Positions 1-64,000 of a DNA stretch of 64,000 nt are shown here, in pieces (position 1 is the stretch's first letter; every line of letters starts with the position of its first letter). Under the pieces are notes generated by a model, which saw nothing but the letters and a program-made list of their open reading frames with translations, did no database searches and had not been told where the DNA came from. The DNA is from Streptomyces sp. T12. GTDB lineage: Bacteria > Actinomycetota > Actinomycetes > Streptomycetales > Streptomycetaceae. The DNA is taken from positions 7,068,001-7,132,000 of the forward strand of contig NZ_CP117866.1 in assembly GCF_028736035.1 (NCBI RefSeq), given 5' to 3'. The translations under genes were made by a program, and so were the position numbers.

Positions 1-1057
1 GGTCTCCTCCGGACCGTACAAGGTCGTCGAGAACGAGAACGACGGTGAGCGGCTCGTCCTGGAGCGCAACACCTACTGGTCCGCCGCGACGGACGCCGAG
101 CGCAAGGCCTACCCCGACAAGGTCGACGTACGGTCCGGGCTCGACTCGTCCGTGATCAACCAGCGGCTGTCCTCGTCCCAGGGTGCGGACGCGGCCGCGG
201 TCACCACGGACACCAACCTCGGCCCGGCCGAGCTGGCCAAGGTGACCGGCGACAAGGACCTTGCTTCTCGCGTCGGTACCGGACACTTCGGCTACACCAA
301 CTACATCGCGTTCAACCCGACGATCAAGCCGTTCGACAACGTCAAGGTGCGACAGGCGATCTCGTACGCCATCGACCGGTCGTCCGTGGTCAACGCCGCG
401 GGTGGTTCCGCGCTGGCCGAGCCCGCCACCACCTTCCTGCCGAACCAGAAGTCCTTCGGCTACGAGCCGTACGACCTGTTCCCGGCCGGCAAGGCGGGCA
501 ACGCCGCCAAGGCCAAGGAGCTGCTGGCTCAGGCCGGTTACAAGAGCGGGCTCACCGTCACCCTGACCCACTCCAACGCCAAGGACTTCGAGACCAGCCC
601 CGAGATCGCGACCGCGATCCAGGACGCGCTGAAGAAGGCCGGCATCACGGTCAAGCTGCAGGGGCTGGAGGAGAACGACTACTCCGACAAGATCCACAAC
701 GTGAAGACCGAGCCCGGCTTCTTCCTTGCCCACTGGGGTGCCGACTGGCCCTCCGGAGGTCCCTTCCTCGCCCCGATCTTCGACGGCCGGCAGATCGTCA
801 AGGACGGCGCGAACTTCAACACGGGCCTGCTCGATGACAAGTCGGTCAATGCCGAGATTGACGCGATCAACAAGTTGACCGATCTTGACGCCGCCGCCGA
901 GCGGTGGGGTGCACTGGACAAGAAGATCGGTGAGCAGGCGCTGACCGTGCCGCTGTTCCACCCGGTCTACAAGCGGCTGTACGGCAAGGACATCAAGAAC
1001 GTCGTGATCAGTGACTGGACCGGTGTTCTGGACATCTCCCAGGCCGCGGTGAAGTAG
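1..1057 (+). CDS. Peptide/nickel-type ABC transporter substrate-binding protein (partial, 5' end outside window)
   Basis: The frame is open from base 2, so the gene enters from the left; 351 C-terminal residues are visible. It is the extracellular solute-binding protein of a DppA/OppA-type importer (SBP_bac_5 family). The visible part opens with SSGPYKV, a family hallmark, followed by the conserved region around NYIAFNPTIKPFDNVKVRQAI and a C-terminal lobe with HWGADWPSGG. The N-terminal lipoprotein signal expected for the family lies outside the window. Permease genes follow 4 nt after the stop, so this is the first visible gene of an importer operon. Substrate cannot be told; oligopeptides or a metal chelate are likely. 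Confidence 0.9.
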   Translation, partial: VSSGPYKVVENENDGERLVLERNTYWSAATDAERKAYPDKVDVRSGLDSSVINQRLSSSQGADAAAVTTDTNLGPAELAKVTGDKDLASRVGTGHFGYTNYIAFNPTIKPFDNVKVRQAISYAIDRSSVVNAAGGSALAEPATTFLPNQKSFGYEPYDLFPAGKAGNAAKAKELLAQAGYKSGLTVTLTHSNAKDFETSPEIATAIQDALKKAGITVKLQGLEENDYSDKIHNVKTEPGFFLAHWGADWPSGGPFLAPIFDGRQIVKDGANFNTGLLDDKSVNAEIDAINKLTDLDAAAERWGALDKKIGEQALTVPLFHPVYKRLYGKDIKNVVISDWTGVLDISQAAVK

Positions 1058-1061
1058 CGCC

Positions 1062-2048
1062 GTGAGTGAGGCAGTTCTCGCCGTCGAGGCTCCCGGGGTG
1101 TCTGCTCCGGGGGCCTCGGGGGCTCGTCAGTTCTGGCGGCGGCTGCGGACGCAGCGCGCCGCCCTGGTCGCGGCGGTCGTCGTCGCGCTGCTCGTCCTGG
1201 TCGCGCTCGCCGCACCGCTGCTCACCGCGATCGAGGGCCAGGACCCGACCACGTACCACCCGTCCCTGGTGGACTCCGCGCGCGGGGGCGTACCCATCGG
1301 GTCGTTCGGCGGAGTCAGCGCCGAGCACTGGCTCGGCGTCGAACCGCAGACCGGCCGGGACCTGTTCGCGCGGCTGGTGTACGGCGCCCGGGTCTCCCTC
1401 GGCGTCGCGGTGGCCGCGACCGTCGTCCAGGTCGCCATCGGCGTCGTGGTGGGCGTCGCGGCCGCGCTGGGCAGCCGCTGGGTCGATCAGCTGCTGAGCC
1501 GCTTCACCGACGTCATCGTGGCGATGCCGTTGATGATCATGGCGTTGGCGCTGCTCGCGATCGTGCCGTCGAGTTTCCCGCGGCCCGTGCTGGTCGCCCT
1601 CGTGATCGGGCTGATCGCATGGGGCAGCCTCGCGAAGATCGTGCGCGCCCAGACGCTCACCCTCAAGGGGCTCGACTACGTCGCCGCCGCCCGGCTCAGC
1701 GGCTGGCGCACCTGGCGGATCGCCGTCCGCGAGCTGCTCCCGGGACTCGCGGCGCCGGTCATCACGTACGCCGCGCTCCTGATCCCGCAGAACATCACCG
1801 TCGAGGCCGCCCTGTCCTTCCTGGGCGTCGGCGTGAAGCCGCCGACGCCGTCCTGGGGACAGATGCTCACCGCCGCCGACGTCTGGTACCAGGCCGCTCC
1901 GCAGTACCTGCTGCTGCCCGCCGGCGCGCTCTTCGTGACCGTCCTCGCGCTGACCGTCCTCGGCGACGGTGTGCGCACGGCGCTCGACCCGCGCGCGGCG
2001 TCCCGGCTGCGCGTCGGCACCGGCCGCAAGAGGGAGGCCAAGGCATGA
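1062..2048 (+). CDS. ABC transporter permease, DppC/OppC family
   Basis: A 328-residue inner-membrane permease. The GTG start lies 4 nt after the stop of the binding-protein gene. An N-terminal cytoplasmic segment precedes a first membrane helix at about residues 28-50 (ALVAAVVVALLVLVALAAPL). Next comes the DppC-type extracytoplasmic stretch with HWLGVEPQTGRDLFARLVYGAR, which is the conserved 'LGTDxxGRDxxSR' region. Four to five further helices follow. The ATPase-docking EAA loop is recognisable around YVAAARLSGWRTWRIAVREL. The protein pairs with the DppB-type permease encoded next. Length and motifs are normal for the family. Confidence 0.93.
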   Translation: MSEAVLAVEAPGVSAPGASGARQFWRRLRTQRAALVAAVVVALLVLVALAAPLLTAIEGQDPTTYHPSLVDSARGGVPIGSFGGVSAEHWLGVEPQTGRDLFARLVYGARVSLGVAVAATVVQVAIGVVVGVAAALGSRWVDQLLSRFTDVIVAMPLMIMALALLAIVPSSFPRPVLVALVIGLIAWGSLAKIVRAQTLTLKGLDYVAAARLSGWRTWRIAVRELLPGLAAPVITYAALLIPQNITVEAALSFLGVGVKPPTPSWGQMLTAADVWYQAAPQYLLLPAGALFVTVLALTVLGDGVRTALDPRAASRLRVGTGRKREAKA

Positions 2049-2081
2049 GGGCCATGGGAGAGGGGGCCAAGGCATGAGCGG
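2035..2081. repeat. 14-bp direct repeat at the dppC/dppB junction
   Basis: The sequence ggccaaggcatgag occurs twice, 32 bp apart. In the first copy the TGA is the stop of the DppC-type permease; in the second the ATG is the start of the DppB-type permease. A short local duplication could have created the new start and ribosome-binding region. Confidence 0.6.
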
Positions 2082-3072
2082 CTTCGGTGGATTCGCGCTG
2101 CGCCGGACCGTCGGTGCCGTCGTCACCCTGTTCGCCATCTCGGTGATCGTCTACGTCGTCTTCTACGTCACCCCCGGCAACGTCGCCCAGATCACCTGCG
2201 GCCCGCGCTGCTCACCCGCCCAGGTGCAGCAGGTCGCCGAGCAACTGCATCTGAACGACCCGCTGTACACGCGCTACTGGCACTTCCTGCAAGGCCTCGT
2301 CGCCGGCCAGGACTACTCGACGGGCACCTCGGTGCAGCACTGCCCGGCACCCTGCCTCGGGCTGTCGTACCAGAGTGACCAGCAGGTCACCGCGCTGATC
2401 CTGGCGAAGCTGCCGGTGAGCCTGTCGCTGGTGTTCGGCGCCATGGTGCTGTGGCTGATCCTCGGCGTCGGCACCGGTGTCCTGTCCGCCTGGCGACGCG
2501 GCCGGCTCACCGAGCGGCTGCTGACCGGCGTCACGCTCGCCGGCGTGGCCACGCCGGTCTTCGTCATCGGGCTCGTCCTGATGATCGTCGTCTGCGGGCA
2601 GCTTCAACTGCTGCCGTTCCCGCAGTACGTCGCCTTCACCGACGATCCCGAACAGTGGGCGTGGAACCTGCTGCTGCCCTGGCTCTCGCTCGCCCTGATC
2701 GAGGCCGCCGCCTTCGCCCGGCTGACCCGGGCGGCGATGCTGGAGACGCTGGCCGAGGACCACATCCGCACCTTCCGGGCCTACGGCGTCGGCGAGCGGT
2801 CGGTCATCGGACGGCACGCGCTGCGCGGGGCACTCGCGCCGGTCATCGCGCTCAACGCCAACAACTTCGGCAGCGCGGTCGGCGGCGCGGTGCTCACCGA
2901 GACGCTCTTCGGACTGCCCGGCATCGGGCAGGAACTGGTCCACGCCGTGAACGTGGTCGACCTTCCGGTCGTCGTCGGCATGGTCCTGGTCATCGGATTC
3001 TTCGTGGTCGTCGCCAACGCGGTCGCGGACGTGCTGTACGCGGTGGCCGATCGACGGGTGGTGCTGGCATGA
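2074..3072 (+). CDS. ABC transporter permease, DppB/OppB family
   Basis: A 332-residue permease forming the transmembrane channel with the upstream DppC-type protein. I chose the ATG at 2074 (MSGFGGF) because a purine-rich stretch (gagaggggg) precedes it and the first DppB helix begins soon after at residue 12. The open frame runs further upstream, but only through the previous gene. Six helices are visible, with an EAA loop near HIRTFRAYGVGERSVIGRHAL and the C-terminal ETLFGLPGIGQELVHAV motif typical of DppB. The external loop carries a cysteine cluster (ITCGPRCSPAQ and QHCPAPC), longer than in enteric DppB. Its stop overlaps the ATPase start by 4 nt. Confidence 0.93.
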   Translation: MSGFGGFALRRTVGAVVTLFAISVIVYVVFYVTPGNVAQITCGPRCSPAQVQQVAEQLHLNDPLYTRYWHFLQGLVAGQDYSTGTSVQHCPAPCLGLSYQSDQQVTALILAKLPVSLSLVFGAMVLWLILGVGTGVLSAWRRGRLTERLLTGVTLAGVATPVFVIGLVLMIVVCGQLQLLPFPQYVAFTDDPEQWAWNLLLPWLSLALIEAAAFARLTRAAMLETLAEDHIRTFRAYGVGERSVIGRHALRGALAPVIALNANNFGSAVGGAVLTETLFGLPGIGQELVHAVNVVDLPVVVGMVLVIGFFVVVANAVADVLYAVADRRVVLA

Positions 3073-4670
3073 GCCTGGTGAACGTCACGGACCTGACGGT
3101 CGAGTTCGGGTCCCTGCACGCGGTCGACGGCCTCACCTTCCGCCTGGAGCAGGGCGCCGCCCTCGCCCTGGTCGGCGAGTCCGGCTCCGGCAAGTCCACG
3201 GTCGCCTCGGCCTTGCTCGGGCTGCACCGCGGCACGGGCGCGCGGGTCGGCGGCTCGATCGAGGTCGCGGGCGTCGACGTACAGGTGGCGTCCGACGACG
3301 AACTGCGGCGGCTGCGCGGCGGGAAGGCCGCCATGGTCTTCCAGGACCCGCTGTCGTCCCTGGACCCCTACTACGCGATCGGCGACCAGATCGCCGAGGT
3401 GTACCGCGTGCACACGCGTGCCTCGCGACGGGTGGCACGCGCGCGTGCCGTGGAGGTGCTGGACCGGGTCGGCATTCCGGACGCGGTACGGCGATCCCGT
3501 GCGCGCCCGCACGAGTTCAGCGGCGGCATGCGCCAACGCGCCCTCATCGCCATGGCGCTGGCCTGCGCACCCGACCTGCTGATCGCCGACGAGCCGACGA
3601 CCGCGCTCGACGTGACCGTCCAGGCCCAGATCCTCGACCTCCTGCACACGCTCCGCGAGGAGACGGGCATGGGGCTCCTTCTCGTCACGCATGACGTCGG
3701 AGTCGCCGCGGAGAGCGTCGACGAGGTGCTGGTGATGCGGCACGGCCGGGCGGTGGAACACGGGCCGGTCTCCGCCGTACTGGGATCGCCCGTGCAGCCG
3801 TACACGCGCGAACTGCTCGGCGCGGTCCCGCGCGTGGATGCGGCGCGCGGCGATTCCGACGTTCCCGAGAGGCAGGCCGAGGTCGTCCTGGCGGCGACCG
3901 GCCTCCGGCGTGAGTTCGGGCGTGGGAAGCGGGCGTTCACGGCGGTGGACGACGTGTCGCTGACGATCCACCGCGGCGAGACCCTCGGGATCGTGGGGGA
4001 GAGCGGCAGCGGCAAGACCACCCTCGGGCGCATGCTGGTCGGCCTCCTGGAACCGACGGCGGGCGAGGTCCGTTACGACGGCCACGCGCGCGTGGGCGTG
4101 AATCCCGCAGTACAGATGGTCTTCCAGGACCCGGTCTCCTCCCTCAACCCCCGCCGCAGCGTGGGCGAATCGATAGCCGACCCGCTCCGCGCGCGTGGCG
4201 AGGGCGATGAGGGGCGCATCCGGGGGCGTGTGCGGGAACTGCTGGAGCGCGTGGGGCTCGAAGCGGCGCACTACGACCGCTATCCGCACGAGTTCAGCGG
4301 CGGCCAGCGCCAGCGCGTGGGCATCGCCCGGGCGCTCGCGGCCGACCCGCGCGTCATCGTCTGCGACGAGCCCGTCTCCGCACTCGACGTGACCACGCAG
4401 GCCCAGGTGGTCGCCCTGCTCGGCGAGTTGCAGCGCGAACTCGGACTCGCCCTCGTCTTCGTCGCGCACGACCTCGCCGTCGTACGCCAGGTCAGCGACC
4501 GGGTCGCGGTGATGCGGCGCGGGCGGATCGTCGAGGAAGGCCCCGCCGACGAGGTGTACGACAGCCCGCAGGACCCGTACACCAAGCAGCTCCTGGCCGC
4601 CGTACCGGCACTCGATCCGCGGATCGCGGCCCAGCGGCGGGCAGCACGACGGGAGTTGGCCGTGGTGTGA
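3069..4670 (+). CDS. Fused dual ATP-binding protein of a Dpp/Opp-type ABC importer
   Basis: A 533-residue protein with two complete ATPase domains, equivalent to DppD and DppF joined in one chain. The first half has Walker A GESGSGKST (about residue 35), signature FSGGMRQRALIAMA and Walker B LLIADEPTTALD. The second has Walker A GESGSGKTT (about residue 310), signature FSGGQRQRVGIARA and Walker B VIVCDEPVSALD. The oligopeptide-type C-terminal extension YTRELLGAVP / YTKQLLAAVP follows each half. The ATG at 3069 overlaps the permease stop (ATGA), indicating translational coupling. Both sites keep all catalytic residues, so both should bind and hydrolyse ATP. Confidence 0.95.
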   Translation: MSLVNVTDLTVEFGSLHAVDGLTFRLEQGAALALVGESGSGKSTVASALLGLHRGTGARVGGSIEVAGVDVQVASDDELRRLRGGKAAMVFQDPLSSLDPYYAIGDQIAEVYRVHTRASRRVARARAVEVLDRVGIPDAVRRSRARPHEFSGGMRQRALIAMALACAPDLLIADEPTTALDVTVQAQILDLLHTLREETGMGLLLVTHDVGVAAESVDEVLVMRHGRAVEHGPVSAVLGSPVQPYTRELLGAVPRVDAARGDSDVPERQAEVVLAATGLRREFGRGKRAFTAVDDVSLTIHRGETLGIVGESGSGKTTLGRMLVGLLEPTAGEVRYDGHARVGVNPAVQMVFQDPVSSLNPRRSVGESIADPLRARGEGDEGRIRGRVRELLERVGLEAAHYDRYPHEFSGGQRQRVGIARALAADPRVIVCDEPVSALDVTTQAQVVALLGELQRELGLALVFVAHDLAVVRQVSDRVAVMRRGRIVEEGPADEVYDSPQDPYTKQLLAAVPALDPRIAAQRRAARRELAVV

Positions 4671-4909
4671 CCCTCCCGGTGGCCCGGGTGGCCTCGGTGG
4701 CCCCGGTCGTTCAGGTGTGACGATCCGTGCGCGTTTGATCTCTTAGCGCGACGGAACGCGACCTGCACGGGAAAGTTACGACCGTTCACCCCTTTTGGTG
4801 GCGCGATGGACAACCGTCCGTCGCGCCACCGCCTTGTCCCCTTACGTTCGTCCCGCTGCGAGCCGCCGGAGGAACGGTGGCTCCCCTTAGGGAGATCGGG
4901 GGTGTACTC
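4671..4909. other. Intergenic region between the ABC importer and the polysaccharide cassette
   Basis: No gene is visible in these 239 nt. The stretch holds the presumed promoter of the downstream glycosyltransferase and the strong 15-bp hairpin at 4797-4830. A GGAAC box at 4753-4757 lies 17 nt before a GTT. It resembles an ECF sigma promoter but fits neither the sigma-R spacing nor its -35 box exactly. Confidence 0.5.
4797..4830. promoter_or_regulatory. 15-bp stem-loop upstream of the PelF-like gene
   Basis: The left arm is 4797-4811, the loop is aacc, and the right arm is 4816-4830. Fourteen pairs are Watson-Crick and one is a G-T pair. No T-run follows on either strand. It could be a terminator for the importer operon or a leader structure for the cassette that starts 80 nt downstream. 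Confidence 0.5.
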
Positions 4910-6631
4910 GTGCGCATCGGACTGATTGCGGAGGGTGGCTATCCGTATGTGAACGGTGACGCCAGGCTCTGGTGCGACCGGCTCGTGCGCGGGCTCGGAC
5001 AGCACGAGTTCGACATCTACGCGCTCAGCCGCAGCGAGCGCCAGGAGGACGAGGGCTGGGGCCCGCTGCCACCGCAGGTCAGCCGCGTGCGCACGGCGCC
5101 GCTGTGGACGGCCGAGGACGACGGGGTGGTGTACGGGCGCCGTGCGCGCCGGCGGTTCGCCGAGTGCTACGGCGAGTTGGTGGCCGTGCTCTGCGCAGGG
5201 GGCACCAGAGACGCTACCGGGGCCTCGGAGGACGCGTCGGCCACTGAGGCGGACCGTTTCGGCAACGCGCTGTACGGGCTCGCCGAACTCGCCCGCGACG
5301 AGGGCGGACTGGTGGGAGCGCTCCGCTCCGAGGCCGCCGTACGCGCCCTTGAGCGCGCCTGCCGGGCGCGGGGCGCCCTGCGCCAGGCGCGTGAGGCGCG
5401 CGTACCCGATCTGCTGGCCTTCGCCGCACATCTGGAACGCGCCCTGCGCCCCCTCTCGCTCGACTGGTACGAGGACGACGGCCTGGGCTCGGTCGACCTG
5501 TGCCACGCCGCTTCCGGCGGCTCGGCGGCCCTGCCGGGCCTGCTCGCCCACCACTTCTGCGGCGTACCGCTGCTGCTGACCGAGTACGGGGTGCGGCTCC
5601 GCACGCACTACCTGGCCGCCACCGAGTCCTCGCCCGCCGTACGGTCCCTGCTCGCCGCCTTCCACGGCAGGCTCGCCGCCGAGACGTACGCCCGGGCCGC
5701 CGTCATCACGCCCGGCAACGCCCACGCCCGCCGCTGGCAGGAACGCTGCGGCGCCGACCGCGCGAAGCTGCGCACGGTCTACCCCGGCATGGACGCTTCC
5801 CGCTTCGCGGAGGTCGGCGAGGCCCAGGAGTGCGCGGACCCGGACACGCTCGTCTGGGTCGGCCGTATCGAACCCGCCAAGGACCTGGTGTCGTTGCTGC
5901 ACGCCTTCGCCGAGGTCCGCAAGGAGGAGCCGAAGACGCGGCTGCGGATCGTCGGTACCCCCTCGGGCCCCGAGGGCGCCGCCTACCTCGGCCACTGCAG
6001 GGCGCTGGCCGCGCAGCTCTTCCCCGACGAGGCCGAGGGCCCGCACATCGTCGGCGACAACCCGGTCTCCTTCGAGGAGATCGGCGGCCCGGAGATCCCC
6101 ACGCTCGCCGACGCGTACGCCTCGGGTGCCGTGGCCGTCCTGTCCAGCGTCGTCGAGGGCTTTCCGATCAGCCTGGTCGAGGCCATGTTCTGCGGCCGTG
6201 TGACGGTGTCCACGGACGTCGGCGCGGTGGTGGAGGTCATCGGCGGCACCGGTCTCGTCGTACCCCCGCGCAACCCACGGGCGCTCGCGGAGGCCTGTGT
6301 GGCGCTGTTGCGCGACCCCGAGCGCCGTGAGCGCCTGGGCGCGGCGGCACGCGCGCGTGCGCTCGAACTGTTCACCGTCGAGCAGAACGTCGCAGCATTT
6401 CACGGCATTTACCTGGAGATCGTCTCGCGCACGCCGGTCCGCCGTAGCGTCGTCCTCGACGAGGCCGGAGCCCCCTTGCCCTTCGCCGTACCCGCCGAGG
6501 CCCACGTCCCCGGCCGCTGGACCGAGCGATCCGCACGCCTGGTGGCCCGCGGCGGCCCGGCCCGCCCGAGCGGAGCCCCCGTACGCGCCACCGCGTCGCC
6601 TGCGACGCCCGCGACGGAGGCGGCGCGATGA
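4910..6631 (+). CDS. PelF-like family 4 glycosyltransferase with N-terminal DUF3492
   Basis: A predicted cytoplasmic glycosyltransferase of 573 residues related to PelF, which polymerises the amino-sugar polymer Pel from nucleotide sugars. The GTG at 4910 gives the family start MRIGLIAEGGYPYVNGD, and a G-rich ribosome site lies 8 nt upstream; a GTG at 4877 is in frame but less likely. The N-terminal half is DUF3492. The C-terminal half is a GT-B domain with LVWVGRIEPAKDL (about residue 310), GDNPVSFEE and the donor-site ExxxxxxxE motif in EGFPISLVEAMFCG (about 415-428). It is longer than PelF (about 500) because of a basic, proline-rich tail. The next gene overlaps by 4 nt. The exact polymer is unknown. 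Confidence 0.85.
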   Translation: MRIGLIAEGGYPYVNGDARLWCDRLVRGLGQHEFDIYALSRSERQEDEGWGPLPPQVSRVRTAPLWTAEDDGVVYGRRARRRFAECYGELVAVLCAGGTRDATGASEDASATEADRFGNALYGLAELARDEGGLVGALRSEAAVRALERACRARGALRQAREARVPDLLAFAAHLERALRPLSLDWYEDDGLGSVDLCHAASGGSAALPGLLAHHFCGVPLLLTEYGVRLRTHYLAATESSPAVRSLLAAFHGRLAAETYARAAVITPGNAHARRWQERCGADRAKLRTVYPGMDASRFAEVGEAQECADPDTLVWVGRIEPAKDLVSLLHAFAEVRKEEPKTRLRIVGTPSGPEGAAYLGHCRALAAQLFPDEAEGPHIVGDNPVSFEEIGGPEIPTLADAYASGAVAVLSSVVEGFPISLVEAMFCGRVTVSTDVGAVVEVIGGTGLVVPPRNPRALAEACVALLRDPERRERLGAAARARALELFTVEQNVAAFHGIYLEIVSRTPVRRSVVLDEAGAPLPFAVPAEAHVPGRWTERSARLVARGGPARPSGAPVRATASPATPATEAAR

Positions 6632-7908
6632 GCGGCCTGGGAGGCCTGGACCGTCCTGGCGCCCCGACCAGCCCCGGGGCTTGGGACGAGCGGTCGGAGG
6701 AGTGGCTCGTGGCAGAGACGGACGTACACGAGACGGGAGCCGACGCACCCCTTAGCGGCCAAGAACCGACCGCCACCCGCACCACCACCGGCCCACGGCC
6801 GACCCCCACCCGCCGCACCGGCGCCGACCCCGTGAAGGCGCTGCTGCACCGTCACCGCGCCCTGTGCGAACGCGCGGTGGACCCCCTGGAGATCGCCGCC
6901 GGCCTGGAGGCCCACGGCGTCACCGACCGCACCGCGGCACGCTTCCTGCACCGGGACGTCTTCTCCCTCGCGGAGGAGATGTACGCCCGAGTGGCCCGCG
7001 ACGGCGAAACGCCCGTCGGCCCCCCACCCCTCACCACCCCCCGCGCGCGAGCCGACTGGATTCTCCTCACCCTCCTCCCCGGAGCCCTCTGCGCGGCGGC
7101 CGTGACCGCCCTGCACCTCACCCACGGCCAGTCTCGCCTGATCGCGGCCGCCGTGGGAGCCCTCGCCGTGACCCTCGCCCTGCGCGCGGCACTGGCCCGA
7201 GGCCCCCTCGCCACCACGCACGCCGCACGCCCGGCGGTCACACGCCCGACGGCCACCCGGACCTGCTGGCTCCTCGCCTACGCCCTCATCGGTGACGGAC
7301 TCCTCCAGGCAGCCGTCACCGCAGGCCCCGACGCCCTCCCCAACGGCACCGCCGACGGCCTCTGGCCCCTCACCACAGCCCCCGTCCTGGCCCTCGCCCT
7401 CTCCTGCGCCCCCGCGGCATGGTGCGCGCACCTCCTCGCCGTACGAGCCCGCCGCAAACTGTCGGCCAGCCGAGCCCTGGAGGACTTCGCCACCTCCGTA
7501 AAGCCCCTGCTCCTGGGCACCTTCGCCCTCTACCTCGGCGCCCTGACAGCCCTGCTCGCCCTGACCACCACGGCCCTGGACGAGCCCGCCGCCTACCCCC
7601 AGACCCTCGCCCTGGGCGCCCTTCTGCTCCTCTCCCGCCTCCTCGCCACCCACGGCTTCACCCACGCCCCCGCACTGGTCCTCACCGCCGCAGTCACAGC
7701 CGAGGCCACGGCCCTGACCACCCTCTTCACAGCCCGCCTCCCCGGCTGCGCCTGGCTGGCAACCCCCGTCCAGTCCCTGATCGACGCATGGGGCCCGGCC
7801 GCCATCCCCACCATCGCCTGCGGCACGGGCGCCCTGACCCTCCTGCTCCACGCCACACGCACCCTCACGAGGGCGTCGGCGCACGCAACCGCGGACCAGC
7901 CGTGTTGA
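6628..7908 (+). CDS. Multi-pass membrane protein of unknown function in the PelF-like operon
   Basis: I do not recognise a named family. The ATG at 6628 overlaps the glycosyltransferase stop (ATGA), so the two are almost certainly co-translated. The 426-residue product has a hydrophilic N-terminus of about 145 residues. This includes a charged, probably helical block (RHRALCERAVDPLEIAAGLE, then a segment ending FSLAEEMYARVARD at about 75-125). About eight hydrophobic helices follow from residue 148 to the C-terminus. Context suggests export or assembly of the polymer made by the upstream enzyme, in the place PelG or PelE would occupy. That role is inference; length and helix count are below the 12 helices of PelG. 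Confidence 0.75.
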   Translation: MSGLGGLDRPGAPTSPGAWDERSEEWLVAETDVHETGADAPLSGQEPTATRTTTGPRPTPTRRTGADPVKALLHRHRALCERAVDPLEIAAGLEAHGVTDRTAARFLHRDVFSLAEEMYARVARDGETPVGPPPLTTPRARADWILLTLLPGALCAAAVTALHLTHGQSRLIAAAVGALAVTLALRAALARGPLATTHAARPAVTRPTATRTCWLLAYALIGDGLLQAAVTAGPDALPNGTADGLWPLTTAPVLALALSCAPAAWCAHLLAVRARRKLSASRALEDFATSVKPLLLGTFALYLGALTALLALTTTALDEPAAYPQTLALGALLLLSRLLATHGFTHAPALVLTAAVTAEATALTTLFTARLPGCAWLATPVQSLIDAWGPAAIPTIACGTGALTLLLHATRTLTRASAHATADQPC

Positions 7909-8325
7909 CGCGGCAGCAGCTCCCGCAGACGCGGCGCCGTACTCGCGTACGGCGGGAAGGGGACGTGCCGGGGTGCGCCCGCCCGCAGCGGCAGGCGTCA
8001 ACAATCGGTGCCCCTTTGAGCGACCGAGCCGCGGGACCGAGGACGGACATCCCCCGGCGCGCGCCAGGACCGTGCCGCGCACGCCGCGCACTCCGCGCCG
8101 GCCCCGACCCACAACGCACCCGCAGGGGATCCGCGTACCCCCACGCAGCAGCACAGGCCGCCGCAGGCACCCCGGCCACACCGCCGGAGGCACCCGCACA
8201 GCCCGCCGCGGGCATCCCGCCCCGACCGACGGAGGCCCCCGCAGGCATACGCGCCCACGAACCAGCTGCCCTTCTGCCTGAAAGCCCTTCTGCCTGAAGC
8301 CCTTGTCCTTGAAGGAGACCCCCAA
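7909..8325. other. Intergenic region without a supported gene; contains two small repeats
   Basis: No convincing coding sequence is visible, although GC-rich antisense frames stay open. It holds an 8-bp inverted repeat (7935-7942 / 7947-7954, CGCCGTAC with a 4-nt loop) shortly after the membrane-protein gene, without a T-run. Near its end is a 15-bp direct repeat (gcccttctgcctgaa at 8268-8282 and 8284-8298), with a third partial copy running into the ribosome site of the next small ORF. Confidence 0.5.
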
Positions 8326-8376
8326 ATGATCACCTCCCGACCCGACCACGACTCGGCCCCGGGAGCCGCCCGATGA
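8326..8376 (+). CDS. 16-residue leader ORF coupled to the epimerase gene
   Basis: A short ORF (MITSRPDHDSAPGAAR) has a strong ribosome site (gaaggag, 8310-8316) 9 nt upstream of its ATG. Its TGA overlaps the ATG of the epimerase gene (ATGA), so it may serve translational coupling. It has no run of a single amino acid that would suggest amino-acid attenuation. It may also be chance in GC-rich DNA; conservation of the ORF in related strains would decide. Confidence 0.4.
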   Translation: MITSRPDHDSAPGAAR

Positions 8377-9371
8377 GAGTCCTGCTGATCGGAGCCAACG
8401 GCTACCTCGGCCGCTTCGTAGCCGACCGCCTCCTCGCGGACCCCGCCGTCCAACTCACCGCGCTCGGCCGCGGCGACGACGCCGACGTCCGCTTCGACCT
8501 CGCGTCCGGCAGCCCCGGCGCCCTCACCCGCTTCCTCGACGCGGTCCACCCCGGCGTCGTCATCAACTGCGCCGGTGCCACCAGAGGCGGCGCCCGCGAA
8601 CTCACCCGCCACAACACCGTCGCCGTCGCCACCGTCTGCGAGGCCCTGCGCCGCAGCGGCTGCGGCGCCCGGCTCGTCCAGATCGGCTGCGGTGCCGAGT
8701 ACGGCCCGAGCCAGCCCGGCTCCTCCACGGCCGAGGACGCCGTTCCCCGCCCCGGCGGCCCGTACGGCGTCAGCAAACTCGCCGCCACCGAACTGGTCCT
8801 GGGCTCCGGCCTGGACGCCGTCGTCCTGAGGGTCTTCTCGCCCGCAGGCCCCGGCACCCCCGCCGGCTCCCCCCTCGGCCGCCTCGCCGAGGCCATGCGC
8901 CGCGCCATGCAGTCCGGCGACGGCGAGCTCAAACTCACCGGCCTCGGCGCCCAGCGCGACTTCATCGACGTCCGCGACGTGGCCCGCGCCGTCCACGCCG
9001 CCTCGCTGTCCGCCGCGCAGGGCGTCATCAACATCGGCTCGGGCCGCGCCGTCCGTCTCCGGGACGCCGCCGCCGTCCTCGCCCGCGTGGCCGGATACGG
9101 CGGCGCCCTGCACGAACTCGACGGTCCGCCCGGCCCGTTGCGGCCGTCCATCGGGCATCCCCGCGCCGACTCGGACCACATGGCCCATGCGACCCATTCG
9201 ACCCATGCGGCGCATGCGGGCGCCGGCGCCCCGGTCGCGTACCCGGACGGCTGCGGCAGCTGGCAGCAGGCCGACGTGCGCACCGCACGCGACCGGCTCG
9301 GCTGGCGCCCCCGGATCAACCTCGAAGAGTCCCTGGGGGACATCTGGATGGAGGCGGCATGCCGTATCTGA
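8373..9371 (+). CDS. NAD-dependent epimerase/dehydratase (extended SDR)
   Basis: A 332-residue extended short-chain dehydrogenase/reductase, probably acting on a nucleotide sugar. The Rossmann motif GANGYLGR is at residues 8-15, INCAGATRGG at about 56-65, and the catalytic YGVSK motif (Tyr and Lys) at about residue 131. The membership as a UDP-hexosamine epimerase is inferred from the neighbouring PelF-like transferase and spherulin-type glycosidase; a 4-epimerase would supply UDP-GalNAc. A His/Ala-rich insertion (HMAHATHSTHAAHAG, about residue 270) looks recent and low-complexity. The stop overlaps the next gene by 13 nt. Confidence 0.85.
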   Translation: MRVLLIGANGYLGRFVADRLLADPAVQLTALGRGDDADVRFDLASGSPGALTRFLDAVHPGVVINCAGATRGGARELTRHNTVAVATVCEALRRSGCGARLVQIGCGAEYGPSQPGSSTAEDAVPRPGGPYGVSKLAATELVLGSGLDAVVLRVFSPAGPGTPAGSPLGRLAEAMRRAMQSGDGELKLTGLGAQRDFIDVRDVARAVHAASLSAAQGVINIGSGRAVRLRDAAAVLARVAGYGGALHELDGPPGPLRPSIGHPRADSDHMAHATHSTHAAHAGAGAPVAYPDGCGSWQQADVRTARDRLGWRPRINLEESLGDIWMEAACRI

Positions 9372-10201
9372 CCGGCACCCCACCGACGGCAACGAGCACG
9401 GGCCTCCGCACCGGCCTCGGCATTCCCGGCTACGCCCACCCCCTCCTCGCCCCCACCGAGTGGGGCGAACTCACCCGCCCCGGCACCCCCGTGCACTGGG
9501 TGGTCCTGAACGTCGCGGACGGCCCCGGCACCCGCCCCGACCCGCACTGCCTCGAGACCACCGGACGGCTCCGCAACGCGGGAGTCCGCGTCCTGGGCCA
9601 CCTGGACGCCGCCCACCTGGGCACGGCCCATTTGGACACGGCGCACGTCGCGGGGGCGGACGTCGAGGCGCCGCACGTCGCGGCGGCCCAAGGCGCCCGC
9701 GCCTTCGGTGAGGTGATCTCCGAGGCGCACCGCTACCTCGACTGGTACCGGGTCGACGGCTTCTTCCTGGACCGCTGCCCGACCGAACGCGCCGCCCTGC
9801 CCGCGATCCGCCGCACGATCACCACGCTCCGCGCGCTGCGTGACGAGGCCCACATCGTCCTCGGCCACGGCACCCACCCCCACCCGGGCTACGCCGAGTG
9901 CGCCGACCAGTTGGTCACCTTCCGGGGCTCGTGGAGCGACTACCGCTGGTCGCAGGTGGCGGAGTGGACCGCCGACTACCCGCCCGACCGCTTCTGCCAC
10001 TTCGTTCACGGAGTGCCCCGACCCCACCTGGACGAGGCACTGCGCATCGCCCGCTGGCAGGGCGCGGCGACCATCTATTTCACCGACCACACGGACCGCA
10101 CCGACCGTGGCGGGCGTGGCGGCCGCGCCGACGCCTGGGGGACCATGCCCGGCTACTGGGACGAAATCGTCTCGCGGATCGGAACAGGTGTCTCGGAATG
10201 A
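9359..10201 (+). CDS. Spherulin-4-like putative glycoside hydrolase
   Basis: A 280-residue protein of the spherulation-specific family 4. Members include Sph3 (GH135, cleaving fungal galactosaminogalactan), with the GH114 and PelA hydrolase domains as relatives. Seen here are GIPGYAHPLLAPTEW near the N-terminus, DWYRVDGFFLDRCPT (acidic residues in the family's active-site strand, about residue 120-140), LGHGTHPHPGYA, and the C-terminal WQGAATIYFTD. No signal peptide is visible, unlike secreted relatives, so it may act inside or be released by another route. A low-complexity AH-rich repeat (HLDAAHLGTAHLDTAHVA, about residues 80-100) interrupts it. The ATG overlaps the epimerase gene, indicating one operon. 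Confidence 0.75.
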   Translation: MPYLTGTPPTATSTGLRTGLGIPGYAHPLLAPTEWGELTRPGTPVHWVVLNVADGPGTRPDPHCLETTGRLRNAGVRVLGHLDAAHLGTAHLDTAHVAGADVEAPHVAAAQGARAFGEVISEAHRYLDWYRVDGFFLDRCPTERAALPAIRRTITTLRALRDEAHIVLGHGTHPHPGYAECADQLVTFRGSWSDYRWSQVAEWTADYPPDRFCHFVHGVPRPHLDEALRIARWQGAATIYFTDHTDRTDRGGRGGRADAWGTMPGYWDEIVSRIGTGVSE

Positions 10202-10220
10202 AAAAGGCCATGGCACTGTT
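10195..10220 (+). promoter_or_regulatory. Sigma-R promoter of moeZ
   Basis: GGAAT (10195-10199), an 18-nt spacer and GTT (10218-10220) form an exact match to the sigma-R consensus of Streptomyces. The GGAAT ends on the first base of the stop codon of the spherulin-like gene. The moeZ GTG lies 44 nt downstream. moeB/moeZ is a reported sigma-R target in S. coelicolor. Confidence 0.85.
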
Positions 10221-10264
10221 ACGGAGAGAACAACCGTAGTGATCGACCGACCAACGGAGTCCCC

Positions 10265-11443
10265 GTGTCGCTGCCACCCCTGGTCGAGCCCGCATCCGAG
10301 CTCACCGTAGACGAGGTCCGCAGGTACTCCCGCCACCTGATCATCCCCGACGTGGGGATGGACGGGCAGAAGCGGCTGAAGAACGCCAAGGTGCTGTGTG
10401 TGGGCGCCGGCGGCCTGGGCTCGCCGGCGCTGATGTACCTGGCCGCGGCGGGCGTCGGCACGCTCGGCATCGTGGAGTTCGACGAGGTCGACGAATCGAA
10501 CCTGCAGCGCCAGATCATCCACAGCCAGGCCGACATCGGCCGCTCCAAGGCCGAGTCCGCGCGCGACTCCGTCCTCGGCATCAACCCGTACGTGAACGTG
10601 ATCCTTCACGAAGAGCGGCTCGAAGCCGAGAACGTGATGGACATCTTCAGCCAGTACGACCTGATCGTCGACGGCACGGACAACTTCGCGACCCGCTACC
10701 TGGTCAACGACGCCTGCGTGCTGCTGAACAAGCCGTACGTGTGGGGCTCGATCTACCGCTTCGACGGCCAGGCCTCCGTCTTCTGGTCCGAGCACGGTCC
10801 CTGCTACCGCTGCCTCTACCCGGAGCCCCCGCCGCCGGGCATGGTCCCCTCCTGCGCCGAGGGCGGCGTGCTGGGCGTGCTGTGCGCGTCCATCGGCTCC
10901 ATCCAGGTCAACGAGGCGATCAAGCTCCTCGCGGGCATCGGTGAGCCGCTGGTCGGCCGACTGATGATCTACGACGCCCTGGAGATGCAGTACCGCCAGG
11001 TCAAGGTCCGCAAGGACCCCAACTGCGCGGTCTGCGGCGAGAACCCGACCGTCACCGAGCTCATCGACTACGAGGCCTTCTGTGGCGTCGTCTCCGAGGA
11101 GGCCCAGGAGGCGGCCGCCGGCTCGACGATCACTCCCAAGCAGCTCAAGGAGTGGATCGACGACGGCGAGAACATCGAGATCATCGACGTCCGCGAGATC
11201 AACGAGTACGAGATCGTCTCGATCCCCGGCGCCCGGCTGATCCCGAAGAACGAGTTCCTCATGGGCACCGCCCTGGAGACCCTCCCGCAGGACAAGAAGA
11301 TCGTCTTGCACTGCAAGACGGGTGTCCGCAGTGCGGAAGTCCTCGCAGTCCTGAAGTCGGCAGGCTTCGCCGACGCCGTACACGTCGGCGGCGGCGTCAT
11401 CGGCTGGGTCAACCAGATCGAGCCGCACAAGCCGGTCTACTAA
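10265..11443 (+). CDS. moeZ: Adenylyltransferase/sulfurtransferase MoeZ (MoeB-rhodanese fusion)
   Basis: A 392-residue cytoplasmic enzyme. It adenylates the C-terminal Gly-Gly of small sulfur-carrier proteins (MoaD, ThiS, CysO types) and then loads sulfur onto them as thiocarboxylate, for molybdopterin, thiamine and cysteine synthesis. Residues 1-270 are a ThiF/E1-like domain with the nucleotide loop GAGGLGSPALMY (about 47-58), the R-Q-I-I-H motif, and zinc cysteines at 180/183 and 254/257. Residues 295-390 are a rhodanese domain with active Cys 350 in LHCKTGVRSAEV. The GTG start follows a weak GGAG site. The sigma-R promoter ahead of it links sulfur mobilisation to disulfide stress. A terminator follows the stop. 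Confidence 0.95.
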   Translation: MSLPPLVEPASELTVDEVRRYSRHLIIPDVGMDGQKRLKNAKVLCVGAGGLGSPALMYLAAAGVGTLGIVEFDEVDESNLQRQIIHSQADIGRSKAESARDSVLGINPYVNVILHEERLEAENVMDIFSQYDLIVDGTDNFATRYLVNDACVLLNKPYVWGSIYRFDGQASVFWSEHGPCYRCLYPEPPPPGMVPSCAEGGVLGVLCASIGSIQVNEAIKLLAGIGEPLVGRLMIYDALEMQYRQVKVRKDPNCAVCGENPTVTELIDYEAFCGVVSEEAQEAAAGSTITPKQLKEWIDDGENIEIIDVREINEYEIVSIPGARLIPKNEFLMGTALETLPQDKKIVLHCKTGVRSAEVLAVLKSAGFADAVHVGGGVIGWVNQIEPHKPVY

Positions 11444-11475
11444 ACGGCCCGCCCGCTGACCAGCGGAACAGAAAA

Positions 11476-11511
11476 AGCCCACGGCTCTGACCAGTTCAGA
11501 TGCCGTGGGCT
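11476..11511 (+). terminator. Intrinsic terminator after moeZ
   Basis: A perfect 10-bp stem (agcccacggc 11476-11485 with gccgtgggct 11502-11511) and a 16-nt loop, beginning 32 nt after the moeZ stop. It is followed by ttctgtcgttg and preceded by an A-run, so it may work in both directions. Confidence 0.75.
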
Positions 11512-11875
11512 TCTGTCGTTGTCGTTGTCGTTGTTGGTTGGCGTCGGCAGTTCTCCGGGCAGGCTCACGGATCAATGCCAAGTGGGCCTACCAGGGGTGC
11601 GAGGGCCCTGTGGGCGGATGTCCGGGGAGGCAGCTGATTGATCTTCTTGATGAGGTGCCCAGGCGCTTCTGCCGGGCGTCTGAATATTCTCTGCGAGGTT
11701 GTTGAGCGCTGGGCCCAAGACGAAGGTGGGATTCCAGGGTCACAGTCGATGACCTGATCGACAGCTGTGTCGAGCATGTCTGGTGCCCCCCTGCCCGCCA
11801 TGCGCTCAGGCACTTCTACGCGTGCTTGGGGCACCACGCCCCGGGCTTCGCAGGTGCTCGAAGTCCCCGCCGCCG
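11512..11875. other. Gene-free stretch of atypical composition
   Basis: I see no supportable gene. The stretch begins with a hexanucleotide microsatellite (tgtcgt repeated three times at about 11514-11532). It includes AT-richer words such as gaatattctctgcgagg that are unusual beside the surrounding genes. Minus-strand frames stay open but show no domain I recognise. It could be a decayed mobile element or gene remnant. Confidence 0.4.
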
Positions 11876-13423
11876 TCATGAGCAGACCTTGCCGTCCTTC
11901 GGTACCGTCCCCCGCAGCAGGTACGCGTTCACCGTGGAGTCGACGCAGTCGTTCCCCTTCCCGTACGCGGCGTGGCCCTCGCCCTTCCAGGTGAGCATCA
12001 CGCCGACGCCCTTGCCCAGTTCGTCGGCCATCTTCCGGGTGCCCTCGTAGGGCGTCGCCGGGTCGCCGGTGTTGCCGACCAGAAGGATGGGTGCCGCACC
12101 CCGCGCACTCACCTCCGGGGTGTCGTGCTGCCCGGCCACCGGCCAGTCGTGGCACCAGCCGGCCGTGTCCCAGCCCAGCATGGGACCGAACACGGGCGAG
12201 ACCTTCTCGAACCGCGGCAGCAGCTTCTTCGTCTCCTCGACCGTCGGCCGCTGCTTGGTGTCCAGGCACGATATGACCCGTTGCGAGTGGGTCCCCGTGC
12301 TGTAGTGCCCCGAGGCGCTGCGATCGTTGTAGTCGTCGGCGAGTGCCAGGAGTTCCGAGCCGTCTCCCTCCTCGGCCGCCTCCAGGGCGCTGGTCAGGGT
12401 CGGCCAGCTCGCTTCGCTGTACAGCGGCCTGATGATGCCGATGAGCGCGAGTGCCTCGGTGAGTTTCCGTCCGGACGACGTCGGCAGCGGGCTCGCGTCG
12501 ATGCGCTTCAGCAGGTCCACGATCTTCTGCGTGCCTTCATCGGCGCCCTGGCCGGTGGACTCGAGGTAGTTGTTCAGCGCGCGCTGGAAGCCCCTGGCCT
12601 GGTTCTCGGCGTGTCCCTCCCCGTCGGCGCTCGGGTCGACGACCGCGTCCAGGATCAGCCGCCCCACGTTCCTCGGGAACAAGTGGGCGTATACGCCGCC
12701 GAGTTCGGTGCCGTAGGAGATGCCGAAGTAGTGCATCTTCGTGTCGCCGAGGACCTGGCGCATCAGGTCCATGTCGCGGGCGGTGTCGGTGGTCGACACA
12801 TGCGCGATCAGCGTCCCCTCGGACTTCTGGCAGCCCTTGCCGAAGTCGGCGGCGTCCCGGAGGTAGGCCGTCTCCTCCGCCGAGGTGTCCGGCGTGATGT
12901 CCACGGACTCGGAGGCCTGGATCTCCTTGTCGCCGCGGCAGCGCACGCCTTCACTGGCGCCGACCCCGCGCGGGTCCCAGCTCACCAGGTCGTACCGCTT
13001 GGCGAGCTCGGAGGTGGAGGAGGCGTACCACGGCAGCGTGGACACCCCCGAGCTGCCGGGACCGCCGAAGTTGAACAGGAGCGAGCCGATGCGGTCGTCG
13101 GCACTGGCCTTGGTGCGGATCAGGGCGAGGTCGATCGTCCTGCCCTCCGGCTTCGCCCAGTCCAGCGGCGCCTCGAGCGTCGCGCACTGCCACTCGTCGC
13201 CCGGCGCGGGGGAGTCCCCGGTGGCCTTGCAGCGTCCCCAGTCGAGCTTTTGCGAGGTCAGGGAGGACGGCAATGGCGTCGCCGAGCCGGCGGACGTGGC
13301 CGAGGAACTCGTCCCGCTCGCCTTCCCGCCGGCCTTGCCGCCGTCGGACGAGCCGCCACTGCAGCCCGTCGCCAGGAGCGCGGCGGTGGCCGTCAGGGCC
13401 GTCCACCATGCGAATCGCGCCAT
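11876..13423 (-). CDS. SlpD/SlpE-like lipoprotein peptidase (S33, TAP-like alpha/beta hydrolase), copy 1
   Basis: A 515-residue secreted, membrane-anchored peptidase of the tripeptidyl-aminopeptidase family found in Streptomyces (SlpD/SlpE, Tap). The start at 13423 (MARFAWW) has a gaggggg ribosome site. A lipoprotein signal ends in ATGC, so Cys 22 or so should carry the lipid. The alpha/beta-hydrolase core shows the oxyanion strand FNFGGPGSSG, DPRGVGASEG, the nucleophile elbow GISYGT (Ser at about 236), the acid region GNTGDPATPYEGT and the catalytic His in GEGHAAYG. The C-terminal half is the TAP-like domain. The next gene upstream on the same strand is a full-length paralogue, so the pair arose by tandem duplication. 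Confidence 0.92.
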   Translation of the reverse strand: MARFAWWTALTATAALLATGCSGGSSDGGKAGGKASGTSSSATSAGSATPLPSSLTSQKLDWGRCKATGDSPAPGDEWQCATLEAPLDWAKPEGRTIDLALIRTKASADDRIGSLLFNFGGPGSSGVSTLPWYASSTSELAKRYDLVSWDPRGVGASEGVRCRGDKEIQASESVDITPDTSAEETAYLRDAADFGKGCQKSEGTLIAHVSTTDTARDMDLMRQVLGDTKMHYFGISYGTELGGVYAHLFPRNVGRLILDAVVDPSADGEGHAENQARGFQRALNNYLESTGQGADEGTQKIVDLLKRIDASPLPTSSGRKLTEALALIGIIRPLYSEASWPTLTSALEAAEEGDGSELLALADDYNDRSASGHYSTGTHSQRVISCLDTKQRPTVEETKKLLPRFEKVSPVFGPMLGWDTAGWCHDWPVAGQHDTPEVSARGAAPILLVGNTGDPATPYEGTRKMADELGKGVGVMLTWKGEGHAAYGKGNDCVDSTVNAYLLRGTVPKDGKVCS

Positions 13424-13558
13424 GCCATTTCCCCCCTCGCAGGCCGTCCGCACCGTGCCGCGGATGGCGGTCAGGCCATAGTAGGCGGATCACGAAAGGG
13501 CCGTAGCGGCCTGTGGGTAACCCTCTGACCTGCCAGTTTGGCGCTTCCTCGGTCAGTT

Positions 13559-15106
13559 TCAGGAGCAGACGGTGCCCGCCGCCGGCGCCTTCCCGTCCAG
13601 CAGATAACCGTTCACCGCGTCCTGCACGCACTTGTTCTTGCTGTTGTACGCCCCGTGTCCCTGCCCCTTGTACGTCAGCTCGACGCCCACCCCCTTGCCC
13701 AGCGCCTGGACCATCCTCCGCGCGCCCTCGTACGGCGTGGCCGGGTCGCCGGTGTTGCCCACGACGAGGATCGGCGCCGAGCCGGGCGCACCGACCTCGG
13801 GATGGTCGGCGGCGCCCGCCACGGCCCAGTCGGTGCAGCTGAGCATGGACCAGGCCAGGGAGTCGCCGAACAGGTTCGAGGCGGCCCGGAACGCGGGCAG
13901 TCTCCGCTCCACGTCCTCGGCTGTGTACCGGGGCTTGTCATCGGCACAGTTGATCGCCACGTTGGCCGGGATGATGTTGCTGTACTCGCCGTTCTCGCGG
14001 CGTCCGGTGCTCGAGTCGGCCAGCAGCATCAGGGAGCTGCCGTCACCGTCGTACGCCTGCACCAGGCCCTGGGTGAGGTACTCCCAGAAGTTCTTCGAGT
14101 ACAGCGCCTGCATGATGCCGGACGTCGCGGCGGTCTGGGTCAGCTCGCGCGGGAAGATGCCCTGGATCGGTTTGCTGTCGAGGTCCTTCAGCAGCTTGGC
14201 GATGCGGTCCTTGACGTCCTGGGGGGTGTCGCCGATCGGGCAGGCCTCGGTCTTCGACGTGCAGTCCTCGGCGAAGTTGTCCAGTGCGAGCTGAAAACCC
14301 TCGGCCTGCGCGAGCGCGTTCTGCTCGGCGTTCTTCGTCGGGTCGACGACCGCGTCGAAGACGGCGCGCCCCACGTTTGCGGGGAACAAGTGGGCGTATA
14401 CGCCGCCGAGTTCGGTGCCGTAGGAGACGCCGAAGTAGTGCAGCTTGTCGTCGCCGAGGACCTGGCGCATCAGGTCCAGGTCACGGGCCGCGTCGGTGGT
14501 GATCACATGGGGCAGCATCCCGTCGGAGTTCTTCTCGCACGCCGCGTTGAACTCCTTGGCGCTGTCCAGCAGTTCGGTCCGCTCGGCGGCGTCGTCGGGC
14601 GTTGCGTCCTGCTGGAAGTAGGCGTCGAGGTGCTGGTCGTTCCCGCACCGCACGGGCTCGCTGCGGCCGACCCCGCGCGGGTCGAAGCTCACCAGGTCGT
14701 AGCGGGCGCGCAGCTTCTCATACCCGCCGGCGAAGGAAGGCAGGCTGGTGACGCCCGACCCGCCGGGCCCGCCGAAGTTGAAGATCAGCGAGCCGATGCG
14801 CCGGTTCGCGTCGCCGCTGGCCTTCACCCGGATCAGCTCGATGTCGATCGTGTCGCCCTTGGGCTCGTCCCAGTCGCGCGGTGCCTTCATCGTGGCGCAC
14901 TGCCATGCGCCGCCGCCCGGCAGAGGTGACGGGCTGCCCCCGCCGCCCTGCGCCTGGGAGGGGGCCGGGCAGTCCTTCCAGCTCAGCTCCTGGGCCGTCA
15001 GATCCTCGTCCCCGGAGTCGTCGTCGCTGCAGCCCGCCAGCAGGGCGGACACCAGCAGGGCCGTGGCGGTCAGGGCGGCTGCGCGCATCCGGGGAGGGTT
15101 CGGCAT
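13559..15106 (-). CDS. SlpD/SlpE-like lipoprotein peptidase, copy 2
   Basis: The paralogue of the preceding entry, also 515 residues. The start at 15106 (MPNPPRM) is chosen for the short signal peptide; an in-frame ATG at 15087 (MRAAALT) would give an even more typical one. The lipobox LLAGC is ideal. The active-site motifs are conserved: FNFGGPGGSGV, DPRGVGRSEP, GVSYGTELGG (Ser at about 228), GNTGDPATPYEGA and KGQGHGAYN. Cysteine pairs in the lid region (CTSKTEACP) suggest a disulfide. Likely role: trimming extracellular peptides at the cell surface. No shared promoter is obvious; 135 nt separate it from copy 1, with the repeat region 15213-15353 upstream. Confidence 0.92.
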   Translation of the reverse strand: MPNPPRMRAAALTATALLVSALLAGCSDDDSGDEDLTAQELSWKDCPAPSQAQGGGGSPSPLPGGGAWQCATMKAPRDWDEPKGDTIDIELIRVKASGDANRRIGSLIFNFGGPGGSGVTSLPSFAGGYEKLRARYDLVSFDPRGVGRSEPVRCGNDQHLDAYFQQDATPDDAAERTELLDSAKEFNAACEKNSDGMLPHVITTDAARDLDLMRQVLGDDKLHYFGVSYGTELGGVYAHLFPANVGRAVFDAVVDPTKNAEQNALAQAEGFQLALDNFAEDCTSKTEACPIGDTPQDVKDRIAKLLKDLDSKPIQGIFPRELTQTAATSGIMQALYSKNFWEYLTQGLVQAYDGDGSSLMLLADSSTGRRENGEYSNIIPANVAINCADDKPRYTAEDVERRLPAFRAASNLFGDSLAWSMLSCTDWAVAGAADHPEVGAPGSAPILVVGNTGDPATPYEGARRMVQALGKGVGVELTYKGQGHGAYNSKNKCVQDAVNGYLLDGKAPAAGTVCS

Positions 15107-15212
15107 GGTCCCATCCTGCGGTCGTACGTGGTGAGGCGCTCGGGGCGCGTGCCGTACGAGGGACCGCGGCGCCTCACCTGTGCCGTGCCCTTGCAACATA
15201 CGGCGCCACGCT

Positions 15213-15353
15213 CCTCGTACGACAAGGCCCCGCACACCGAGGCCTCCGCACTCCGCACGAAGAGGCCTCCCGCACGACAAGGTCTCCGCACGACGAGACC
15301 TCTCCTACGAGGAGACCTCTCCTACGACAAGACCTCCCGCACGACGGGGCATC
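15213..15353. repeat. Degenerate ~17-bp tandem repeat, about seven units
   Basis: Successive units resemble cgcacgacaagacctcc, for example cgcacgacaaggtctcc, gcacgacgagacctct, cctacgaggagacctct and cctacgacaagacctcc. Period is 16-17 bp with a few longer units at the left. It fills the gap between the end of the flippase-like gene and the promoter side of the second peptidase. There are no conserved spacers and no cas genes, so it is not a CRISPR array. Confidence 0.7.
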
Positions 15354-15378
15354 CCGGCCCTCCGTACGACGCCCCGCG

Positions 15379-18174
15379 CTACAGCGCGCCCTTGCGCGTC
15401 AGGTGGTTGAAGGCCAACCAGCCCGGCAGCACCGGCAGCCACAGCGTCAGCATCCGGAACAGCAGCACCGAGGGGGTGGCGACCTCGCTGGGCAGGCCCA
15501 CGGCGATCAGACCGAAGGTCAGGGTCACGTCCACGGCGCCCACGCCGCCCGGGGTCGGGGCCGCGGAGCCGAGCGCGTTGCCTGCGAGGAAGACGACGGC
15601 CACGCTGGCGATGCTGAGCGAGGTCCCCTCGCTGCCGAAGGCCCGGATCGACGCGTCCAGGCACATCACGAAGCACGCGGTCAGCAGCAGCATGCCACCG
15701 ATGCCGGTGACCAGCTTCTGCGGCCGCTGCAGTACGTCGAGCATGCGCGGCACGACACCCGCGAACAGCGACCTCACGCGCGTGACGACGAATTTCCGCA
15801 GGAAGGGCACCGAGGTCACCACAAGCACGAGGACCGCCACCGTCAGCAGGCCCGCGATGACGGTCCGGGACGGCGACAGCGACGGCGTCTTCTCGGTGCC
15901 GGTGAGATAGCCGAAGGCCAGCAGCATCAGGATGTGGCAGCCGAGCCCGAACAGCTGTGACGCGCCGACGCTCGCCACCGCGAGCCCCGGCCGCACCCCC
16001 GCGCGCTGCAGGAAGCGCGTGTTGAGGGCGACGCCACCGACCGCGGCCGGCGCGACGATCTTCACGAACGACCCGGCGACCTGCGCCGTGACGGTGCGCC
16101 GGAACGGCACCCGCTCGGGCACGAACCCCAGCAGCGCCATCGCCGCCGCGAAGTAGCTGGCCGCCGAAAACAGTACGGCCGCGGCCACCCAGCCCCACTG
16201 GGCGTTGGCGATGACCGGGCCGAACTCGATGTGGGTGAGCTGCGTCAGCAGGAAGTACGCGGCGATGGCACCGGCGATGAAACTGATCAGCGTGCGCGGC
16301 CGTACCCGCTCAAGGCGGGCCGGTTCGACCGGAGCCTGCGGCCTGATCCGCAGCATCTCGTGGCGGATCTGCGTGAGCAGATCCTCCTCGCGCGCCTCGT
16401 CCAGGGCCTCGTCGATGGCCCGCTTCTCGGCCCGCGCCTGCGCCCGTACCGTCTTCTTGTCCGGCTTGCCGAGTACAGTCCCGGCGCCGTCCGTTGCCTC
16501 CTCGCTGCGGGCGTGCTTGGCGAGCCGGGACGCCTCCAGCACCGCCTCGCGCTCGCGCTGGGCCCGCTCCCGGGCGAGTCTGCGCAGCGTCGCGCGCGTG
16601 GAGCGGCTCAGCGCGATGGGCTGCAGCATCGGAAGACAGTCGGCCACCGCGTCGGGCCCGAGCACGCTCACCGCCGAGGCCACCGCGCGCTCGGCGCCCA
16701 CCCGGAGGCCGAGCGTCACCAGCAGCTGGGAGATGTCCATCCGCAGCAGCAGATTGTTGGCCGCGATCTCGCCGATGCGCAGGTCAGTGATGATCACCTT
16801 GCTGGAACGATCCACCAGAATCGCGTCACCCACCAGCCTGCGGTGCGCGATACGCCGGGACTGCAGGGCCTTGACCTGGAGCCAGGCGCCGCGCAGCAGG
16901 TCGTCGGTGATCTCCTCGTCCGAGAGCGAGTCCAGGGTGTGGCCGCCGGTGTGCTCGTAGACCAGCATCACGGCGTCCGGGCCGAGCTCGGAGGTCGCGA
17001 TCAGCTTGGGCGCGTTGGCGCCGGCCGCGATGGCCGCGTAGGCGAGCAGTGCCTCCTGCTCCAGAGCCTGGCGCAGCGACTGGAGGCTGCTTCGGGTGGC
17101 AAAGCCGCGCAGTGTCAGATTGCGCCACGCGCGATAGAAGAAGCCCTGCGCCTGCTGCTCCCGGTCGACCACCGTCACATCCAGCGGCGGACCGTCCTCG
17201 AGGGTGACGAAGTAGCGCCGCCCGCGGTCGCCGGTCTCCTGTGTGTCGGAAGTCTCCTCGCGGGCCGCGCTCACCGGGCGGAAGCCGACGTGCCTGAGGC
17301 CCGCCATCAGGGTCCGTCCGGTGGGACGGACATTGGGCGAGCCGACCGCGTACAGCGTGCCGTAGGCGACGGTCCAGCCGATCAGCAGTGTCAGGAGGAT
17401 CGAGAACGGCGTGGTGTAGCCGGTGACCAGCATGGAGAAGGCGTACAGGACCAGGACCGCCCACAGGACCGCACGCCAGCGGGGTCTGCGGGACATGCCC
17501 ACGGCCGTCATGTACGCGATGACCGGCGCGAGATAGCCGTGCACCGGGTCGGTGAGGGAGCCGATGTCGCCGGGCGACGGCTGGGTGAGCGCGTCCCGGA
17601 TGGACTCGGGGGCGGCCCGCGCGACCCACAGGTCGGTGGCGAGCGTCACCCCGTGCGCGAGGACGGCCGCGAGGACGCCGTCGGCGATGCGCAGCCCGTC
17701 CCGCTTGATCAGCCGCTCGATCGCGAAGGCGACGGGCACCAGGAGGATCGCGATGCTGGACACCAGCCCGGCCATCTTGCTGAACACGTCGGGCGCCTGG
17801 CCGGTGCCCTTGTTGATGTCCTGCTCAAGTCCTGAAGTGGTGCCGTGGGCGAAAGCGGCGATCGCGAGCAGCAGGGCGATGCCCAGCACGCCCACGAGCA
17901 GTCGCATGAGGTCGGACGGACGGTGCACGCGCGCGGGGAGCAGCGGTTCGTCGCCCTCGACCTCGTCGACGTGCACCTCGTCCAGGTCGTACGGCACCTT
18001 CCCCTCGATGGCCTTGCGTCCGGCGTCGTTCGCGTCCGCGCCCTTTTTGACCTCGTCCTTCTTGCCGCTGTCGCTCTCGCCGGGGTCCTTCTTGCCGGCG
18101 TTCGCGGTGTCCGGGCGCGACGAAGCGTCAGAGGTGCTCGCCGCGTCCTCCGGGTGCACACCCTGTTGCTTCAT
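15379..18174 (-). CDS. Flippase-like membrane protein with kinase-like segment (lysylphosphatidylglycerol synthase TM family)
   Basis: A 931-residue membrane protein. The ATG at 18174 (MKQQGVHPED) is preceded by agaagaga; a GTG 24 nt upstream is also in frame. After an acidic/lysine-rich N-terminus (1-90) come about six hydrophobic helices (95-290). A soluble segment (300-560) resembles an RIO/ABC1-type kinase: it has LMLVYEHTGGHTLDSL and an HRD-like loop HRRLVGDAILVD, then IITDLR in the DFG position. These key residues are changed, so it may not be an active kinase. The C-terminal 320 residues form eight or so helices of the UPF0104/MprF flippase family (GGVGAVDVTLTFGLI). Lipid or polyprenyl-sugar handling is plausible; substrate unknown. 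Confidence 0.8.
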   Translation of the reverse strand: MKQQGVHPEDAASTSDASSRPDTANAGKKDPGESDSGKKDEVKKGADANDAGRKAIEGKVPYDLDEVHVDEVEGDEPLLPARVHRPSDLMRLLVGVLGIALLLAIAAFAHGTTSGLEQDINKGTGQAPDVFSKMAGLVSSIAILLVPVAFAIERLIKRDGLRIADGVLAAVLAHGVTLATDLWVARAAPESIRDALTQPSPGDIGSLTDPVHGYLAPVIAYMTAVGMSRRPRWRAVLWAVLVLYAFSMLVTGYTTPFSILLTLLIGWTVAYGTLYAVGSPNVRPTGRTLMAGLRHVGFRPVSAAREETSDTQETGDRGRRYFVTLEDGPPLDVTVVDREQQAQGFFYRAWRNLTLRGFATRSSLQSLRQALEQEALLAYAAIAAGANAPKLIATSELGPDAVMLVYEHTGGHTLDSLSDEEITDDLLRGAWLQVKALQSRRIAHRRLVGDAILVDRSSKVIITDLRIGEIAANNLLLRMDISQLLVTLGLRVGAERAVASAVSVLGPDAVADCLPMLQPIALSRSTRATLRRLARERAQREREAVLEASRLAKHARSEEATDGAGTVLGKPDKKTVRAQARAEKRAIDEALDEAREEDLLTQIRHEMLRIRPQAPVEPARLERVRPRTLISFIAGAIAAYFLLTQLTHIEFGPVIANAQWGWVAAAVLFSAASYFAAAMALLGFVPERVPFRRTVTAQVAGSFVKIVAPAAVGGVALNTRFLQRAGVRPGLAVASVGASQLFGLGCHILMLLAFGYLTGTEKTPSLSPSRTVIAGLLTVAVLVLVVTSVPFLRKFVVTRVRSLFAGVVPRMLDVLQRPQKLVTGIGGMLLLTACFVMCLDASIRAFGSEGTSLSIASVAVVFLAGNALGSAAPTPGGVGAVDVTLTFGLIAVGLPSEVATPSVLLFRMLTLWLPVLPGWLAFNHLTRKGAL

Positions 18175-18360
18175 CGTCTCTTCTTGGTCTCGTATCACCA
18201 GTCACCGCCCGCACGATGGTGGCATGCCCCACCGACACACGGGGGCATCAGGGTGCAAATGCGGGGGCGCACAGTCTGCCCGAAGCACTGCCCCGGGGCG
18301 AGGCATACGCACAGTGGCGAGCGCGTCACATTGTCGGTGGGGTGGGGCAGGATGGGCCGG

Positions 18361-18789
18361 ATGAGCGAGGAGAGCCTTCCGCACGACGCCCGCCTGGAGT
18401 ACGACGACGCCCACCCGGAGCCCGTGGACGCGCTGCCGGAGCCCGTGGACGCGCTGCCGGAGTACGCCGAGCGCGTCCTCGAGGTCGCCGAGCTGATTCC
18501 GCCGGGCCGCGTCATGACGTACGGGGATGTCGCGGAGTGGCTGGAGGAGGGCGGGCCCCGGCAGGTCGGCCGGGTGATGGCTCTCTACGGGGGAGCCGTC
18601 CCGTGGTGGCGGGTGGTCCGCGCGGACGGGGTGCTGCTGCCGGGTCACGAGCTGAGAGCGCTGGAGCACTACCGCGTCGAGGGCACGCCTCTGAAGGAGG
18701 CGAGCAGGGCCGCCGAGGGCCACCTGCCGCGCCTCGACATGAGGCGGGCGCGCTGGGACGGCGGCGAACGCGCACAGGGTCACACCTGA
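18361..18789 (+). CDS. Alkyltransferase-like protein (MGMT-like DNA-binding domain without the acceptor cysteine)
   Basis: A 142-residue protein. Residues 38-110 match the DNA-binding domain of O6-alkylguanine-DNA alkyltransferases (LIPPGRVMTYGDVAEW, GGPRQVGRVMALYGG). The acceptor motif PCHRV is replaced by PWWRVVR, so it cannot accept alkyl groups. It belongs with ATL proteins, which bind O6-alkylguanine and hand lesions to nucleotide excision repair. A CAGGAT -10 box ends 7 nt before the ATG, pointing to a leaderless mRNA. Near the N-terminus a 21-bp tandem duplication encodes EPVDALP twice (about 18418-18459). The neighbours are the DNA helicase-nuclease genes, consistent with a repair role. 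Confidence 0.85.
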   Translation: MSEESLPHDARLEYDDAHPEPVDALPEPVDALPEYAERVLEVAELIPPGRVMTYGDVAEWLEEGGPRQVGRVMALYGGAVPWWRVVRADGVLLPGHELRALEHYRVEGTPLKEASRAAEGHLPRLDMRRARWDGGERAQGHT

Positions 18790-19100
18790 CAGCTTCCGCC
18801 ATCGGACGGCCCGCTGTGTGACCTGTGATCCGTACGGGGGATAGGGGGCACGTGCGTGGCATGACGTACGTTCGTGAGTCGAGGGACGCATGTGCCAGAA
18901 GTGAACTGAGGGATGAATCGGAAGCCCTGCTTCCGCACCACCCCTCGGCGTAGCGTCGGCTGCGCGTGTCCCCCTCACCCCGCGGCCACCGCCCTCCACG
19001 CGCGAGGGGCGGCCCACCCGTCACCCGACCACCACCCCTCAACGACGGCGCTCCGCGCCGGCAGTGACAACTCGCACACCCACCAGGACCGGCGAACCAC
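18790..19100. other. Intergenic region upstream of adnA
   Basis: No gene is visible in these 311 nt. It must contain the adnA promoter, but I cannot assign clear -35/-10 boxes. Open frames here are short and lack ribosome sites. Confidence 0.5.
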
Positions 19101-22100
19101 GTGAGCTCCTCTTCCTCCACCAGGCGCCTGTCGCACCCCCAGGTGCGACAGGGGACCCGTGGCGTTTACCGGCTGGTGCGTACCCCGCCGGTCCAGGTGG
19201 CTCCCCCTCGTCTGGACGCCGCACAGCGCGCCGTGGTTGACCACGCGACCGGCCCGCTGCTCGTCCTCGCAGGTCCGGGTACTGGAAAGACCACCACCCT
19301 CGTCGAGTCGGTGGCGGCGCGCATCGCCCGTGGCGGGGACCCCGAGCGCATTCTGGTGCTGACGTTCAGCCGCAAGGCCGCCGTGGAACTGCGCGACCGT
19401 ATGGCGCTGCGCATAGGGGCGGCCCGCGCGCCCCAGGCGACCACGTTCCACTCGTTCTGCTACGCCCTGGTCCGCGCCCACCAGGACAGCGACCTGTTCG
19501 TGGAGCCCCTGCGGCTGCTCTCGGGCCCCGAGCAGGACGTGACGGTGCGGGAACTGCTGGCGGGCGGGCCCGACCTGGAGCGGCTCGGCCTCGCGCACGT
19601 GCGCTGGCCGGACGAACTGCGCGCCTGCCTGACCACCCGCGGCTTCGCCGACGAGGTCCGCGCGGTCCTCGCCCGCAGCCGCGAACTGGGCCTCGGCCCC
19701 GACGCCCTGGACGCCTTCGCCCGCCGCATCGGCCGCCCCGACTGGCGCGCCGCGGCGTCCTTCCTCGCCGAGTACCTCGACGTGCTCGACATGCAGGGCG
19801 TGCTCGACTACGCCGAACTGGTCCACCGCGCGGTGCTCCTCGCCCGCCGCCCCGAGGCCGCCCAGCTGCTCGCCGCGCGGTACGACGCCGTGTACGTCGA
19901 CGAGTACCAGGACACCGATCCGGCCCAGGTACGGCTGCTGCACGCCCTCGCCGGCGGCGGCCGCACCCTTGTCGCCTTCGGTGACCCCGACCAGTCGATC
20001 TACGCCTTCCGGGGCGCCGACGTGAACGGCATCCTGGAGTTCCCGCACGCCTTCCCGCGCGCGGACGGCCGCCCCGCGCCCGTCGAGGTCCTGCGCACCT
20101 CCCGCCGCTCCGGCGCCGCCCTGTTGACCGCCACCCGGCTGCTCACCCAGCGCATGCCGCTCACCCGGCTACCGGCGGAGAAGGTACGCGCCCATCGAGA
20201 GCTCGCTGCGGTCCGCGAGGGCGGCCGCGTCGAGGTCTTCACGTACCCGACGCCCGGCACCGAGCTGGACAACATCGCCGACATTCTGCGCAGGGCGCAT
20301 CTGGAGGACGGCGTGCCCTGGAGCGAGATGGCCGTCCTGGTGCGTGCGGGGTCGCGCACGATCCCGACGGTGCGCAGGGCGCTCACTGCCGCCGGGGTGC
20401 CTTTGGACATCGACGGCGACGACCTGCCACTGCGGCACGAGCCGGCGGTGGCGCCGCTGCTGACGGCGTTGCGGGCGGTGGCGACGGCGGAGGCGCAGCC
20501 TGCGCGGGGCGGCGGCGACGTCGACGTACGTGCTGAGGAAGTGGCCGAGGCCGGCGTACGTACCGGAGAAGCGGCCGAAGCCGAGGGCGACGCCTTGGCC
20601 GTCCGGCCCGAACCGGAGGGCGATGCCTCGGCCGCCCGGCCCGATCCCGGTGCCTCCTGGCTCGACACCGAGACCGCCCTCACCCTGCTCGCCTCCCCCC
20701 TCGCAGGCATGGACGCCGCCGACCTGCGGCGCCTCGGGCGGGCCCTGCGCGACGAAGAGCGGGCCGCGGGCAACCCGCTGCCGCCGCCCTCGGACGAGCT
20801 GCTCGCGCGGGCACTGGCCGAGCCGGAGCGGTTGGCGGTGCACGACCCCACGTACGCGCGTGGTGCCCAGCGGCTCGGCGCGCTGCTCGGCAAGGCCCGT
20901 GAGCGCCTCGCGGGCGGCGGTACGGCCGAGGAGGCGCTGTGGGACCTGTGGGAGGGCACGCCGTGGCCCACGCGTCTGGAGCGGACCGCCCGCCGCGGCG
21001 GCGCGGCCGGACGCAACGCCGACCGTGACCTCGACGCCGTATGCGCACTGTTCGCGACCGCGGCCCGCGCCGAGGAGCGCACCGGCGGCCGGGGCACCCT
21101 GAACTTCCTGGCGGAGATCGAGGCCGAGGACATCGCCGCCGACACCCTCACACGGCGTGCCGTACGCCCCGACGCCGTGCGCCTGATGACCGCGCATCGC
21201 TCCAAGGGCCTGGAGTGGCGGCTGGTCGTCGTCGCCGGCGTCCAGGAGGGGCTGTGGCCGGATCTGCGCCGCCGCGGCTCGCTCCTGGAAGCCGACCGCA
21301 TCGGCCGCGACGGGCTCGCCGAACCGCTCACCCCGGGGGCGCTGCTGGCGGAGGAACGTCGTCTGTTCTATGTCGCCGCCACGCGCGCGCGTGAACGCCT
21401 CGTCGTCACCGCGGTGAAGGCCCCGGCCGACGACGGTGACCAGCCCTCCCGCTTCCTGACCGAACTCGGCGTCGAGCCGAGGGACGTGACAGGCCGCCCG
21501 CGCCGCCCGCTGGCCGTCGCCGCGCTCGTCGCCGAACTCCGGGCGACCACGGTCGACCCGCGCGCGTCGGACACGCTCAGGGAGGCCGCCGCTCGCCGAC
21601 TGGCCCGGCTCGCCGCGCTCGCAGACGAAGAGGGCCGCCCGCTGGTGCCGTCCGCACACCCCTACCGCTGGTGGGGCATGTTCGAGCCGACCGAGTCCAA
21701 GGTGCCGCTGCGCAACCGCGACCAACCCGTCGTGCTGTCCGGAAGCGCCCTCGACCAGCTCGCCAACACCTGCTCCCTGCAGTGGTTCCTGGGCCGCGAG
21801 GTGAAGGCCGACGCACCCGCGACCGCCGCCCAGGGCTTCGGCAACGTGGTGCACGTCCTCGCCGACGAGGTCGCCTCCGGACACACCCCGGCCGACCTCG
21901 CCGTCCTCATGGAGCGCCTTGACTCCGTGTGGAACGCGCTGGCCTTCGACGCGCCCTGGAAGTCGGCGCAGGAGAAGGACAACGCGCGCGTGGCGGTCGA
22001 ACGCTTCCTGAAGTGGCACGTGATGGACCGTGCGGGGCGTACGCCGGTGGCCAGTGAGCACGACTTCGACGTCACCCTCGAAGCGGGCGACGTCGAGGTC

Positions 22101-22538
22101 CGCATCCGCGGCCAGATGGACCGCGTCGAGGCCGACGGCGAAGGACGGGCCTACGTCGTCGACTTCAAGACCGGCAAGCAGGCACCCAGCGCGGCCGAGG
22201 TGGCCCGCCACCCGCAGCTCGCCGTCTACCAGCTCGCCGTCCGCGAGGGTGCCGTGGACGAGGCCTTCGACGGCATACGTCCGGAGCCGGGCGGCGCCGA
22301 ACTCGTCCAGCTGCGCCAGGGCGCCGCCAAGCGGGACGGCGGCGAGACGCTGCCCAAGGTGCAGGGGCAGGAGCCCCTGGACGGCCCGGACGGGGAGTGG
22401 GTCGGCGACCTGCTGGCCACGGCGGCCGGCAAGGTCCTCGACGAGCGGTTCACGCCCAGCGCGGGCCAGCACTGCACACACTGCGCGTTCCGGGCGTCGT
22501 GCAGTGTGCGGCCCGAGGGACGGCACGTGGTCGAGTAG
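19101..22538 (+). CDS. adnA: AdnA-like helicase-nuclease subunit
   Basis: A 1145-residue subunit of the actinobacterial AdnAB end-resection machine, which unwinds and degrades DNA ends to start recombination. The UvrD-like motor has Walker A GPGTGKTT (58-65), FSRKAAVELRDR (motif Ia region), Walker B VYVDEYQDTDP (about 265), GDPDQSIYAFRGAD and RLMTAHRSKGLEW. A C-terminal PD-(D/E)XK nuclease of the RecB type shows GQMDRVEAD and YVVDFKTGK (about 1015-1025), then CTHCAFRASC, probable iron-sulfur ligands. The GTG at 19101 lacks a ribosome site; an in-frame GTG at 19197 would also keep the helicase intact. adnAB is reported essential in Streptomyces. adnB follows 148 nt downstream. Confidence 0.9.
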   Translation: MSSSSSTRRLSHPQVRQGTRGVYRLVRTPPVQVAPPRLDAAQRAVVDHATGPLLVLAGPGTGKTTTLVESVAARIARGGDPERILVLTFSRKAAVELRDRMALRIGAARAPQATTFHSFCYALVRAHQDSDLFVEPLRLLSGPEQDVTVRELLAGGPDLERLGLAHVRWPDELRACLTTRGFADEVRAVLARSRELGLGPDALDAFARRIGRPDWRAAASFLAEYLDVLDMQGVLDYAELVHRAVLLARRPEAAQLLAARYDAVYVDEYQDTDPAQVRLLHALAGGGRTLVAFGDPDQSIYAFRGADVNGILEFPHAFPRADGRPAPVEVLRTSRRSGAALLTATRLLTQRMPLTRLPAEKVRAHRELAAVREGGRVEVFTYPTPGTELDNIADILRRAHLEDGVPWSEMAVLVRAGSRTIPTVRRALTAAGVPLDIDGDDLPLRHEPAVAPLLTALRAVATAEAQPARGGGDVDVRAEEVAEAGVRTGEAAEAEGDALAVRPEPEGDASAARPDPGASWLDTETALTLLASPLAGMDAADLRRLGRALRDEERAAGNPLPPPSDELLARALAEPERLAVHDPTYARGAQRLGALLGKARERLAGGGTAEEALWDLWEGTPWPTRLERTARRGGAAGRNADRDLDAVCALFATAARAEERTGGRGTLNFLAEIEAEDIAADTLTRRAVRPDAVRLMTAHRSKGLEWRLVVVAGVQEGLWPDLRRRGSLLEADRIGRDGLAEPLTPGALLAEERRLFYVAATRARERLVVTAVKAPADDGDQPSRFLTELGVEPRDVTGRPRRPLAVAALVAELRATTVDPRASDTLREAAARRLARLAALADEEGRPLVPSAHPYRWWGMFEPTESKVPLRNRDQPVVLSGSALDQLANTCSLQWFLGREVKADAPATAAQGFGNVVHVLADEVASGHTPADLAVLMERLDSVWNALAFDAPWKSAQEKDNARVAVERFLKWHVMDRAGRTPVASEHDFDVTLEAGDVEVRIRGQMDRVEADGEGRAYVVDFKTGKQAPSAAEVARHPQLAVYQLAVREGAVDEAFDGIRPEPGGAELVQLRQGAAKRDGGETLPKVQGQEPLDGPDGEWVGDLLATAAGKVLDERFTPSAGQHCTHCAFRASCSVRPEGRHVVE
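19127..19152. promoter_or_regulatory. Perfect 11-bp inverted repeat at the 5' end of adnA
   Basis: cctgtcgcacc (19127-19137) and ggtgcgacagg (19142-19152) flank the 4-nt loop ccca. It lies 26 nt inside the gene if the 19101 start is right, or in the leader if translation starts at 19197. It could be an operator or an RNA hairpin limiting expression. Confidence 0.5.
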
Positions 22539-22686
22539 GTCGAGCGACACGTGGTCGAGCAGGTAGGGCGACACGTGGCCGAGGCACCGGAGTGACCTAT
22601 CGCACCTCGCATGCTGACCTGCGCTTCTCCGGGCCCGAGGACCGATCCGGCATCCACTGTCAGTGCCCGCAGCTAGCCTCTCTGAG

Positions 22687-25600
22687 ATGTCCGCCCGTAT
22701 CACCGATCCCGATCAGCTCAAGGAGCTCCTCGGTATCCCGTTCACCCCGGAGCAGACGGCCTGCATCATCGCGCCGCCGGCCCCGCAGGTGATCGTTGCC
22801 GGAGCCGGATCGGGCAAGACGACGGTGATGGCGGCGCGCGTGGTGTGGCTGGTCGGCACCGGCCAGGTCGCTCCCGAACAGGTCCTCGGCCTGACCTTCA
22901 CCAACAAGGCGGCCGGCGAACTCGCCGAGCGCGTCCGCAAGGCGCTCGTCAAGGCCGGCGTCACCGACCCCGACGTCATCGATCCGGACAACCCGCCGGG
23001 CGAGCCGGTGATCTCGACGTACCACGCCTTCGCGGGCCGCCTGCTGACCGACCACGGCCTGCGCCTCGGCCTGGAGCCGACGTCCCGCCTGCTCGCCGAC
23101 GCCACCCGCTACCAGCTCGCCGCACGCGTGCTGCGCGAGTCCCCGGGCCCGTACCCGGCCCTCACCCGCTCCTTCGCCGACCTGGTCAGCGACCTTCTCA
23201 CCCTGGACGCCGAGCTCGCCGAGCACCTCGTACGGCCCGAGGCCCTGCGCGCGTACGACGCCGAACTGCTGCTCACCCTCCAGGGCGCCAAGCTCACCAA
23301 CGCCGATCTGCGCAAGGTCCCCGAGACGGCCGCCGCCCGCCGCGAACTCGCCGAGCTGGTGGTGCGCTACCGCGCCGCCAAGAGGGAGCGCGATCTGCTC
23401 GACTTCGGCGACCAGATCGCCCTGTCGGCGCAGCTCGCCCGGATCCCCGAGGTGGGCCGCATCCTGCGCGACGAGTTCCGCGTGGTCCTCCTCGACGAGT
23501 ACCAGGACACGTCCGTCGCCCAACGCGTCCTTCTGGCGGGCCTGTTCGGGGGCGGCACCGGCCATCCGGTGACCGCCGTCGGCGACCCCTGCCAGGCGAT
23601 CTACGGCTGGCGCGGCGCCTCCGTCGCCAACCTCGACGACTTCCCCGAGCACTTCGCCCACACCGACGGCCGCCTCGTCACCCGCCAGGCGCTCAGCGAG
23701 AACCGCCGCAGCGGCGGCCGCCTCCTCGACCTCGCCAACGGCCTCGCGGAGCCCCTGCGCGCCATGCACGCGGGCGTGGAGGCCCTCCGCCCGGCCCCCG
23801 GAGCCGAGCGCGACGGCACCGTCCGCTGTGCGCTGCTGCCCACCCACGCCGAGGAGATGGACTGGCTCGCCGACTCCATCGCCCATCTCGTGAACACCGG
23901 CAAGGCGCCCGGCGAGATCGCCGTCCTGTGCCGTACGGCGACCGACTTCGCCGAGATCCAGGGCGCGCTCGTCGCCCGTGACGTCCCCGTCGAGGTCGTC
24001 GGCCTGTCCGGGCTGCTCCACCTCCCCGAGGTCGCCGACCTGGTCGCCGTCTGCGAAGTCCTCCAGGACCCCGGTGCCAACGCCTCCCTGGTCCGCCTCC
24101 TCACCGGCCCGCGCTGGCGCATCGGCCCGCGCGACCTCGCCCTCCTGGGGCGCCGCGCACGGCTGCTGGTGTCCCACGCGCGCGTGGACGGCGACGACGA
24201 CCCGGACCGTCGGCTCGCCGAGGCCGTCGAGGGGGTCGACCCCGCCGAGGTGATCTCGCTCGCGGACGCCCTCGACACGTTCCTGGAGACGCCGCTCGAC
24301 GGCGGCGGGGACGACGACGGCCTGCCCTTCTCGCCGGACGCGCGCGTGCGGTTCGCCCGTCTGGCCACCGAACTGCGCGACCTGCGCCGCTCCCTGTCCG
24401 ACCCGCTGATGGACGTCCTGCACCGCGTCCTCGCCGTCACCGGCCTGGAGGTCGAACTCTCGGCCTCCCCGCACGCCCTGGCCGCCCGCCGTCGCGAGAC
24501 CCTGTCCAACTTCCTCGACATCGCCGCCTCGTTCGCGGCCGGCGACAACCAGGCGACCCTGCTCGCCTTCCTCGCCTTCCTGCGCACCGCCGCCCAGTAC
24601 GAGAAGGGCCTCGACAACGCCCTCCCCGGCGGCGAGAACACCGTCAAGGTGCTCACCGCGCACAAGTCCAAGGGCCTGGAGTGGGACGTCGTCGCCGTCC
24701 CCGGCCTGGTCACCGGCACCTTCCCCAGCACCCAGGGCCGCGAGAAGTGGACCGCCCAGGGCAAGGTGCTCCCGCACGAGCTGCGCGGCGACGCCGACAC
24801 GCTCCCCGATGTCGCCTCCTGGGACTCCCGCGGCCTGAAGGCCTTCCACGAGGCCATGAAAGACCACCAGCACACCGAGGAACTCCGCCTCGGCTACGTC
24901 ACCTTCACCCGCCCTCGCTCCCTGCTCCTCGGCTCCGGCCACTGGTGGGGCCCTAGCCAGAAGAAGCCCCGCGGGCCCTCCGACTTCCTGCAGGCCCTGT
25001 ACGACCACTGCGCTGCCGGTTACGGCGAGGTCGAGGCGTGGGCCGACGAGCCCGCCGAGGACGAGGCGAACCCGGCTCTGCACCGGGAGACCGCCGACCA
25101 GGTCTGGCCCCTGCCCCTCGACGAGGCCGCCCTGGCGCGACGCCGCGCGGCCGCCGAGACGGTCCTGGCCCACCTGGAGAACCTCACCTCCCACGCGGAC
25201 GGCCACCCCGCCACGACGCATGACGCGGACACTTACGACGATCCGGACTGGCCTGCACCACCGGACGAGGCAATGCCCTCGGAGGACTTCCCCGAGGACC
25301 CCTTCATCGAAGAGGACCCTTTCCTGGAGGAGGACCCCGAGGACCCCGAAGACTGGGAATCCTGGACCACGGACCGCCCGACCGTCCCGCACCAGGCGCT
25401 ACCGCCGGAGCCCTCCACCGAACCACCCGCACGCCCCCACCCCACGGAACCGGACCCTCCCACTCCGGATTACCCCTTCACCCCTGAGGGCCCCGTCACC
25501 CCGGAGGAGGCCCGCACCATCGCCTCCTGGGACCGCGACCTCGACGCCCTCACCGGGGAGCTCCTGCGCGCCCGCGCGAGCGTCACCGACGTACCCCTGC

Positions 25601-26238
25601 CCCCGTCGCTGACCGCGTCCCAACTGCTGCGGCTGGCCGCCGACCCGGACGGGTTCGCGCAGGAACTCGCGCGCCCCATGCCGCGCCCTCCACAACCCGC
25701 CGCACGCCGAGGCACCCGATTCCATGCCTGGGTCGAAGCCCGCTTCGAAGAGCTGACGCTGCCCATGCTGGAGCCGGAGGACCTGCCCGGCAGCGAGGCG
25801 GAGATCGCCGACGAGCGCGACCTGGAGGCCCTCAAGGACGCCTTCGAGCGCACCGAGTACGCGCACCGCACGCCGTACCGGGTCGAGGCCCCGTTCCAGC
25901 TCGCGATCGCCGGCCGCGTCGTACGGGGCCGTATCGACGCCGTCTACAAGGACGGCGACGGTGACGGGGCGACGTACGAGATCGTCGACTGGAAGACCAA
26001 CCGCACCCGCACCGCCGACCCCCTCCAGCTCGCCCTGTACCGGCTCGCCTGGGCCGAGCAGCAGGGCGTGCCCCTGGACTCGGTCAACGCCGTGTTCCTG
26101 TACGTCCGCAGCGGAGAGGTCGTACGACCGGTGGGCCTGCCGGACCGGGCCGCACTGGAGCGGCTGCTGACTCAGGAGCCGGTCGCGGAGGCGGACTGTG
26201 AGGAACCGCCCAATCAGGATGTCGGTGCGGGCCGATAG
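22687..26238 (+). CDS. adnB: AdnB-like helicase-nuclease subunit
   Basis: The partner of AdnA, 1183 residues. I chose ATG 22687 over GTG 22663 because a TAGCCT -10 box (22674-22679) ends 7 nt before it, the usual leaderless arrangement here, and there is no ribosome site for either. The UvrD motor has Walker A AGAGSGKTT (38-46), LTFTNKAAGELAERV, Walker B VLLDEYQDTSVAQ (about 269), GDPCQAIYGWRGAS and VLTAHKSKGLEWD. The RecB-type nuclease motifs are GRIDAVYKD and YEIVDWKTN (about 1080-1105). An acidic, proline-rich linker of about 100 residues (roughly 845-945) joins motor and nuclease domains. Its own promoter suggests it can be transcribed separately from adnA. Confidence 0.92.
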   Translation: MSARITDPDQLKELLGIPFTPEQTACIIAPPAPQVIVAGAGSGKTTVMAARVVWLVGTGQVAPEQVLGLTFTNKAAGELAERVRKALVKAGVTDPDVIDPDNPPGEPVISTYHAFAGRLLTDHGLRLGLEPTSRLLADATRYQLAARVLRESPGPYPALTRSFADLVSDLLTLDAELAEHLVRPEALRAYDAELLLTLQGAKLTNADLRKVPETAAARRELAELVVRYRAAKRERDLLDFGDQIALSAQLARIPEVGRILRDEFRVVLLDEYQDTSVAQRVLLAGLFGGGTGHPVTAVGDPCQAIYGWRGASVANLDDFPEHFAHTDGRLVTRQALSENRRSGGRLLDLANGLAEPLRAMHAGVEALRPAPGAERDGTVRCALLPTHAEEMDWLADSIAHLVNTGKAPGEIAVLCRTATDFAEIQGALVARDVPVEVVGLSGLLHLPEVADLVAVCEVLQDPGANASLVRLLTGPRWRIGPRDLALLGRRARLLVSHARVDGDDDPDRRLAEAVEGVDPAEVISLADALDTFLETPLDGGGDDDGLPFSPDARVRFARLATELRDLRRSLSDPLMDVLHRVLAVTGLEVELSASPHALAARRRETLSNFLDIAASFAAGDNQATLLAFLAFLRTAAQYEKGLDNALPGGENTVKVLTAHKSKGLEWDVVAVPGLVTGTFPSTQGREKWTAQGKVLPHELRGDADTLPDVASWDSRGLKAFHEAMKDHQHTEELRLGYVTFTRPRSLLLGSGHWWGPSQKKPRGPSDFLQALYDHCAAGYGEVEAWADEPAEDEANPALHRETADQVWPLPLDEAALARRRAAAETVLAHLENLTSHADGHPATTHDADTYDDPDWPAPPDEAMPSEDFPEDPFIEEDPFLEEDPEDPEDWESWTTDRPTVPHQALPPEPSTEPPARPHPTEPDPPTPDYPFTPEGPVTPEEARTIASWDRDLDALTGELLRARASVTDVPLPPSLTASQLLRLAADPDGFAQELARPMPRPPQPAARRGTRFHAWVEARFEELTLPMLEPEDLPGSEAEIADERDLEALKDAFERTEYAHRTPYRVEAPFQLAIAGRVVRGRIDAVYKDGDGDGATYEIVDWKTNRTRTADPLQLALYRLAWAEQQGVPLDSVNAVFLYVRSGEVVRPVGLPDRAALERLLTQEPVAEADCEEPPNQDVGAGR

Positions 26239-26248
26239 GCTCGTGACC

Positions 26249-27652
26249 ATGAGCCAGACCCCGGACAGCGCCGTCCGCACGTACATCGAGCAGCATCGCG
26301 CCGCCTTCCTCGACGACCTCGCCGAGTGGCTGCGCATCCCCTCCGTGTCGGCCCAGCCCGACCACGCGCCCGACGTACGCCGCAGCGCCGACTGGCTCGC
26401 CGCCAAGCTCAAGGAGACCGGCTTCCCGACCGCCGAGGTGTGGCCGACGCCGGGCGCGCCAGCCGTCTTCGCCGAGTGGCCCTCCGACGACCCCGAGGCG
26501 CCCACGGTCCTCGTCTACGGCCACCATGACGTACAGCCCGCCGCCCGCGAGGACGGCTGGGACAGCGAGCCCTTCGAGCCCGTCGTCCGAGAAGGGCGCC
26601 TCTACGCCCGCGGGGCGGCCGACGACAAGGGCCAGGTGTTCTTCCACACACTCGGCGTCCGCGCCCACCTCGCCACCACCGGCCGTGCCACCCCGGCGGT
26701 GACCCTGAAGCTGCTGATCGAGGGCGAGGAGGAGTCCGGCTCCCCGCACTTCCGCGCCCTCGTCGAGGAGCACGCCGAGCGGCTCGCGGCCGACGCCGTG
26801 ATCGTGTCCGACACCGGCATGTGGTCCGAGGACACCCCCACCGTGTGCACCGGCATGCGCGGCCTCGCCGAGTGCGAGATCCGGCTGCACGGCCCCGACC
26901 AGGACATCCACTCCGGCTCCTTCGGCGGCGCCGTCCCCAACCCGGCGACTGCCGCCGCCCGCCTCGTCGCCGCCCTGCACGACGACCACGCGCGCGTGGC
27001 GATCCCCGGCTTCTACGACGGCATCGTCGAACTGAGCGACCGCGAGCGCGAGCTCTTCGCCGAGCTGCCCTTCGACGAGCAGCAGTGGCTGCGCACCGCC
27101 AAGTCCTACGCCACCCAGGGCGAGGCCGGCCACACCACCCTGGAGCGCATCTGGGCCCGCCCCACCGCCGAGGTCAACGGCATCGGCGGTGGCTACCAGG
27201 GCCCCGGCAGCAAGACGATCATCCCGTCCTCCGCCATGGTGAAGCTCTCCTTCCGGCTGGTCGCGGGACAGGACCCCGACCACATCGAGAAGGCCGTCCG
27301 CGCCTGGGCCGACGCTCAGGTGCCCGCCGGGATCCGGTGCGAGATCACGTTCAGCGGGGCCACGCGCCCGTGCCTGACGCCGCTGGACCACCCGGCCCTG
27401 CAGTCCGTCGTACGCGCCATGGGCCGCGCCTTCGAGGGGCCCGTCCGCTTCACGCGCGAGGGCGGCTCGGGACCCGCCGCCGATCTCCAGGACGTCCTCG
27501 GCGCACCCGTGCTCTTCCTCGGCATCTCCGTCCCCTCAGACGGCTGGCACGCCCCGAACGAGAAGGTCGAGCTGGGCCTGCTCCTCAAGGGCGTGGAGAC
27601 CACCGCCTACCTGTGGGGCGACCTCGCCGCGAACTGGCGCCATGAGCCCTGA
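26249..27652 (+). CDS. M20 family dipeptidase/metallopeptidase
   Basis: A 467-residue cytosolic zinc peptidase of the M20 family (dipeptidase, carnosinase-like). Metal ligands and catalytic acids are visible in VYGHHDVQPA (about 88-97), ARGAADDKGQ (about 121-130), LIEGEEESGS (about 153-162), VSDTGMW, and the lid domain region GIGGGYQGPGSKTIIPSSA. A TAGGCT -10 box at 26236-26241 overlaps the adnB stop codon and ends 7 nt before the ATG, so it is probably transcribed as a leaderless mRNA. Substrate is not evident; it may hydrolyse dipeptides in peptide recycling. Confidence 0.9.
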   Translation: MSQTPDSAVRTYIEQHRAAFLDDLAEWLRIPSVSAQPDHAPDVRRSADWLAAKLKETGFPTAEVWPTPGAPAVFAEWPSDDPEAPTVLVYGHHDVQPAAREDGWDSEPFEPVVREGRLYARGAADDKGQVFFHTLGVRAHLATTGRATPAVTLKLLIEGEEESGSPHFRALVEEHAERLAADAVIVSDTGMWSEDTPTVCTGMRGLAECEIRLHGPDQDIHSGSFGGAVPNPATAAARLVAALHDDHARVAIPGFYDGIVELSDRERELFAELPFDEQQWLRTAKSYATQGEAGHTTLERIWARPTAEVNGIGGGYQGPGSKTIIPSSAMVKLSFRLVAGQDPDHIEKAVRAWADAQVPAGIRCEITFSGATRPCLTPLDHPALQSVVRAMGRAFEGPVRFTREGGSGPAADLQDVLGAPVLFLGISVPSDGWHAPNEKVELGLLLKGVETTAYLWGDLAANWRHEP

Positions 27653-27808
27653 GCGCCCCCGGCCGTCCGGCGCGCCCTCGCGCGCGGGGCACACTGAGAA
27701 GCCCGCCCCGCACCGCCGAGCCCTGCCGGACCCGGTCGCCTCCCGTCGTACGTCCCGCCGATCCGCCCGCCGAAGTACACCGTTTCACTGGGGGAGTTGG
27801 AAGCACCC

Positions 27809-28750
27809 GTGACCACCTGGACCGACCACACCGCCGACCGACCCATCTCGCTCACCGCCCCGAGCGGCATCGACCGCGCCGCCCACCACCGGCTCGACGA
27901 GGCCTGGCTCGCGGCAGCGTGGAGCCACCCGACGACCCGCTGCTTCGTGGTCTCCGGCGGCCAGGTCCTCATCGACGAGACGGCGGACGGGCGCACCGAA
28001 CTCGTCATGACCCCCTCGTTCGAGGCCCCCCTCACCGAGGCGCACCGCTACTTCCTCGGCATCGACGACGAGGGCGTCAGCTACTTCGCCCTCCAGAAGG
28101 ACGCGCTGCCCGGCCGTATCGACCAGTCCGCGCGCCCGGCCGGCCTGCGCGAGGCGGGCCTGCTGCTGTCGCCGCGCGACGCGGGCCTGATGGTGCACGC
28201 CGTCGGCCTGGAGAACTGGCAGCGCACCCACCGCTTCTGCTCCCGCTGCGGCGAACGCACCGTGATCGCCGCGGCCGGCCACATCCGCCGCTGCCAGGCC
28301 TGCGGCGCCGAGCACTACCCGCGCACCGACCCCGCCGTGATCATGGCCGTCACCGACGAGGACGACCGCATCCTCCTCGGTCGCCAGGTGCACTGGCCCG
28401 AGGGCCGCTTCTCGACACTCGCCGGCTTCGTCGAGCCCGGGGAGTCCATCGAGCAGGCGGTGCGCCGCGAGGTCTTCGAGGAGGCCGGGGTCACCGTCGG
28501 CCAGGTCGAGTACGTGGCCAGCCAGCCGTGGCCCTTCCCGTCCAGCCTCATGCTGGGCTTCATGGCCCGCGCCACCACCACCGAGGTCAATGTCGACGGC
28601 GACGAGATCCACGAGGCCCGCTGGTTCTCCCGCGAGGAACTGCGCGCCGCCTTCGACTCGGGCGAGGTTCTGCCGCCGTACGGCATCTCGATCGCGGCCC
28701 GCCTGATCGAGCTCTGGTACGGCAAGCCACTGCCGACGCGCAGCGTCTGA
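27809..28750 (+). CDS. nudC: NADH pyrophosphatase / NAD-cap decapping Nudix hydrolase
   Basis: A 313-residue Nudix enzyme that splits NADH to NMNH and AMP and, in known NudC proteins, removes NAD caps from RNA. The four zinc cysteines are in FCSRCGERT and RCQACGAEHYPR (about 147-170). The Nudix box GFVEPGESIEQAVRREVFEE starts at about residue 208, and the NudC signature SQPWPFPSS follows at about 240. The start is taken as GTG 27809, with ggggag 12 nt upstream; a TTG at 27797 sits too close to that site. A perfect bidirectional terminator follows and separates it from the convergent mycoredoxin gene. Confidence 0.93.
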   Translation: MTTWTDHTADRPISLTAPSGIDRAAHHRLDEAWLAAAWSHPTTRCFVVSGGQVLIDETADGRTELVMTPSFEAPLTEAHRYFLGIDDEGVSYFALQKDALPGRIDQSARPAGLREAGLLLSPRDAGLMVHAVGLENWQRTHRFCSRCGERTVIAAAGHIRRCQACGAEHYPRTDPAVIMAVTDEDDRILLGRQVHWPEGRFSTLAGFVEPGESIEQAVRREVFEEAGVTVGQVEYVASQPWPFPSSLMLGFMARATTTEVNVDGDEIHEARWFSREELRAAFDSGEVLPPYGISIAARLIELWYGKPLPTRSV

Positions 28751-28751
28751 G

Positions 28752-28804
28752 CGCAAAAGGAGAGGGTGGCCGCCCGACTCGGGCGGCCACCCTCTCCTTT
28801 TGCG
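28752..28804. terminator. Perfect 24-bp bidirectional terminator between nudC and the mycoredoxin gene
   Basis: Left arm 28752-28775, loop gactc, right arm 28781-28804. All 24 pairs match. The stem is flanked by an A-run on the left and a T-run on the right, so it can stop transcription from both convergent genes. Confidence 0.92.
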
Positions 28805-28828
28805 TCGATCACGCGCCGATCTTCTGCT

Positions 28829-29071
28829 TCAGACGCTGATTTTCTGCTTCACCTGAGCCAGCGACGGGTTCGTCAGCGTCGAACCGTCCGCGAAGAGCAC
28901 GGTCGGGACCGTCTGATTTCCGCCATTCGCCTTCTCGACGAACGCTGCGGACTCGGGGTCCTGCTCGATGTTGATCTCGGTGTACGCGATCCCCTCGCGC
29001 TCCAGCTGCTTCTTCAGCCGCTGGCAGTAGCCGCACCACGTGGTGCTGTACATCGTCACAGTGCCCTGCAT
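28829..29071 (-). CDS. mrx1: Mycoredoxin (glutaredoxin-like, CGYC active site)
   Basis: An 80-residue thioredoxin-fold protein. Glutaredoxin-like proteins with this layout are mycoredoxins, which reduce protein-mycothiol mixed disulfides in actinobacteria. The active-site motif WCGYCQRLKKQL is at residues 12-23, the cis-proline in QTVPTVLF at about 53-60, and the C-terminal helix follows DGSTLTNPS. The ATG at 29071 is the only start giving the standard length; the open frame upstream is not coding. A sigma-R promoter lies 51-76 nt upstream, matching control of thiol homeostasis genes by disulfide stress. The gene ends 24 nt from the bidirectional terminator shared with nudC. Confidence 0.92.
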   Translation of the reverse strand: MQGTVTMYSTTWCGYCQRLKKQLEREGIAYTEINIEQDPESAAFVEKANGGNQTVPTVLFADGSTLTNPSLAQVKQKISV

Positions 29072-29121
29072 GTCTCGCGCGCTCCTTGGGTGGCTCGGGG
29101 GAACAGCTCGTCCAGAGAGGG

Positions 29122-29147
29122 AACGTACGCGACCGGGGCGCCATTCC
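29122..29147 (-). promoter_or_regulatory. Sigma-R promoter of the mycoredoxin gene
   Basis: On the minus strand, GGAAT (complement of 29143-29147), 18 nt, then GTT (complement of 29122-29124). The spacing is exact and the ATG is about 50 nt downstream. Confidence 0.85.
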
Positions 29148-29258
29148 CGCCCGGGGTATGCCTGAGCACACGTGACGCCTGCCGCATTAGTACGACTAAC
29201 AATGCCTGCCTGTGGACAACCGGCACAGCCGTCTCCGGCGACCTGGCAGCATGGCGGT

Positions 29259-31457
29259 GTGACAGCAGCAACGCACTCCACCCTCTTCCCGCAGGTACCG
29301 GACTCGGCCGACGCGGTGCTCGAAGGGCTCGACCCCGAGCAGCGCGAGGTGGCCACCGCCCTGCACGGTCCGGTGTGCGTGCTCGCGGGCGCCGGCACAG
29401 GCAAGACCCGGGCGATCACCCACCGCATCGCCTACGGGGTCCGCTCCGGCATCCTCCAGCCCTCCAGCGTGCTCGCCGTCACCTTCACCAACCGCGCCGC
29501 GGGAGAGATGCGCGGCCGGCTGCGCCACCTCGGCGCCGCCGGAGTCCAGGCCCGCACGTTCCACTCGGCCGCCCTGCGACAGCTCCAGTACTTCTGGCCG
29601 AAAGCAGTCGGCGGCTCCCTGCCCCGGCTCGTCGACCGCAAGATCCAGCTCGTCGCCGACGCGGCCGCCGCCTGCCGCATCCGCCTCGACCGCAACGAGC
29701 TGCGGGACGTCACCGCCGAGATCGAGTGGTCCAAGGTCACCCAGACCGTCCCCACCGACTATCCGCCGGCCGCCGCGAAGGCGGGCCGCGAGTCCCCCCG
29801 CGACCCGGCCGAGATCGCCCAGATCTACAACGTCTACGAGGACCTCAAGCGGGACCGCTCGGTCATCGACTTCGAGGACGTCCTGCTGCTCACCGTCGGC
29901 ATCCTCCAGGACCGGCACGACATCGCCGACCAGGTCCGCTCCCAGTACCAGCACTTCGTGGTCGACGAGTACCAGGACGTCAGCCCGCTCCAGCAGCGCC
30001 TGCTGGACCTGTGGCTCGGCGACCGTGACACCCTGTGCGTGGTCGGCGACGCCAGCCAGACGATCTACTCGTTCACAGGAGCAACTCCCGACCATCTGCT
30101 CGACTTCCGCACCCGCCACCCCGGTGCCACCGTCGTCAAGTTGGTCCGCGACTACCGCTCCACCCCCCAGGTGGTCCATCTCGCCAACGGCCTGCTCGCC
30201 CAGGCCCGCGGCCGCGCCGCCGACCACCGCCTGGAGCTGATCTCCCAGCGCGACCCCGGCCCCGAGCCCGTCTACACCGAGTACACAGACGAACCCGCCG
30301 AGGCAGAGGGCGCCGCCCGTCGCATCCGGGAACTCATGGACTCCGGCGTCCCGGCCGGCGAGATCGCCATCCTGTTCCGTACGAACGCCCAGTCCGAGAC
30401 CTACGAACAGGCCCTCGCCGACGCGGGCGTCCCCTACCAGCTGCGGGGCGCCGAGCGCTTCTTCGACCGTCCCGAGGTGCGCAAGGCGGGTGTCGCCCTG
30501 CGAGGCGCGGCCCGCTTCGGCGGCAACGACTCGCTCCTCGACGACGCCGTCGATCTGCCCTCGCAGGTGCGTGCCGTGCTGTCGGGGGAGGGTTGGACGA
30601 CCGAGCCCCCGGCCGGCTCCGGCGCCGTCAGAGAGCGCTGGGAGTCCCTGGCCGCCCTGGTGAACCTCGCCCAGGACTTCGCCGCGGCCAAACAGGGCGC
30701 CACCCTCGCCGACCTCGTCGCCGAGCTCGACGAACGGGCGAACGCCCAGCACCCCCCGACCGTCCAGGGCGTGACCCTCGCCTCTCTGCACTCGGCCAAG
30801 GGCCTGGAGTGGGACGTCGTCTTCCTGGTCGGTGTCGCCGAGGGCATGATGCCGATCACCTACGCAAAGACCGACGAGCAGATCGAGGAGGAACGCCGTC
30901 TCCTCTACGTCGGCGTCACCCGAGCCCGGCAGCACCTCCATGTCTCCTGGTCCCTCAGCCGTGCACCAGGCAGCCGGCCCAACCGCCGCCCGAGCCGCTT
31001 CCTCGACGGACTGCGCCCCGGCTCGACCGCCACCGCAGGCCGCGCCGCCGTCGGCGGCGGCTCCGGAGGCGTCGAGCGTGGCTTCACGAGCAGACCGGAT
31101 GCCATCCCGAGACGGAGGCAGCGCGCCCCGGCCCGCTGCCGCGTCTGCGGGCGCACGCTCACCGACGCCGGTGAGATGAAGCTGATGCGCTGCGAGGGCT
31201 GTCCCTCCGACATGGACGAGGGCCTCTACGAACGGCTCCGCGAGTGGCGCGCGGTTCAGGCCCGACTCAGCGGGCAACCGGACTTCTGCATCTTTACGGA
31301 CAGGACCCTGATGGCCATCGCCGAAGCGGAGCCAACCAGTCCGGTCGAGCTGTCCCGGATCTCCGGTGTCCTCAAGCGCAAGCTCGAGCGCTACGGAGCC
31401 GATGTGCTGGCCATCTGTGCAGGCCAGGAGGTTGGGGAGGCCGCTGACGGGGAATGA
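29259..31457 (+). CDS. UvrD2-type superfamily 1 DNA helicase with HRDC domain
   Basis: A 732-residue 3'-5' DNA helicase. Walker A AGAGTGKT is at 43-50, Walker B FVVDEYQDVSPLQ at about 235, GDASQTIYSFTGA follows, and motif V/VI residues lie in ASLHSAKGLEWD and RLLYVGVTRARQ. After the motor come four cysteines (CRVCG, about 627, and CEGCPSD) and an HRDC domain (about 665-725, ending LERYGADVLAIC). This layout matches mycobacterial UvrD2, which is required for growth. The GTG at 29259 is preceded by CAGCAT ending 6 nt upstream, so the mRNA may be leaderless. The gene is divergent from mycoredoxin. Confidence 0.9.
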   Translation: MTAATHSTLFPQVPDSADAVLEGLDPEQREVATALHGPVCVLAGAGTGKTRAITHRIAYGVRSGILQPSSVLAVTFTNRAAGEMRGRLRHLGAAGVQARTFHSAALRQLQYFWPKAVGGSLPRLVDRKIQLVADAAAACRIRLDRNELRDVTAEIEWSKVTQTVPTDYPPAAAKAGRESPRDPAEIAQIYNVYEDLKRDRSVIDFEDVLLLTVGILQDRHDIADQVRSQYQHFVVDEYQDVSPLQQRLLDLWLGDRDTLCVVGDASQTIYSFTGATPDHLLDFRTRHPGATVVKLVRDYRSTPQVVHLANGLLAQARGRAADHRLELISQRDPGPEPVYTEYTDEPAEAEGAARRIRELMDSGVPAGEIAILFRTNAQSETYEQALADAGVPYQLRGAERFFDRPEVRKAGVALRGAARFGGNDSLLDDAVDLPSQVRAVLSGEGWTTEPPAGSGAVRERWESLAALVNLAQDFAAAKQGATLADLVAELDERANAQHPPTVQGVTLASLHSAKGLEWDVVFLVGVAEGMMPITYAKTDEQIEEERRLLYVGVTRARQHLHVSWSLSRAPGSRPNRRPSRFLDGLRPGSTATAGRAAVGGGSGGVERGFTSRPDAIPRRRQRAPARCRVCGRTLTDAGEMKLMRCEGCPSDMDEGLYERLREWRAVQARLSGQPDFCIFTDRTLMAIAEAEPTSPVELSRISGVLKRKLERYGADVLAICAGQEVGEAADGE

Positions 31458-31470
31458 CACGAACTCGTCG

Positions 31471-31510
31471 AAAAAATAGTTTGCGCATGCCCCAGCAATC
31501 CCCATAGGTT
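31471..31510 (+). promoter_or_regulatory. WblC/WhiB7-type promoter of the wblC leader
   Basis: An AT-rich element aaaaaat (31471-31477) sits 3 nt upstream of a TTGCGC -35 box (31481-31486). A TAGGTT -10 box (31505-31510) follows with an 18-nt spacer. WhiB7-family proteins activate promoters with an A/T stretch just upstream of -35, so this is a likely autoregulatory promoter. Confidence 0.75.
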
Positions 31511-31622
31511 CTTAGCCACGGGAACGGAGGCCTTCTCGGAGGCCCCAATTCCGTGTTCTACTTGCATACCCGTCGGACTGGCTCACCCCAGTCCCCTTAG
31601 ACGCCGAGAGGAGGCGAGTCCA

Positions 31623-31946
31623 GTGATCAGCATCAACACCAGCTCCATCAGCATCGTGAAAATGACCGATCGCTCGGTCGCCTCCCTGTGCATGCTCGGC
31701 GCCTCCAACCAGGGCACCGGTCTGTCCGGCATTCGTGCCGCGCGTCCGGCGTCCGCCCTGTCTCTCGCGGGTCTCCCTGTCCGCGAGGGCAATGAGCGAC
31801 CGACCAAGGCACTGGAAGCGGCAGTAGTGGCACAGGCCAAGGCCTATGCCTTTACGGCGACCGGTGCCGGATTCCGGAAGCAGACGACGCAGCACCACCA
31901 GATGTGGGCCTTCCGTGGGCCAGAACCCTGGAGTGATCCAGCCTGA
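31623..31946 (+). CDS. Upstream ORF (leader) of wblC, 107 residues
   Basis: A GTG start with a strong ggagg site (31609-31613) 9 nt upstream gives a 107-residue product beginning MISINTSSISIVKMTDRS. I recognise no domain. The ORF lies between the wblC promoter and an intrinsic terminator, and its stop codon (31944-31946) falls inside a 7-bp hairpin (31941-31959). In S. coelicolor and mycobacteria, wblC/whiB7 is controlled by ribosome-dependent attenuation: slow translation of the upstream ORF under antibiotics prevents terminator formation. The layout here fits that mechanism, so the peptide itself may be less important than its translation. C-terminal Trp residues occur at MWAFRGPEPWSDPA. 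Confidence 0.8.
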   Translation: MISINTSSISIVKMTDRSVASLCMLGASNQGTGLSGIRAARPASALSLAGLPVREGNERPTKALEAAVVAQAKAYAFTATGAGFRKQTTQHHQMWAFRGPEPWSDPA

Positions 31947-31959
31947 TTGCAGATCAGGC
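31941..31959 (+). promoter_or_regulatory. Hairpin over the stop codon of the wblC leader ORF
   Basis: gcctgat (31941-31947) pairs with atcaggc (31953-31959) around a 5-nt loop. A ribosome finishing the leader ORF would cover it, so it may be part of the switch that decides whether the terminator at 31971 forms. Confidence 0.5.
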
Positions 31960-31970
31960 CGGCGCCTTCA

Positions 31971-32003
31971 GGGCCGCGGAACCCCATCCGGGATCCGCGG
32001 CCC
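31971..32003 (+). terminator. Attenuator terminator in the wblC leader
   Basis: A perfect 10-bp stem, gggccgcgga (31971-31980) with tccgcggccc (31994-32003), and a 13-nt loop, followed by ttctgtttgt. It starts 25 nt after the leader ORF stop and 151 nt before wblC, which is the expected place for an intrinsic attenuator. Confidence 0.8.
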
Positions 32004-32121
32004 TTCTGTTTGTCCCCCCACGGGGATGACGGAGCGAAGGGGCCTCGGGACAAGAAAAGACCCGGTACCAGCCGCCACCCGGCCCTACAGGGCCGGAACG
32101 ACCAGACGAGGAAGACGAACC

Positions 32122-32490
32122 GTGCAACTCGAAGCGCACGCCCCGTCCGTACCGCCTTCAGACGTGATCCCCAAGCCCGGCCCCACGGAGGACCCCACCT
32201 TGACCCCGCTCACTGCGCTCACCGCGCTCGACGACGCCATCGAGAACCTCGGCGTACCCGTCCCCTGCCGCTCCTACGACCCGGAGGTCTTCTTCGCCGA
32301 GTCGCCGGCGGACGTCGAGTACGCCAAGTCCCTCTGCCGCACCTGCCCGCTGATGGAGGCTTGCCTCGCCGGCGCCAAGGAGCGGCGTGAGCCCTGGGGC
32401 GTCTGGGGTGGCGAGCTGTTCGTCCAGGGTGTCGTCGTCGCCCGGAAGCGGCCCCGTGGTCGCCCGCGCAAGAACCCGGTCACGGCATGA
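32122..32490 (+). CDS. wblC: WblC (WhiB7-type) iron-sulfur transcription activator
   Basis: A 122-residue WhiB-like protein that activates intrinsic antibiotic-resistance genes with the housekeeping sigma factor. Four iron-sulfur cysteines lie in PCRSYDPEVFF (about 51), CRTCPLMEAC (about 72-81). The WhiB turn is EPWGVWGGELF. The C-terminus carries the AT-hook RPRGRPRKNP, the mark of WhiB7/WblC. The GTG at 32122 has a gaggaag site 8 nt upstream. Expression is probably set by the AT-rich promoter and the leader attenuator upstream. In S. coelicolor, WblC is reported to raise sigR transcription under translation-inhibiting antibiotics; sigR starts 31 kb downstream in this window. A small gene overlaps its stop. 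Confidence 0.95.
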   Translation: MQLEAHAPSVPPSDVIPKPGPTEDPTLTPLTALTALDDAIENLGVPVPCRSYDPEVFFAESPADVEYAKSLCRTCPLMEACLAGAKERREPWGVWGGELFVQGVVVARKRPRGRPRKNPVTA

Positions 32491-32810
32491 ACACCGCAGG
32501 AACGATCGACCGTCCCTTCACGCACGACCCCCAGAAGCAGGCCCCGATGAAGCCGTCCACCCACGAGCACGCAGGCTCCGCGCCTGAAGACTTCACCACG
32601 AGTGGCGCGAACGACTCGCGTCAGAACAGGAACCGAGAGATGCAACTCATCCAAGAAGCCCTGGCACGTGCGCATATGCACGAGCGCCAGCACGCGGCAG
32701 AGCAGGAACGCCGGGCCGTGCGCCTGGTGGCCGCTCGCCGCATGCAGCGCCGGGCCGAGCGCGCCTCGAAGCGCGCCCGCCGGGCGCTCGCCATGGCAGT
32801 CATGCAGTAA
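32487..32810 (+). CDS. Small basic protein co-translated with wblC
   Basis: I do not recognise a family. The ATG overlaps the wblC stop (ATGA). The 107-residue product has a disordered N-terminus and a long charged helix from about residue 50: MQLIQEALARAHMHERQH, then RRMQRRAERASKRARRAL. This would be strongly basic and could bind nucleic acid or ribosomes. Internal ATGs at 32547 and 32640 could give shorter forms, the latter covering only the helix. It shares the wblC regulation, so it may belong to the antibiotic response. A strong terminator follows. Confidence 0.7.
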   Translation: MNTAGTIDRPFTHDPQKQAPMKPSTHEHAGSAPEDFTTSGANDSRQNRNREMQLIQEALARAHMHERQHAAEQERRAVRLVAARRMQRRAERASKRARRALAMAVMQ

Positions 32811-32863
32811 CCGAACAAGCCGCCAAGCGGTGGTGGTCTCCCGACTCGGGAGGCGGTAGTTCC

Positions 32864-32903
32864 CCGCGGGGGCCGGTCCGTGCGAACGGACCGGCCCCCG
32901 CGG
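32864..32903 (+). terminator. 18-bp terminator after the wblC operon
   Basis: Left arm 32864-32881 and right arm 32886-32903 are perfectly complementary around the loop gcga. It is very GC-rich with only a short tail (tgcgttgtg), typical of Streptomyces terminators. Confidence 0.8.
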
Positions 32904-32949
32904 TGCGTTGTGTCCGCCGATCAGCCAGTGGCGGCGTTATCGTCGGCGA

Positions 32950-33159
32950 GTGACGAGTCTTCCCGGAGGCAGTGACAACGGCGGCTCCGCCACGGAGCCC
33001 CAGCCCCTCGTGTGCGCCCGCTGCGGCACCCAGGCCAAGGCCCCGCAGCCCACCTGGACCTGCTCCGTGGAGAACGGCATCCGCCACTACATCTGCGACT
33101 CCTGCTCCCGGGAGAACCTCAGGGCGATCGAGGGGCGACTGGACTCGGCCTGGTGGTAG
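32950..33159 (+). CDS. Small zinc-ribbon protein
   Basis: A 69-residue protein, likely MTSLPGGSDNGG onward. Four cysteines (VCARCGTQ at about 23-26, TWTCSVE, CDSCSREN) look like a zinc ribbon. The function is unknown; such proteins often bind nucleic acids or act as small adaptors. The GTG at 32950 was chosen because a TATCGT -10 box (32938-32943) ends 6 nt before it, a leaderless arrangement, while an upstream GTG at 32908 lacks support. It converges with the ABC1 kinase gene, whose stop is 6 nt away. Confidence 0.75.
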   Translation: MTSLPGGSDNGGSATEPQPLVCARCGTQAKAPQPTWTCSVENGIRHYICDSCSRENLRAIEGRLDSAWW

Positions 33160-33165
33160 GGCCGC

Positions 33166-34536
33166 TCACGCCTCCGCCGCCGACTCCTCCTCGTCCGTCA
33201 GATCCTCCGGGACGAACCCCGGCAGCCACTCCTCCAGTTCCTGGCGCAGTCGTACCGTCGCGCCCAGCTGGCACAGCACCCCGATGGTGCTCAACGTCAC
33301 CCGGTGGATGAGGAGGTACGCCGGGGGCAGATTGAGCCGTTTGCCCAGTTGGTAGGCCGGGGAGCGGGGGTCGGCGACGCGGGCGGCCTGGCTGCGCATC
33401 CAGCCGCGGGTGAAGGTGAACTCGTCGACCTGCGCCGGTTCGATGATCGGCAGGAGGTAGTCGAGGACGGCGTCGGGGTCCAGGTCTATTGATTCCTTGA
33501 CGAAGCCCTCGGTGCAGAGGAGTTCGTAGACGGCTTCCGCCTCGCCGTCCAGGGTCATGCGCAGGGAGTCGCCGATGGGGGTCGGCAGTCCGCCGGAAAG
33601 GCGGTCGACCGTGCCGAAGTCCAGGACGCCGAGCCGCCAGTCGTCCTCGCCGTCCGGGCCGCCCGGCAGGAGGCGGAAGTTGCCCGGGTGCGGGTCGGCG
33701 TGCAGGAGGCCGGTGCGGGCCGGGCCGGAGAAGAGGAAGCGGGCCAGCAGCTGGCCGGCGCGGTCGCGCTGCTCCTGGGTGCCGTCCGAGATCACCTCCG
33801 AGAGCGGGACGCCGTCGATCCACTCCGTGATCAGGACCTGCTCGCTCTGGTGGACCACCGCCGGCACGACGACGTCCGGATCGTCGGCGAACTCCTCCGC
33901 GTGCGCCTGCTGGGCCTGGGCCTCCAGGCCGTAGTCCAGCTCCTCGGAGACCCGGTCCTTGAGTTCCGCGATCAGTGGCTTGATGTCCATGCCGGGAATC
34001 AGCGGACCCAACAGTCGGGCAAACCGGCTCAGTTGGTTCAGGTCGGACAGCAGGGCCTCGCCGGCACCCGGGTACTGCACCTTGACCGCCACCTCACGGC
34101 CGTCGTGCCACACACCCCGGTGTACCTGACCGATCGAGGCCGCCGCGGCGGGCTTGTCCTCGAACTCCAGGAACAGGTCGTGCCAGTCCTCGCCGAGCCG
34201 GTCCGCCAGCACCGTGTGCACGGTGCGCGTCGGCATCGGAGGTGCCGCCTCCTGCAGCTTCGTGAGCGCCGCGCGGTAGGGGCCGGCGATCTCCTCGGGC
34301 AGGGCGGACTCGAAGACGGACAGGGCCTGGCCGAACTTCATCGCGCCGCCCTTGAGCTCGCCGAGCACCTTGAACATCTGCTCGGCGGTGCGCTGCTGCA
34401 GCTCGCGACCGACGATCTCCGCGGACTCGCCGACGATCCGCTTGCCGAGTCCCCAGGTCGCCCGCCCGGCGAAGCCGAGCGGGAGCGCGGCGAGCTTGGC
34501 GGTACGGGTGACCGCCTTGCGGGGAAGATCAGACAT
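33166..34536 (-). CDS. ABC1/UbiB-family atypical kinase
   Basis: A 456-residue protein of the AarF/UbiB/ABC1 family. The signature KxGQ motif is present as KFGQALSVFE (about 66-75), the A-rich nucleotide loop region as KPAAAASIGQVHRGV (about 125-140), EELDYGLEAQAQ and the catalytic segment LLHADPHPGNF (about 285-295) with LDFGTVDRL. These are all key residues of active UbiB-type enzymes, which support isoprenoid-quinone synthesis or lipid handling at the membrane. The ATG at 34536 overlaps the upstream ThiF-like gene by 8 nt, so they form one transcription unit. No transmembrane tail is visible. Confidence 0.9.
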   Translation of the reverse strand: MSDLPRKAVTRTAKLAALPLGFAGRATWGLGKRIVGESAEIVGRELQQRTAEQMFKVLGELKGGAMKFGQALSVFESALPEEIAGPYRAALTKLQEAAPPMPTRTVHTVLADRLGEDWHDLFLEFEDKPAAAASIGQVHRGVWHDGREVAVKVQYPGAGEALLSDLNQLSRFARLLGPLIPGMDIKPLIAELKDRVSEELDYGLEAQAQQAHAEEFADDPDVVVPAVVHQSEQVLITEWIDGVPLSEVISDGTQEQRDRAGQLLARFLFSGPARTGLLHADPHPGNFRLLPGGPDGEDDWRLGVLDFGTVDRLSGGLPTPIGDSLRMTLDGEAEAVYELLCTEGFVKESIDLDPDAVLDYLLPIIEPAQVDEFTFTRGWMRSQAARVADPRSPAYQLGKRLNLPPAYLLIHRVTLSTIGVLCQLGATVRLRQELEEWLPGFVPEDLTDEEESAAEA

Positions 34537-35839
34537 GCGCCCTCCAGGTCCCAGCCAGCCGCTCCGCGTCTGCCTTACGGCGCAACTCTTTCGACGGCCG
34601 TTGCTCCGCCATTGTCTCGTGTGAACCCTCCTCCTCGGAGGGGTGTTCTCCCTCACCTTTCCGCGTGGCGCCGCACGGGCATGCGGGATGTGCCCATACC
34701 GGCCGGGCGTGCCAGCTCAGACCGGGTAGGGACACCTCCCAGCGTGCACCAGCGCTCGACGGAATCCGGCCGTCCAGGAAGGCCAGGGCGTGCGCGGCCG
34801 CCAGCCCGGCGACCGTGGTGGCCAGCGCCAGGTCGCAGGGTCGCACCTCGCGGGTCCTTCCCGAGCCCGAGCGCCACTGCGCGACCAGGCGGGGCCAGGC
34901 CGGGTCCCGATCGGTGCGCCCCTCGTTCAGGCAGCCCGCGCAGCCGGTCTCGCCGGGCAGGACGAGCGGGCCGACGACTCCGGTTCCCTCCACGACGCCG
35001 GCGTACAGATGGGGCGTACCGGAAGCGATGAGGGGTTCGGCGGCGGACGGGGAGGGCGCGTGCACGGCGACGTCGTCCCGTGGGGCGATGATCACCAGGG
35101 AGTGGCCCGCGCCGTCCTCCCCGGGAGGTGCCTTGGGGCCGCGGCGCGGTGGGCAGTCCGGTGCGGAGCGGCGGGCGGCTCGTCGCGCGGCTTCGTCCCG
35201 GCGGTCGCCGACCGCCTCCGCGGGCAGCCCGCCCGGCGCCACGTCCCACGGCTCGACCCGGCCGACGTCGCGCACGTCGACCTCGCCGACCCCCGCGCCC
35301 GACAGCAGTGAGGCCACCACCGCACCCACCCGGCCGGCCCCCCTCACCTGCACGCGCAGTGAGCGGCGGGCGGCCAGGCGGTCGATCGCCTCGCCCGGCT
35401 CGGACGTGGTCAGGGACAGAGAGGCCAGATCGGGGCGCAGCCGGTCCAGGACCTCCTTCTTGCGGCGCAGGGCGTCGGCGGCCGGGCCGCCTCCCTTCGC
35501 GTCGTCGAGCAGCCCGGCCCGCGCCAGTCGCCGTACCAGCCCCTCGACATGACCGTCCGGCAGATCCATGCGGCGGCCCTCTTCGCGCAGCAGCTCCAGT
35601 CCGCGGGTGCCGTTGAGCAGGTCGAGGAAGCTGCCCGTGGCCGTGTCCATCGGGCCCAGCGTCAGCGCGTGCGCCGGAGTCATCCCGAACTGCGCGGTAT
35701 TGAGATCCCGCCAGCCACGCCTGAGTGCGGGCTTCACCACGGGAGCCAGCGGAACCGTCGTATCCGCCGGACCTGCCGGACCTGCTGAACTTGCCAGAAC
35801 TGCTGAACCTGCCGAAACCGTCGAATCCGTCGCTTGCAT
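34529..35839 (-). CDS. ThiF-like adenylyltransferase-family protein (RiPP cyclodehydratase partner type)
   Basis: A 436-residue protein starting MQATDSTVSAGS; the ATG at 35839 is chosen because the frame upstream is not coding-like. The first 65 residues are low complexity. Residues 70-165 (RGWRDLNTAQFG, LLNGTRGLELLREEG) match the N-terminal region of actinobacterial ThiF/TOMM 'leader peptide-binding' proteins. From about 185 a ThiF-like fold follows with a degenerate nucleotide loop VRGAGRVGAVVASLL, then CAGC and HPACPCG as zinc ligands. The usual catalytic arginine/aspartate motifs of E1 enzymes are not evident, so it may bind peptides rather than adenylate them. It overlaps the ABC1 kinase gene. 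No precursor peptide is obvious nearby. Confidence 0.7.
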   Translation of the reverse strand: MQATDSTVSAGSAVLASSAGPAGPADTTVPLAPVVKPALRRGWRDLNTAQFGMTPAHALTLGPMDTATGSFLDLLNGTRGLELLREEGRRMDLPDGHVEGLVRRLARAGLLDDAKGGGPAADALRRKKEVLDRLRPDLASLSLTTSEPGEAIDRLAARRSLRVQVRGAGRVGAVVASLLSGAGVGEVDVRDVGRVEPWDVAPGGLPAEAVGDRRDEAARRAARRSAPDCPPRRGPKAPPGEDGAGHSLVIIAPRDDVAVHAPSPSAAEPLIASGTPHLYAGVVEGTGVVGPLVLPGETGCAGCLNEGRTDRDPAWPRLVAQWRSGSGRTREVRPCDLALATTVAGLAAAHALAFLDGRIPSSAGARWEVSLPGLSWHARPVWAHPACPCGATRKGEGEHPSEEEGSHETMAEQRPSKELRRKADAERLAGTWRAHV

Positions 35840-36060
35840 GAACTGGCCCCCGTAGCCGTCGTGGAACGTCCCCGTGTGCCGGTGGAGCTCGGTCGTAGCT
35901 CCGCCGGTGACTGCCAGCATGCCCCGACGCGGCGCCCGGTGCCGAAAGTTGTCCACAGGCGGTGGATATTCGTCGTACAAATCAAACGCATGGTGGGGGA
36001 TCGGCATCGAACCGTCCCGGAGTCGGGACTTCCCCCATGTGCAGCGGGTAACGTCGGGGC

Positions 36061-36657
36061 GTGTCCGCCGACCCACTGCACCGCGCCGGAACGCCACAGC
36101 GCAGTACGACGAGCCCGCCGACGAGCGGCTCGGGGGCGAGCGCGATCGAGGTCCGCAGGAGCGCCCGGCGCCGCCGGACGGTCTCGGCGTACCGCGAGGG
36201 CGATCGCACCGTCGTGCTCATCCCCGCCCGGATGTCCGAGGCCGAGGAGCAGCGCTGGGTCAACGTCATGCTCGACAAGCTGGCCGCCCAGGAGAGCAAG
36301 CAGGTCCTCGGAGACGCCGAACTGGCAGAGCGCGCCGAGCAGCTGTCGGCCCAGTACTTCGACGGCCGTGCCCGGCCCAGCTCGGTGCGCTGGGTCACCA
36401 ATCAGAACACACGCTGGGGCTCGTGCACCCCGGCCGAGGGCAGCATCCGTCTTTCGCATCGCCTGCAGGGCATGCCCGAGTACGTCGTCGACTACGTCCT
36501 CCTGCACGAGCTCGCGCATCTTCTGGTGCCCGGACATGGGCCCCGCTTCTGGCGGCTACTGGAGGGCTATCCCCGCACCGAGCGGGCGAAGGGTTACCTG
36601 GAAGGGGTGGTTGCCGCCGAGCGCTTGCCCCATGTGCCCGGCGTGCGCGGCGAGTAA
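36061..36657 (+). CDS. YgjP-like zinc metallopeptidase (M48/DUF45)
   Basis: A 198-residue protein with the zinc motif LLHELAHLLVPGHGPRFW (about residues 145-162), in which HExxH and the third His fit the YgjP/WLM-type family. NQNTRWGSCTP (about 118-128) is the conserved segment ahead of it. The N-terminal 35 residues are Ser/Thr/Pro-rich and likely disordered. The GTG at 36061 has no ribosome site, but a TAACGT -10 box (36049-36054) ends 6 nt before it, indicating a leaderless mRNA. It is divergent from the ThiF-like gene. Cytosolic; substrate unknown. Confidence 0.85.
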   Translation: MSADPLHRAGTPQRSTTSPPTSGSGASAIEVRRSARRRRTVSAYREGDRTVVLIPARMSEAEEQRWVNVMLDKLAAQESKQVLGDAELAERAEQLSAQYFDGRARPSSVRWVTNQNTRWGSCTPAEGSIRLSHRLQGMPEYVVDYVLLHELAHLLVPGHGPRFWRLLEGYPRTERAKGYLEGVVAAERLPHVPGVRGE

Positions 36658-36812
36658 CCGCTCCCTGAGGCGGACGCCCCCTGGAGGCAGTGCTTCCGAT
36701 ACGTCTGGGCGGGGGTTGTGTACCGGGTCTGTACCGGCTTCGTCCGATGTCGGAGTTAGCCGTTAGCCTGGCGCGACGCACTCACATTCGGGATGGGGGA
36801 CGGTCGTTACGC

Positions 36813-38585
36813 ATGGCCAGGGAATTCCAACGCGGCCACAAGGCCAAGATCAGTGACCTCACCGCGGGCACGGATCTGTACGTAGGTGTACAGATCTCCG
36901 CCCCAGGGCTGAACTTCGACATCAGCTGCTTCGGTCTCGACGCCGACGAACGGCTCTCGGACGACCGCTACTTCGTTTTCTTCAACCAGCCGAAGTCCCC
37001 CGAGGAGTCCATCCAGCTCCTCGGCACCCAGGCCGGCGACACGGAGTCCTTCCGCATCACGCTCGACAAGATCCCCCCGCAGATCCAGAAGCTGTCCTTC
37101 ACGGCGACGATCGACGGCGCCGGACAGATGTCGCAGATCGCTCCCGGATACATCCGGATCGTCGCCGGCGGCGAGGAAGTGGCCCGCTACTCCTTCAACG
37201 GCTCCGAGTTCTCCACCGAACGCGCCGTGATGCTGGGCGACTTCTACCTCAAGGACGTCTGGCGGTTCGCGGCCGTCGGGCAGGGCTTCGACGGTGGTCT
37301 CGAGGCGCTGCTGAGGAACTTCGGCGGCGAGGTCGCCGAGGAGGAGACGCCCGCCGCCCCGCCGCAGCCCCAGCAGACCCAGACAGGTGCGGCTCCTGGC
37401 TTCGCACCTCCCGCCCAGGGCACCGCGCCGCCCACATTCGGCGCCCCGGCCGCCGCGGCACCGGCGCCCGCGCCTGCTCCCACACCTGCTCCGGCCCCCA
37501 CTCCGCAGCCCGCCGCGCAGGGCTTCGCGCCCCCGCCCGGGTCCACCCCGCCGCCCCCGGCCCCCGCGCCGTCGGTGCACGCCCAGCCCACCATCGTCGC
37601 GCCCATGACGCCGCCCGGCGGCACGCCGCCGCCTCCGGCCCCGGCGCCCGCGCCATACGGGCAGCCGGCTCCGCAGCAGCCGTACGGCCAGCCCGGGCAG
37701 CAGGCCCCGTACGGCCAGGCTCCTGCTCCGACCGCCCCGCCGCCCCCCGGCTACGCCCAGCCCCAGGCCCCGCAGGCACCGCCTCCGCCGCCCGGTTACG
37801 GCCAGCCGACCCCGCCTCCGGGCTACGGCCAGCAGGCCCCCTACGGGCAGGTCCCGGGCCAGCAGGCGCCCTACGGAGCCCCGCAGGGCGCACCCCAAGG
37901 TGTTCCTCAAGGCGCACCTCAGGGCGCCGGCGTGGCCGCGGCGCTCCAGCAGTTCAAGGAGACGCCCACCGGCCAGCGCTGGACGCAGCAGAACAAGAAG
38001 CTGGTCCGTGTCGACCTCGGCATCGGTGGCCACCCCGTGCTGGCCCGGCAGGGCAGCATGGTGCTCTACCAGGGCAAGGTCGACTTCAGCTACAAGGGCG
38101 CCGGGTTCGCCGGCCGGATCGTGGGCAACGCGACCGGTCAGGAGATGCAGCTGATGCGCTGTACCGGCCAGGGCCAGGTGTTCCTCGCCGAGAACTCCAC
38201 GATGCTGCACCCCATCGAGCTCCAGGGCGACGGCATCTGTGTCTCCGCGGAGAACGTCCTCGCCTTCGACGAGAGCCTCCAGTACGAGGTCCGCCGCATC
38301 GAGGGCCACGGCATCCCCGGCGGCGCGCTGTTCACGATGCAGTTCACGGGCACCGGCACGATCGTCGTCAAGACACACGGCACGCCCGTGGTGCTGCCGG
38401 TCACGCCCACGACGTTCGCCGACGCCAACGCCGTGGTCGCCTGGTCGTCCGCCGCCCAGGTAGTCGTCTCCAGCCAGGTGCGGATGCGCCGCAACGCCTA
38501 CCCCGGCGACACCGGGGAGAGCGTCAACCTCCAGTTCCGCGCCGCGCCCGGCAACTTCATCGTCGTCCAGCCGTACGAGATCTGA
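36813..38585 (+). CDS. TerD-AIM24 fusion protein with proline-rich linker
   Basis: A 590-residue protein in three parts. Residues 1-175 are a TerD domain of the tellurite/stress family, with ISDLTAGTDLYVGVQISAPG and the calcium-type acidic loop FGLDADERLSDDRYFVFFNQ. Residues 178-380 are a disordered linker of Pro/Ala/Gln/Gly with repeated PYGQ and GAPQG units. Residues 385-590 are an AIM24 (DUF124) beta-domain, starting TGQRWTQQNKKLVRVDL. The ATG at 36813 follows gggga. Two single-domain AIM24 genes follow with 11 and 17 nt gaps, indicating one operon. A membrane-associated stress scaffold is plausible; function is not known. Confidence 0.88.
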   Translation: MAREFQRGHKAKISDLTAGTDLYVGVQISAPGLNFDISCFGLDADERLSDDRYFVFFNQPKSPEESIQLLGTQAGDTESFRITLDKIPPQIQKLSFTATIDGAGQMSQIAPGYIRIVAGGEEVARYSFNGSEFSTERAVMLGDFYLKDVWRFAAVGQGFDGGLEALLRNFGGEVAEEETPAAPPQPQQTQTGAAPGFAPPAQGTAPPTFGAPAAAAPAPAPAPTPAPAPTPQPAAQGFAPPPGSTPPPPAPAPSVHAQPTIVAPMTPPGGTPPPPAPAPAPYGQPAPQQPYGQPGQQAPYGQAPAPTAPPPPGYAQPQAPQAPPPPPGYGQPTPPPGYGQQAPYGQVPGQQAPYGAPQGAPQGVPQGAPQGAGVAAALQQFKETPTGQRWTQQNKKLVRVDLGIGGHPVLARQGSMVLYQGKVDFSYKGAGFAGRIVGNATGQEMQLMRCTGQGQVFLAENSTMLHPIELQGDGICVSAENVLAFDESLQYEVRRIEGHGIPGGALFTMQFTGTGTIVVKTHGTPVVLPVTPTTFADANAVVAWSSAAQVVVSSQVRMRRNAYPGDTGESVNLQFRAAPGNFIVVQPYEI

Positions 38586-38596
38586 GGGAGTCCGTC

Positions 38597-39277
38597 ATGA
38601 ACCAGCCGCTTGCGGGCTTCGCTCCCGCACCCGTCTCGGCCCGCATGGAGAACCACGGCAACCACATGCTGAAGGTCGCCATGCAGACCGGGAACGACCT
38701 CTTCGCGCGCGTGGGGTCGATGGTCGCCTACGAAGGCTTCGTCCAGTACGAGCCCAACCCGCCGGCCGTGCGCCAGATCGCCAAGGACTGGATGACCGGC
38801 GAGGGCGCGCCCCTGATGAAGTGCACCGGCGACGGACTGCTCTACCTCGCCGACTACGGCGCCAACGTCGTCGTCATCAACCTCAACGGCGACGGCATCT
38901 CCGTCAACGCCACCAACCTGCTCGCCTTCGACGCGCATCTGACGTGGGGCGTCGAGCGGGTGAAGGGCCTGGCGAAGTTCGCCGGACAGGGCCTGTGGAA
39001 CACCAAGATCTCCGGGCAGGGCTGGGTCGCGCTGACCTCCCGGGGCAAGCCGATCGTCGTCGACTGCGGCGGCGGCGAGGACGAGACGTACGTCGACCCC
39101 GACGCGCTCGTCGCCTGGTCCCCGAACCTCAAGGTGAAGGGCAAGCGCAGCTTCAAGGCGCAGTCGCTCATCGGCCGGGGCAGCGGTGAGGCCTACCAGA
39201 TGGCCTTCTCGGGCCAGGGCATCGTCGTAGTCCAGCCCAGCGAGGACAGCACCGACCGTCTCCGGGTCCGGGGCTGA
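38597..39277 (+). CDS. AIM24 family protein, copy 1
   Basis: A 226-residue AIM24/DUF124 protein: HMLKVAMQTGNDLFARVGSMVAYEG, LMKCTGDGLLYLADYGANV and the C-terminal SGQGIVVVQPSED match the AIM24 part of the upstream fusion. Conserved Gly-rich turns suggest the same double-psi beta fold. In yeast the relative Aim24 is mitochondrial and needed for inner-membrane structure; a bacterial role is unproven. The ATG has a gagggag site 6 nt upstream, and spacing to both neighbours is under 20 nt. Confidence 0.88.
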   Translation: MNQPLAGFAPAPVSARMENHGNHMLKVAMQTGNDLFARVGSMVAYEGFVQYEPNPPAVRQIAKDWMTGEGAPLMKCTGDGLLYLADYGANVVVINLNGDGISVNATNLLAFDAHLTWGVERVKGLAKFAGQGLWNTKISGQGWVALTSRGKPIVVDCGGGEDETYVDPDALVAWSPNLKVKGKRSFKAQSLIGRGSGEAYQMAFSGQGIVVVQPSEDSTDRLRVRG

Positions 39278-39294
39278 GGGGGAGCCAGAACGTC

Positions 39295-40050
39295 ATGCAG
39301 AGTCCGCTTTTCGCCTACAACGACCAGCAGACCCAGGACCGCTGGAGCCTGCAGAACAAGCAGATGCTCCGCGTCACCCTGGAGGGCCACGACGACATCC
39401 TCGCCCGCAAGGGCACGATGGTCGCCTACCAGGGCCTGATGGAGTTCGACGCCGAGTACCAGAGCAACCAGCAGGGACGCGCGCGTGCGCACACCGGCGA
39501 GGGTCTCGACCTCATGCGCTGCCACGGGCAGGGCACGGTCTACCTCGCCAACCTCAAGCAGCACGTCCACGTGGTGGAGGTGGAGCAGGACGGGCTGACC
39601 GTCGACAGCAGCTATGTGCTGGCGATGGACTCCTCGCTGCACCACGACGTCATCGCCGTGGACAGCCTCTACGGCATCTCCGGCTCCGGGAAGTACCAGC
39701 TCAACATCACCGGCCGTGGCAAGGTCGCCCTGATGACCTCGGGCATGCCGCTGATGATGCAGGTGACGCCCGACAAGTACGTCAACTGCGACGCCGACGC
39801 GATCGTCGCCTGGTCGACGAGCCTGCGCGTCCAGATGCAGGCCCAGACGCACTCCTCCGGAGTGTGGCGGCGCCGCGGCAACACCGGTGAGGGCTGGGAG
39901 CTCAGCTTCATGGGCAGCGGTTACGCGATCGTCCAGCCCAGCGAGCTGCTGCCGCCGCAGAACGCCCAGATCGGCTCGGGCCTCGCCGCGCAGTACGGCA
40001 TGGGCCAGCAGGGGGCCCGGGGGCAGAACCAGGGCAACGTCTGGAGCTGA
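39295..40050 (+). CDS. AIM24 family protein, copy 2
   Basis: A 251-residue AIM24 protein, third in the operon. Shared motifs are WSLQNKQMLRVTLEGHDDILARKG, LMRCHGQGTVYLANLKQHV, YGISGSGKYQLNITGRGKV and the C-terminal GSGYAIVQPSELLPPQ. A Gly/Gln-rich tail (AAQYGMGQQGARGQNQG) follows. The start ATG is preceded by gggggag. Copies 1 and 2 differ widely outside the core, so the duplication is old. The three proteins may form a hetero-oligomer. Confidence 0.88.
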   Translation: MQSPLFAYNDQQTQDRWSLQNKQMLRVTLEGHDDILARKGTMVAYQGLMEFDAEYQSNQQGRARAHTGEGLDLMRCHGQGTVYLANLKQHVHVVEVEQDGLTVDSSYVLAMDSSLHHDVIAVDSLYGISGSGKYQLNITGRGKVALMTSGMPLMMQVTPDKYVNCDADAIVAWSTSLRVQMQAQTHSSGVWRRRGNTGEGWELSFMGSGYAIVQPSELLPPQNAQIGSGLAAQYGMGQQGARGQNQGNVWS

Positions 40051-40129
40051 TCGCTCCGCGGGTCGGGCAGTAAGCCGACTGCGGGCGGTAAGGGGCGACC
40101 GCCTATGGCGGCCGCCCCTTACACATGCC

Positions 40130-40657
40130 TCAGGCCGCGAGCCTCGCCCGCGTCGCCTCCAGCAGCCGTACGACCGACTCGTCGGCCACCTCCGGCACCT
40201 CGTCGTAAGCGAACCAGCGCACGTCCAGCGACTCGTCGCTGATCGCATGCTCGGCGTCCTGCGGCGCCAGGACCGCGTACTGGACGTCGAAGTGGCAGTG
40301 GCACGGCGGCGGGATCGGATGCCTGTCGAGGCGCACCGGGCCGCCCGGCAGCAGCGTCAGGCCCGCGACGCCCGACTCCTCCGTGGCCTCGCGCAGAGCC
40401 GCCGCATCGAGGGAGGCATCCGTCGGCTCGCAGTGGCCGCCCATCTGCAGCCACATGCGCAGCTTCTTGTGCAGAGTGAGCAGCACGCGCCCGCGCGCGG
40501 GGTCGATGACCAGGGCGCTGGCCGTGATGTGCCCGTCCCCGCAGGCCTTCCACATGCCGTCCGGGTGGGTCTCCAGATGCTCCAGGTAGGCCTGGCGCAA
40601 CTCTTCCTGGTCCTCGTACCCCTTGAGTACGAGGACCGCGTCGTCGTACAGGCTCAC
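40130..40657 (-). CDS. Nudix hydrolase
   Basis: A 175-residue Nudix protein. The box is present as GGHCEPTDASLDAAALREATEE (first Gly at about residue 73), with the REATEE core intact for metal binding. The GTG at 40657 overlaps the stop of the upstream protease gene (GTGA), so translation is coupled. Upstream residues HITASALVIDPARGRVLLTLHKK are typical of the family. Substrate cannot be told from sequence; nucleotide sugars or damaged nucleotides are common. It converges with the AIM24 operon. Confidence 0.88.
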   Translation of the reverse strand: MSLYDDAVLVLKGYEDQEELRQAYLEHLETHPDGMWKACGDGHITASALVIDPARGRVLLTLHKKLRMWLQMGGHCEPTDASLDAAALREATEESGVAGLTLLPGGPVRLDRHPIPPPCHCHFDVQYAVLAPQDAEHAISDESLDVRWFAYDEVPEVADESVVRLLEATRARLAA

Positions 40658-42105
40658 TCGGCGCCGTCGCCCTTGTCGTCGTCCTTGGACTCGTCGTCCT
40701 TCTTCAGGTCCGGCTTCCCCGTGGAGCCGCCCGCCGCCTCGCCGAGCATCTTGTCCAGCTCGGAGAAGTCGATCTGCTCGCGGTGCACGAAGCCGTCCGG
40801 GTCGTCCAGGTCGGTGGCCGTCGGCAGCATGTCCGGGTGGGCCCACAGCGCGTCCCGGCCGTCTACACCGCGCGCGTCCGTCAGCGAGGCCCACAGACGC
40901 GAGGCGTCGCGCAGGCGGCGCGGGCGCAGCTCCAGGCCGATCAGCGTGGCGAACGTCTGCTCCGCCGGGCCGCCCGAGGCGCGGCGGCGGCGCAGCGTCT
41001 CGCGCAGGGCGTCCGCGGACGACAGGCGCGGCTTGGCGGCGGCGTGCACCACCGCGTCCACCCAGCCCTCGACGAGCGCCAGAGCCGTCTCCAGACGGGC
41101 CAGCGCCGCCTTCTGCTCCGGCGTGTCCTCCGGCTGGAACATGCCCTGCTGCAGAGCGTCCTGCAGCTGCTCCGGGTTCTGCGGGTCGAACTGGCCGACC
41201 ACGTCCTCCAGCTTGGCCGTGTCGACCTTGATCCCGCGCGCGTAGCCGTCGACCGCGCCGAACAGGTGCGAGCGCAGCCACGGCACGTGCGCGAACAGGC
41301 GCTGGTGGGCCGCCTCGCGCAGGGCGAGATACAGCCGTACCTCTTCCTTCGGCACGCCCAGGTCCTTGCCGAACGTCTCGATGTTCACCGGCAGCAGCGC
41401 GGCCTTGCCGGCCGGGCCGAGCGGCAGGCCGATGTCGGTGGAGCCGACGACCTCGCCCGCGAGCACGCCGACGGCCTGCCCGATCTGCGTGCCGAACATG
41501 GCGCCGCCCATCGAGCGCATCATGCCGATCAGCGGGCCGGCCATGGCCTGCATCTCCTCCGGCAGGACGTCGCCCATGGCGGTGCCGACACGCTCGGCGA
41601 CCGGGTCGACCAGCTCCTTCCACGCCGGCAGGGTCGCCTCGACCCACTCCGCGCGGGACCACGCCACCGCGGAGCCCGCGCCGGACGGCAGGGACGTCGC
41701 GTCGTCGAGCCACAGGTCGGCCAGACGGACGGCCTCCTCGACCGCGGTGCGCTCGGCGCGGCCGACGCTCGTGTCCTTGGTGCCGTCCGCGGTGCCCTGG
41801 GAGACCGTCTGGCGGGCGATCTGCTTGGCCATGTCCCAGTTCACCGGGCCGCCCTCATAGGAGAGCATCTGTCCCAGTTGCTGGAACGCGGCGCCCAGGT
41901 CTGAGGGGTTCAGCGAACCGAACATGGCAGCGAACGGATTGTCCGCGCCGGGGCCGCCAAAGCCCCCGGCACCGGGCAGCCCGCCGAAACCGAACGGGTT
42001 GGCCGGACCCTGACCACCACCGCTCTGCTGGTCCTTCTTCTTGCCCTCGTCGCCGTCGTCCGGCTCCTCCGGCGGAAGGCCGAATCCGAATGGGGTGTCA
42101 CTCAC
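40654..42105 (-). CDS. DUF2342 zinc-dependent metalloprotease-like protein
   Basis: A 483-residue actinobacterial protein of DUF2342. The GTG at 42105 (MSDTPFGFG) begins a Gly/Pro-rich disordered N-terminus of about 60 residues. The central helical domain carries REAAHQRLFAHVPWL (about residue 255), where the family shows an HExxH-like variant, here EAAHQR, so metal binding needs testing. The C-terminal tail is acidic and lysine-rich (KPDLKKDDESKDDDKG). Family members are annotated as zinc-dependent metalloproteases or coenzyme F420-associated proteins; the true role is unknown. Its stop overlaps the Nudix start. The epimerase gene at 42298 is divergent. Confidence 0.8.
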   Translation of the reverse strand: MSDTPFGFGLPPEEPDDGDEGKKKDQQSGGGQGPANPFGFGGLPGAGGFGGPGADNPFAAMFGSLNPSDLGAAFQQLGQMLSYEGGPVNWDMAKQIARQTVSQGTADGTKDTSVGRAERTAVEEAVRLADLWLDDATSLPSGAGSAVAWSRAEWVEATLPAWKELVDPVAERVGTAMGDVLPEEMQAMAGPLIGMMRSMGGAMFGTQIGQAVGVLAGEVVGSTDIGLPLGPAGKAALLPVNIETFGKDLGVPKEEVRLYLALREAAHQRLFAHVPWLRSHLFGAVDGYARGIKVDTAKLEDVVGQFDPQNPEQLQDALQQGMFQPEDTPEQKAALARLETALALVEGWVDAVVHAAAKPRLSSADALRETLRRRRASGGPAEQTFATLIGLELRPRRLRDASRLWASLTDARGVDGRDALWAHPDMLPTATDLDDPDGFVHREQIDFSELDKMLGEAAGGSTGKPDLKKDDESKDDDKGDGAE

Positions 42106-42297
42106 GGGATTCCTCGGCTGGTAAGGCCGCCGGTTGGCACCGGCGGCGCGGCTGCCCGATAACACCACCCAGCGTAGACACCACGAGCCGATCGGGCCTC
42201 GGTGCTTCGCCGACTCTTGGCCTGCGGCAGGATGGATGCCACCTGGTACGTACGCGTCACTCGCGTTCGTACTGAAGACAACCGCTGGAGACGCCCG

Positions 42298-43416
42298 GTG
42301 AGTTCCCCTGATCCGCAGGTTCGCGCAGCGCGAAACCAGTCAACCCCTCCTGCGCGCGGCGTGCGCGGGCCCGTAGTCGCGGTGACCGGTGCCGCGTCCG
42401 GTATCGGCGCGCTGCTCACCGAGCGGCTGGTCGCCTCGGACGAGGTCAAGCAGGTCATCGCGATCGACGAGCGGCGCGGTGAGTGTGCGGCGGCGCAGTG
42501 GCACATTCTGGATGTGCGGGATCCGGCGATCGCGGAGAAGCTGCGGGGCGCCGACGTGGTTGTACATCTGGCGCTCGACCTTGATCTGGAGACGGATCCC
42601 GCCGCGCGGACGGCATACAACGTTCGGGGGACGCAGACCGTGCTGACGGCCGCGGCGGCGGCCGGGATCCACCGGGTCGTGCTGTGCACCTCGGCGATGG
42701 TCTACGGGGCGCTGCCGGACAACGAGCTGCCGTTGTCCGAGGACGCGGAGCTGCGGGCGACGGCGGAGGCCACCGGGGTCGGAGATCTGCTGGAGATCGA
42801 GCGCCTCGCGCGCAGGGCCCCTCGGGCCCACCCCGGACTCAATGTCACCGTTGTCCGGCCCGCGGTGCTCGTGGGTGGTACCGACACCGCGCTGACCAGG
42901 TACTTCGAGTCACCTCGGCTGCTCGTCGTCGCCGGGTCGCGGCCTGCCTGGCAGTTCTGTCATGTCGAGGATCTGTGCGGCGCCCTGGAGTACGCCGTCC
43001 TGGAGAAGGTCGAGGGAGAACTCGCCGTCGGATGTGACGGCTGGCTGGAACAGGAGGAGGTCGAGGAGCTCAGCGGGATCCGGCGGATGGAGCTGCCGTC
43101 CGCGGTCGCGCTGGGAGCGGCGGCCCGGCTGCACCGGATCGGTCTGACGCCCTCTCCTGCCGGGGACCTGGCGTACACGATGTATCCCTGGGTGGTGAGC
43201 GGGAGCCGGCTCCACGACGCGGGGTGGCGGCCGCAGTGGACCAACGAGGAAGTGCTCGCGGAACTGCTGGAGGAGGTCTCCGGACGGCACACCGTCGCCG
43301 GGCGGCGGCTCGGGCGCAAGGACGCGACGGCGGCCGGCGCCGCCGGCGCGACGGTGGCCCTGCTGGGCGCGGCGGCAGTGGTGCGGCGGGCGCGGAAGGC
43401 CCGGCGCCGAATCTGA
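42298..43416 (+). CDS. SDR family NAD-dependent epimerase/dehydratase
   Basis: A 372-residue extended SDR. The Rossmann motif VTGAASGIGALLTERL is at about residues 29-44, and TSAMVYGALPDNE places the Tyr in the active-site region at about 130. The typical YxxxK lysine is not obvious, since the segment reads GVGDLLEIERLARR, so catalysis may differ. The C-terminus has a hydrophobic stretch (AGAAGATVALLGAAAVVRR) ending in basic residues, a likely membrane anchor. The GTG at 42298 has a ctggag site. An imperfect palindrome (tacgtacgcg/cgcgttcgta, about 42248-42272) lies upstream and may be an operator. Confidence 0.8.
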   Translation: MSSPDPQVRAARNQSTPPARGVRGPVVAVTGAASGIGALLTERLVASDEVKQVIAIDERRGECAAAQWHILDVRDPAIAEKLRGADVVVHLALDLDLETDPAARTAYNVRGTQTVLTAAAAAGIHRVVLCTSAMVYGALPDNELPLSEDAELRATAEATGVGDLLEIERLARRAPRAHPGLNVTVVRPAVLVGGTDTALTRYFESPRLLVVAGSRPAWQFCHVEDLCGALEYAVLEKVEGELAVGCDGWLEQEEVEELSGIRRMELPSAVALGAAARLHRIGLTPSPAGDLAYTMYPWVVSGSRLHDAGWRPQWTNEEVLAELLEEVSGRHTVAGRRLGRKDATAAGAAGATVALLGAAAVVRRARKARRRI

Positions 43417-43730
43417 GCGGACGAGGCTCGCCCCGGCGCAGGTGCGGGCGGCGGGGCTCCCTCCCGGCAAATGCAGGCTAGGGCTCACCCTGGCATGTGC
43501 GGGTGACGGTCTCACTCCCCGGCATGCGCAGGCGTGAGCTCCCCTCCCGGCAGGTGCCAGCCAGGGCTCCCCCCGGCATCCGCGGCCCCCGGCTCACTCC
43601 CCGGCCCGCAAGGGCTTGCTCGACGGCACGCACCGAGGCTCCGGCATGTAGGAGGCTCCAAACCCGCACGCGCGTGTGCCGGGCGATAACGCTATTTCCC
43701 GCCCACGCGGGCGTGGGGCACGATGGGGGC
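43417..43730. repeat. Intergenic region with degenerate GC-rich repeats
   Basis: Between about 43431 and 43650, several copies of a unit like ggctcactccccggcatgcg recur with variation (for example at about 43483, 43513, 43548 and 43588), giving a minisatellite-like tract. No gene is visible. The right end holds the moaE promoter region. Confidence 0.55.
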
Positions 43731-44192
43731 ATGGCACCTACCAACGATCACCCCGGTGAGCAGGGCGCACAGGACCCCGTCAAGCTCATCGGCATTCGCG
43801 AGACGGCCCTCTCCGTGGACGAGGTCTTCCGGGCCGTCGGGGACGACGCCGCCGGGGGGACCGCGTTGTTCGTGGGGACCGTGCGGAACCACGACGGGGG
43901 TGCCGATGTCGACGAACTCGGGTACTCGTGCCATCCCAGCGCCGAGGCCGAGATGCGGCGGATCGCCGAGAAGGTCGTCGCCGAGTATCCGGTACGGGCC
44001 CTCGCGGCCGTGCATCGCGTCGGGGACCTCGAGGTCGGGGATCTGGCCGTCGTCGTCGCCGTCTCCTGCCCCCATCGCGGTGAGGCCTTCGAGGCCTGCC
44101 GGAAGCTGATCGACGATCTCAAGCACGAGGTGCCCATCTGGAAGCACCAGAAGTTCTCGGACGGAACCGAGGAGTGGGTCGGCGCCTGCTGA
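43731..44192 (+). CDS. moaE: Molybdopterin synthase catalytic subunit MoaE
   Basis: A 153-residue enzyme that transfers two sulfurs from MoaD thiocarboxylate to precursor Z to make molybdopterin. Seen are GTALFVGTVRNHDGG (about 44-58), VHRVGDLEVGDLAVVVAVSCPHRGEAF (about 95-121) and the active-site C-terminal KHEVPIWKHQKFSDG, with the catalytic lysines. The ATG at 43731 may be leaderless (CACGAT ends 6 nt upstream) or use ggggg as a weak site. MoaD itself is not adjacent; MoeZ at 10265 would load its sulfur carrier. Confidence 0.93.
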   Translation: MAPTNDHPGEQGAQDPVKLIGIRETALSVDEVFRAVGDDAAGGTALFVGTVRNHDGGADVDELGYSCHPSAEAEMRRIAEKVVAEYPVRALAAVHRVGDLEVGDLAVVVAVSCPHRGEAFEACRKLIDDLKHEVPIWKHQKFSDGTEEWVGAC

Positions 44193-44323
44193 CCCGGTCC
44201 CGCAGAACCCGTCCACCCCACTCCGGTTGCGTAACCGCACCCCTGGCGTGAGCGTTGTCAGTGCCAGTGGTTAATCTGCTGATCAGTCAGTTTGCGGTCA
44301 CTCATTGGGGATGGGAGGACGGC

Positions 44324-44488
44324 ATGGCGGCGCTCGCCTGGTTGCTGATTCCGCTTGTGGCTGCGATCTTCGCCGGTCTGTGGGGCAGTTGGGCCAACCG
44401 GACGCGGAAGGCACGGAGCGACGGGCCGGAGCTCGACGGATACGCCCGTTTCCGCGCGGCCATGGAGAAGCCCCCCTCCCGTACGTGA
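44324..44488 (+). CDS. Small single-pass membrane protein
   Basis: A 54-residue protein: MAALAWLLIPLVAAIFAGLWGSW forms one N-terminal helix, then a basic stretch NRTRKAR and a soluble tail. A gggagga site (44313-44319) 5 nt before the ATG decides the start; the open frame upstream is not coding. I recognise no family. It lies 86 nt before the YlbL-like gene on the same strand. Confidence 0.75.
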   Translation: MAALAWLLIPLVAAIFAGLWGSWANRTRKARSDGPELDGYARFRAAMEKPPSRT

Positions 44489-44574
44489 CCGCGGGGCCGG
44501 GTTCGTGGCCCTGACGGGACACTGTCAGACGGCCCTGACGGGGCGCTGACAGGAGTGTCACGTACTGTCTTGGC

Positions 44575-45672
44575 ATGCCACGCCGCACCGCGACGATGCT
44601 CGCCTCCACCCTGATGCTGATCGCGCTCCTGTGCGCGGGAGTCTTCATCCCCGTGCCGTATGCGGAGATGTCCCCGGGGCCGACGGTGAACACCCTCGGG
44701 GAGCACGACGGCGAGCCGGTGCTGCAGATCTCCGGGCGCAAGACGTACGAGACGACCGGGAACCTCAACATGACCACCGTCCGGGTCACCAGCGCCGACT
44801 ACAAGATGAACCTCGTGGAGGCCGTCTACGGGTGGCTCGCGCACGACAACAAGGTCGTGCCGCACGACACCCTCTACCCGGACGGCAAGACCGAGGAGCA
44901 GTCCACCCAGGAGAACGCCGAGGAGTTCAGCCAGTCCCAGGAGAGCGCCAAGGTCGCCGCCCTGAAGGAGCTGGACATCCCGGTGCAGAGCTGGGTGATC
45001 GTCTCGACCGTCGTCAAGGGCACCCCGGCCGAGGGCAAGCTGCACGCCGGTGACGTGATCAAGGCCGTCGACGGTACGACCGTGAAGGAACCGGCCGACG
45101 TCGCCAAGCTGGTGACCAAGCACAAGCCGGGTCAGGACGTCGTCTTCACCATCGTGCCCGCCAAGGAGCAGGTGGCCGCGGAGAAGGAGCGCAGGACGCC
45201 GACGAAGTCGGAGCAGGTCACGATCAGGACCGCCGAGTCCGATGACAGCGCCCAGAAGCGCGCGATCGTCGGCATCTCCGCCGGGACCGACCACACCTTC
45301 CCGTTCACCATCGACATCAAGCTCGCCGACGTCGGCGGCCCCAGCGCGGGCCTGATGTTCTCGCTCGGGCTCTACGACAAGCTCACCCCGGGCAGTCTCA
45401 CCGGCGGCAAGTTCGTCGCCGGCACCGGCACCATCGACGACGACGGCAAGGTCGGCCCCATCGGCGGCATCGAGATGAAGACCATCGCCGCGCGCGACAA
45501 GGGCGCCGAGTACTTCCTCACGCCCGCCGACAACTGCGCGACCGCCGCCCGGGACGTCCCCGAGGGGCTCACCCTCGTCAAGGTCGACACCATCGGCGAT
45601 GCCCTCGACGCCCTGAAGGACATCCGCTCCGGCGACGCCGCCGACCTGCCGAAGTGCACGACGAAGGACTGA
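44575..45672 (+). CDS. YlbL-like membrane protease (PDZ and Lon-type proteolytic domains)
   Basis: A 365-residue protein with one N-terminal helix (about 8-26), a PDZ domain (about 140-205, KGTPAEGKLHAGDVIKAVDG) and a Lon-type serine/lysine protease domain. The active serine is in ADVGGPSAGLMFS (about 257) and the lysine in GGIEMKTIAARDKGA (about 302), about 45 residues apart as in Lon. Family members such as B. subtilis YlbL act at the membrane in cell-division checkpoint recovery. The ATG follows a TACTGT -10 box ending 6 nt upstream (leaderless). The inverted repeat TGACA-ggag-TGTCA (44547-44560) overlaps the promoter spacer and could be an operator. Confidence 0.88.
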   Translation: MPRRTATMLASTLMLIALLCAGVFIPVPYAEMSPGPTVNTLGEHDGEPVLQISGRKTYETTGNLNMTTVRVTSADYKMNLVEAVYGWLAHDNKVVPHDTLYPDGKTEEQSTQENAEEFSQSQESAKVAALKELDIPVQSWVIVSTVVKGTPAEGKLHAGDVIKAVDGTTVKEPADVAKLVTKHKPGQDVVFTIVPAKEQVAAEKERRTPTKSEQVTIRTAESDDSAQKRAIVGISAGTDHTFPFTIDIKLADVGGPSAGLMFSLGLYDKLTPGSLTGGKFVAGTGTIDDDGKVGPIGGIEMKTIAARDKGAEYFLTPADNCATAARDVPEGLTLVKVDTIGDALDALKDIRSGDAADLPKCTTKD

Positions 45673-45691
45673 GAAGCAGGCTCCGGTACGG

Positions 45692-45730
45692 CAGTGGGGG
45701 CGCCCCTCATCTCAAGGGGCGCCCCCACTG
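45692..45730. terminator. 16-bp terminator between the YlbL-like and PPA1309 genes
   Basis: Left arm 45692-45707, loop catctca, right arm 45715-45730, all pairs matching. The two genes converge, so the stem can serve both. Confidence 0.85.
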
Positions 45731-45763
45731 GCGTTCAAGTCCTCGTCGCCGTACCGGAAGACC

Positions 45764-46306
45764 TCAGGCCGCGAACGTCGCCGCCAGCGCCTCCGCCAGA
45801 CCCGGGACCAGGTCCGGGCCGGTGAGGACCTCCGTCGGCGTGTCCTTCTCGCGCAGGCGCAGGGCCGACTCGCGGGCGCCGTCGCGCAGGACCGCGACCG
45901 TCATGCGGACATCCTGACGGTCCGGGTGTTCGGCCACCCACTTCGTGAGCTTGGCCTCGCTCAGGCCCTGCGGGACCTGGGCTTCGGCGGACGGGGGCAG
46001 CATCAGGCGCTCGACGGTGAGCGCGCAGCCGACCACCGCGTCGGGCCACGCGATCGTGCCGAGGAACTCGTCGAGCGCCTTGCCCGTTGGAAGTTCGTCC
46101 TGCTCGATCGGGGTCAGGCCGGAGGACTCCTGCTCGTCCCCCAGGCCGAGCTGGGCGGCGAGGCCGGGTTCCTGGGCCCGCAGCCGTGCGGTGTCTACGA
46201 GGGCGAAGAGGCGGGCGGGCTGGTCCCAGCCGAGGCCGGAGGCGTACTCGTCGATCTCGAGAACGGCCCGGGTGAGCGGGCTCGCCGCCATGGGAGTGTT
46301 GGACAT
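45764..46306 (-). CDS. PPA1309 family protein
   Basis: A 180-residue cytosolic protein of an actinobacterial family of unknown function. SPLTRAVLEIDEYASGLGWDQPARLFALVDT is the characteristic N-terminus, then WPDAVVGCALTVERLMLPP and DVRMTVAVLRDGARESALRL. The ATG at 46306 is preceded on the minus strand by a CAGGAT box ending 7 nt upstream, so it is probably leaderless. It is divergent from the UPF0182 gene, a pairing conserved in actinobacteria. Confidence 0.85.
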   Translation of the reverse strand: MSNTPMAASPLTRAVLEIDEYASGLGWDQPARLFALVDTARLRAQEPGLAAQLGLGDEQESSGLTPIEQDELPTGKALDEFLGTIAWPDAVVGCALTVERLMLPPSAEAQVPQGLSEAKLTKWVAEHPDRQDVRMTVAVLRDGARESALRLREKDTPTEVLTGPDLVPGLAEALAATFAA

Positions 46307-46470
46307 GGTCACAATCCTGCCTCGTTCCTGGGCTGAATCGGGAACTGAGTAAACGGTGAGTAAGTTGCATAGGTGTGGGCCCACGATCACGGGGGGCCAC
46401 GGAGGGCTCACGAAGACGCGGGCCTGACGGACCAACAGCGAACCTCGGGGTGCGAACCTTGGCTTTCCAG

Positions 46471-49443
46471 ATGCCGGACCGCGGCGGAGGCCCGACCGGG
46501 CCACGGATCAGAGTGGGCCGCCCGTCCCGGCGTGTCCGGACGCTGCTCATGACACTGGGCGTCCTCGCCGTCCTCGGCATGGCGTTCACCATGTTCGCGG
46601 GCTTCTGGACGGACTGGCTCTGGTACCGGTCGGTGCACTACTCCTCGGTGTTCACCACCACGCTGTGGACCAAGATCGGACTCTTCTTCGTCTTCGGTCT
46701 GCTGATGGCCCTCGCGGTCGGCTTCAACATCTGGCTGGCGCACCGGCTGCGCCCGCCGCTGAGCGCCATGTCGATGGAGCAGCAGAGCCTCGACCGCTAC
46801 CGCATGGGCATCGCGCCGTACAAGAAGTGGCTGCTGCTGGCGATCACCGCCCTGGTCGGCCTGATCGCCGGCGCCTCCGCCTCCAGCCAGTGGCGCACCT
46901 GGCTGATGTGGGTCAACGGCGTGCCCTTCGGCCAGAAGGACCCGCAGTTCCACCTCGACGTCGGCTTCTACGCCTTCGACCTGCCCTGGTACCGGTTCCT
47001 GCTCGGCTTCGGCTTCGCCGCCGCGATCCTCTCCGTGATCGCCGCCGCGCTCACCCACTACCTGTACGGCGGGCTGCGCATCACCAGCCCGGGCGCGCGC
47101 GCCACGGCCGCGGCCACCGGCCATCTGTCGGTCCTCATCGGCATCTTCGTCGCCCTCAAGGCGGTCGCGTACTGGCTCGACCGGTACGGACTCGCGGTGA
47201 AGTCCAGCGACTTCAAGGCGACCGACAACTGGACCGGCCTGAGGTACGTCGACGCCAACGCCTATCTGCCGGCCAAGACGATCCTGTTCTGCATCGCCGT
47301 CATCTGCGCGCTGCTGTTCTTCGCCACCCTGTGGCGGCGCACCTGGCAGCTGCCCGTCATCGGCTTCGGCCTGATGGTCCTCTCGGCGATCCTCATCGGC
47401 GGCCTGTACCCGGCGATCGTCCAGAAGTTCCAGGTCCAGCCCAACGAGCAGGCCAAGGAAGCGCCGTACGTCGAGAAGAACCTCAAGGCGACGCGCGACG
47501 CATACGGCATCGACGGCGCGCAGGTCACCGAGTACCCGGGCACGAGCACGACCGAGGACAAGACCAAGCTGCGCGACGACGTGGACGGCGCGGCGAGCAT
47601 CCGGATCCTTGACCCGAACATCGTCTCGCCGACGTTCCAGCAGCTCCAGCAGATCAGGAACTACTACGCGTTCCCGACCAACCTGGACGTCGACCGGTAC
47701 ACCAAGGACGGCAAGGACCAGGACACGGTCATCGGTCTGCGTGAGATCAACCTCAACGGCATTCCGAAGCGGAACTGGATCAACGACCACTTCCGCTACA
47801 CCCACGGCTACGGTGTGGTCGCCGCCGAAGGTACCAACGCCGACTCCCAGGGCCGACCGGACTTCACCGAGTCCGACCTGCCGTCCAAGGGCGCCCTCGG
47901 GACGTACGAGCAGCGGGTCTACTACGGCGAGAAGACCAGCATGTACTCGATCGTCGGCGGTCCCCAGAAGGAGATCGACTACTCCGACGACAGTGGTGAG
48001 AAGACCTACAGCTACAAGGCCGACAGCGGGGTCAGTCTCTCCAATCCGGTCAATCGTGCCGCGTACGCGGTGGCGTTCGGCGAGCCGCAGATCCTGTACT
48101 CCGGTGCGATCGGCGACGGTTCGCGCATCCTGTACAACCGCACGCCCAAGGAGCGCGTCGAGGCGGTGGCTCCGTGGCTGACCATCGACGGTGACGCCTA
48201 CCCGGCGGTGGTGAACCACCGCATCCAGTGGATCGTCGATGCGTACACGACGACCAACGGATACCCGTACTCCTCGCGTACGACCCTCGGTGACACGACG
48301 GCCGACTCGCTGACCGCCAGCAACAACCAGCGGGCGGTCGTGGCCCAGCAGAACCAGGTCAACTACATCCGCAACTCGGTGAAGGCGACCGTCGACGCCT
48401 ACACCGGCGAGGTCAAGCTCTACGAGTGGGACACCCAGGACCCGGTCCTGAAGACCTGGATGAAGGCCTTCCCGGACACGGTGGAGCCCAAGAGCAAGAT
48501 CTCCAAGGACCTGATGGCCCATCTGCGCTACCCGCAGGACCTGTTCAAGGTCCAGCGCGAGCTGCTCACCCGCTACCACGTGAAGGACGCCACGACGTTC
48601 CTCAGCGGCAGCGAGGTCTGGCAGGTGCCGGACGACCCGACCAACAAGTCGGGCAGCGCGGTGCCGCCGTACTACCTGAGCATGAAGATGCCCGACCAGC
48701 AGGCGCAGGCGTTCTCGCTGACGACGACGCTCACACCGAGCGGCCGTGACAACCTCAGCGCCTTCATGGCCGTCGACGCCGAGGCGGGCACCAGCGACTA
48801 CGGCAAGATCAGAATCCTGAAACTGCCGACCAACACCACGGTCAACGGACCCAGTCAGGTCCAGAGCCAGTTCAACTCCGAACAGAACATCGCCGAGACC
48901 ATCAGGCTGCTGAGAGGCGGCGACTCCGAGGTCGAGTACGGCAACCTGCTGGCGGTCCCGCTCGACGGCGGACTGCTCTATGTGGAGCCGGTCTACGTAC
49001 GCGGTGGCGGACTCAAGTACCCGCTGCTGCGGAAGGTGTTGGTGTCCTACGGCGGCACCACCGCCTTCGAGGACACACTCGGCGAGGCCCTCAACAAGGT
49101 CTTCGGAGCGGAGGGCCCGACCACCGAGCCACCGGACGAGGGCGACGAGGAGGGCGGCGGTACGACGCCTCCGCCGACGTCCACCAACCCGACGGTCCAA
49201 GACGCGCTCAACGACGCCCAGAAGGCCTTCGAGGCCGGCCAGGAAGCCCTGAAGAAGGGCGACTGGGAGGCGTACGGCAAGGCGCAGGAGGACCTTGAGG
49301 AGGCGCTGCAGCGGGCCGAGGACGCACAGGCTCAGGCCGACAAGACCGGCGGCGGTGCCGGCGGCGGCAGCAGCGCGAGCCCGAGTTCGAGCCCGAGTCC
49401 GAGGTCGAGTCCGAGCCCGACCAGCAGTCCGACCAGCTCGTAG
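46471..49443 (+). CDS. UPF0182 family large membrane protein
   Basis: A 990-residue membrane protein. Seven or so N-terminal helices span residues 20-320, including [18 protein letters not shown], a family signature. A large extracytoplasmic domain of about 560 residues follows ([47 protein letters not shown]). The C-terminus is an acidic/Gln-rich coiled segment and a serine-proline tail. The ATG at 46471 ([10 protein letters not shown]) is chosen by family length; a GTG at 46450 is in frame. Function is unknown; the fold of the outer domain suggests a surface or envelope role. Confidence 0.88.
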
Positions 49444-49500
49444 GCTCGACGGCTGATCGAATAGCCCACCCCGCGCCGTGGTACGGTTGCATCACAACGG

Positions 49501-49574
49501 CGCGGGGTGGAGCAGCTCGGTAGCTCGCTGGGCTCATAACCCAGAGGTCGCAGGTTCAAATCCTGTCCCCGCTA
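49501..49574 (+). tRNA. Initiator tRNA-fMet (CAT), copy 1
   Basis: The 74-nt sequence folds with acceptor cgcgggg/ccccgc, D arm, anticodon arm ctgggCTCATAAcccag and T arm cgcaggttcaaatcctg. Three consecutive G-C pairs (GGG/CCC) above the CAT anticodon and an unpaired first base C are initiator features. CCA is not encoded. A terminator follows at 49604-49639. Confidence 0.93.
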
Positions 49575-49603
49575 CTGAAGTCGACGAATATTTCGTACGA
49601 CAG

Positions 49604-49639
49604 CGAAGGCCCGGATCCTCCAGAGGATCCGGGCCTTCG
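49604..49639 (+). terminator. Terminator after tRNA-fMet copy 1
   Basis: A 16-bp perfect stem (49604-49619 with 49624-49639) around a 4-nt loop, 30 nt after the tRNA. The tail is tgatgtg. Confidence 0.8.
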
Positions 49640-49802
49640 TGATGTGCGAACGCATGTGCCGGGGGGTGGGGCGGTCGCGCCGCCGTGGGGAGTTGGCAGA
49701 ACTGTGTTTGACTTGTCTCTCTGTGGGCATGTCGACAAAACGCTGAAGTGACCTCAATGGCTGCGGTATACCAGGTGTACCCAGGTTGCAGGTGGTGCGA
49801 CG

Positions 49803-51722
49803 ATGGACGTTATGGGGGACAAGGCAACTCTGTTGGAGACAGGGCGGTTTGTGCAGCCTGCCGACTTTGTGCAGCCGACGGGCGATTTCGCGCAGCCGAC
49901 GGACAGTGCCTCGCTGCCGGTGGGTGACCTCGCCCAGCCGGAGGGCGACTTCGCCTTCGACCGGCCGACCGACCGGGACGAGGCGGGGGATGCCGCCGAG
50001 GAGGCGAGGCAGCGGCTCGCAGCCGAGGCCGGTGACGCCGAGGCGATGAGCGTCCTCGGGGCCATGCTGCTGCGCCGCGGCGATCTCGACGGGGCCGAGC
50101 CCCATCTGCGGGCCGCCACCGCCGCCGGGGACCGGGCCGCCGCCAACAACCTGGGAGTCCTTCTTCACCAGCGCGGATACGCCGACGAGGCCGCCGGATG
50201 GTGGCGGATCGCCGCCGTCGCCGGGTCGGCCGCGGCCGCGCACGCGCTGGGACGCCATCACCGCGAGCGGGGCGACGAGCCCGCCGCCGAGTACTGGCTG
50301 CGGCAGTCCGCCGAGCAGGGACACGCGCTGGGCACGTACGCGCTCGCCGATCTGCTGGAGCACCGCAGCGACGGCGCGGCCGAGCAGTGGATGCGGGCCG
50401 CGGCCGAGCGCGGGCACCGGGAGGCGGCGTACCGGCTGGCGCGTGCGCTCGACCGGCAGGCGGGGCGCACGGGCGAGGACGGAGCCGACAACGGTGTCGC
50501 GCCCAGCGAGCCGCTGCTGGACGAGGCCGAGCAGTGGTACCGGCAGGCCGCCGCGCGCGGGCACCGGCGGGCCGCGCTGCATCTCGGGGCGATCCTGGAG
50601 AAGCGCGGGGAGCTCAAGGAGGCCGGGCGCTGGTATCTGACGTCCGCCAAGGACGGGGAGGCGCGGGCCGCCTGCGCGCTCGGGTTCCTGCTGCGGGACG
50701 CCGGGGACACCGAGAGCGCCGCCGTGTGGTGGCTGCGGGCCGCGCAGGACGGCGACGGCAACGCGGCCAACGCGCTGGGCGCGCTGCACGCCGAGCGCGG
50801 GGAGACGCAGACCGCCGAGCGGTGGTACCGGGCCGCGATGGACGCCGGCGATGTGAACGGCGCGTACAACCTCGGGCTGCTCTGCGCCGAGCAGGGGCGT
50901 ACCGCGCAGGCCGAGCAGTGGTACCGGCGGGCGGCGTACGCCGGGCACCGCGAGGCGGCGAACGCGCTGGCGATCCTGCTGCTGCAGGGCGGCGATGCGA
51001 CAGGCGCCGAGCCGTGGTTCTCCAAGGCCGCGGAGGCGGGGAGCGTGGACGCCGCGTTCAACCTGGGCATCCTGCACGCCGGGCGGGGCGAGGGGCGGGC
51101 CGCGCTGCGGTGGTACGAGCGTGCCGCTGCCGCCGGGCACACGGAGGCGGCGCTGCAGGTCGGCATCGCGCGGCTGCGGGACGGGGACGAACTCGCCGCT
51201 GAGCGGCATCTGCGGTGCGCGGCCGGGGCCGGCAGCGCGGAGGCCGCGTATCGGCTGGCGACCGTGCTGGACGCTCGGCGGCCGCCGGAGCCCGCGCATG
51301 AGCTGGGGGAGCCGGCGCACGAGAAGACTGAGTGCGAGGAGTGGTACGAGCGGGCGGCTTCCCAGGGGCATCGGCGGGCACAGGTGCGGGTGGGGATGCT
51401 CGCCGCTGCTCGGGGGGACGTGGTGGAGGCGGCCCGGTGGTACCGGGAGGCGGCCGAGGCCGGGTCGCGGAACGGCGCGTTCAATCTGGGGCTGCTGCTC
51501 GCCCGGGAGGGGAGTGAGCCGGAGGCTGCGATGTGGTGGACTCGGGCGGCTGACGCCGGGCACGGGCGGTCGGCGTTGCGGCTGGCTCTGGTCTACGCGC
51601 GTCGCGGGGAGCTGGCGGAGGGGCAGCGGTGGGCTGACCGGGCGGTGAGTTTGGGGCCGCGGGAGGTTGCGAAGCGGGCTGCGCGGTTGCGTGATGCTCT
51701 GCGGGAGGAGCTTTCGGCGTGA
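49803..51722 (+). CDS. Sel1/TPR-repeat protein
   Basis: A 639-residue protein made of about 15 Sel1-like helical repeats, from about residue 70 to the C-terminus, each near 36 residues with A-A-NNLGVLLHQRGY-type and W-Y-R-AA-GH-AA motifs. The first 60 residues include an FVQPADFVQPTGDFAQPT repeat. No signal peptide or membrane helix is visible. Sel1 proteins scaffold protein complexes; the partner is unknown. The ATG at 49803 has an aggtgg site; another ATG at 49812 is possible. It sits between two identical initiator tRNA genes. Confidence 0.88.
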   Translation: MDVMGDKATLLETGRFVQPADFVQPTGDFAQPTDSASLPVGDLAQPEGDFAFDRPTDRDEAGDAAEEARQRLAAEAGDAEAMSVLGAMLLRRGDLDGAEPHLRAATAAGDRAAANNLGVLLHQRGYADEAAGWWRIAAVAGSAAAAHALGRHHRERGDEPAAEYWLRQSAEQGHALGTYALADLLEHRSDGAAEQWMRAAAERGHREAAYRLARALDRQAGRTGEDGADNGVAPSEPLLDEAEQWYRQAAARGHRRAALHLGAILEKRGELKEAGRWYLTSAKDGEARAACALGFLLRDAGDTESAAVWWLRAAQDGDGNAANALGALHAERGETQTAERWYRAAMDAGDVNGAYNLGLLCAEQGRTAQAEQWYRRAAYAGHREAANALAILLLQGGDATGAEPWFSKAAEAGSVDAAFNLGILHAGRGEGRAALRWYERAAAAGHTEAALQVGIARLRDGDELAAERHLRCAAGAGSAEAAYRLATVLDARRPPEPAHELGEPAHEKTECEEWYERAASQGHRRAQVRVGMLAAARGDVVEAARWYREAAEAGSRNGAFNLGLLLAREGSEPEAAMWWTRAADAGHGRSALRLALVYARRGELAEGQRWADRAVSLGPREVAKRAARLRDALREELSA

Positions 51723-51804
51723 CGGTGCGGTGAGCTTGGGCGGCTTGGGCTGCGGGTGAGGTGGGTTCTGGGGTAGTGGCAGAGAGCGACGGGGCGGAAG
51801 CGAT

Positions 51805-51834
51805 TTGCCTCTGTCCGCATCCTTGACGTAATGT
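51805..51834 (+). promoter_or_regulatory. Promoter of tRNA-fMet copy 2
   Basis: TTGCCT (51805-51810), 18 nt, then TAATGT (51829-51834) resemble a vegetative promoter. The tRNA begins 13 nt after the -10 box. Copy 1 has a TACGGT box at 49482 but no matching -35. Confidence 0.65.
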
Positions 51835-51846
51835 TGCATTCATCGC

Positions 51847-51920
51847 CGCGGGGTGGAGCAGCTCGGTAGCTCGCTGGGCTCATAACCCAGAGGTCGCAGG
51901 TTCAAATCCTGTCCCCGCTA
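51847..51920 (+). tRNA. Initiator tRNA-fMet (CAT), copy 2
   Basis: Identical in sequence to copy 1 over the full 74 nt and the next six bases (ctgaag). The flanks before and after differ. The same initiator features are present: GGG/CCC anticodon-stem pairs and an unpaired first C. Confidence 0.93.
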
Positions 51921-51927
51921 CTGAAGG

Positions 51928-51963
51928 CCTAGGGCCGGAATCCGTAAGGGTTCCGGCCCTAGG
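51928..51963 (+). terminator. Terminator after tRNA-fMet copy 2
   Basis: A 13-bp perfect stem (cctagggccggaa 51928-51940 with ttccggccctagg 51951-51963) and a 10-nt loop. It may also serve the convergent ABC transporter operon that ends at 51981. Confidence 0.8.
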
Positions 51964-51980
51964 TGTATGTCGGGGAGGCG

Positions 51981-53129
51981 TCAGGGCACGTGGCCCACCG
52001 CCTCCTCGTACAGCGTGCGGTTCACGGTCTGTGATTCCTGTAGGGGGCTTCCCTCCGCCACGCCCTGGGCCTCGTAGGCCGACTGGAGGCGTGTCGTCGT
52101 GCCGGAGCGGATTTCCCAGTCCATGCGCAGGGGTGGGGTGGATTTGAGGATGGCCTCCTCCGACTTCAGGAGTTTGGCCAGGTATGTGACGAAGCTCGCA
52201 TCCTGCTTGTAGTCCGATGCGAAGTACGTGTTCACCGTGCGGATGTAGGCCCTGAGGAGTGCCACGCCCGCGTCCACGTCGTCCTGCAGCAGTGTGCGGC
52301 CGTAGAGCATGCCGCCCAGGGGTTCGCCTGCCGGCTGGCCGCCCAGGAAGGCGTAGCCCCGCTTGCCGTCCACCTTGCGCCAGACCGGGTCCAGGAGCCA
52401 TGCGGAGTCGACGCCGCCGTTCTGCAGGGCCGTGAGGACGTCGGCGGAGCCCAGTTGCTGGTACTGGATCTCGGCCAGGCCGCCGCCGTGCTGCTCCAGT
52501 GCCTTCTCCATGGGGTACGCGATGACCGAGCCCTTGCCGATCATCGTGCCCAGCCTGCGGCCCGCCATGGCGACCCGGCTCGCGCTCTCGCCCTCCTTCA
52601 GGCGCACCCACAGGCCGCTCTTCGACTTCGGGTCGGGTGCGAAGTTCCCCGCGACCCACTTGATGTCGAAGCCGCCCTTGATGCCGTTCATGACCGCCGC
52701 CTCCGGGGCCGCCCACAGGGCGTCGATGTCCCCCTTGGCCAGCAGGGGCAGTGCGTCCGGGGTCGGAAGGACCTTCAGTTCGACGTCCAGGCCCTCCTTC
52801 TTGAACTCACCTTTGTCGAGGGCGACTTGTAGCGGGGCCACGTACTCGGCGCTCAGCGTTCCCGTCGCGATCGTCAGCTCACGGGGCTCGGACAGGGGCT
52901 GTGGGGGAGGAGTTCCGGGGAGGCAGCGGGCCGGAGTTCGGTTCGGGGAGAGGTCCTTCGGGTCCGTCCAGGCCTTCGCGCCGCAGCCCTCGACCGGGCG
53001 GACGGTGCGTTGTCCTGCGGCTGTCTTCGACGAGGAGTCCGACTCGTACGGCGATGAGCAGGCCGCCGACGCCAGCAGTGTTGCTCCTGCGGCGAGGACT
53101 ACGGCGTATGCGTGGGTCCTCCTGCTCAT
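51981..53129 (-). CDS. ABC transporter substrate-binding lipoprotein, SsuA/NrtA/TauA type
   Basis: A 382-residue binding protein. The N-terminus (MSRRTHAYAVV) is a lipoprotein signal with lipobox ASAAC, so Cys at about 24 should be lipidated. The binding domain begins at about 75 (RELTIATGTLSAEYVAPLQVALDKGEFKKEGLDVEL), followed by GDIDALWAAPEAAVMNGIKGG and QNGGVDSAWLLDPVWRKVDG. These are hallmarks of the nitrate/sulfonate/taurine family. Its start overlaps the permease stop by 4 nt (ATGA), giving the order ATPase-permease-binding protein, with the ATPase first. The exact ligand is not known. Confidence 0.9.
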   Translation of the reverse strand: MSRRTHAYAVVLAAGATLLASAACSSPYESDSSSKTAAGQRTVRPVEGCGAKAWTDPKDLSPNRTPARCLPGTPPPQPLSEPRELTIATGTLSAEYVAPLQVALDKGEFKKEGLDVELKVLPTPDALPLLAKGDIDALWAAPEAAVMNGIKGGFDIKWVAGNFAPDPKSKSGLWVRLKEGESASRVAMAGRRLGTMIGKGSVIAYPMEKALEQHGGGLAEIQYQQLGSADVLTALQNGGVDSAWLLDPVWRKVDGKRGYAFLGGQPAGEPLGGMLYGRTLLQDDVDAGVALLRAYIRTVNTYFASDYKQDASFVTYLAKLLKSEEAILKSTPPLRMDWEIRSGTTTRLQSAYEAQGVAEGSPLQESQTVNRTLYEEAVGHVP

Positions 53130-53989
53130 GACTGGCCCCTTCCTCGGTCCCTCGGTGCCCACGGGGTGAGCAGGCGGCCGGCGAAGCGGATCAGTTCGGA
53201 GAAGAGCACCCCCAGGACGGCGACGCAGACGATGCCGACGAACATCACGTCGTTCTGGAACAGCGCGCGCGAGTCGAAGATCAGATGGCCCAGGCCGTTC
53301 GTCGCGGCGATCTGCTCCGACGCGACGATGACCAGGACCGCCACGCCCGCCGCGATGCGCGCGCCCACCAGGACCGACGGCAACGACGCCGGGAGCAGGA
53401 CGTGGCGGAACATCTGCCATCGCGAGGCGCCGAAGACCTGGCCCGCGTCGCGGTGGCCGGAGGGGATGGACATGACCGCGGACATGGTGGAGATCCAGAC
53501 GAAGAAGAACACCGTCGCCGCCACCAGCGCCACCTGCGGGCCCTCGCCCAGGCCGAACATGTTCAGGAAGATCGGCAGCAGGGCCAGTTTCGGTACGACG
53601 TACAGCGCGTCCAGGAGCGGTTCCAGGGCCGCTCGGACTAGGGAGAAGGAGCCCATCAGGAGGCCCAGGGCGTACCCCGCCGCCGTGCCCGCCGCGTAGC
53701 CCGCCAGGACGCGCTTCAGCGTCGCCCACACGTCCGGCCACAGGTCGCCGGCCGCGGCCCGGTCCCAGCCGTCGGCGAGGATCGTGGACGGGGCCGGGTA
53801 GACACGGGCGTCGATCCAGGCCTGGGAGGCGGCCAGTTGCCAGAGGAGGACCAGGAAGAGGGGTACGGCCAGCGCCAGCGACAGCTCCAGCGCGCGCCTG
53901 CGGCGGTGGGTGCGGGCGGGGTGGAGTTCGTGCGGGCCCGGGCGGCGGACCAGGACCGACTCGGCGGATGGCTTGGTGACTATCGTCAT
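53126..53989 (-). CDS. ABC transporter permease, SsuC/TauC type
   Basis: A 287-residue permease with six hydrophobic helices (first at about 37-57, LELSLALAVPLFLVLLWQLA). The EAA loop is seen at GHRDAGQVFGASRWQMFRHVLLPASLPSVLVG. A C-terminal helix precedes RLLTPWAPRDRG. The ATG at 53989 (MTIVTKPS) overlaps the ATPase stop by 4 nt. Family and context fit a sulfonate/nitrate importer. Confidence 0.9.
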   Translation of the reverse strand: MTIVTKPSAESVLVRRPGPHELHPARTHRRRRALELSLALAVPLFLVLLWQLAASQAWIDARVYPAPSTILADGWDRAAAGDLWPDVWATLKRVLAGYAAGTAAGYALGLLMGSFSLVRAALEPLLDALYVVPKLALLPIFLNMFGLGEGPQVALVAATVFFFVWISTMSAVMSIPSGHRDAGQVFGASRWQMFRHVLLPASLPSVLVGARIAAGVAVLVIVASEQIAATNGLGHLIFDSRALFQNDVMFVGIVCVAVLGVLFSELIRFAGRLLTPWAPRDRGRGQS

Positions 53990-54762
53990 GCCGGTACCGC
54001 CTCCTTCCGCAGCAGGTCCCACAGCTCGCTCTTCAACGCCGTGAACTCGGGTGTGGCGCGGATGTCGCCGGTGCGCGGGCGCGGGAAGGGCGGACGGTGC
54101 TCGGAGATGATCCGGCCCGGGCGGGCGGACATCACCAGCACGCGGTCGCCGAGGACGATGGCCTCCTCCAGGCTGTGGGTGATGAAGAGCGTGGTCGTCC
54201 TCAGCGACTGGGTGATGTCCAGGAGTTCGTCCTGGAGGATCGTGCGGAGCTGGGCGTCGAGCGCCGCGAACGGCTCGTCCATCAGTAGGAGTTCGGGCTG
54301 CACGGCCAGCGCCCGGGCGATCGCCACGCGTTGGCGCATGCCGCCGGAGAGGGTGGCCGGGTAGGCGTCCGCGAAGTCCGACAGGCCCATCCGGGCCAGC
54401 CAGTCGTCGGCGCGGGCGTTCGCCTCGCGGCGGGGGACGCGTTGGATGTCCAGGCCGAAGCGGACGTTGGCGCGGACGGTCTTCCAGTCGTAGATGCCGT
54501 AGTCCTGGAAGATCATGGCCGCGGGGCGTGTGCTGGATGTGCGGATCTCCAGCGCGCCCGTGCTCGGGCGGAGCAGGCCCGCGGCGATGCGGAGAAGAGT
54601 GGACTTGCCGCAGCCGGAGGGGCCGACGACACAGACGAACTCGCCGGGGGCGACGGTCAGATCGAGGGGGCCGAGGGCGTCGACCGTGTGGGGGGCTCGG
54701 CCGAAGGCGCGGGTGAGGTCATGGGCCTTGAGTTTGGGATACGGCGAATGCGGCTCTCCCAC
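53986..54762 (-). CDS. ABC transporter ATP-binding protein, SsuB/TauB type
   Basis: A 258-residue ATPase: Walker A GPSGCGKST (about 46-54), Q-loop AAMIFQDYGIYDW, signature LSGGMRQRVAIARAL (about 140-154), Walker B LLLMDEPFAALD and the switch His in ITHSLEEA. The GTG at 54762 (MGEPHSPYPKLK) is chosen because the frame above it shows no ribosome site or domain. It is the first gene of the three-gene operon on this strand. Confidence 0.9.
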   Translation of the reverse strand: MGEPHSPYPKLKAHDLTRAFGRAPHTVDALGPLDLTVAPGEFVCVVGPSGCGKSTLLRIAAGLLRPSTGALEIRTSSTRPAAMIFQDYGIYDWKTVRANVRFGLDIQRVPRREANARADDWLARMGLSDFADAYPATLSGGMRQRVAIARALAVQPELLLMDEPFAALDAQLRTILQDELLDITQSLRTTTLFITHSLEEAIVLGDRVLVMSARPGRIISEHRPPFPRPRTGDIRATPEFTALKSELWDLLRKEAVPA

Positions 54763-54861
54763 TTCGGTCTCCTTGCGGAGTGCGGAACGGACGTGTGGGT
54801 GCCGTCGACCATATGACGGTCCGTCAGATTCGGGAACCCCGTCCGCGCGCAGGCAGCACAA

Positions 54862-54889
54862 AGCCCCGGCACTCACCGGTGCCGGGGCT
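54862..54889 (-). terminator. Terminator downstream of the Fur-family gene
   Basis: agccccggca (54862-54871) and tgccggggct (54880-54889) form a 10-bp stem with an 8-nt loop, 34 nt past the stop codon on the minus strand. An inner accggt may extend the pairing. Confidence 0.75.
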
Positions 54890-54922
54890 CAGGGGTGTGG
54901 CGGGTTCAGGGTGTTGAGGGCC

Positions 54923-55339
54923 TCAGGCCTTCGCGCAGTTCGGGCAGATGCCGCGGTAGGTCACCTCGACGTCCGAGACCGTGAAGCCGAAGCGCTCGGA
55001 GTCGGGGAGGTCGGCCATCGGGTTGCCCGTCGGGTGGACGTCCCGGATCGAGCCGCACTGGGCGCAGACCAGGTGGTGGTGGGGCCGGTGGGCGTTCGGG
55101 TCGTACCGCTTCGCGCGCTTGTCGGTGGAGACCTCGAGCACCTCACCGAGGGTGACCAGCTCGCCCAGGGTGTTGTAGACGGTCGCCCGGGAGATCTCGG
55201 GCAGCTTGGCGACGGCCCGCGCGTGCACCTCGTCGGCCGTCAGGTGGACGTGATCGCCGGCGAGGACCTCGGCCACGACACGCCGCTGCGCGGTCATTCG
55301 CCATCCGCGTCCTCGCAGCCGTTCCAGAAGGTCACTCAT
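54923..55339 (-). CDS. Fur-family repressor (PerR/CatR-like)
   Basis: A 138-residue Fur-family regulator. Its winged-helix DNA-binding domain has MTAQRRVVAEVLAGDHVHLTADEVHA and the recognition helix ISRATVYNTLGELVTLG (about 53-69). The metal-binding domain has HHHLVC and two CxxC pairs (CAQC, CPNC) for structural zinc. S. coelicolor has a peroxide-sensing member, CatR, that this resembles; Zur or Fur roles cannot be excluded. The ATG at 55339 is preferred over GTG 55348 because a TAAGGT -10 box (complement of 55347-55352) ends 7 nt upstream. A TGGAC-GAA-GTCCA palindrome (55406-55418) lies upstream and may be an operator. Confidence 0.88.
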   Translation of the reverse strand: MSDLLERLRGRGWRMTAQRRVVAEVLAGDHVHLTADEVHARAVAKLPEISRATVYNTLGELVTLGEVLEVSTDKRAKRYDPNAHRPHHHLVCAQCGSIRDVHPTGNPMADLPDSERFGFTVSDVEVTYRGICPNCAKA

Positions 55340-55507
55340 GCAGAACACCTTAACAGCAGAAGGGCTAGGTTCCGAATGGGTGTGACTTTGGAGCCCGTTT
55401 CAATTTGGACGAAGTCCAGAATGGGGCGAGGGTGGCGGACGGGCCGGGTTCCTTGGGAGCCCGGCCCGGTGCGCGGGCCGGTTCGCGGGTCGTTTCCCCG
55501 GCCGTTC

Positions 55508-55900
55508 CTAGGCCGGTACGTGCTGCCGTACGGGTGCCCAGCAGCGGATGATGTCGCGGACCGAGACGATGCCGACGGGCTCGTCGTGGTCCAGGACGAT
55601 CAGATGGCGGAAGCCGCCGTGCGCCATGGCGCGGGCCGCCTCCTCCAGGGTCCACGACGGGGCGGCGAACACGACGTCGTTGGTGGTGTGGTCGTGGGTG
55701 CGTTCGCTGTCCGGGTTCTGGCCGAGGCCGACGGAGTTGAGGATGTCGCGTTCGGTGAGGATGCCGATACCGCCGGCGTCGGGGTCGTGGACCACGGCCG
55801 CGCCGACCCGACGGGCGGACATCAGCGCGGCGGCCTGGCGAAGGGTGTGGGTGGGACCGATGGTGAGGACCACGGTGCTCATGGCGTCACGTACGAGCAT
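55508..55900 (-). CDS. CBS-domain pair protein
   Basis: A 130-residue protein made of two CBS motifs (LVRDAMSTVVLTIGPTHTLRQAAALM and VVFAAPSWTLEEAARAMAHGGFRHLIVLDHDEPVGIVSVRD), a Bateman module that binds adenine nucleotides such as AMP, ATP or SAM. No attached catalytic domain is present, so it likely regulates a partner. The ATG at 55900 has an excellent aggaggtgg site about 8 nt upstream and is preferred to the GTG at 55912. Confidence 0.88.
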   Translation of the reverse strand: MLVRDAMSTVVLTIGPTHTLRQAAALMSARRVGAAVVHDPDAGGIGILTERDILNSVGLGQNPDSERTHDHTTNDVVFAAPSWTLEEAARAMAHGGFRHLIVLDHDEPVGIVSVRDIIRCWAPVRQHVPA

Positions 55901-56055
55901 GGATGGAGCCACCTCCTGGTGTGCCCCCCCGCCGCTGCGTTCACGGCTTTGTTCGCGGTTTCACAAATTCACAAGTGGGGGGACTCTCAGGGTTGCAGGT
56001 AAAGCGCGGGTCAACAAGGGGGCGCGTGCGGCTGGTACGGGGCGCGACGGGCGCG

Positions 56056-56856
56056 TCAGTAGCGCTGGTTGAGATACCCGAGGAACTCGTCGTGCAGGAG
56101 GCCGTTCGAGGCGGCCGCGTTGCCGCTGTGCGGGCCCGGGCGGCCGTCGAGGCCGGTGAAGCTGCCGCCGGCCTCGGTGACGATGATCGCGGTGGCGGCC
56201 ATGTCCCACAGAGACAGCTCCGGCTCGGCGCACATGTCCACCGACCCCTCGGCGACCATCATGTAGGGCCAGAAGTCGCCGTACGCGCGCGTGCGCCACA
56301 CCTCGCGGGTCAGGTCGAGGAAGCCGCCCAGCCGGCCCTGGTCCTCCCACCCGCTGAGTGAGGAGTACGCGAACGAGGCGTCCGTCAGCTTCGAGACGCG
56401 GGAGACCTGCAGACGGCTCGCGGAGGAGAGGCTGCGGCCGCTGAAGGCGCCGTGCCCCTTGGCGCCCCACCAGCGGCGGCCGAGCGCCGGGGCGGAGACG
56501 ACGCCCACGACCGGCTGGAAGCCGGTCTCGCCCGCCTCCATCAGGGCGATGAGCGTGGCCCAGACCGGGACGCCGCGTACGTAGTTCTTGGTGCCGTCGA
56601 TCGGGTCGATCACCCAGCGGCGGGGGCCGGTGCCCTCGATGCCGTACTCCTCACCGAGGATCGCGTCTCTCGGCCGGGCCCGCTGCAGCTGCCCGCGGAT
56701 CAGCTCCTCGGCGGCCTTGTCGGCCTCGCTCACCGGCGTCATGTCCGGCTTTGTCTCGACCTTGAGGTCGAGCGCCTTGAAGCGGCCCATGGTGGCGGCG
56801 TCGGCGGCGTCCGCGAGGACGTGGGCGAGGCGGAGATCGTCGAGGTAGTCCGGCAT
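56056..56856 (-). CDS. hisN: Histidinol-phosphatase HisN (inositol-monophosphatase type)
   Basis: A 266-residue magnesium-dependent phosphatase. It removes phosphate from L-histidinol phosphate, the penultimate step of histidine synthesis. The IMP-family metal sites are GEEYG (about 66-70), [15 protein letters not shown] (about 77-91) and [19 protein letters not shown] (about 205-223). The S. coelicolor orthologue (SCO5208, as I recall) was identified as this enzyme; sequence alone would also allow inositol monophosphatase. A TACGGT -10 box (complement of 56864-56869) ends 7 nt before the ATG, pointing to a leaderless mRNA. Confidence 0.85.
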
Positions 56857-57469
56857 GAGACGAACCGTATCTGTCGTGGTCGGGGTGGGGCTACCAGGTG
56901 ACTGCGTCGGCTGGGCCGGGTCACAGGGACCGGCCGCTTGCCGGGTTGCCCGGTGTGGGGGCGGGGCGGGGGCGGGTCGCGCGGCCCGGCGCGGGGTGAC
57001 TGCGTCGGCTGGGCCGGTTCGCGGGTGCCGCCCGTTTGCCGGGTTGCCCGGCTTTGCAGCTGGGCGGGGTGGGGCGCGCGGCCCGGCGCCGGCGGGGTGC
57101 CGCCCGCGCCCACCCGTGCCGCCCCAGCGACACGGCTGCCCGCGGCTGGGCGGACCCGAAGCCGCGTACGGCGGGCACGGGCCCCACCCACGACGCACCC
57201 GCGGGCCTACGCGAACCTCCACCTCACCCGCACAGGCCGCCACAGACCTGCGGGTGCCTTCGGCAGGCATCCCCGCGCACTCGCCGCAGGTACCCGCAGG
57301 CACTCCCCCCCCCCCCCGCACTCGCCGCAGGTACCCGCAGGCACCCGCGCCCACCCGCCGGAGGCCCGCGCGTCGTAAGTGAATGGCGCCCCCGCGTGCC
57401 CTCGCGAACCCTTGACAGTGCCTCTGTGCGCGTCAAATCTGGGCGCAGAGCCGCTCGCTCAGGGAGGCG
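56857..57469. repeat. Gene-free region with a 98-bp tandem repeat, a 28-bp repeat and a C13 run
   Basis: No supportable gene occurs here. Two imperfect 98-bp tandem units (56897 and 56995 onward) share ggtgactgcgtcggctgggccgg and ttgccgggttgcccgg at the same offset. Farther right a 28-bp unit is repeated exactly (57276-57303 and 57317-57344), separated by a run of 13 C (57305-57317), which may vary in length. The right end carries the promoter of the TetR gene. Confidence 0.65.
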
Positions 57470-58081
57470 ATGATGCCTGCAGCGCGGGAATCCCTGCTGG
57501 ACGCTGCTTATACGGCGCTGGCGCGCCGGTCGTGGTCTGCCGTGCGGATGGTGGACGTGGCCGCGGCGGCCGGAGTGTCCCGGCAGACGCTGTACAACGA
57601 GTTCGGGAGCAAGGAAGGCCTCGCCCGCGCGCTCGTGCGGAGGGAGGCCGATGGATACCTCGCCGGCGTCGACCGCGCCCTCGCCACGCACAGCGACGCC
57701 CGCGAGCGCCTCACCGCCACCGCGGAGTGGACCGCCACACTCGCCCGCGACAACGCCCTGGTCCGCGCCATGCTCACCGGCTGCTGGAGCGAGCGACTGC
57801 CTTCACCGACCCTCTCGGCCGTCCCGTCCTCCTCCGCCGTACCGGCACAGCGGCGCGCCGACGGCCCCCTGCCCTCGCCCGGCGACTTCGTGGCCATCGT
57901 CCGCGACCGGGCCGTATCGGTCCTGTCCGGGCCCGGCATCAACAAGTCCGAGACCCCCGACCTCGCCCGCTCCTGCGAACTCGTCGTCAGACTGGCCCTG
58001 TCCTGCGTCGCCGCCCCACCCGGCGAAGGCGGCGTAGCCGACCTCGTACGCAGCGCGCTCCACCGGCAGTTGACCGGCTGA
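57470..58081 (+). CDS. TetR-family transcriptional regulator
   Basis: A 203-residue regulator. The N-terminal helix-turn-helix is typical: RESLLDAAYTALARRSW, then VDVAAAAGVSRQTLYNEFGSKEGLARALV (about 27-55). The C-terminal ligand domain is variable, with a proline/serine-rich loop at about 110-135. The ATG at 57470 has a gggagg site. It converges with the small exporter gene, whose stop is 44 nt away, and is a possible regulator of it. The effector is unknown. Confidence 0.9.
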   Translation: MMPAARESLLDAAYTALARRSWSAVRMVDVAAAAGVSRQTLYNEFGSKEGLARALVRREADGYLAGVDRALATHSDARERLTATAEWTATLARDNALVRAMLTGCWSERLPSPTLSAVPSSSAVPAQRRADGPLPSPGDFVAIVRDRAVSVLSGPGINKSETPDLARSCELVVRLALSCVAAPPGEGGVADLVRSALHRQLTG

Positions 58082-58124
58082 CCTCCGGAGGAAGCCCGCC
58101 ACAGTGCGTCGGGCGGCGCTTCGA

Positions 58125-58448
58125 TCAGTGCGACGAGCCGGACAACTGCAATCCGACGATCCCCACGATCACCAGACTGATCGAGACGATCTTCAACGTC
58201 GACACGATGTCCCCGAGGAAGATCATCCCGTAGATCGCCGTCCCCGTCGCCCCGATCCCCGTCCACACCGCATACGCCGGCCCCACGTCCAGCTTCTTCA
58301 GCGACAGCGTCAGCAGTCCGAAACTACCGAGGGCGAAGATGCAGAAGGCGACGGTCGGCCACAGGCGGGAGAAGCCGTGCGACAGCTTCAGGCAGACGGC
58401 GAAGCCGGTTTCGAGCATCCCCGCCACGATGACCAGCAGCCACGCCAT
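58125..58448 (-). CDS. SMR-family exporter, Gdx/SugE-like
   Basis: A 107-residue small multidrug resistance protein with four helices. The essential acidic residue of the first helix is in VAGMLETGFAVCLKLSHGF (Glu at about 13). The GDIVSTLKIVSISLVIVGIVGLQLSG segment covers the last helix. LKLSHGFSRLWPT resembles the Gdx (guanidinium exporter) subtype more than the EmrE drug-pump subtype. The start ATG has a ggagg site. A CATAAT -10 box (complement of 58535-58540) lies about 85 nt upstream. I see no guanidine riboswitch in the leader. Confidence 0.85.
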   Translation of the reverse strand: MAWLLVIVAGMLETGFAVCLKLSHGFSRLWPTVAFCIFALGSFGLLTLSLKKLDVGPAYAVWTGIGATGTAIYGMIFLGDIVSTLKIVSISLVIVGIVGLQLSGSSH

Positions 58449-58577
58449 GTGCTGTCCTCCCGTATCCCCACGTTCTGTGACTGCTTCGTCAGGTTCGTCA
58501 GGCTTTGGTCTGGCTTGGATCCGGCTCGGTGCGATTATGCCCTTACCAGCCCTACAGGGAGACAAACAACGCGGAGG

Positions 58578-59588
58578 TCAGTCGCCCTCCGTGTGCTCCC
58601 GCGAGGCCAGCAGCCGCCGTAGCGAGTACAGCCGCGCCTGATCGGCGTGACCCTCCGCCACCCAGTCGTCCAGCGCGCAGTCCGGTTCGTCATGACTGCA
58701 CGCACGCGGGCAGCCTTCGGTTCCCGCTTCCAGGTCGGGGAACGCGTGGATCACCCGGGACGGGTCGACATGAGCGAGGCCGAAGGAACGGACCCCCGGG
58801 GTGTCGATCACCCAGCCGTCGACCACCGTCAGCGGCAGCGCCAGCGCCGACGTCGTGGTGTGCCGCCCGCGGCCCGTCACCGCGTTCACATGACCGGTCG
58901 AACGCCGCCGTTCCTCCGGCACCAGCGCGTTCACCAGCGTCGTCTTGCCCACACCCGAGTGACCGACGAACGCCGTGACCCTGCCGTCCAGTTGCTCCCG
59001 CACCCGGTCCGCCGCGCCACCGTTCTCCAGCTCCTCACGGCTGGTGACGACATACGGGATGTCCAACGCCCCGTAGAGCTCCAGGAGTTTGTCCGGCGGC
59101 GCCAGGTCCGACTTCGTCATCACCAGCAACGGCTCCAGCCCCCCGTCGAACGCCGCCACCAGACAGCGGTCGATCAGCCGAGGCCGCGGCTCGGGGTCGG
59201 CGAGGGCGGTGACTATGGCGAGTTGGTCGGCGTTCGCCACCACGACGCGCTCGAACGGATCGTCGTCATCCGCCGTCCGCCGGAGCACGGACGTGCGTTC
59301 CGCGATCCGCACGATCCGCGCGAGGGTGTCCTTGGCGCCGGACAGATCGCCGACCAGCGCCACCCGGTCACCGACCACGGCGGCCTTGCGGCCGAGTTCG
59401 CGGGCCTTCATCGCCATCACGACCCGGTCCTCGACGAGGCAGGTCAGACGCCCGCGGTCGACGGTGAGGACCATGCCCTCGGCGGCGTCCTCGTGCTTGG
59501 GCCGGATATGCGTACGGGGCCGGGTGCCCCGGCGGCCGGGGCGGCTGCGGATGTCGTCTTCGTCGGTGTGCTTGCCGTAGCGGCGCAT
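58578..59588 (-). CDS. rsgA: Ribosome-associated GTPase RsgA
   Basis: A 336-residue circularly permuted GTPase that helps mature the 30S ribosomal subunit. An N-terminal OB-fold (about 35-105) binds rRNA. The permuted G domain has the G4 motif VMTKSDL (about 155), the P-loop GHSGVGKTTLVNAL (about 208-221) and DTPGVRSFGL (G3). A zinc motif CPRACSHDEPDC follows (about 291-304). It starts 12 nt after the aroA stop, so it is co-transcribed with aroA. Confidence 0.95.
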   Translation of the reverse strand: MRRYGKHTDEDDIRSRPGRRGTRPRTHIRPKHEDAAEGMVLTVDRGRLTCLVEDRVVMAMKARELGRKAAVVGDRVALVGDLSGAKDTLARIVRIAERTSVLRRTADDDDPFERVVVANADQLAIVTALADPEPRPRLIDRCLVAAFDGGLEPLLVMTKSDLAPPDKLLELYGALDIPYVVTSREELENGGAADRVREQLDGRVTAFVGHSGVGKTTLVNALVPEERRRSTGHVNAVTGRGRHTTTSALALPLTVVDGWVIDTPGVRSFGLAHVDPSRVIHAFPDLEAGTEGCPRACSHDEPDCALDDWVAEGHADQARLYSLRRLLASREHTEGD

Positions 59589-59600
59589 GGCGTTAAGTCC

Positions 59601-60917
59601 CTACGCCCCGAGCATCCCGGTCCACAGCTCGGGGAAGTCCGGCAGGGTCTTCGCCGTCGTCGCCACGTTCTCGATCCGTACGCCCTCGACCGCGAGGCCG
59701 ATGATCGCGCCGGCCGTCGCCATGCGGTGGTCCTCATAGGTGTGGAAGACCCCGCCGTGCAGTCGGCGCGGGCGGATGTGCAGGCCGTCGGCGGTCTCGG
59801 TGACGTCGCCGCCGAGCTCGTTGATCTCCTTGGTCAGCGCGGCCAGGCGGTCCGTCTCGTGCAGCCGCAGATGTGCGACGCCGCGGAGCGTGGAGGGGGA
59901 GTCCGCGAGGGCGGCGACCGCCGCGATGCCCGGGGTGAGTTCGCCGACCTCGCTCAGGTCCACGTCGATGCCGTGGATCGCACCTGAACCGGTGAACACG
60001 AGCCCGTACTCGGTGAGTTCGCAGGAACCGCCCATCTCGGTGAAGATCTCGCGCAGCCGGTCGCCGGGCTGGGTGGTACGGGTCGGCCAGTCCGGGACGA
60101 GGACCTTGCCGCCGGTCACCAGCGCCGCCGCCAGGAACGGCTGGGCGTTGGACAGATCCGGCTCGATGGTCAGGTCACGGCCGAGCAGGGCGCCCGGCGT
60201 GACCCGCCAGACGTTCGGCTCGCCGCCCGACTCCGGGGTGTCCACCTGCGCACCGACCGAGCGCAGCATGTCCACGGTCATGCGGATGTGCGGCATGGAG
60301 GGGAGGGCGGAGCCGATGTGGCGGACCTCGACGCCCTGGTTGAAGCGCGGCCCGGAGAGCAGCAGCGCCGACACGAACTGGGACGACGACGAGGCGTCGA
60401 TCTCCACCGGGCCGCCGTCCAGGGCACCCCCGCCGTGCACGGTCAGCGGCAGCGCGCCCCGGCCGTCGTCGTCGATCCGGGCGCCGAGGACGCGCAGGGC
60501 GTCGATCACGCCGTGCAGGGGGCGTTCGTACGACCTGGGGTCTCCGTCGAAGCGGATGGGGCCGTCGGCCAGCGCGGCGACCGGCGGCAGGAAGCGCATC
60601 ACCGTGCCGGCGTTGCCGACGTCGACCGTGGCCGGGCCCCGCAGGCCCGCCGGGAGCACGCGCCACGCCTCGCCGGTGCCCTCGGGGCCCACGCCCTCCT
60701 CGATGCCGACGCCCATCGCCCGCAGCGCGCCGGCCATCAGCAAGGTGTCACGGGAGCGCAGCGGGCGGCGCAGCCAGCCGGGCTCGCTCGCCAGGGCGGC
60801 GAGGACGAGGGCGCGGTTGGTGACCGACTTGGACCCGGGCACGTGGACCGTCGCGTCGACGGCTCCGCTCGCGTGCGGGGCGGGCCAAAGGGCGGTGGGT
60901 GCGTCGTTCGGGGCCAT
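59601..60917 (-). CDS. aroA: 3-phosphoshikimate 1-carboxyvinyltransferase (EPSP synthase)
   Basis: A 438-residue enzyme of the shikimate pathway joining shikimate-3-phosphate and phosphoenolpyruvate. Two signature regions are visible: [17 protein letters not shown] (about 25-41) and, near 95-105, [12 protein letters not shown], with [19 protein letters not shown] after it. [19 protein letters not shown] and [15 protein letters not shown] mark the second domain. The ATG at 60917 is supported by a TAGAGT -10 box (complement of 60925-60930) ending 7 nt upstream, so the mRNA is probably leaderless. Confidence 0.95.
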
Positions 60918-61026
60918 GGGCCCCACTCTATAAGGAGGGCGTTGGGTCGGCCGTCTGTCGTCTGCGGGTCCGTTGTGGCTGGTCGGGCCCACGCGGCGGA
61001 GCCGCAGATCGATACAGCCCGCGCCC

Positions 61027-61060
61027 GGTGTGATGCGCCCCTTCGGGGCTGCATCACACC
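61027..61060 (-). terminator. Hairpin over the stop codon of the M50 peptidase gene
   Basis: ggtgtgatgc-gcccc (61027-61041) pairs with ggggc-(t)-gcatcacacc (61045-61060) around a 3-nt loop, with one bulged base: a 15-bp stem that includes the stop codon at 61054-61056. No T-run follows on the minus strand. Confidence 0.65.
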
Positions 61061-61776
61061 TCCAGAAGCCACCTGCCCCCGCCTATCAGGGAAGACAGAC
61101 TCACCGCGTGGAACAGGAACAACCACAACCCCGCCGGCACATGGGTAAGCCGCGACAGCTGATCCGCGTCCGAGTCTCCCGCCCCGCCCCTCGCCCTCTT
61201 CGCCTGCAGCTCGAACGCCGGCCGTACCCCGCCCACCAGTAGGAACCACACCACCACGTATGCGAACGCCGCCTGCACCTGCGGGCCGGTCAGCCAGCTC
61301 ACCAGCACGAATGTGCCGCCCGCGACGAACACCGTCAGTGCCCCGTACGCGTTGCGGATCATCACCAGCATCGCCACCAGCAGGGCCGTCGCCAGCCACA
61401 GCAGGAGCGTGATCCGGCCGGAGGCCAGCAGCGCGGCGCCGCCGAGGCCCAGCAGCGGAGGAGCCGTGTAGCCCGAGGCCGCGGTGAGGATCATGCCGAG
61501 GCCGTGCGGCTTGCCGCGGCTGACGGTGAGGCCGCTGGTGTCGGAGTGCAGGCGTATGCCGGTCAGGGTCCGGCCGGTCAGCAGCGCGACCAGGCCGTGG
61601 CCGCCCTCGTGGGCGATGGTGATGGCGTTGCGCGAGACGCGCCACAGGACGTGCGGGACGACGACGGCGAGCGCGACGACCAGGGTGGCGACCACGACCC
61701 ACAGATCGGGGTCGGGCTGCGTACCGGAGACCTCGTCCCAGAGGGAGGCGAGCGAGGCGGATGCGGTGCTGTCCAT
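61054..61776 (-). CDS. M50-family membrane metallopeptidase
   Basis: A 240-residue membrane protein with the zinc motif HEGGH (about residues 73-77, in [20 protein letters not shown]) inside an early membrane segment, as in site-2-type proteases. About five more helices follow. The usual second motif of site-2 proteases (NPDG-like) is not clear; this resembles the M50B-like family common in actinobacteria. It may act on membrane-anchored regulators, but no partner anti-sigma factor is in view. The ATG at 61776 is chosen by the first helix. The SRAP gene is divergent from it. Confidence 0.85.
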
Positions 61777-61826
61777 GTAAGGCGATGGCTCCCTGTGGTC
61801 GGATGGAATCTGGCAGTGTGGCACGT

Positions 61827-62642
61827 ATGTGCGGACGGTATGCAGCGAGTCGTAGGCCCGAGGATCTCGCAGGAATCTTTGAGATCGAGAAGTGGGAGCC
61901 CGAGGAGACCCTGGAGCCGGACTACAACGTGGCCCCCACCAAGGAGGTCCACGTCGTCCTCGACCGTCCCTTGAAAGACGCCCCGGATCCCCGGCCGGTT
62001 CGACAGCTGCGAAAGCTGAAGTGGGGGCTGGTGCCCAGCTGGTCCAAGACCCCCGAGACCGCCTTCAAAATGATCAACGCGCGCGCGGAGACGGTGCACG
62101 AGAAGCCGTCGTACCGGCGGGCCTTCACCTCCCGGCGCTGCATCATCCCCGCCGACGGCTACTACGAGTGGGTCACCGGCGCCCAGGAACGGGACCTGGA
62201 GGTCGAGGGGAAGCGGAAACGGCCGCGCAAGCAGCCGTACTTCGTGCTGCCCGCCGACGGGTCGGTGTTCGCGATGGCCGGGCTGTACGAGTTCTGGCGG
62301 GACCGGACGCTGCCCGACGAGCATCCCCAGGCCTGGTGGGTGACCTGTTCCGTCATCACGACGGAGGCGGAGACGACCCCGCTGGCGGTGGCGCCCGCCG
62401 AGGGCCCGAACGCACTGGCCGACATCCACCCCCGTATGCCGCTGATGCTGACGCCGGAGCGGTGGGACGCCTGGCTCGACCCGTCCCGCACCGACGCCGA
62501 GGAGCTGCGGACGCTGCTCGACCCGCCGCCCGCCGGACGGATGCGTGCCTACCCCGTCTCCACACTGGTCAGCAACGTCCGCAACAACGGCCCGGAGCTG
62601 CTGAAGGAGCTGGACGGCCCCGAAGAGGGCACACTGTTCTGA
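61827..62642 (+). CDS. SRAP-domain protein (HMCES/YedK-like, shields abasic sites)
   Basis: A 271-residue protein that, in known members, forms a stable thiazolidine link with abasic sites in single-stranded DNA using Cys 2. Seen are MCGRYAAS (Cys 2 after Met removal), YNVAPT (about 35-40), NARAET (about 84), CIIPADGYYEW (about 104-115) and DIHPRMPLML (His at about 201). The ATG at 61827 must be correct because Cys 2 needs to be N-terminal. A CAGTGT box ends 7 nt upstream, consistent with leaderless transcription. The next gene starts 2 nt after its stop. Confidence 0.93.
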   Translation: MCGRYAASRRPEDLAGIFEIEKWEPEETLEPDYNVAPTKEVHVVLDRPLKDAPDPRPVRQLRKLKWGLVPSWSKTPETAFKMINARAETVHEKPSYRRAFTSRRCIIPADGYYEWVTGAQERDLEVEGKRKRPRKQPYFVLPADGSVFAMAGLYEFWRDRTLPDEHPQAWWVTCSVITTEAETTPLAVAPAEGPNALADIHPRMPLMLTPERWDAWLDPSRTDAEELRTLLDPPPAGRMRAYPVSTLVSNVRNNGPELLKELDGPEEGTLF

Positions 62643-62643
62643 C

Positions 62644-63291
62644 GTGACGACCGAGTCTGACGTGACGACCGAGATCATGGGCACGGATGCGGGGGACGCC
62701 CGCATCACCTGGCACCCGGCGAAGAAGGCGCGGCTGGTCCTGGCCGTGAGCCACGGCGCCGGAGGCGGCATCGAGGCGCGCGATCTGAGGGCGCTCGCCC
62801 AGGTCCTCCCGGCCCAGGGGGTGACCGTCGCCCGCGTGGAGCAGCCCTGGAGGGTGGCCGGCAAGAAGGTGGCGCCCGCCCCGAAGACCCTCGACGTGGG
62901 CTGGCGCGGCATCTGGCCCGCGCTCGCCGGGCCCGGGCTGCCCGTGATCTCCGGCGGACGCAGCGCCGGGGCCCGGGTCGCCTGCCGTACGGCCGTCGAA
63001 CTGGGCGCCCACGCCGTGCTCGCGCTGAGCTTCCCCCTCCACCCGCCGGGCAAGCCCGAGAAGTCCCGCGCCGACGAGCTGCTCGGGGCCGGGGTGCCCA
63101 CCCTCGTCGTCCAGGGTGGGAACGATCCGTTCGGGAAGCCGGAGGAGTTCCCGGACGGCGACTTCGAGCTGGTCGACGTGCCGTACGGCGATCACGGGTT
63201 CGCCGTACCCAAGAGGGCGCCCCTCGATCAGGACGAGGCCGTGGCGATCATCACGGACGCGGTGGTGAAGTGGGTCGGGTCACTCGGGTAA
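62644..63291 (+). CDS. Alpha/beta-hydrolase family protein
   Basis: A 215-residue cytosolic hydrolase. The nucleophile elbow is GGRSAGARV (Ser at about 114), with SHGAGGG as the oxyanion turn (about 35-41) and YGDHGFAV as the His motif (about 180-187). VVQGGNDPFG supplies the acid. This is the KANL3/Tex30-like family, mostly uncharacterised. The GTG at 62644 is 2 nt after the SRAP stop, so the two are coupled. It ends just before the sigma-R promoter of sigR. Confidence 0.88.
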   Translation: MTTESDVTTEIMGTDAGDARITWHPAKKARLVLAVSHGAGGGIEARDLRALAQVLPAQGVTVARVEQPWRVAGKKVAPAPKTLDVGWRGIWPALAGPGLPVISGGRSAGARVACRTAVELGAHAVLALSFPLHPPGKPEKSRADELLGAGVPTLVVQGGNDPFGKPEEFPDGDFELVDVPYGDHGFAVPKRAPLDQDEAVAIITDAVVKWVGSLG

Positions 63292-63298
63292 AGCTTCG

Positions 63299-63324
63299 GG
63301 AATGTCGGGAGCCCGGCCTCTGTT
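63299..63324 (+). promoter_or_regulatory. Sigma-R promoter of sigR (p2 type)
   Basis: GGAAT (63299-63303), an 18-nt spacer and GTT (63322-63324). Transcripts from here would include the upstream ATG at 63384, so they can make the extended sigma-R-prime. This matches the autoregulatory promoter known in S. coelicolor. Confidence 0.85.
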
Positions 63325-63383
63325 GTGGCGGACAGCGGTGCTGAACAAGCAGCGCAGACGACGTAGGAGAGGAAGTCCGCCGC

Positions 63384-64000
63384 ATGGGTTCGACCATCTG
63401 CCCGAGCCGCAGCAGCCGCACTGACTTGGACTGGACAGTGCTGCACGCGGCCAAGACCGCTCCTATTCGAGCGGCGGCAGGTACGGCAGGTCGTCTATCC
63501 TCCGATTCAGGCGGGACCGGCTTCGGCCCTGCCCAGAATCTTGAGGAGGTGGGTCCGGTTCCCGGTACCGACGCAGGGACCGACAACGGCCAGGCGGAGC
63601 AGCCCGAGGGCCTGGGCACGAGCGTGGGCACGTCCACGGAGTCGACCGCCGAGCGCAGCGCGCGCTTCGAGCGGGACGCGCTCGAATTCCTCGACCAGAT
63701 GTACTCGGCCGCGCTGCGCATGACGCGCAACCCGGCCGACGCCGAGGACCTGGTGCAGGAGACGTACGCCAAGGCGTACGCGTCCTTCCACCAGTTCCGC
63801 GAGGGCACCAACCTCAAGGCGTGGCTGTACCGGATCCTCACCAACACCTTCATCAACTCGTACCGCAAGAAGCAGCGCGAACCCCAGCGCTCCGCGGCCG
63901 AGGAGATCGAGGACTGGCAGCTCGCCCGCGCCGAGTCGCACATGTCGACGGGCTTGCGCTCCGCGGAGTCGCAGGCGCTCGACCACCTGCCCGACTCGGA
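63384..64000 (+). CDS. sigR: ECF sigma factor SigR, partial, with 55-residue sigma-R-prime extension
   Basis: Sigma-R is the actinobacterial thiol-stress sigma factor, normally held by the redox anti-sigma factor RsrA (expected downstream, outside the window). Two starts exist: GTG 63549 ([10 protein letters not shown]), giving the main form, and ATG 63384, exactly 55 codons upstream in frame, giving an N-terminally extended form. In S. coelicolor an extension of the same length makes an unstable sigma-R-prime from the p2 transcript. The visible sigma region 2 reads [39 protein letters not shown] and [27 protein letters not shown]. The window ends inside the gene. A TATCCT box at 63496-63501 may belong to the p1 promoter of the short form. 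Confidence 0.93.

Follow-up and report, generated by a model that had tools for sequence, protein, structure and literature searches.

Amino-sugar polymer systems that resemble the locus described here are known from fungi and bacteria. The fungal galactosaminogalactan (GAG) cluster, as described, comprises Uge3, Gtb3, Sph3, Agd3 and Ega3 (PMC7229062, PMC12054363), where Sph3 is described as membrane-bound and its Glu222 is the GH135 general acid/base (PMC12054363). Bacterial operons that contain agd3 together with a glycosyltransferase and a membrane protein are also described, those outlined for actinobacterial exopolysaccharides having a cytoplasmic glycosyltransferase, a multi-spanning membrane protein and sometimes a Spherulin-4 gene (PMC7229062), and in the Gram-positive Pel operon, given as pelDEADAFG, the PelF-type glycosyltransferase adjoins a membrane protein (PMC7112168).

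A four-gene cassette of Streptomyces sp. T12, located in the 64,000-nt stretch of DNA that was analyzed (the window) and encoding a glycosyltransferase (GT), a membrane protein (TM), an SDR enzyme (EPI) and a Spherulin4 protein (SPH), has features of each of these systems (Table 1). It has in common with the fungal cluster a sugar SDR, a membrane-linked glycosyltransferase and a GH135 fold, but its SDR is nearest to 4-ketoreductases, its GH135 protein is catalytically incomplete and has no apparent signal peptide, and no Agd3 or Ega3 was found among the ORFs scanned. It has the glycosyltransferase, membrane protein and Spherulin-4 of the actinobacterial operons as outlined, but neither an agd3-like gene nor GH114 among the window ORFs scanned, and its GH135 protein lacks the acid/base Glu. 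As in the Pel operon, GT adjoins a membrane protein, but there is no PelG sequence match, the ORF scan gave no deacetylase family, and GT lacks the GGVS and TEHGIYxRER of canonical PelF. The derivation of the parts from a Pel/GAG-type system, proposed in a preliminary description of this DNA, stands, and its interpretation as an amino-sugar polymer machine is partly supported overall.

Table 1. Features of the cassette and its surroundings (positions within the window).
Feature	Position	Strand	Remarks
ECF-sigma-like promoter pattern GGAAC-N17-GTT	4753..4777	+	Putative; upstream of GT
Leader hairpin 1	4797..4830	+	AACC loop on a 15-bp stem; forms the core of the predicted conserved leader RNA
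Leader hairpins 2 and 3	4860..4894	+	Hairpin 2, 4860-4883; hairpin 3, 4881-4894; three bases in common
GT	4910..6631	+	DUF3492 + GT4, PelF-like, diverged; GTG start at 4910, longest ORF from 4877
TM	6628..7908	+	8 membrane helices preceded by a conserved helical N-terminal domain (about aa 60-133); as modelled, reduced homologue of B-type MOP/MATE-fold exporter
Small ORF MITSRPDHDSAPGAAR*	8326..8376	+	Conserved; ends ATGA on EPI start
EPI	8373..9371	+	NAD-dependent SDR; triad with Cys106 for Ser, Tyr131 and Lys135 retained
SPH	9359..10201	+	GH135/Spherulin4 fold without catalytic acid/base (Arg189); Asp138 kept; Arg139 at Sph3 Glu167 position
moeZ promoter pattern GGAAT-N18-GTT	10195..10220	+	GGAAT overlaps SPH stop codon
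moeZ	10265..11443	+	Constant downstream neighbour; NCBIfam MoeZ 756.9 bits, cut-off 647

Setting and distribution of the cassette

The four genes each show Streptomyces-type codon GC bias, and the order GT-TM-EPI-SPH-moeZ recurs genus-wide in Streptomyces, which places the grouping beyond chance and bears out the co-occurrence of the four genes in other genomes. The block is genuine and is conserved throughout Streptomyces, adjoining moeZ. It had been portrayed as a compact group with overlapping genes, but overlaps are limited to GT/TM (4 nt) and EPI/SPH (13 nt). In the window, 464 nt lie between TM and EPI; of the 23 relatives measured, 22 have a gap of 106-1056 nt here and one has an overlap. 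For the small ORF in this gap, 101 of 111 loci offer an in-frame ATG within 110 nt, and 81 of these 101 encode the C-terminal GA[AV]R (counted among the ten commonest endings). All 111 have ATGA or GTGA at the EPI start, in part a consequence of the Met-Arg with which EPI begins.

Downstream, moeZ is probably a transcription unit independent of the cassette. Its promoter pattern lies within 150 nt upstream of moeZ with N18 spacing in 110 of 111 loci and N19 in one, SPH-less loci included. The conserved C-terminus of SPH (GTGVSE) was considered as a functional peptide and rejected, since the same DNA remains in SPH-less loci as GGAAT-N18-GTT; its conservation is explained by the promoter pattern that the DNA carries. 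No deacetylase family was matched among ten window ORFs scanned, in agreement with the earlier observation that none is recognizable; two of these ORFs, after moeZ (11972-13525 and 13538-14926), were scanned in what is probably the wrong frame, the likely genes there being on the minus strand.

Loci were typed A, B or C by gene content in the loci examined, type A being that of the window cassette. Related B/C loci, which many Streptomyces carry and the genome of the window has away from the cassette, contain an Agd3-like deacetylase, a motif-intact PelF, an exporter modelled as a 12-helix MATE/MOP fold and a GH135 protein with the catalytic Glu. The Agd3-like assignment rests on Pfam, where nine of ten members match Agd3_CE at E≤0.1 and the first member of the alignment scores over the curated cut-off (28.6 versus 27.6), and on visual inspection, which shows conserved motifs resembling metal ligands, because PDB searches with one of the proteins and with the alignment retrieved no relative. 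B/C loci are of the agd3-containing actinobacterial kind already in print (PMC7229062), so the cassette's billing as an undescribed machine does not hold for the intact kind, and a polymer machine is a reading that fits B/C loci better than the window cassette. High-scoring (B/C-type) DUF3492 genes, defined only by E-values below 1e-50, occur in 50 of 101 sampled genomes of the genus, 46 have weaker ones only (including one genome, G009, with a second match split in two) and five have none; the window-type cassette is therefore probably the sole such locus in nearly half of the genomes. A moeZ-linked copy in G010 was left out, and was rejected as a broken cassette, because 5408 bases of that stretch are masked or unread.

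Divergence of the encoded proteins

The A-type GT was shown to share ancestry with the GTs of motif-intact B/C loci. Its earlier designation as a PelF-type transferase is borne out by the score against the NCBIfam PelF equivalog, borderline at 102.8 bits for a cut-off of 100, but not by the canonical motifs: the GG loop of A-type GTs is replaced and the TEHG His mostly so, with Asp28 in place of the second Gly and Tyr237 in place of the His in the window (numbering from 4877). The A-type transferase is thus probably without parts that working versions keep. The EX7E motif is present in the window GT and in all 70 readable Streptomyces A loci (77 loci in all).

PelG is assigned to the MOP/MATE class of transporters. 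TM matched no family in Pfam or NCBIfam, hhalign found no relationship of the membrane proteins with PelG (0.5% probability for TM against a three-sequence actinobacterial PelG alignment), and in the window's genome nothing exceeded the cut-off for PF16933 (PelG), the two matches below it reaching 26 bits at best for a cut-off of 29, which agrees with the reported lack of PelG. An AlphaFold2 model gives eight long helices and one short one in the membrane part, in line with the 8-TM protein originally noted, and the homologue in B loci is modelled as a 12-helix MOP/MATE fold. As modelled, the A-type TM is therefore a reduced form of the exporter, with 8 rather than 12 helices, and differs in this from MOP superfamily transporters (MATE, MurJ, WzxE). 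Given the eight membrane helices, one lobe of the two-lobed 12-helix fold is probably largely missing. The suggestion that TM may stand in for the export part is thus right in its affiliation, but the version found here is a reduced one.

It is doubtful that EPI is an epimerase, as had been assumed. Its nearest PDB relatives are 4-keto-6-deoxy-hexose reductases, it scores 30.7 bits against the galE equivalog (cut-off 262.3), and it departs from the Ser/Thr-Tyr-Lys triad of GalE and UDP-GlcNAc 4-epimerase by having Cys for Ser, a replacement seen in each of 25 readable A loci of one set and each of 80 in another.

SPH belongs to PF12138 Spherulin4 (E 8.6e-21, 75 bits, cut-off 30.2), but Arg189 occupies the position of Sph3 Glu222. 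The acid/base Glu is found in none of 24 and none of 80 A loci (two loci being common to both sets) and in all 14 B/C loci. The position of Sph3 Glu167, Arg139 in the window, is Gln or Arg in B/C loci too and was not taken as an A-type loss. The N-terminus of SPH shows nothing hydrophobic by eye, in line with the glycosidase without a signal peptide reported before; the intracellular editing role built on this is unlikely, because the general acid/base Glu is missing from all orthologues checked.

A full-strength SPH match is missing from 17 of 229 genomes of the genus, with none in six and a weaker one in 11. Seven of these 11 were looked at individually: in G132, G156 and G196 the sole match is a remnant or lies at a B/C locus, G147 and G180 retain just the last 26-27 residues, G311 has SPH in two pieces and G308 in part. 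A whole-genome Spherulin4 search, whose first look drops candidates, missed the SPH of the window and others, and its counts were not used as presence counts.

Leader RNA upstream of GT

GT appears to be preceded by a new conserved, covarying structured leader RNA with no Rfam family. Over 40 sequences, 98% of the cells of hairpin 1 are paired and two pairs exchange among C-G, U-A and U-G, and the covariation score of the structure that includes it was reached by none of 500 shuffles. Hairpin 2 has both-side changes at five of seven pairs, and hairpin 3, which includes the GGGAG upstream of the GT start codon, is weakly supported (84.7% paired, both-side change at one pair). An Rfam search of window positions 4400-5000 gave three matches, all far under gathering scores. 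Hairpin 1 was also considered as a DNA operator palindrome, but G-U pairs occur as often as full exchanges do, a point in favor of RNA; a protein may nonetheless bind there.

Of 121 loci searched with the strict leader pattern (the window and L030-L149), 29 were missed (14 B/C and 15 A). A covariance model recovered the leader in 11 of these 15 A loci, the stretch being missing or masked in the other four, and in none of the 14 B/C loci. The promoter-like pair [GA]AAC[GA]...GTTAC/GTCAC accompanies all of 100 leader copies; the spacing is N17 in 99 of them and N18 in one. As GTTAC helped to select the copies, independent support comes only from the AAC half and the spacing.

Possible functions of the cassette

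The hydrolase, the exporter and probably the transferase are without parts that working versions keep, so the cassette has probably been put to another use. It is nevertheless near-universal in the genus and under purifying selection, strongest on EPI (dN/dS 0.04-0.11, six pairs). It is somewhat probable that it represents a genus-wide re-specialized paralogue of a GAG/Pel-type amino-sugar polymer system and not a working polymer machine, most likely a putative membrane glycosylation or glycan-binding module. In such a module EPI, still an enzyme, would provide or reduce an NDP-sugar, and the shortened exporter homologue TM would anchor GT at the membrane via its conserved N-terminal domain. 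GT would move the EPI-derived sugar onto a membrane-associated acceptor without chain building or export, SPH, where retained, would hold a glycan without cleaving it, and the leader RNA would determine GT/TM output.

Rather unlikely is a regulatory or sensor complex in which EPI alone is catalytic and GT, TM and SPH, as pseudoenzymes, recognize NDP-sugar and glycan and signal the state of the wall or polymer. The lineage-fixed active-site changes or reduced folds of the latter three proteins are in keeping with it, as are two sister genera in which GT (41-42% identity to the window) has lost further motifs and EPI (58-59%) is less changed; in G307, GT has lost EX7E and the stretch between GT and EPI gave no match to TM. 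However, the constancy of EX7E in readable Streptomyces loci and the dN/dS of GT (0.20-0.33) are as expected of an enzyme still in use.

Continued synthesis and export of a Pel/GAG-like amino-sugar polymer by the cassette, as first proposed, is improbable. The PelF score just above its cut-off, the retained EX7E, and gene kinds and an EPI-SPH order that match intact C loci speak for it, but the hydrolase acid/base is lost, the exporter homologue has eight helices in the model, no PelG match over cut-off exists in the genome, no deacetylase was among the ten ORFs scanned and some genomes retain GT, TM and EPI while SPH is absent.

Least probable is a slowly decaying relic kept mainly for EPI and the moeZ promoter, with GT, TM and SPH being lost: it draws on the 17 genomes without full-strength SPH, a GT without several motifs in G156, the faster evolution of GT and TM than of EPI and the promoter underlying the SPH C-terminus, but the near-universal retention of GT/TM, the dN/dS of GT and the covarying leader all argue against decay.

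Tentatively, the re-specialization of the cassette might extend to the conversion, genus-wide, of a whole amino-sugar polymer machine into a non-polymerizing pseudoenzyme complex that senses or marks the envelope under a new structured leader RNA, with a reduced exporter fold, an altered transferase, a dead hydrolase and a Cys-triad SDR. If its re-specialization is confirmed, the cassette would be a clear case of a polysaccharide machine that was repurposed without any change of its order beside a housekeeping gene, and the intact paralogue, which often occurs in the same cell, offers a control; the locus also supplies a predicted new conserved leader RNA. Pipelines that name the cassette GT as PelF would credit strains in which it is the only such locus with a Pel-type polymer, which these strains may not produce, and B/C loci are the place to seek the galactosamine polymer that is hinted at in Streptomyces walls (PMC7229062).

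The moeZ-linked cassette and its conservation

Open reading frame and domain scans bore out the preliminary description of cassette A, in which genes for a PelF-like transferase (GT), a membrane protein (TM), an SDR sugar enzyme (EPI) and a Spherulin4/GH135 protein (SPH) are followed by moeZ in a genome of 11.46 Mb. GT and TM overlap by 4 nt and EPI and SPH by 13 nt, and the SPH-moeZ gap of 63 nt is the same in 16 of 22 relatives measured. The ABC importer gene group on the other side stops ~240 nt 5' of GT.

Features of cassette A and its surroundings (positions in the window)
Feature	Position	Description
ABC importer genes	152-4670	oligopeptide importer: binding protein, permease, fused ATPases
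GT		DUF3492 and GT4 domains
TM		membrane protein without a known family
Small ORF	8326-8376	16 codons, good ribosome site; ends at EPI start codon (ATGA)
EPI		SDR
SPH		Spherulin4/GH135 protein
moeZ promoter pattern	10195-10220	GGAAT-N18-GTT; GGAAT overlaps SPH stop codon

The expected co-occurrence of the four genes in other genomes was also confirmed: of the best 80 of 556 EPI matches, all named Streptomyces loci, 77 have GT, TM, EPI, SPH and moeZ side by side, with GT, or GT and TM, missing from the fetched stretch in the other three. Relatives of the A-type TM with an organism name are from Streptomyces, plus one Kitasatospora (two lists, best 120 relatives each), which points to a Streptomyces host for the window. 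A TM match is present in 95/101 genus genomes, one of which (G058) has it at a C locus only (see below). SPH is found at E<=1e-100 in 212 of 229 genus genomes, the remaining 17 having no match (6) or a weaker one only (11); GT, TM and EPI are kept without SPH in G064 and G127 and with an SPH remnant in G147 and G196. Outside the genus, moeZ-linked GT and EPI also occur in G252, G282 and G307, which represent three further genera of the family; SPH is absent from these loci and, at that of G307, no TM match was found. Across six pairs, dN/dS was 0.04-0.11 for EPI, 0.20-0.33 for GT, 0.30-0.40 for TM and 0.20-0.52 for SPH, with 0.04-0.14 for the comparison gene moeZ. Two fast-changing segments in the window, an SPH insert with DTAHL-type repeats (aa ~80-110) and a His-rich EPI loop (HMAHATHSTHAAHAG, aa ~262-285), differ between close relatives.

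A structured leader RNA and other internal signals

A leader of approximately 165 nt 5' of GT is conserved. One copy is found in each of 100 loci by a strict pattern, and a covariance model recovers it in 11 of 15 A-type loci that the pattern missed, the stretch being absent or masked in the other four. In 40 sequences, 95.3% of cells are paired, rising to 98% in hairpin 1, where C-G/U-A/U-G exchange occurs at two positions with four full exchanges each. The covariation score was reached by 0/500 shuffles and slid controls collapse; support is weaker for hairpin 3, which lies close to the ribosome site. The leader lies at one place in the window's genome and once in G282, 5' of its A-type GT; it was not found in G252 or G307, nor by either method in any of 14 B/C loci, and Rfam holds no family for it. 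A GAAC-N17-GTT pattern precedes 99/100 copies, its GTT half not being independent since the copies were chosen partly by a GTTAC motif; by its form it is a putative ECF sigma promoter.

The small ORF ends on the EPI start and keeps a conserved C-terminal GA[AV]R, features that hint at coupled translation or at a leader peptide. Upstream of moeZ, GGAAT-N18/19-GTT, which we take to be the SigR-type consensus, occurs in 111/111 loci. In the window its GGAAT falls on the SPH stop. The S. coelicolor NdgR regulon is reported to include moeB/SCO5178, and SigR to induce NdgR (PMC4340878); judged by product name, SCO5178 would be this moeZ. On these grounds moeZ is probably a separate transcription unit, and the conserved SPH C-terminus reflects conservation of the promoter rather than the protein; the overlap with the SPH stop also explains why GVSE persists even in loci without SPH.

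Intact relatives

At 2.785 Mb the window's genome carries another DUF3492 gene, whose PelF score (166.7 bits) is much above that of the window GT; it lies in a B locus that comprises an Agd3-like protein, GT, TM and SPH. C loci of other genomes have EPI inserted ahead of SPH. In the two whose intervening genes were inspected (L050, L205), EPI is accompanied by a LegB-like 4,6-dehydratase and a nucleotidyltransferase, and a third (L052) has an additional GH114 gene, so a 6-deoxy amino sugar may take the place of plain GalNAc in the C-locus polymer. Matches of the Agd3-like proteins to Agd3_CE are weak (9/10 members at E<=0.1), the first member of their alignment scoring over the curated cut-off, and a PDB search with them found no relative. 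Like SPH, the catalytically complete GH135 proteins of B/C loci (L030, L050 and others) have no apparent signal peptide, and the one in L030 has a start that overlaps the stop codon of TM, which together make a cytoplasmic GalNAc hydrolase plausible there. A system of this intact kind is already in print (PMC7229062). Full-text searches (PelF/Pel/PelG, DUF3492, spherulin/GH135, galactosaminogalactan, Streptomyces pellets, SCO5178-SCO5182) found no study of cassette A in the portions of papers they returned, the last naming only SCO5178; those combining Streptomyces with PelF and spherulin, or MOP superfamily with PelG, found nothing.

How cassette A may work

PelG scores above cut-off in 3/296 phylum genomes. 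The motifs GGVS, TEHG and SISEG are common to B/C transferases and to those PelF proteins that, in three further genomes of the phylum, adjoin true PelG, whereas the A-type GT lacks this shared set; the transferase tree has a 100/100 branch (length 0.76) with all 15 A rows on the same side. A sensing role for cassette A is the foremost alternative and a rather unlikely one. That it is still an active polymer machine, in line with the Pel-like amino-sugar system first proposed, is quite improbable, and that the whole is a relic more improbable still. We favor a scheme in which, most confidently, EPI would be a functioning NDP-sugar SDR and, with somewhat less confidence, TM, a shortened exporter homologue, would anchor the GT4 enzyme at the membrane. 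More tentatively, SPH, the least certain element, may be a non-cutting binder or a relic, and, ahead of this in confidence, the sugar would go to a membrane acceptor with no export of a chain.
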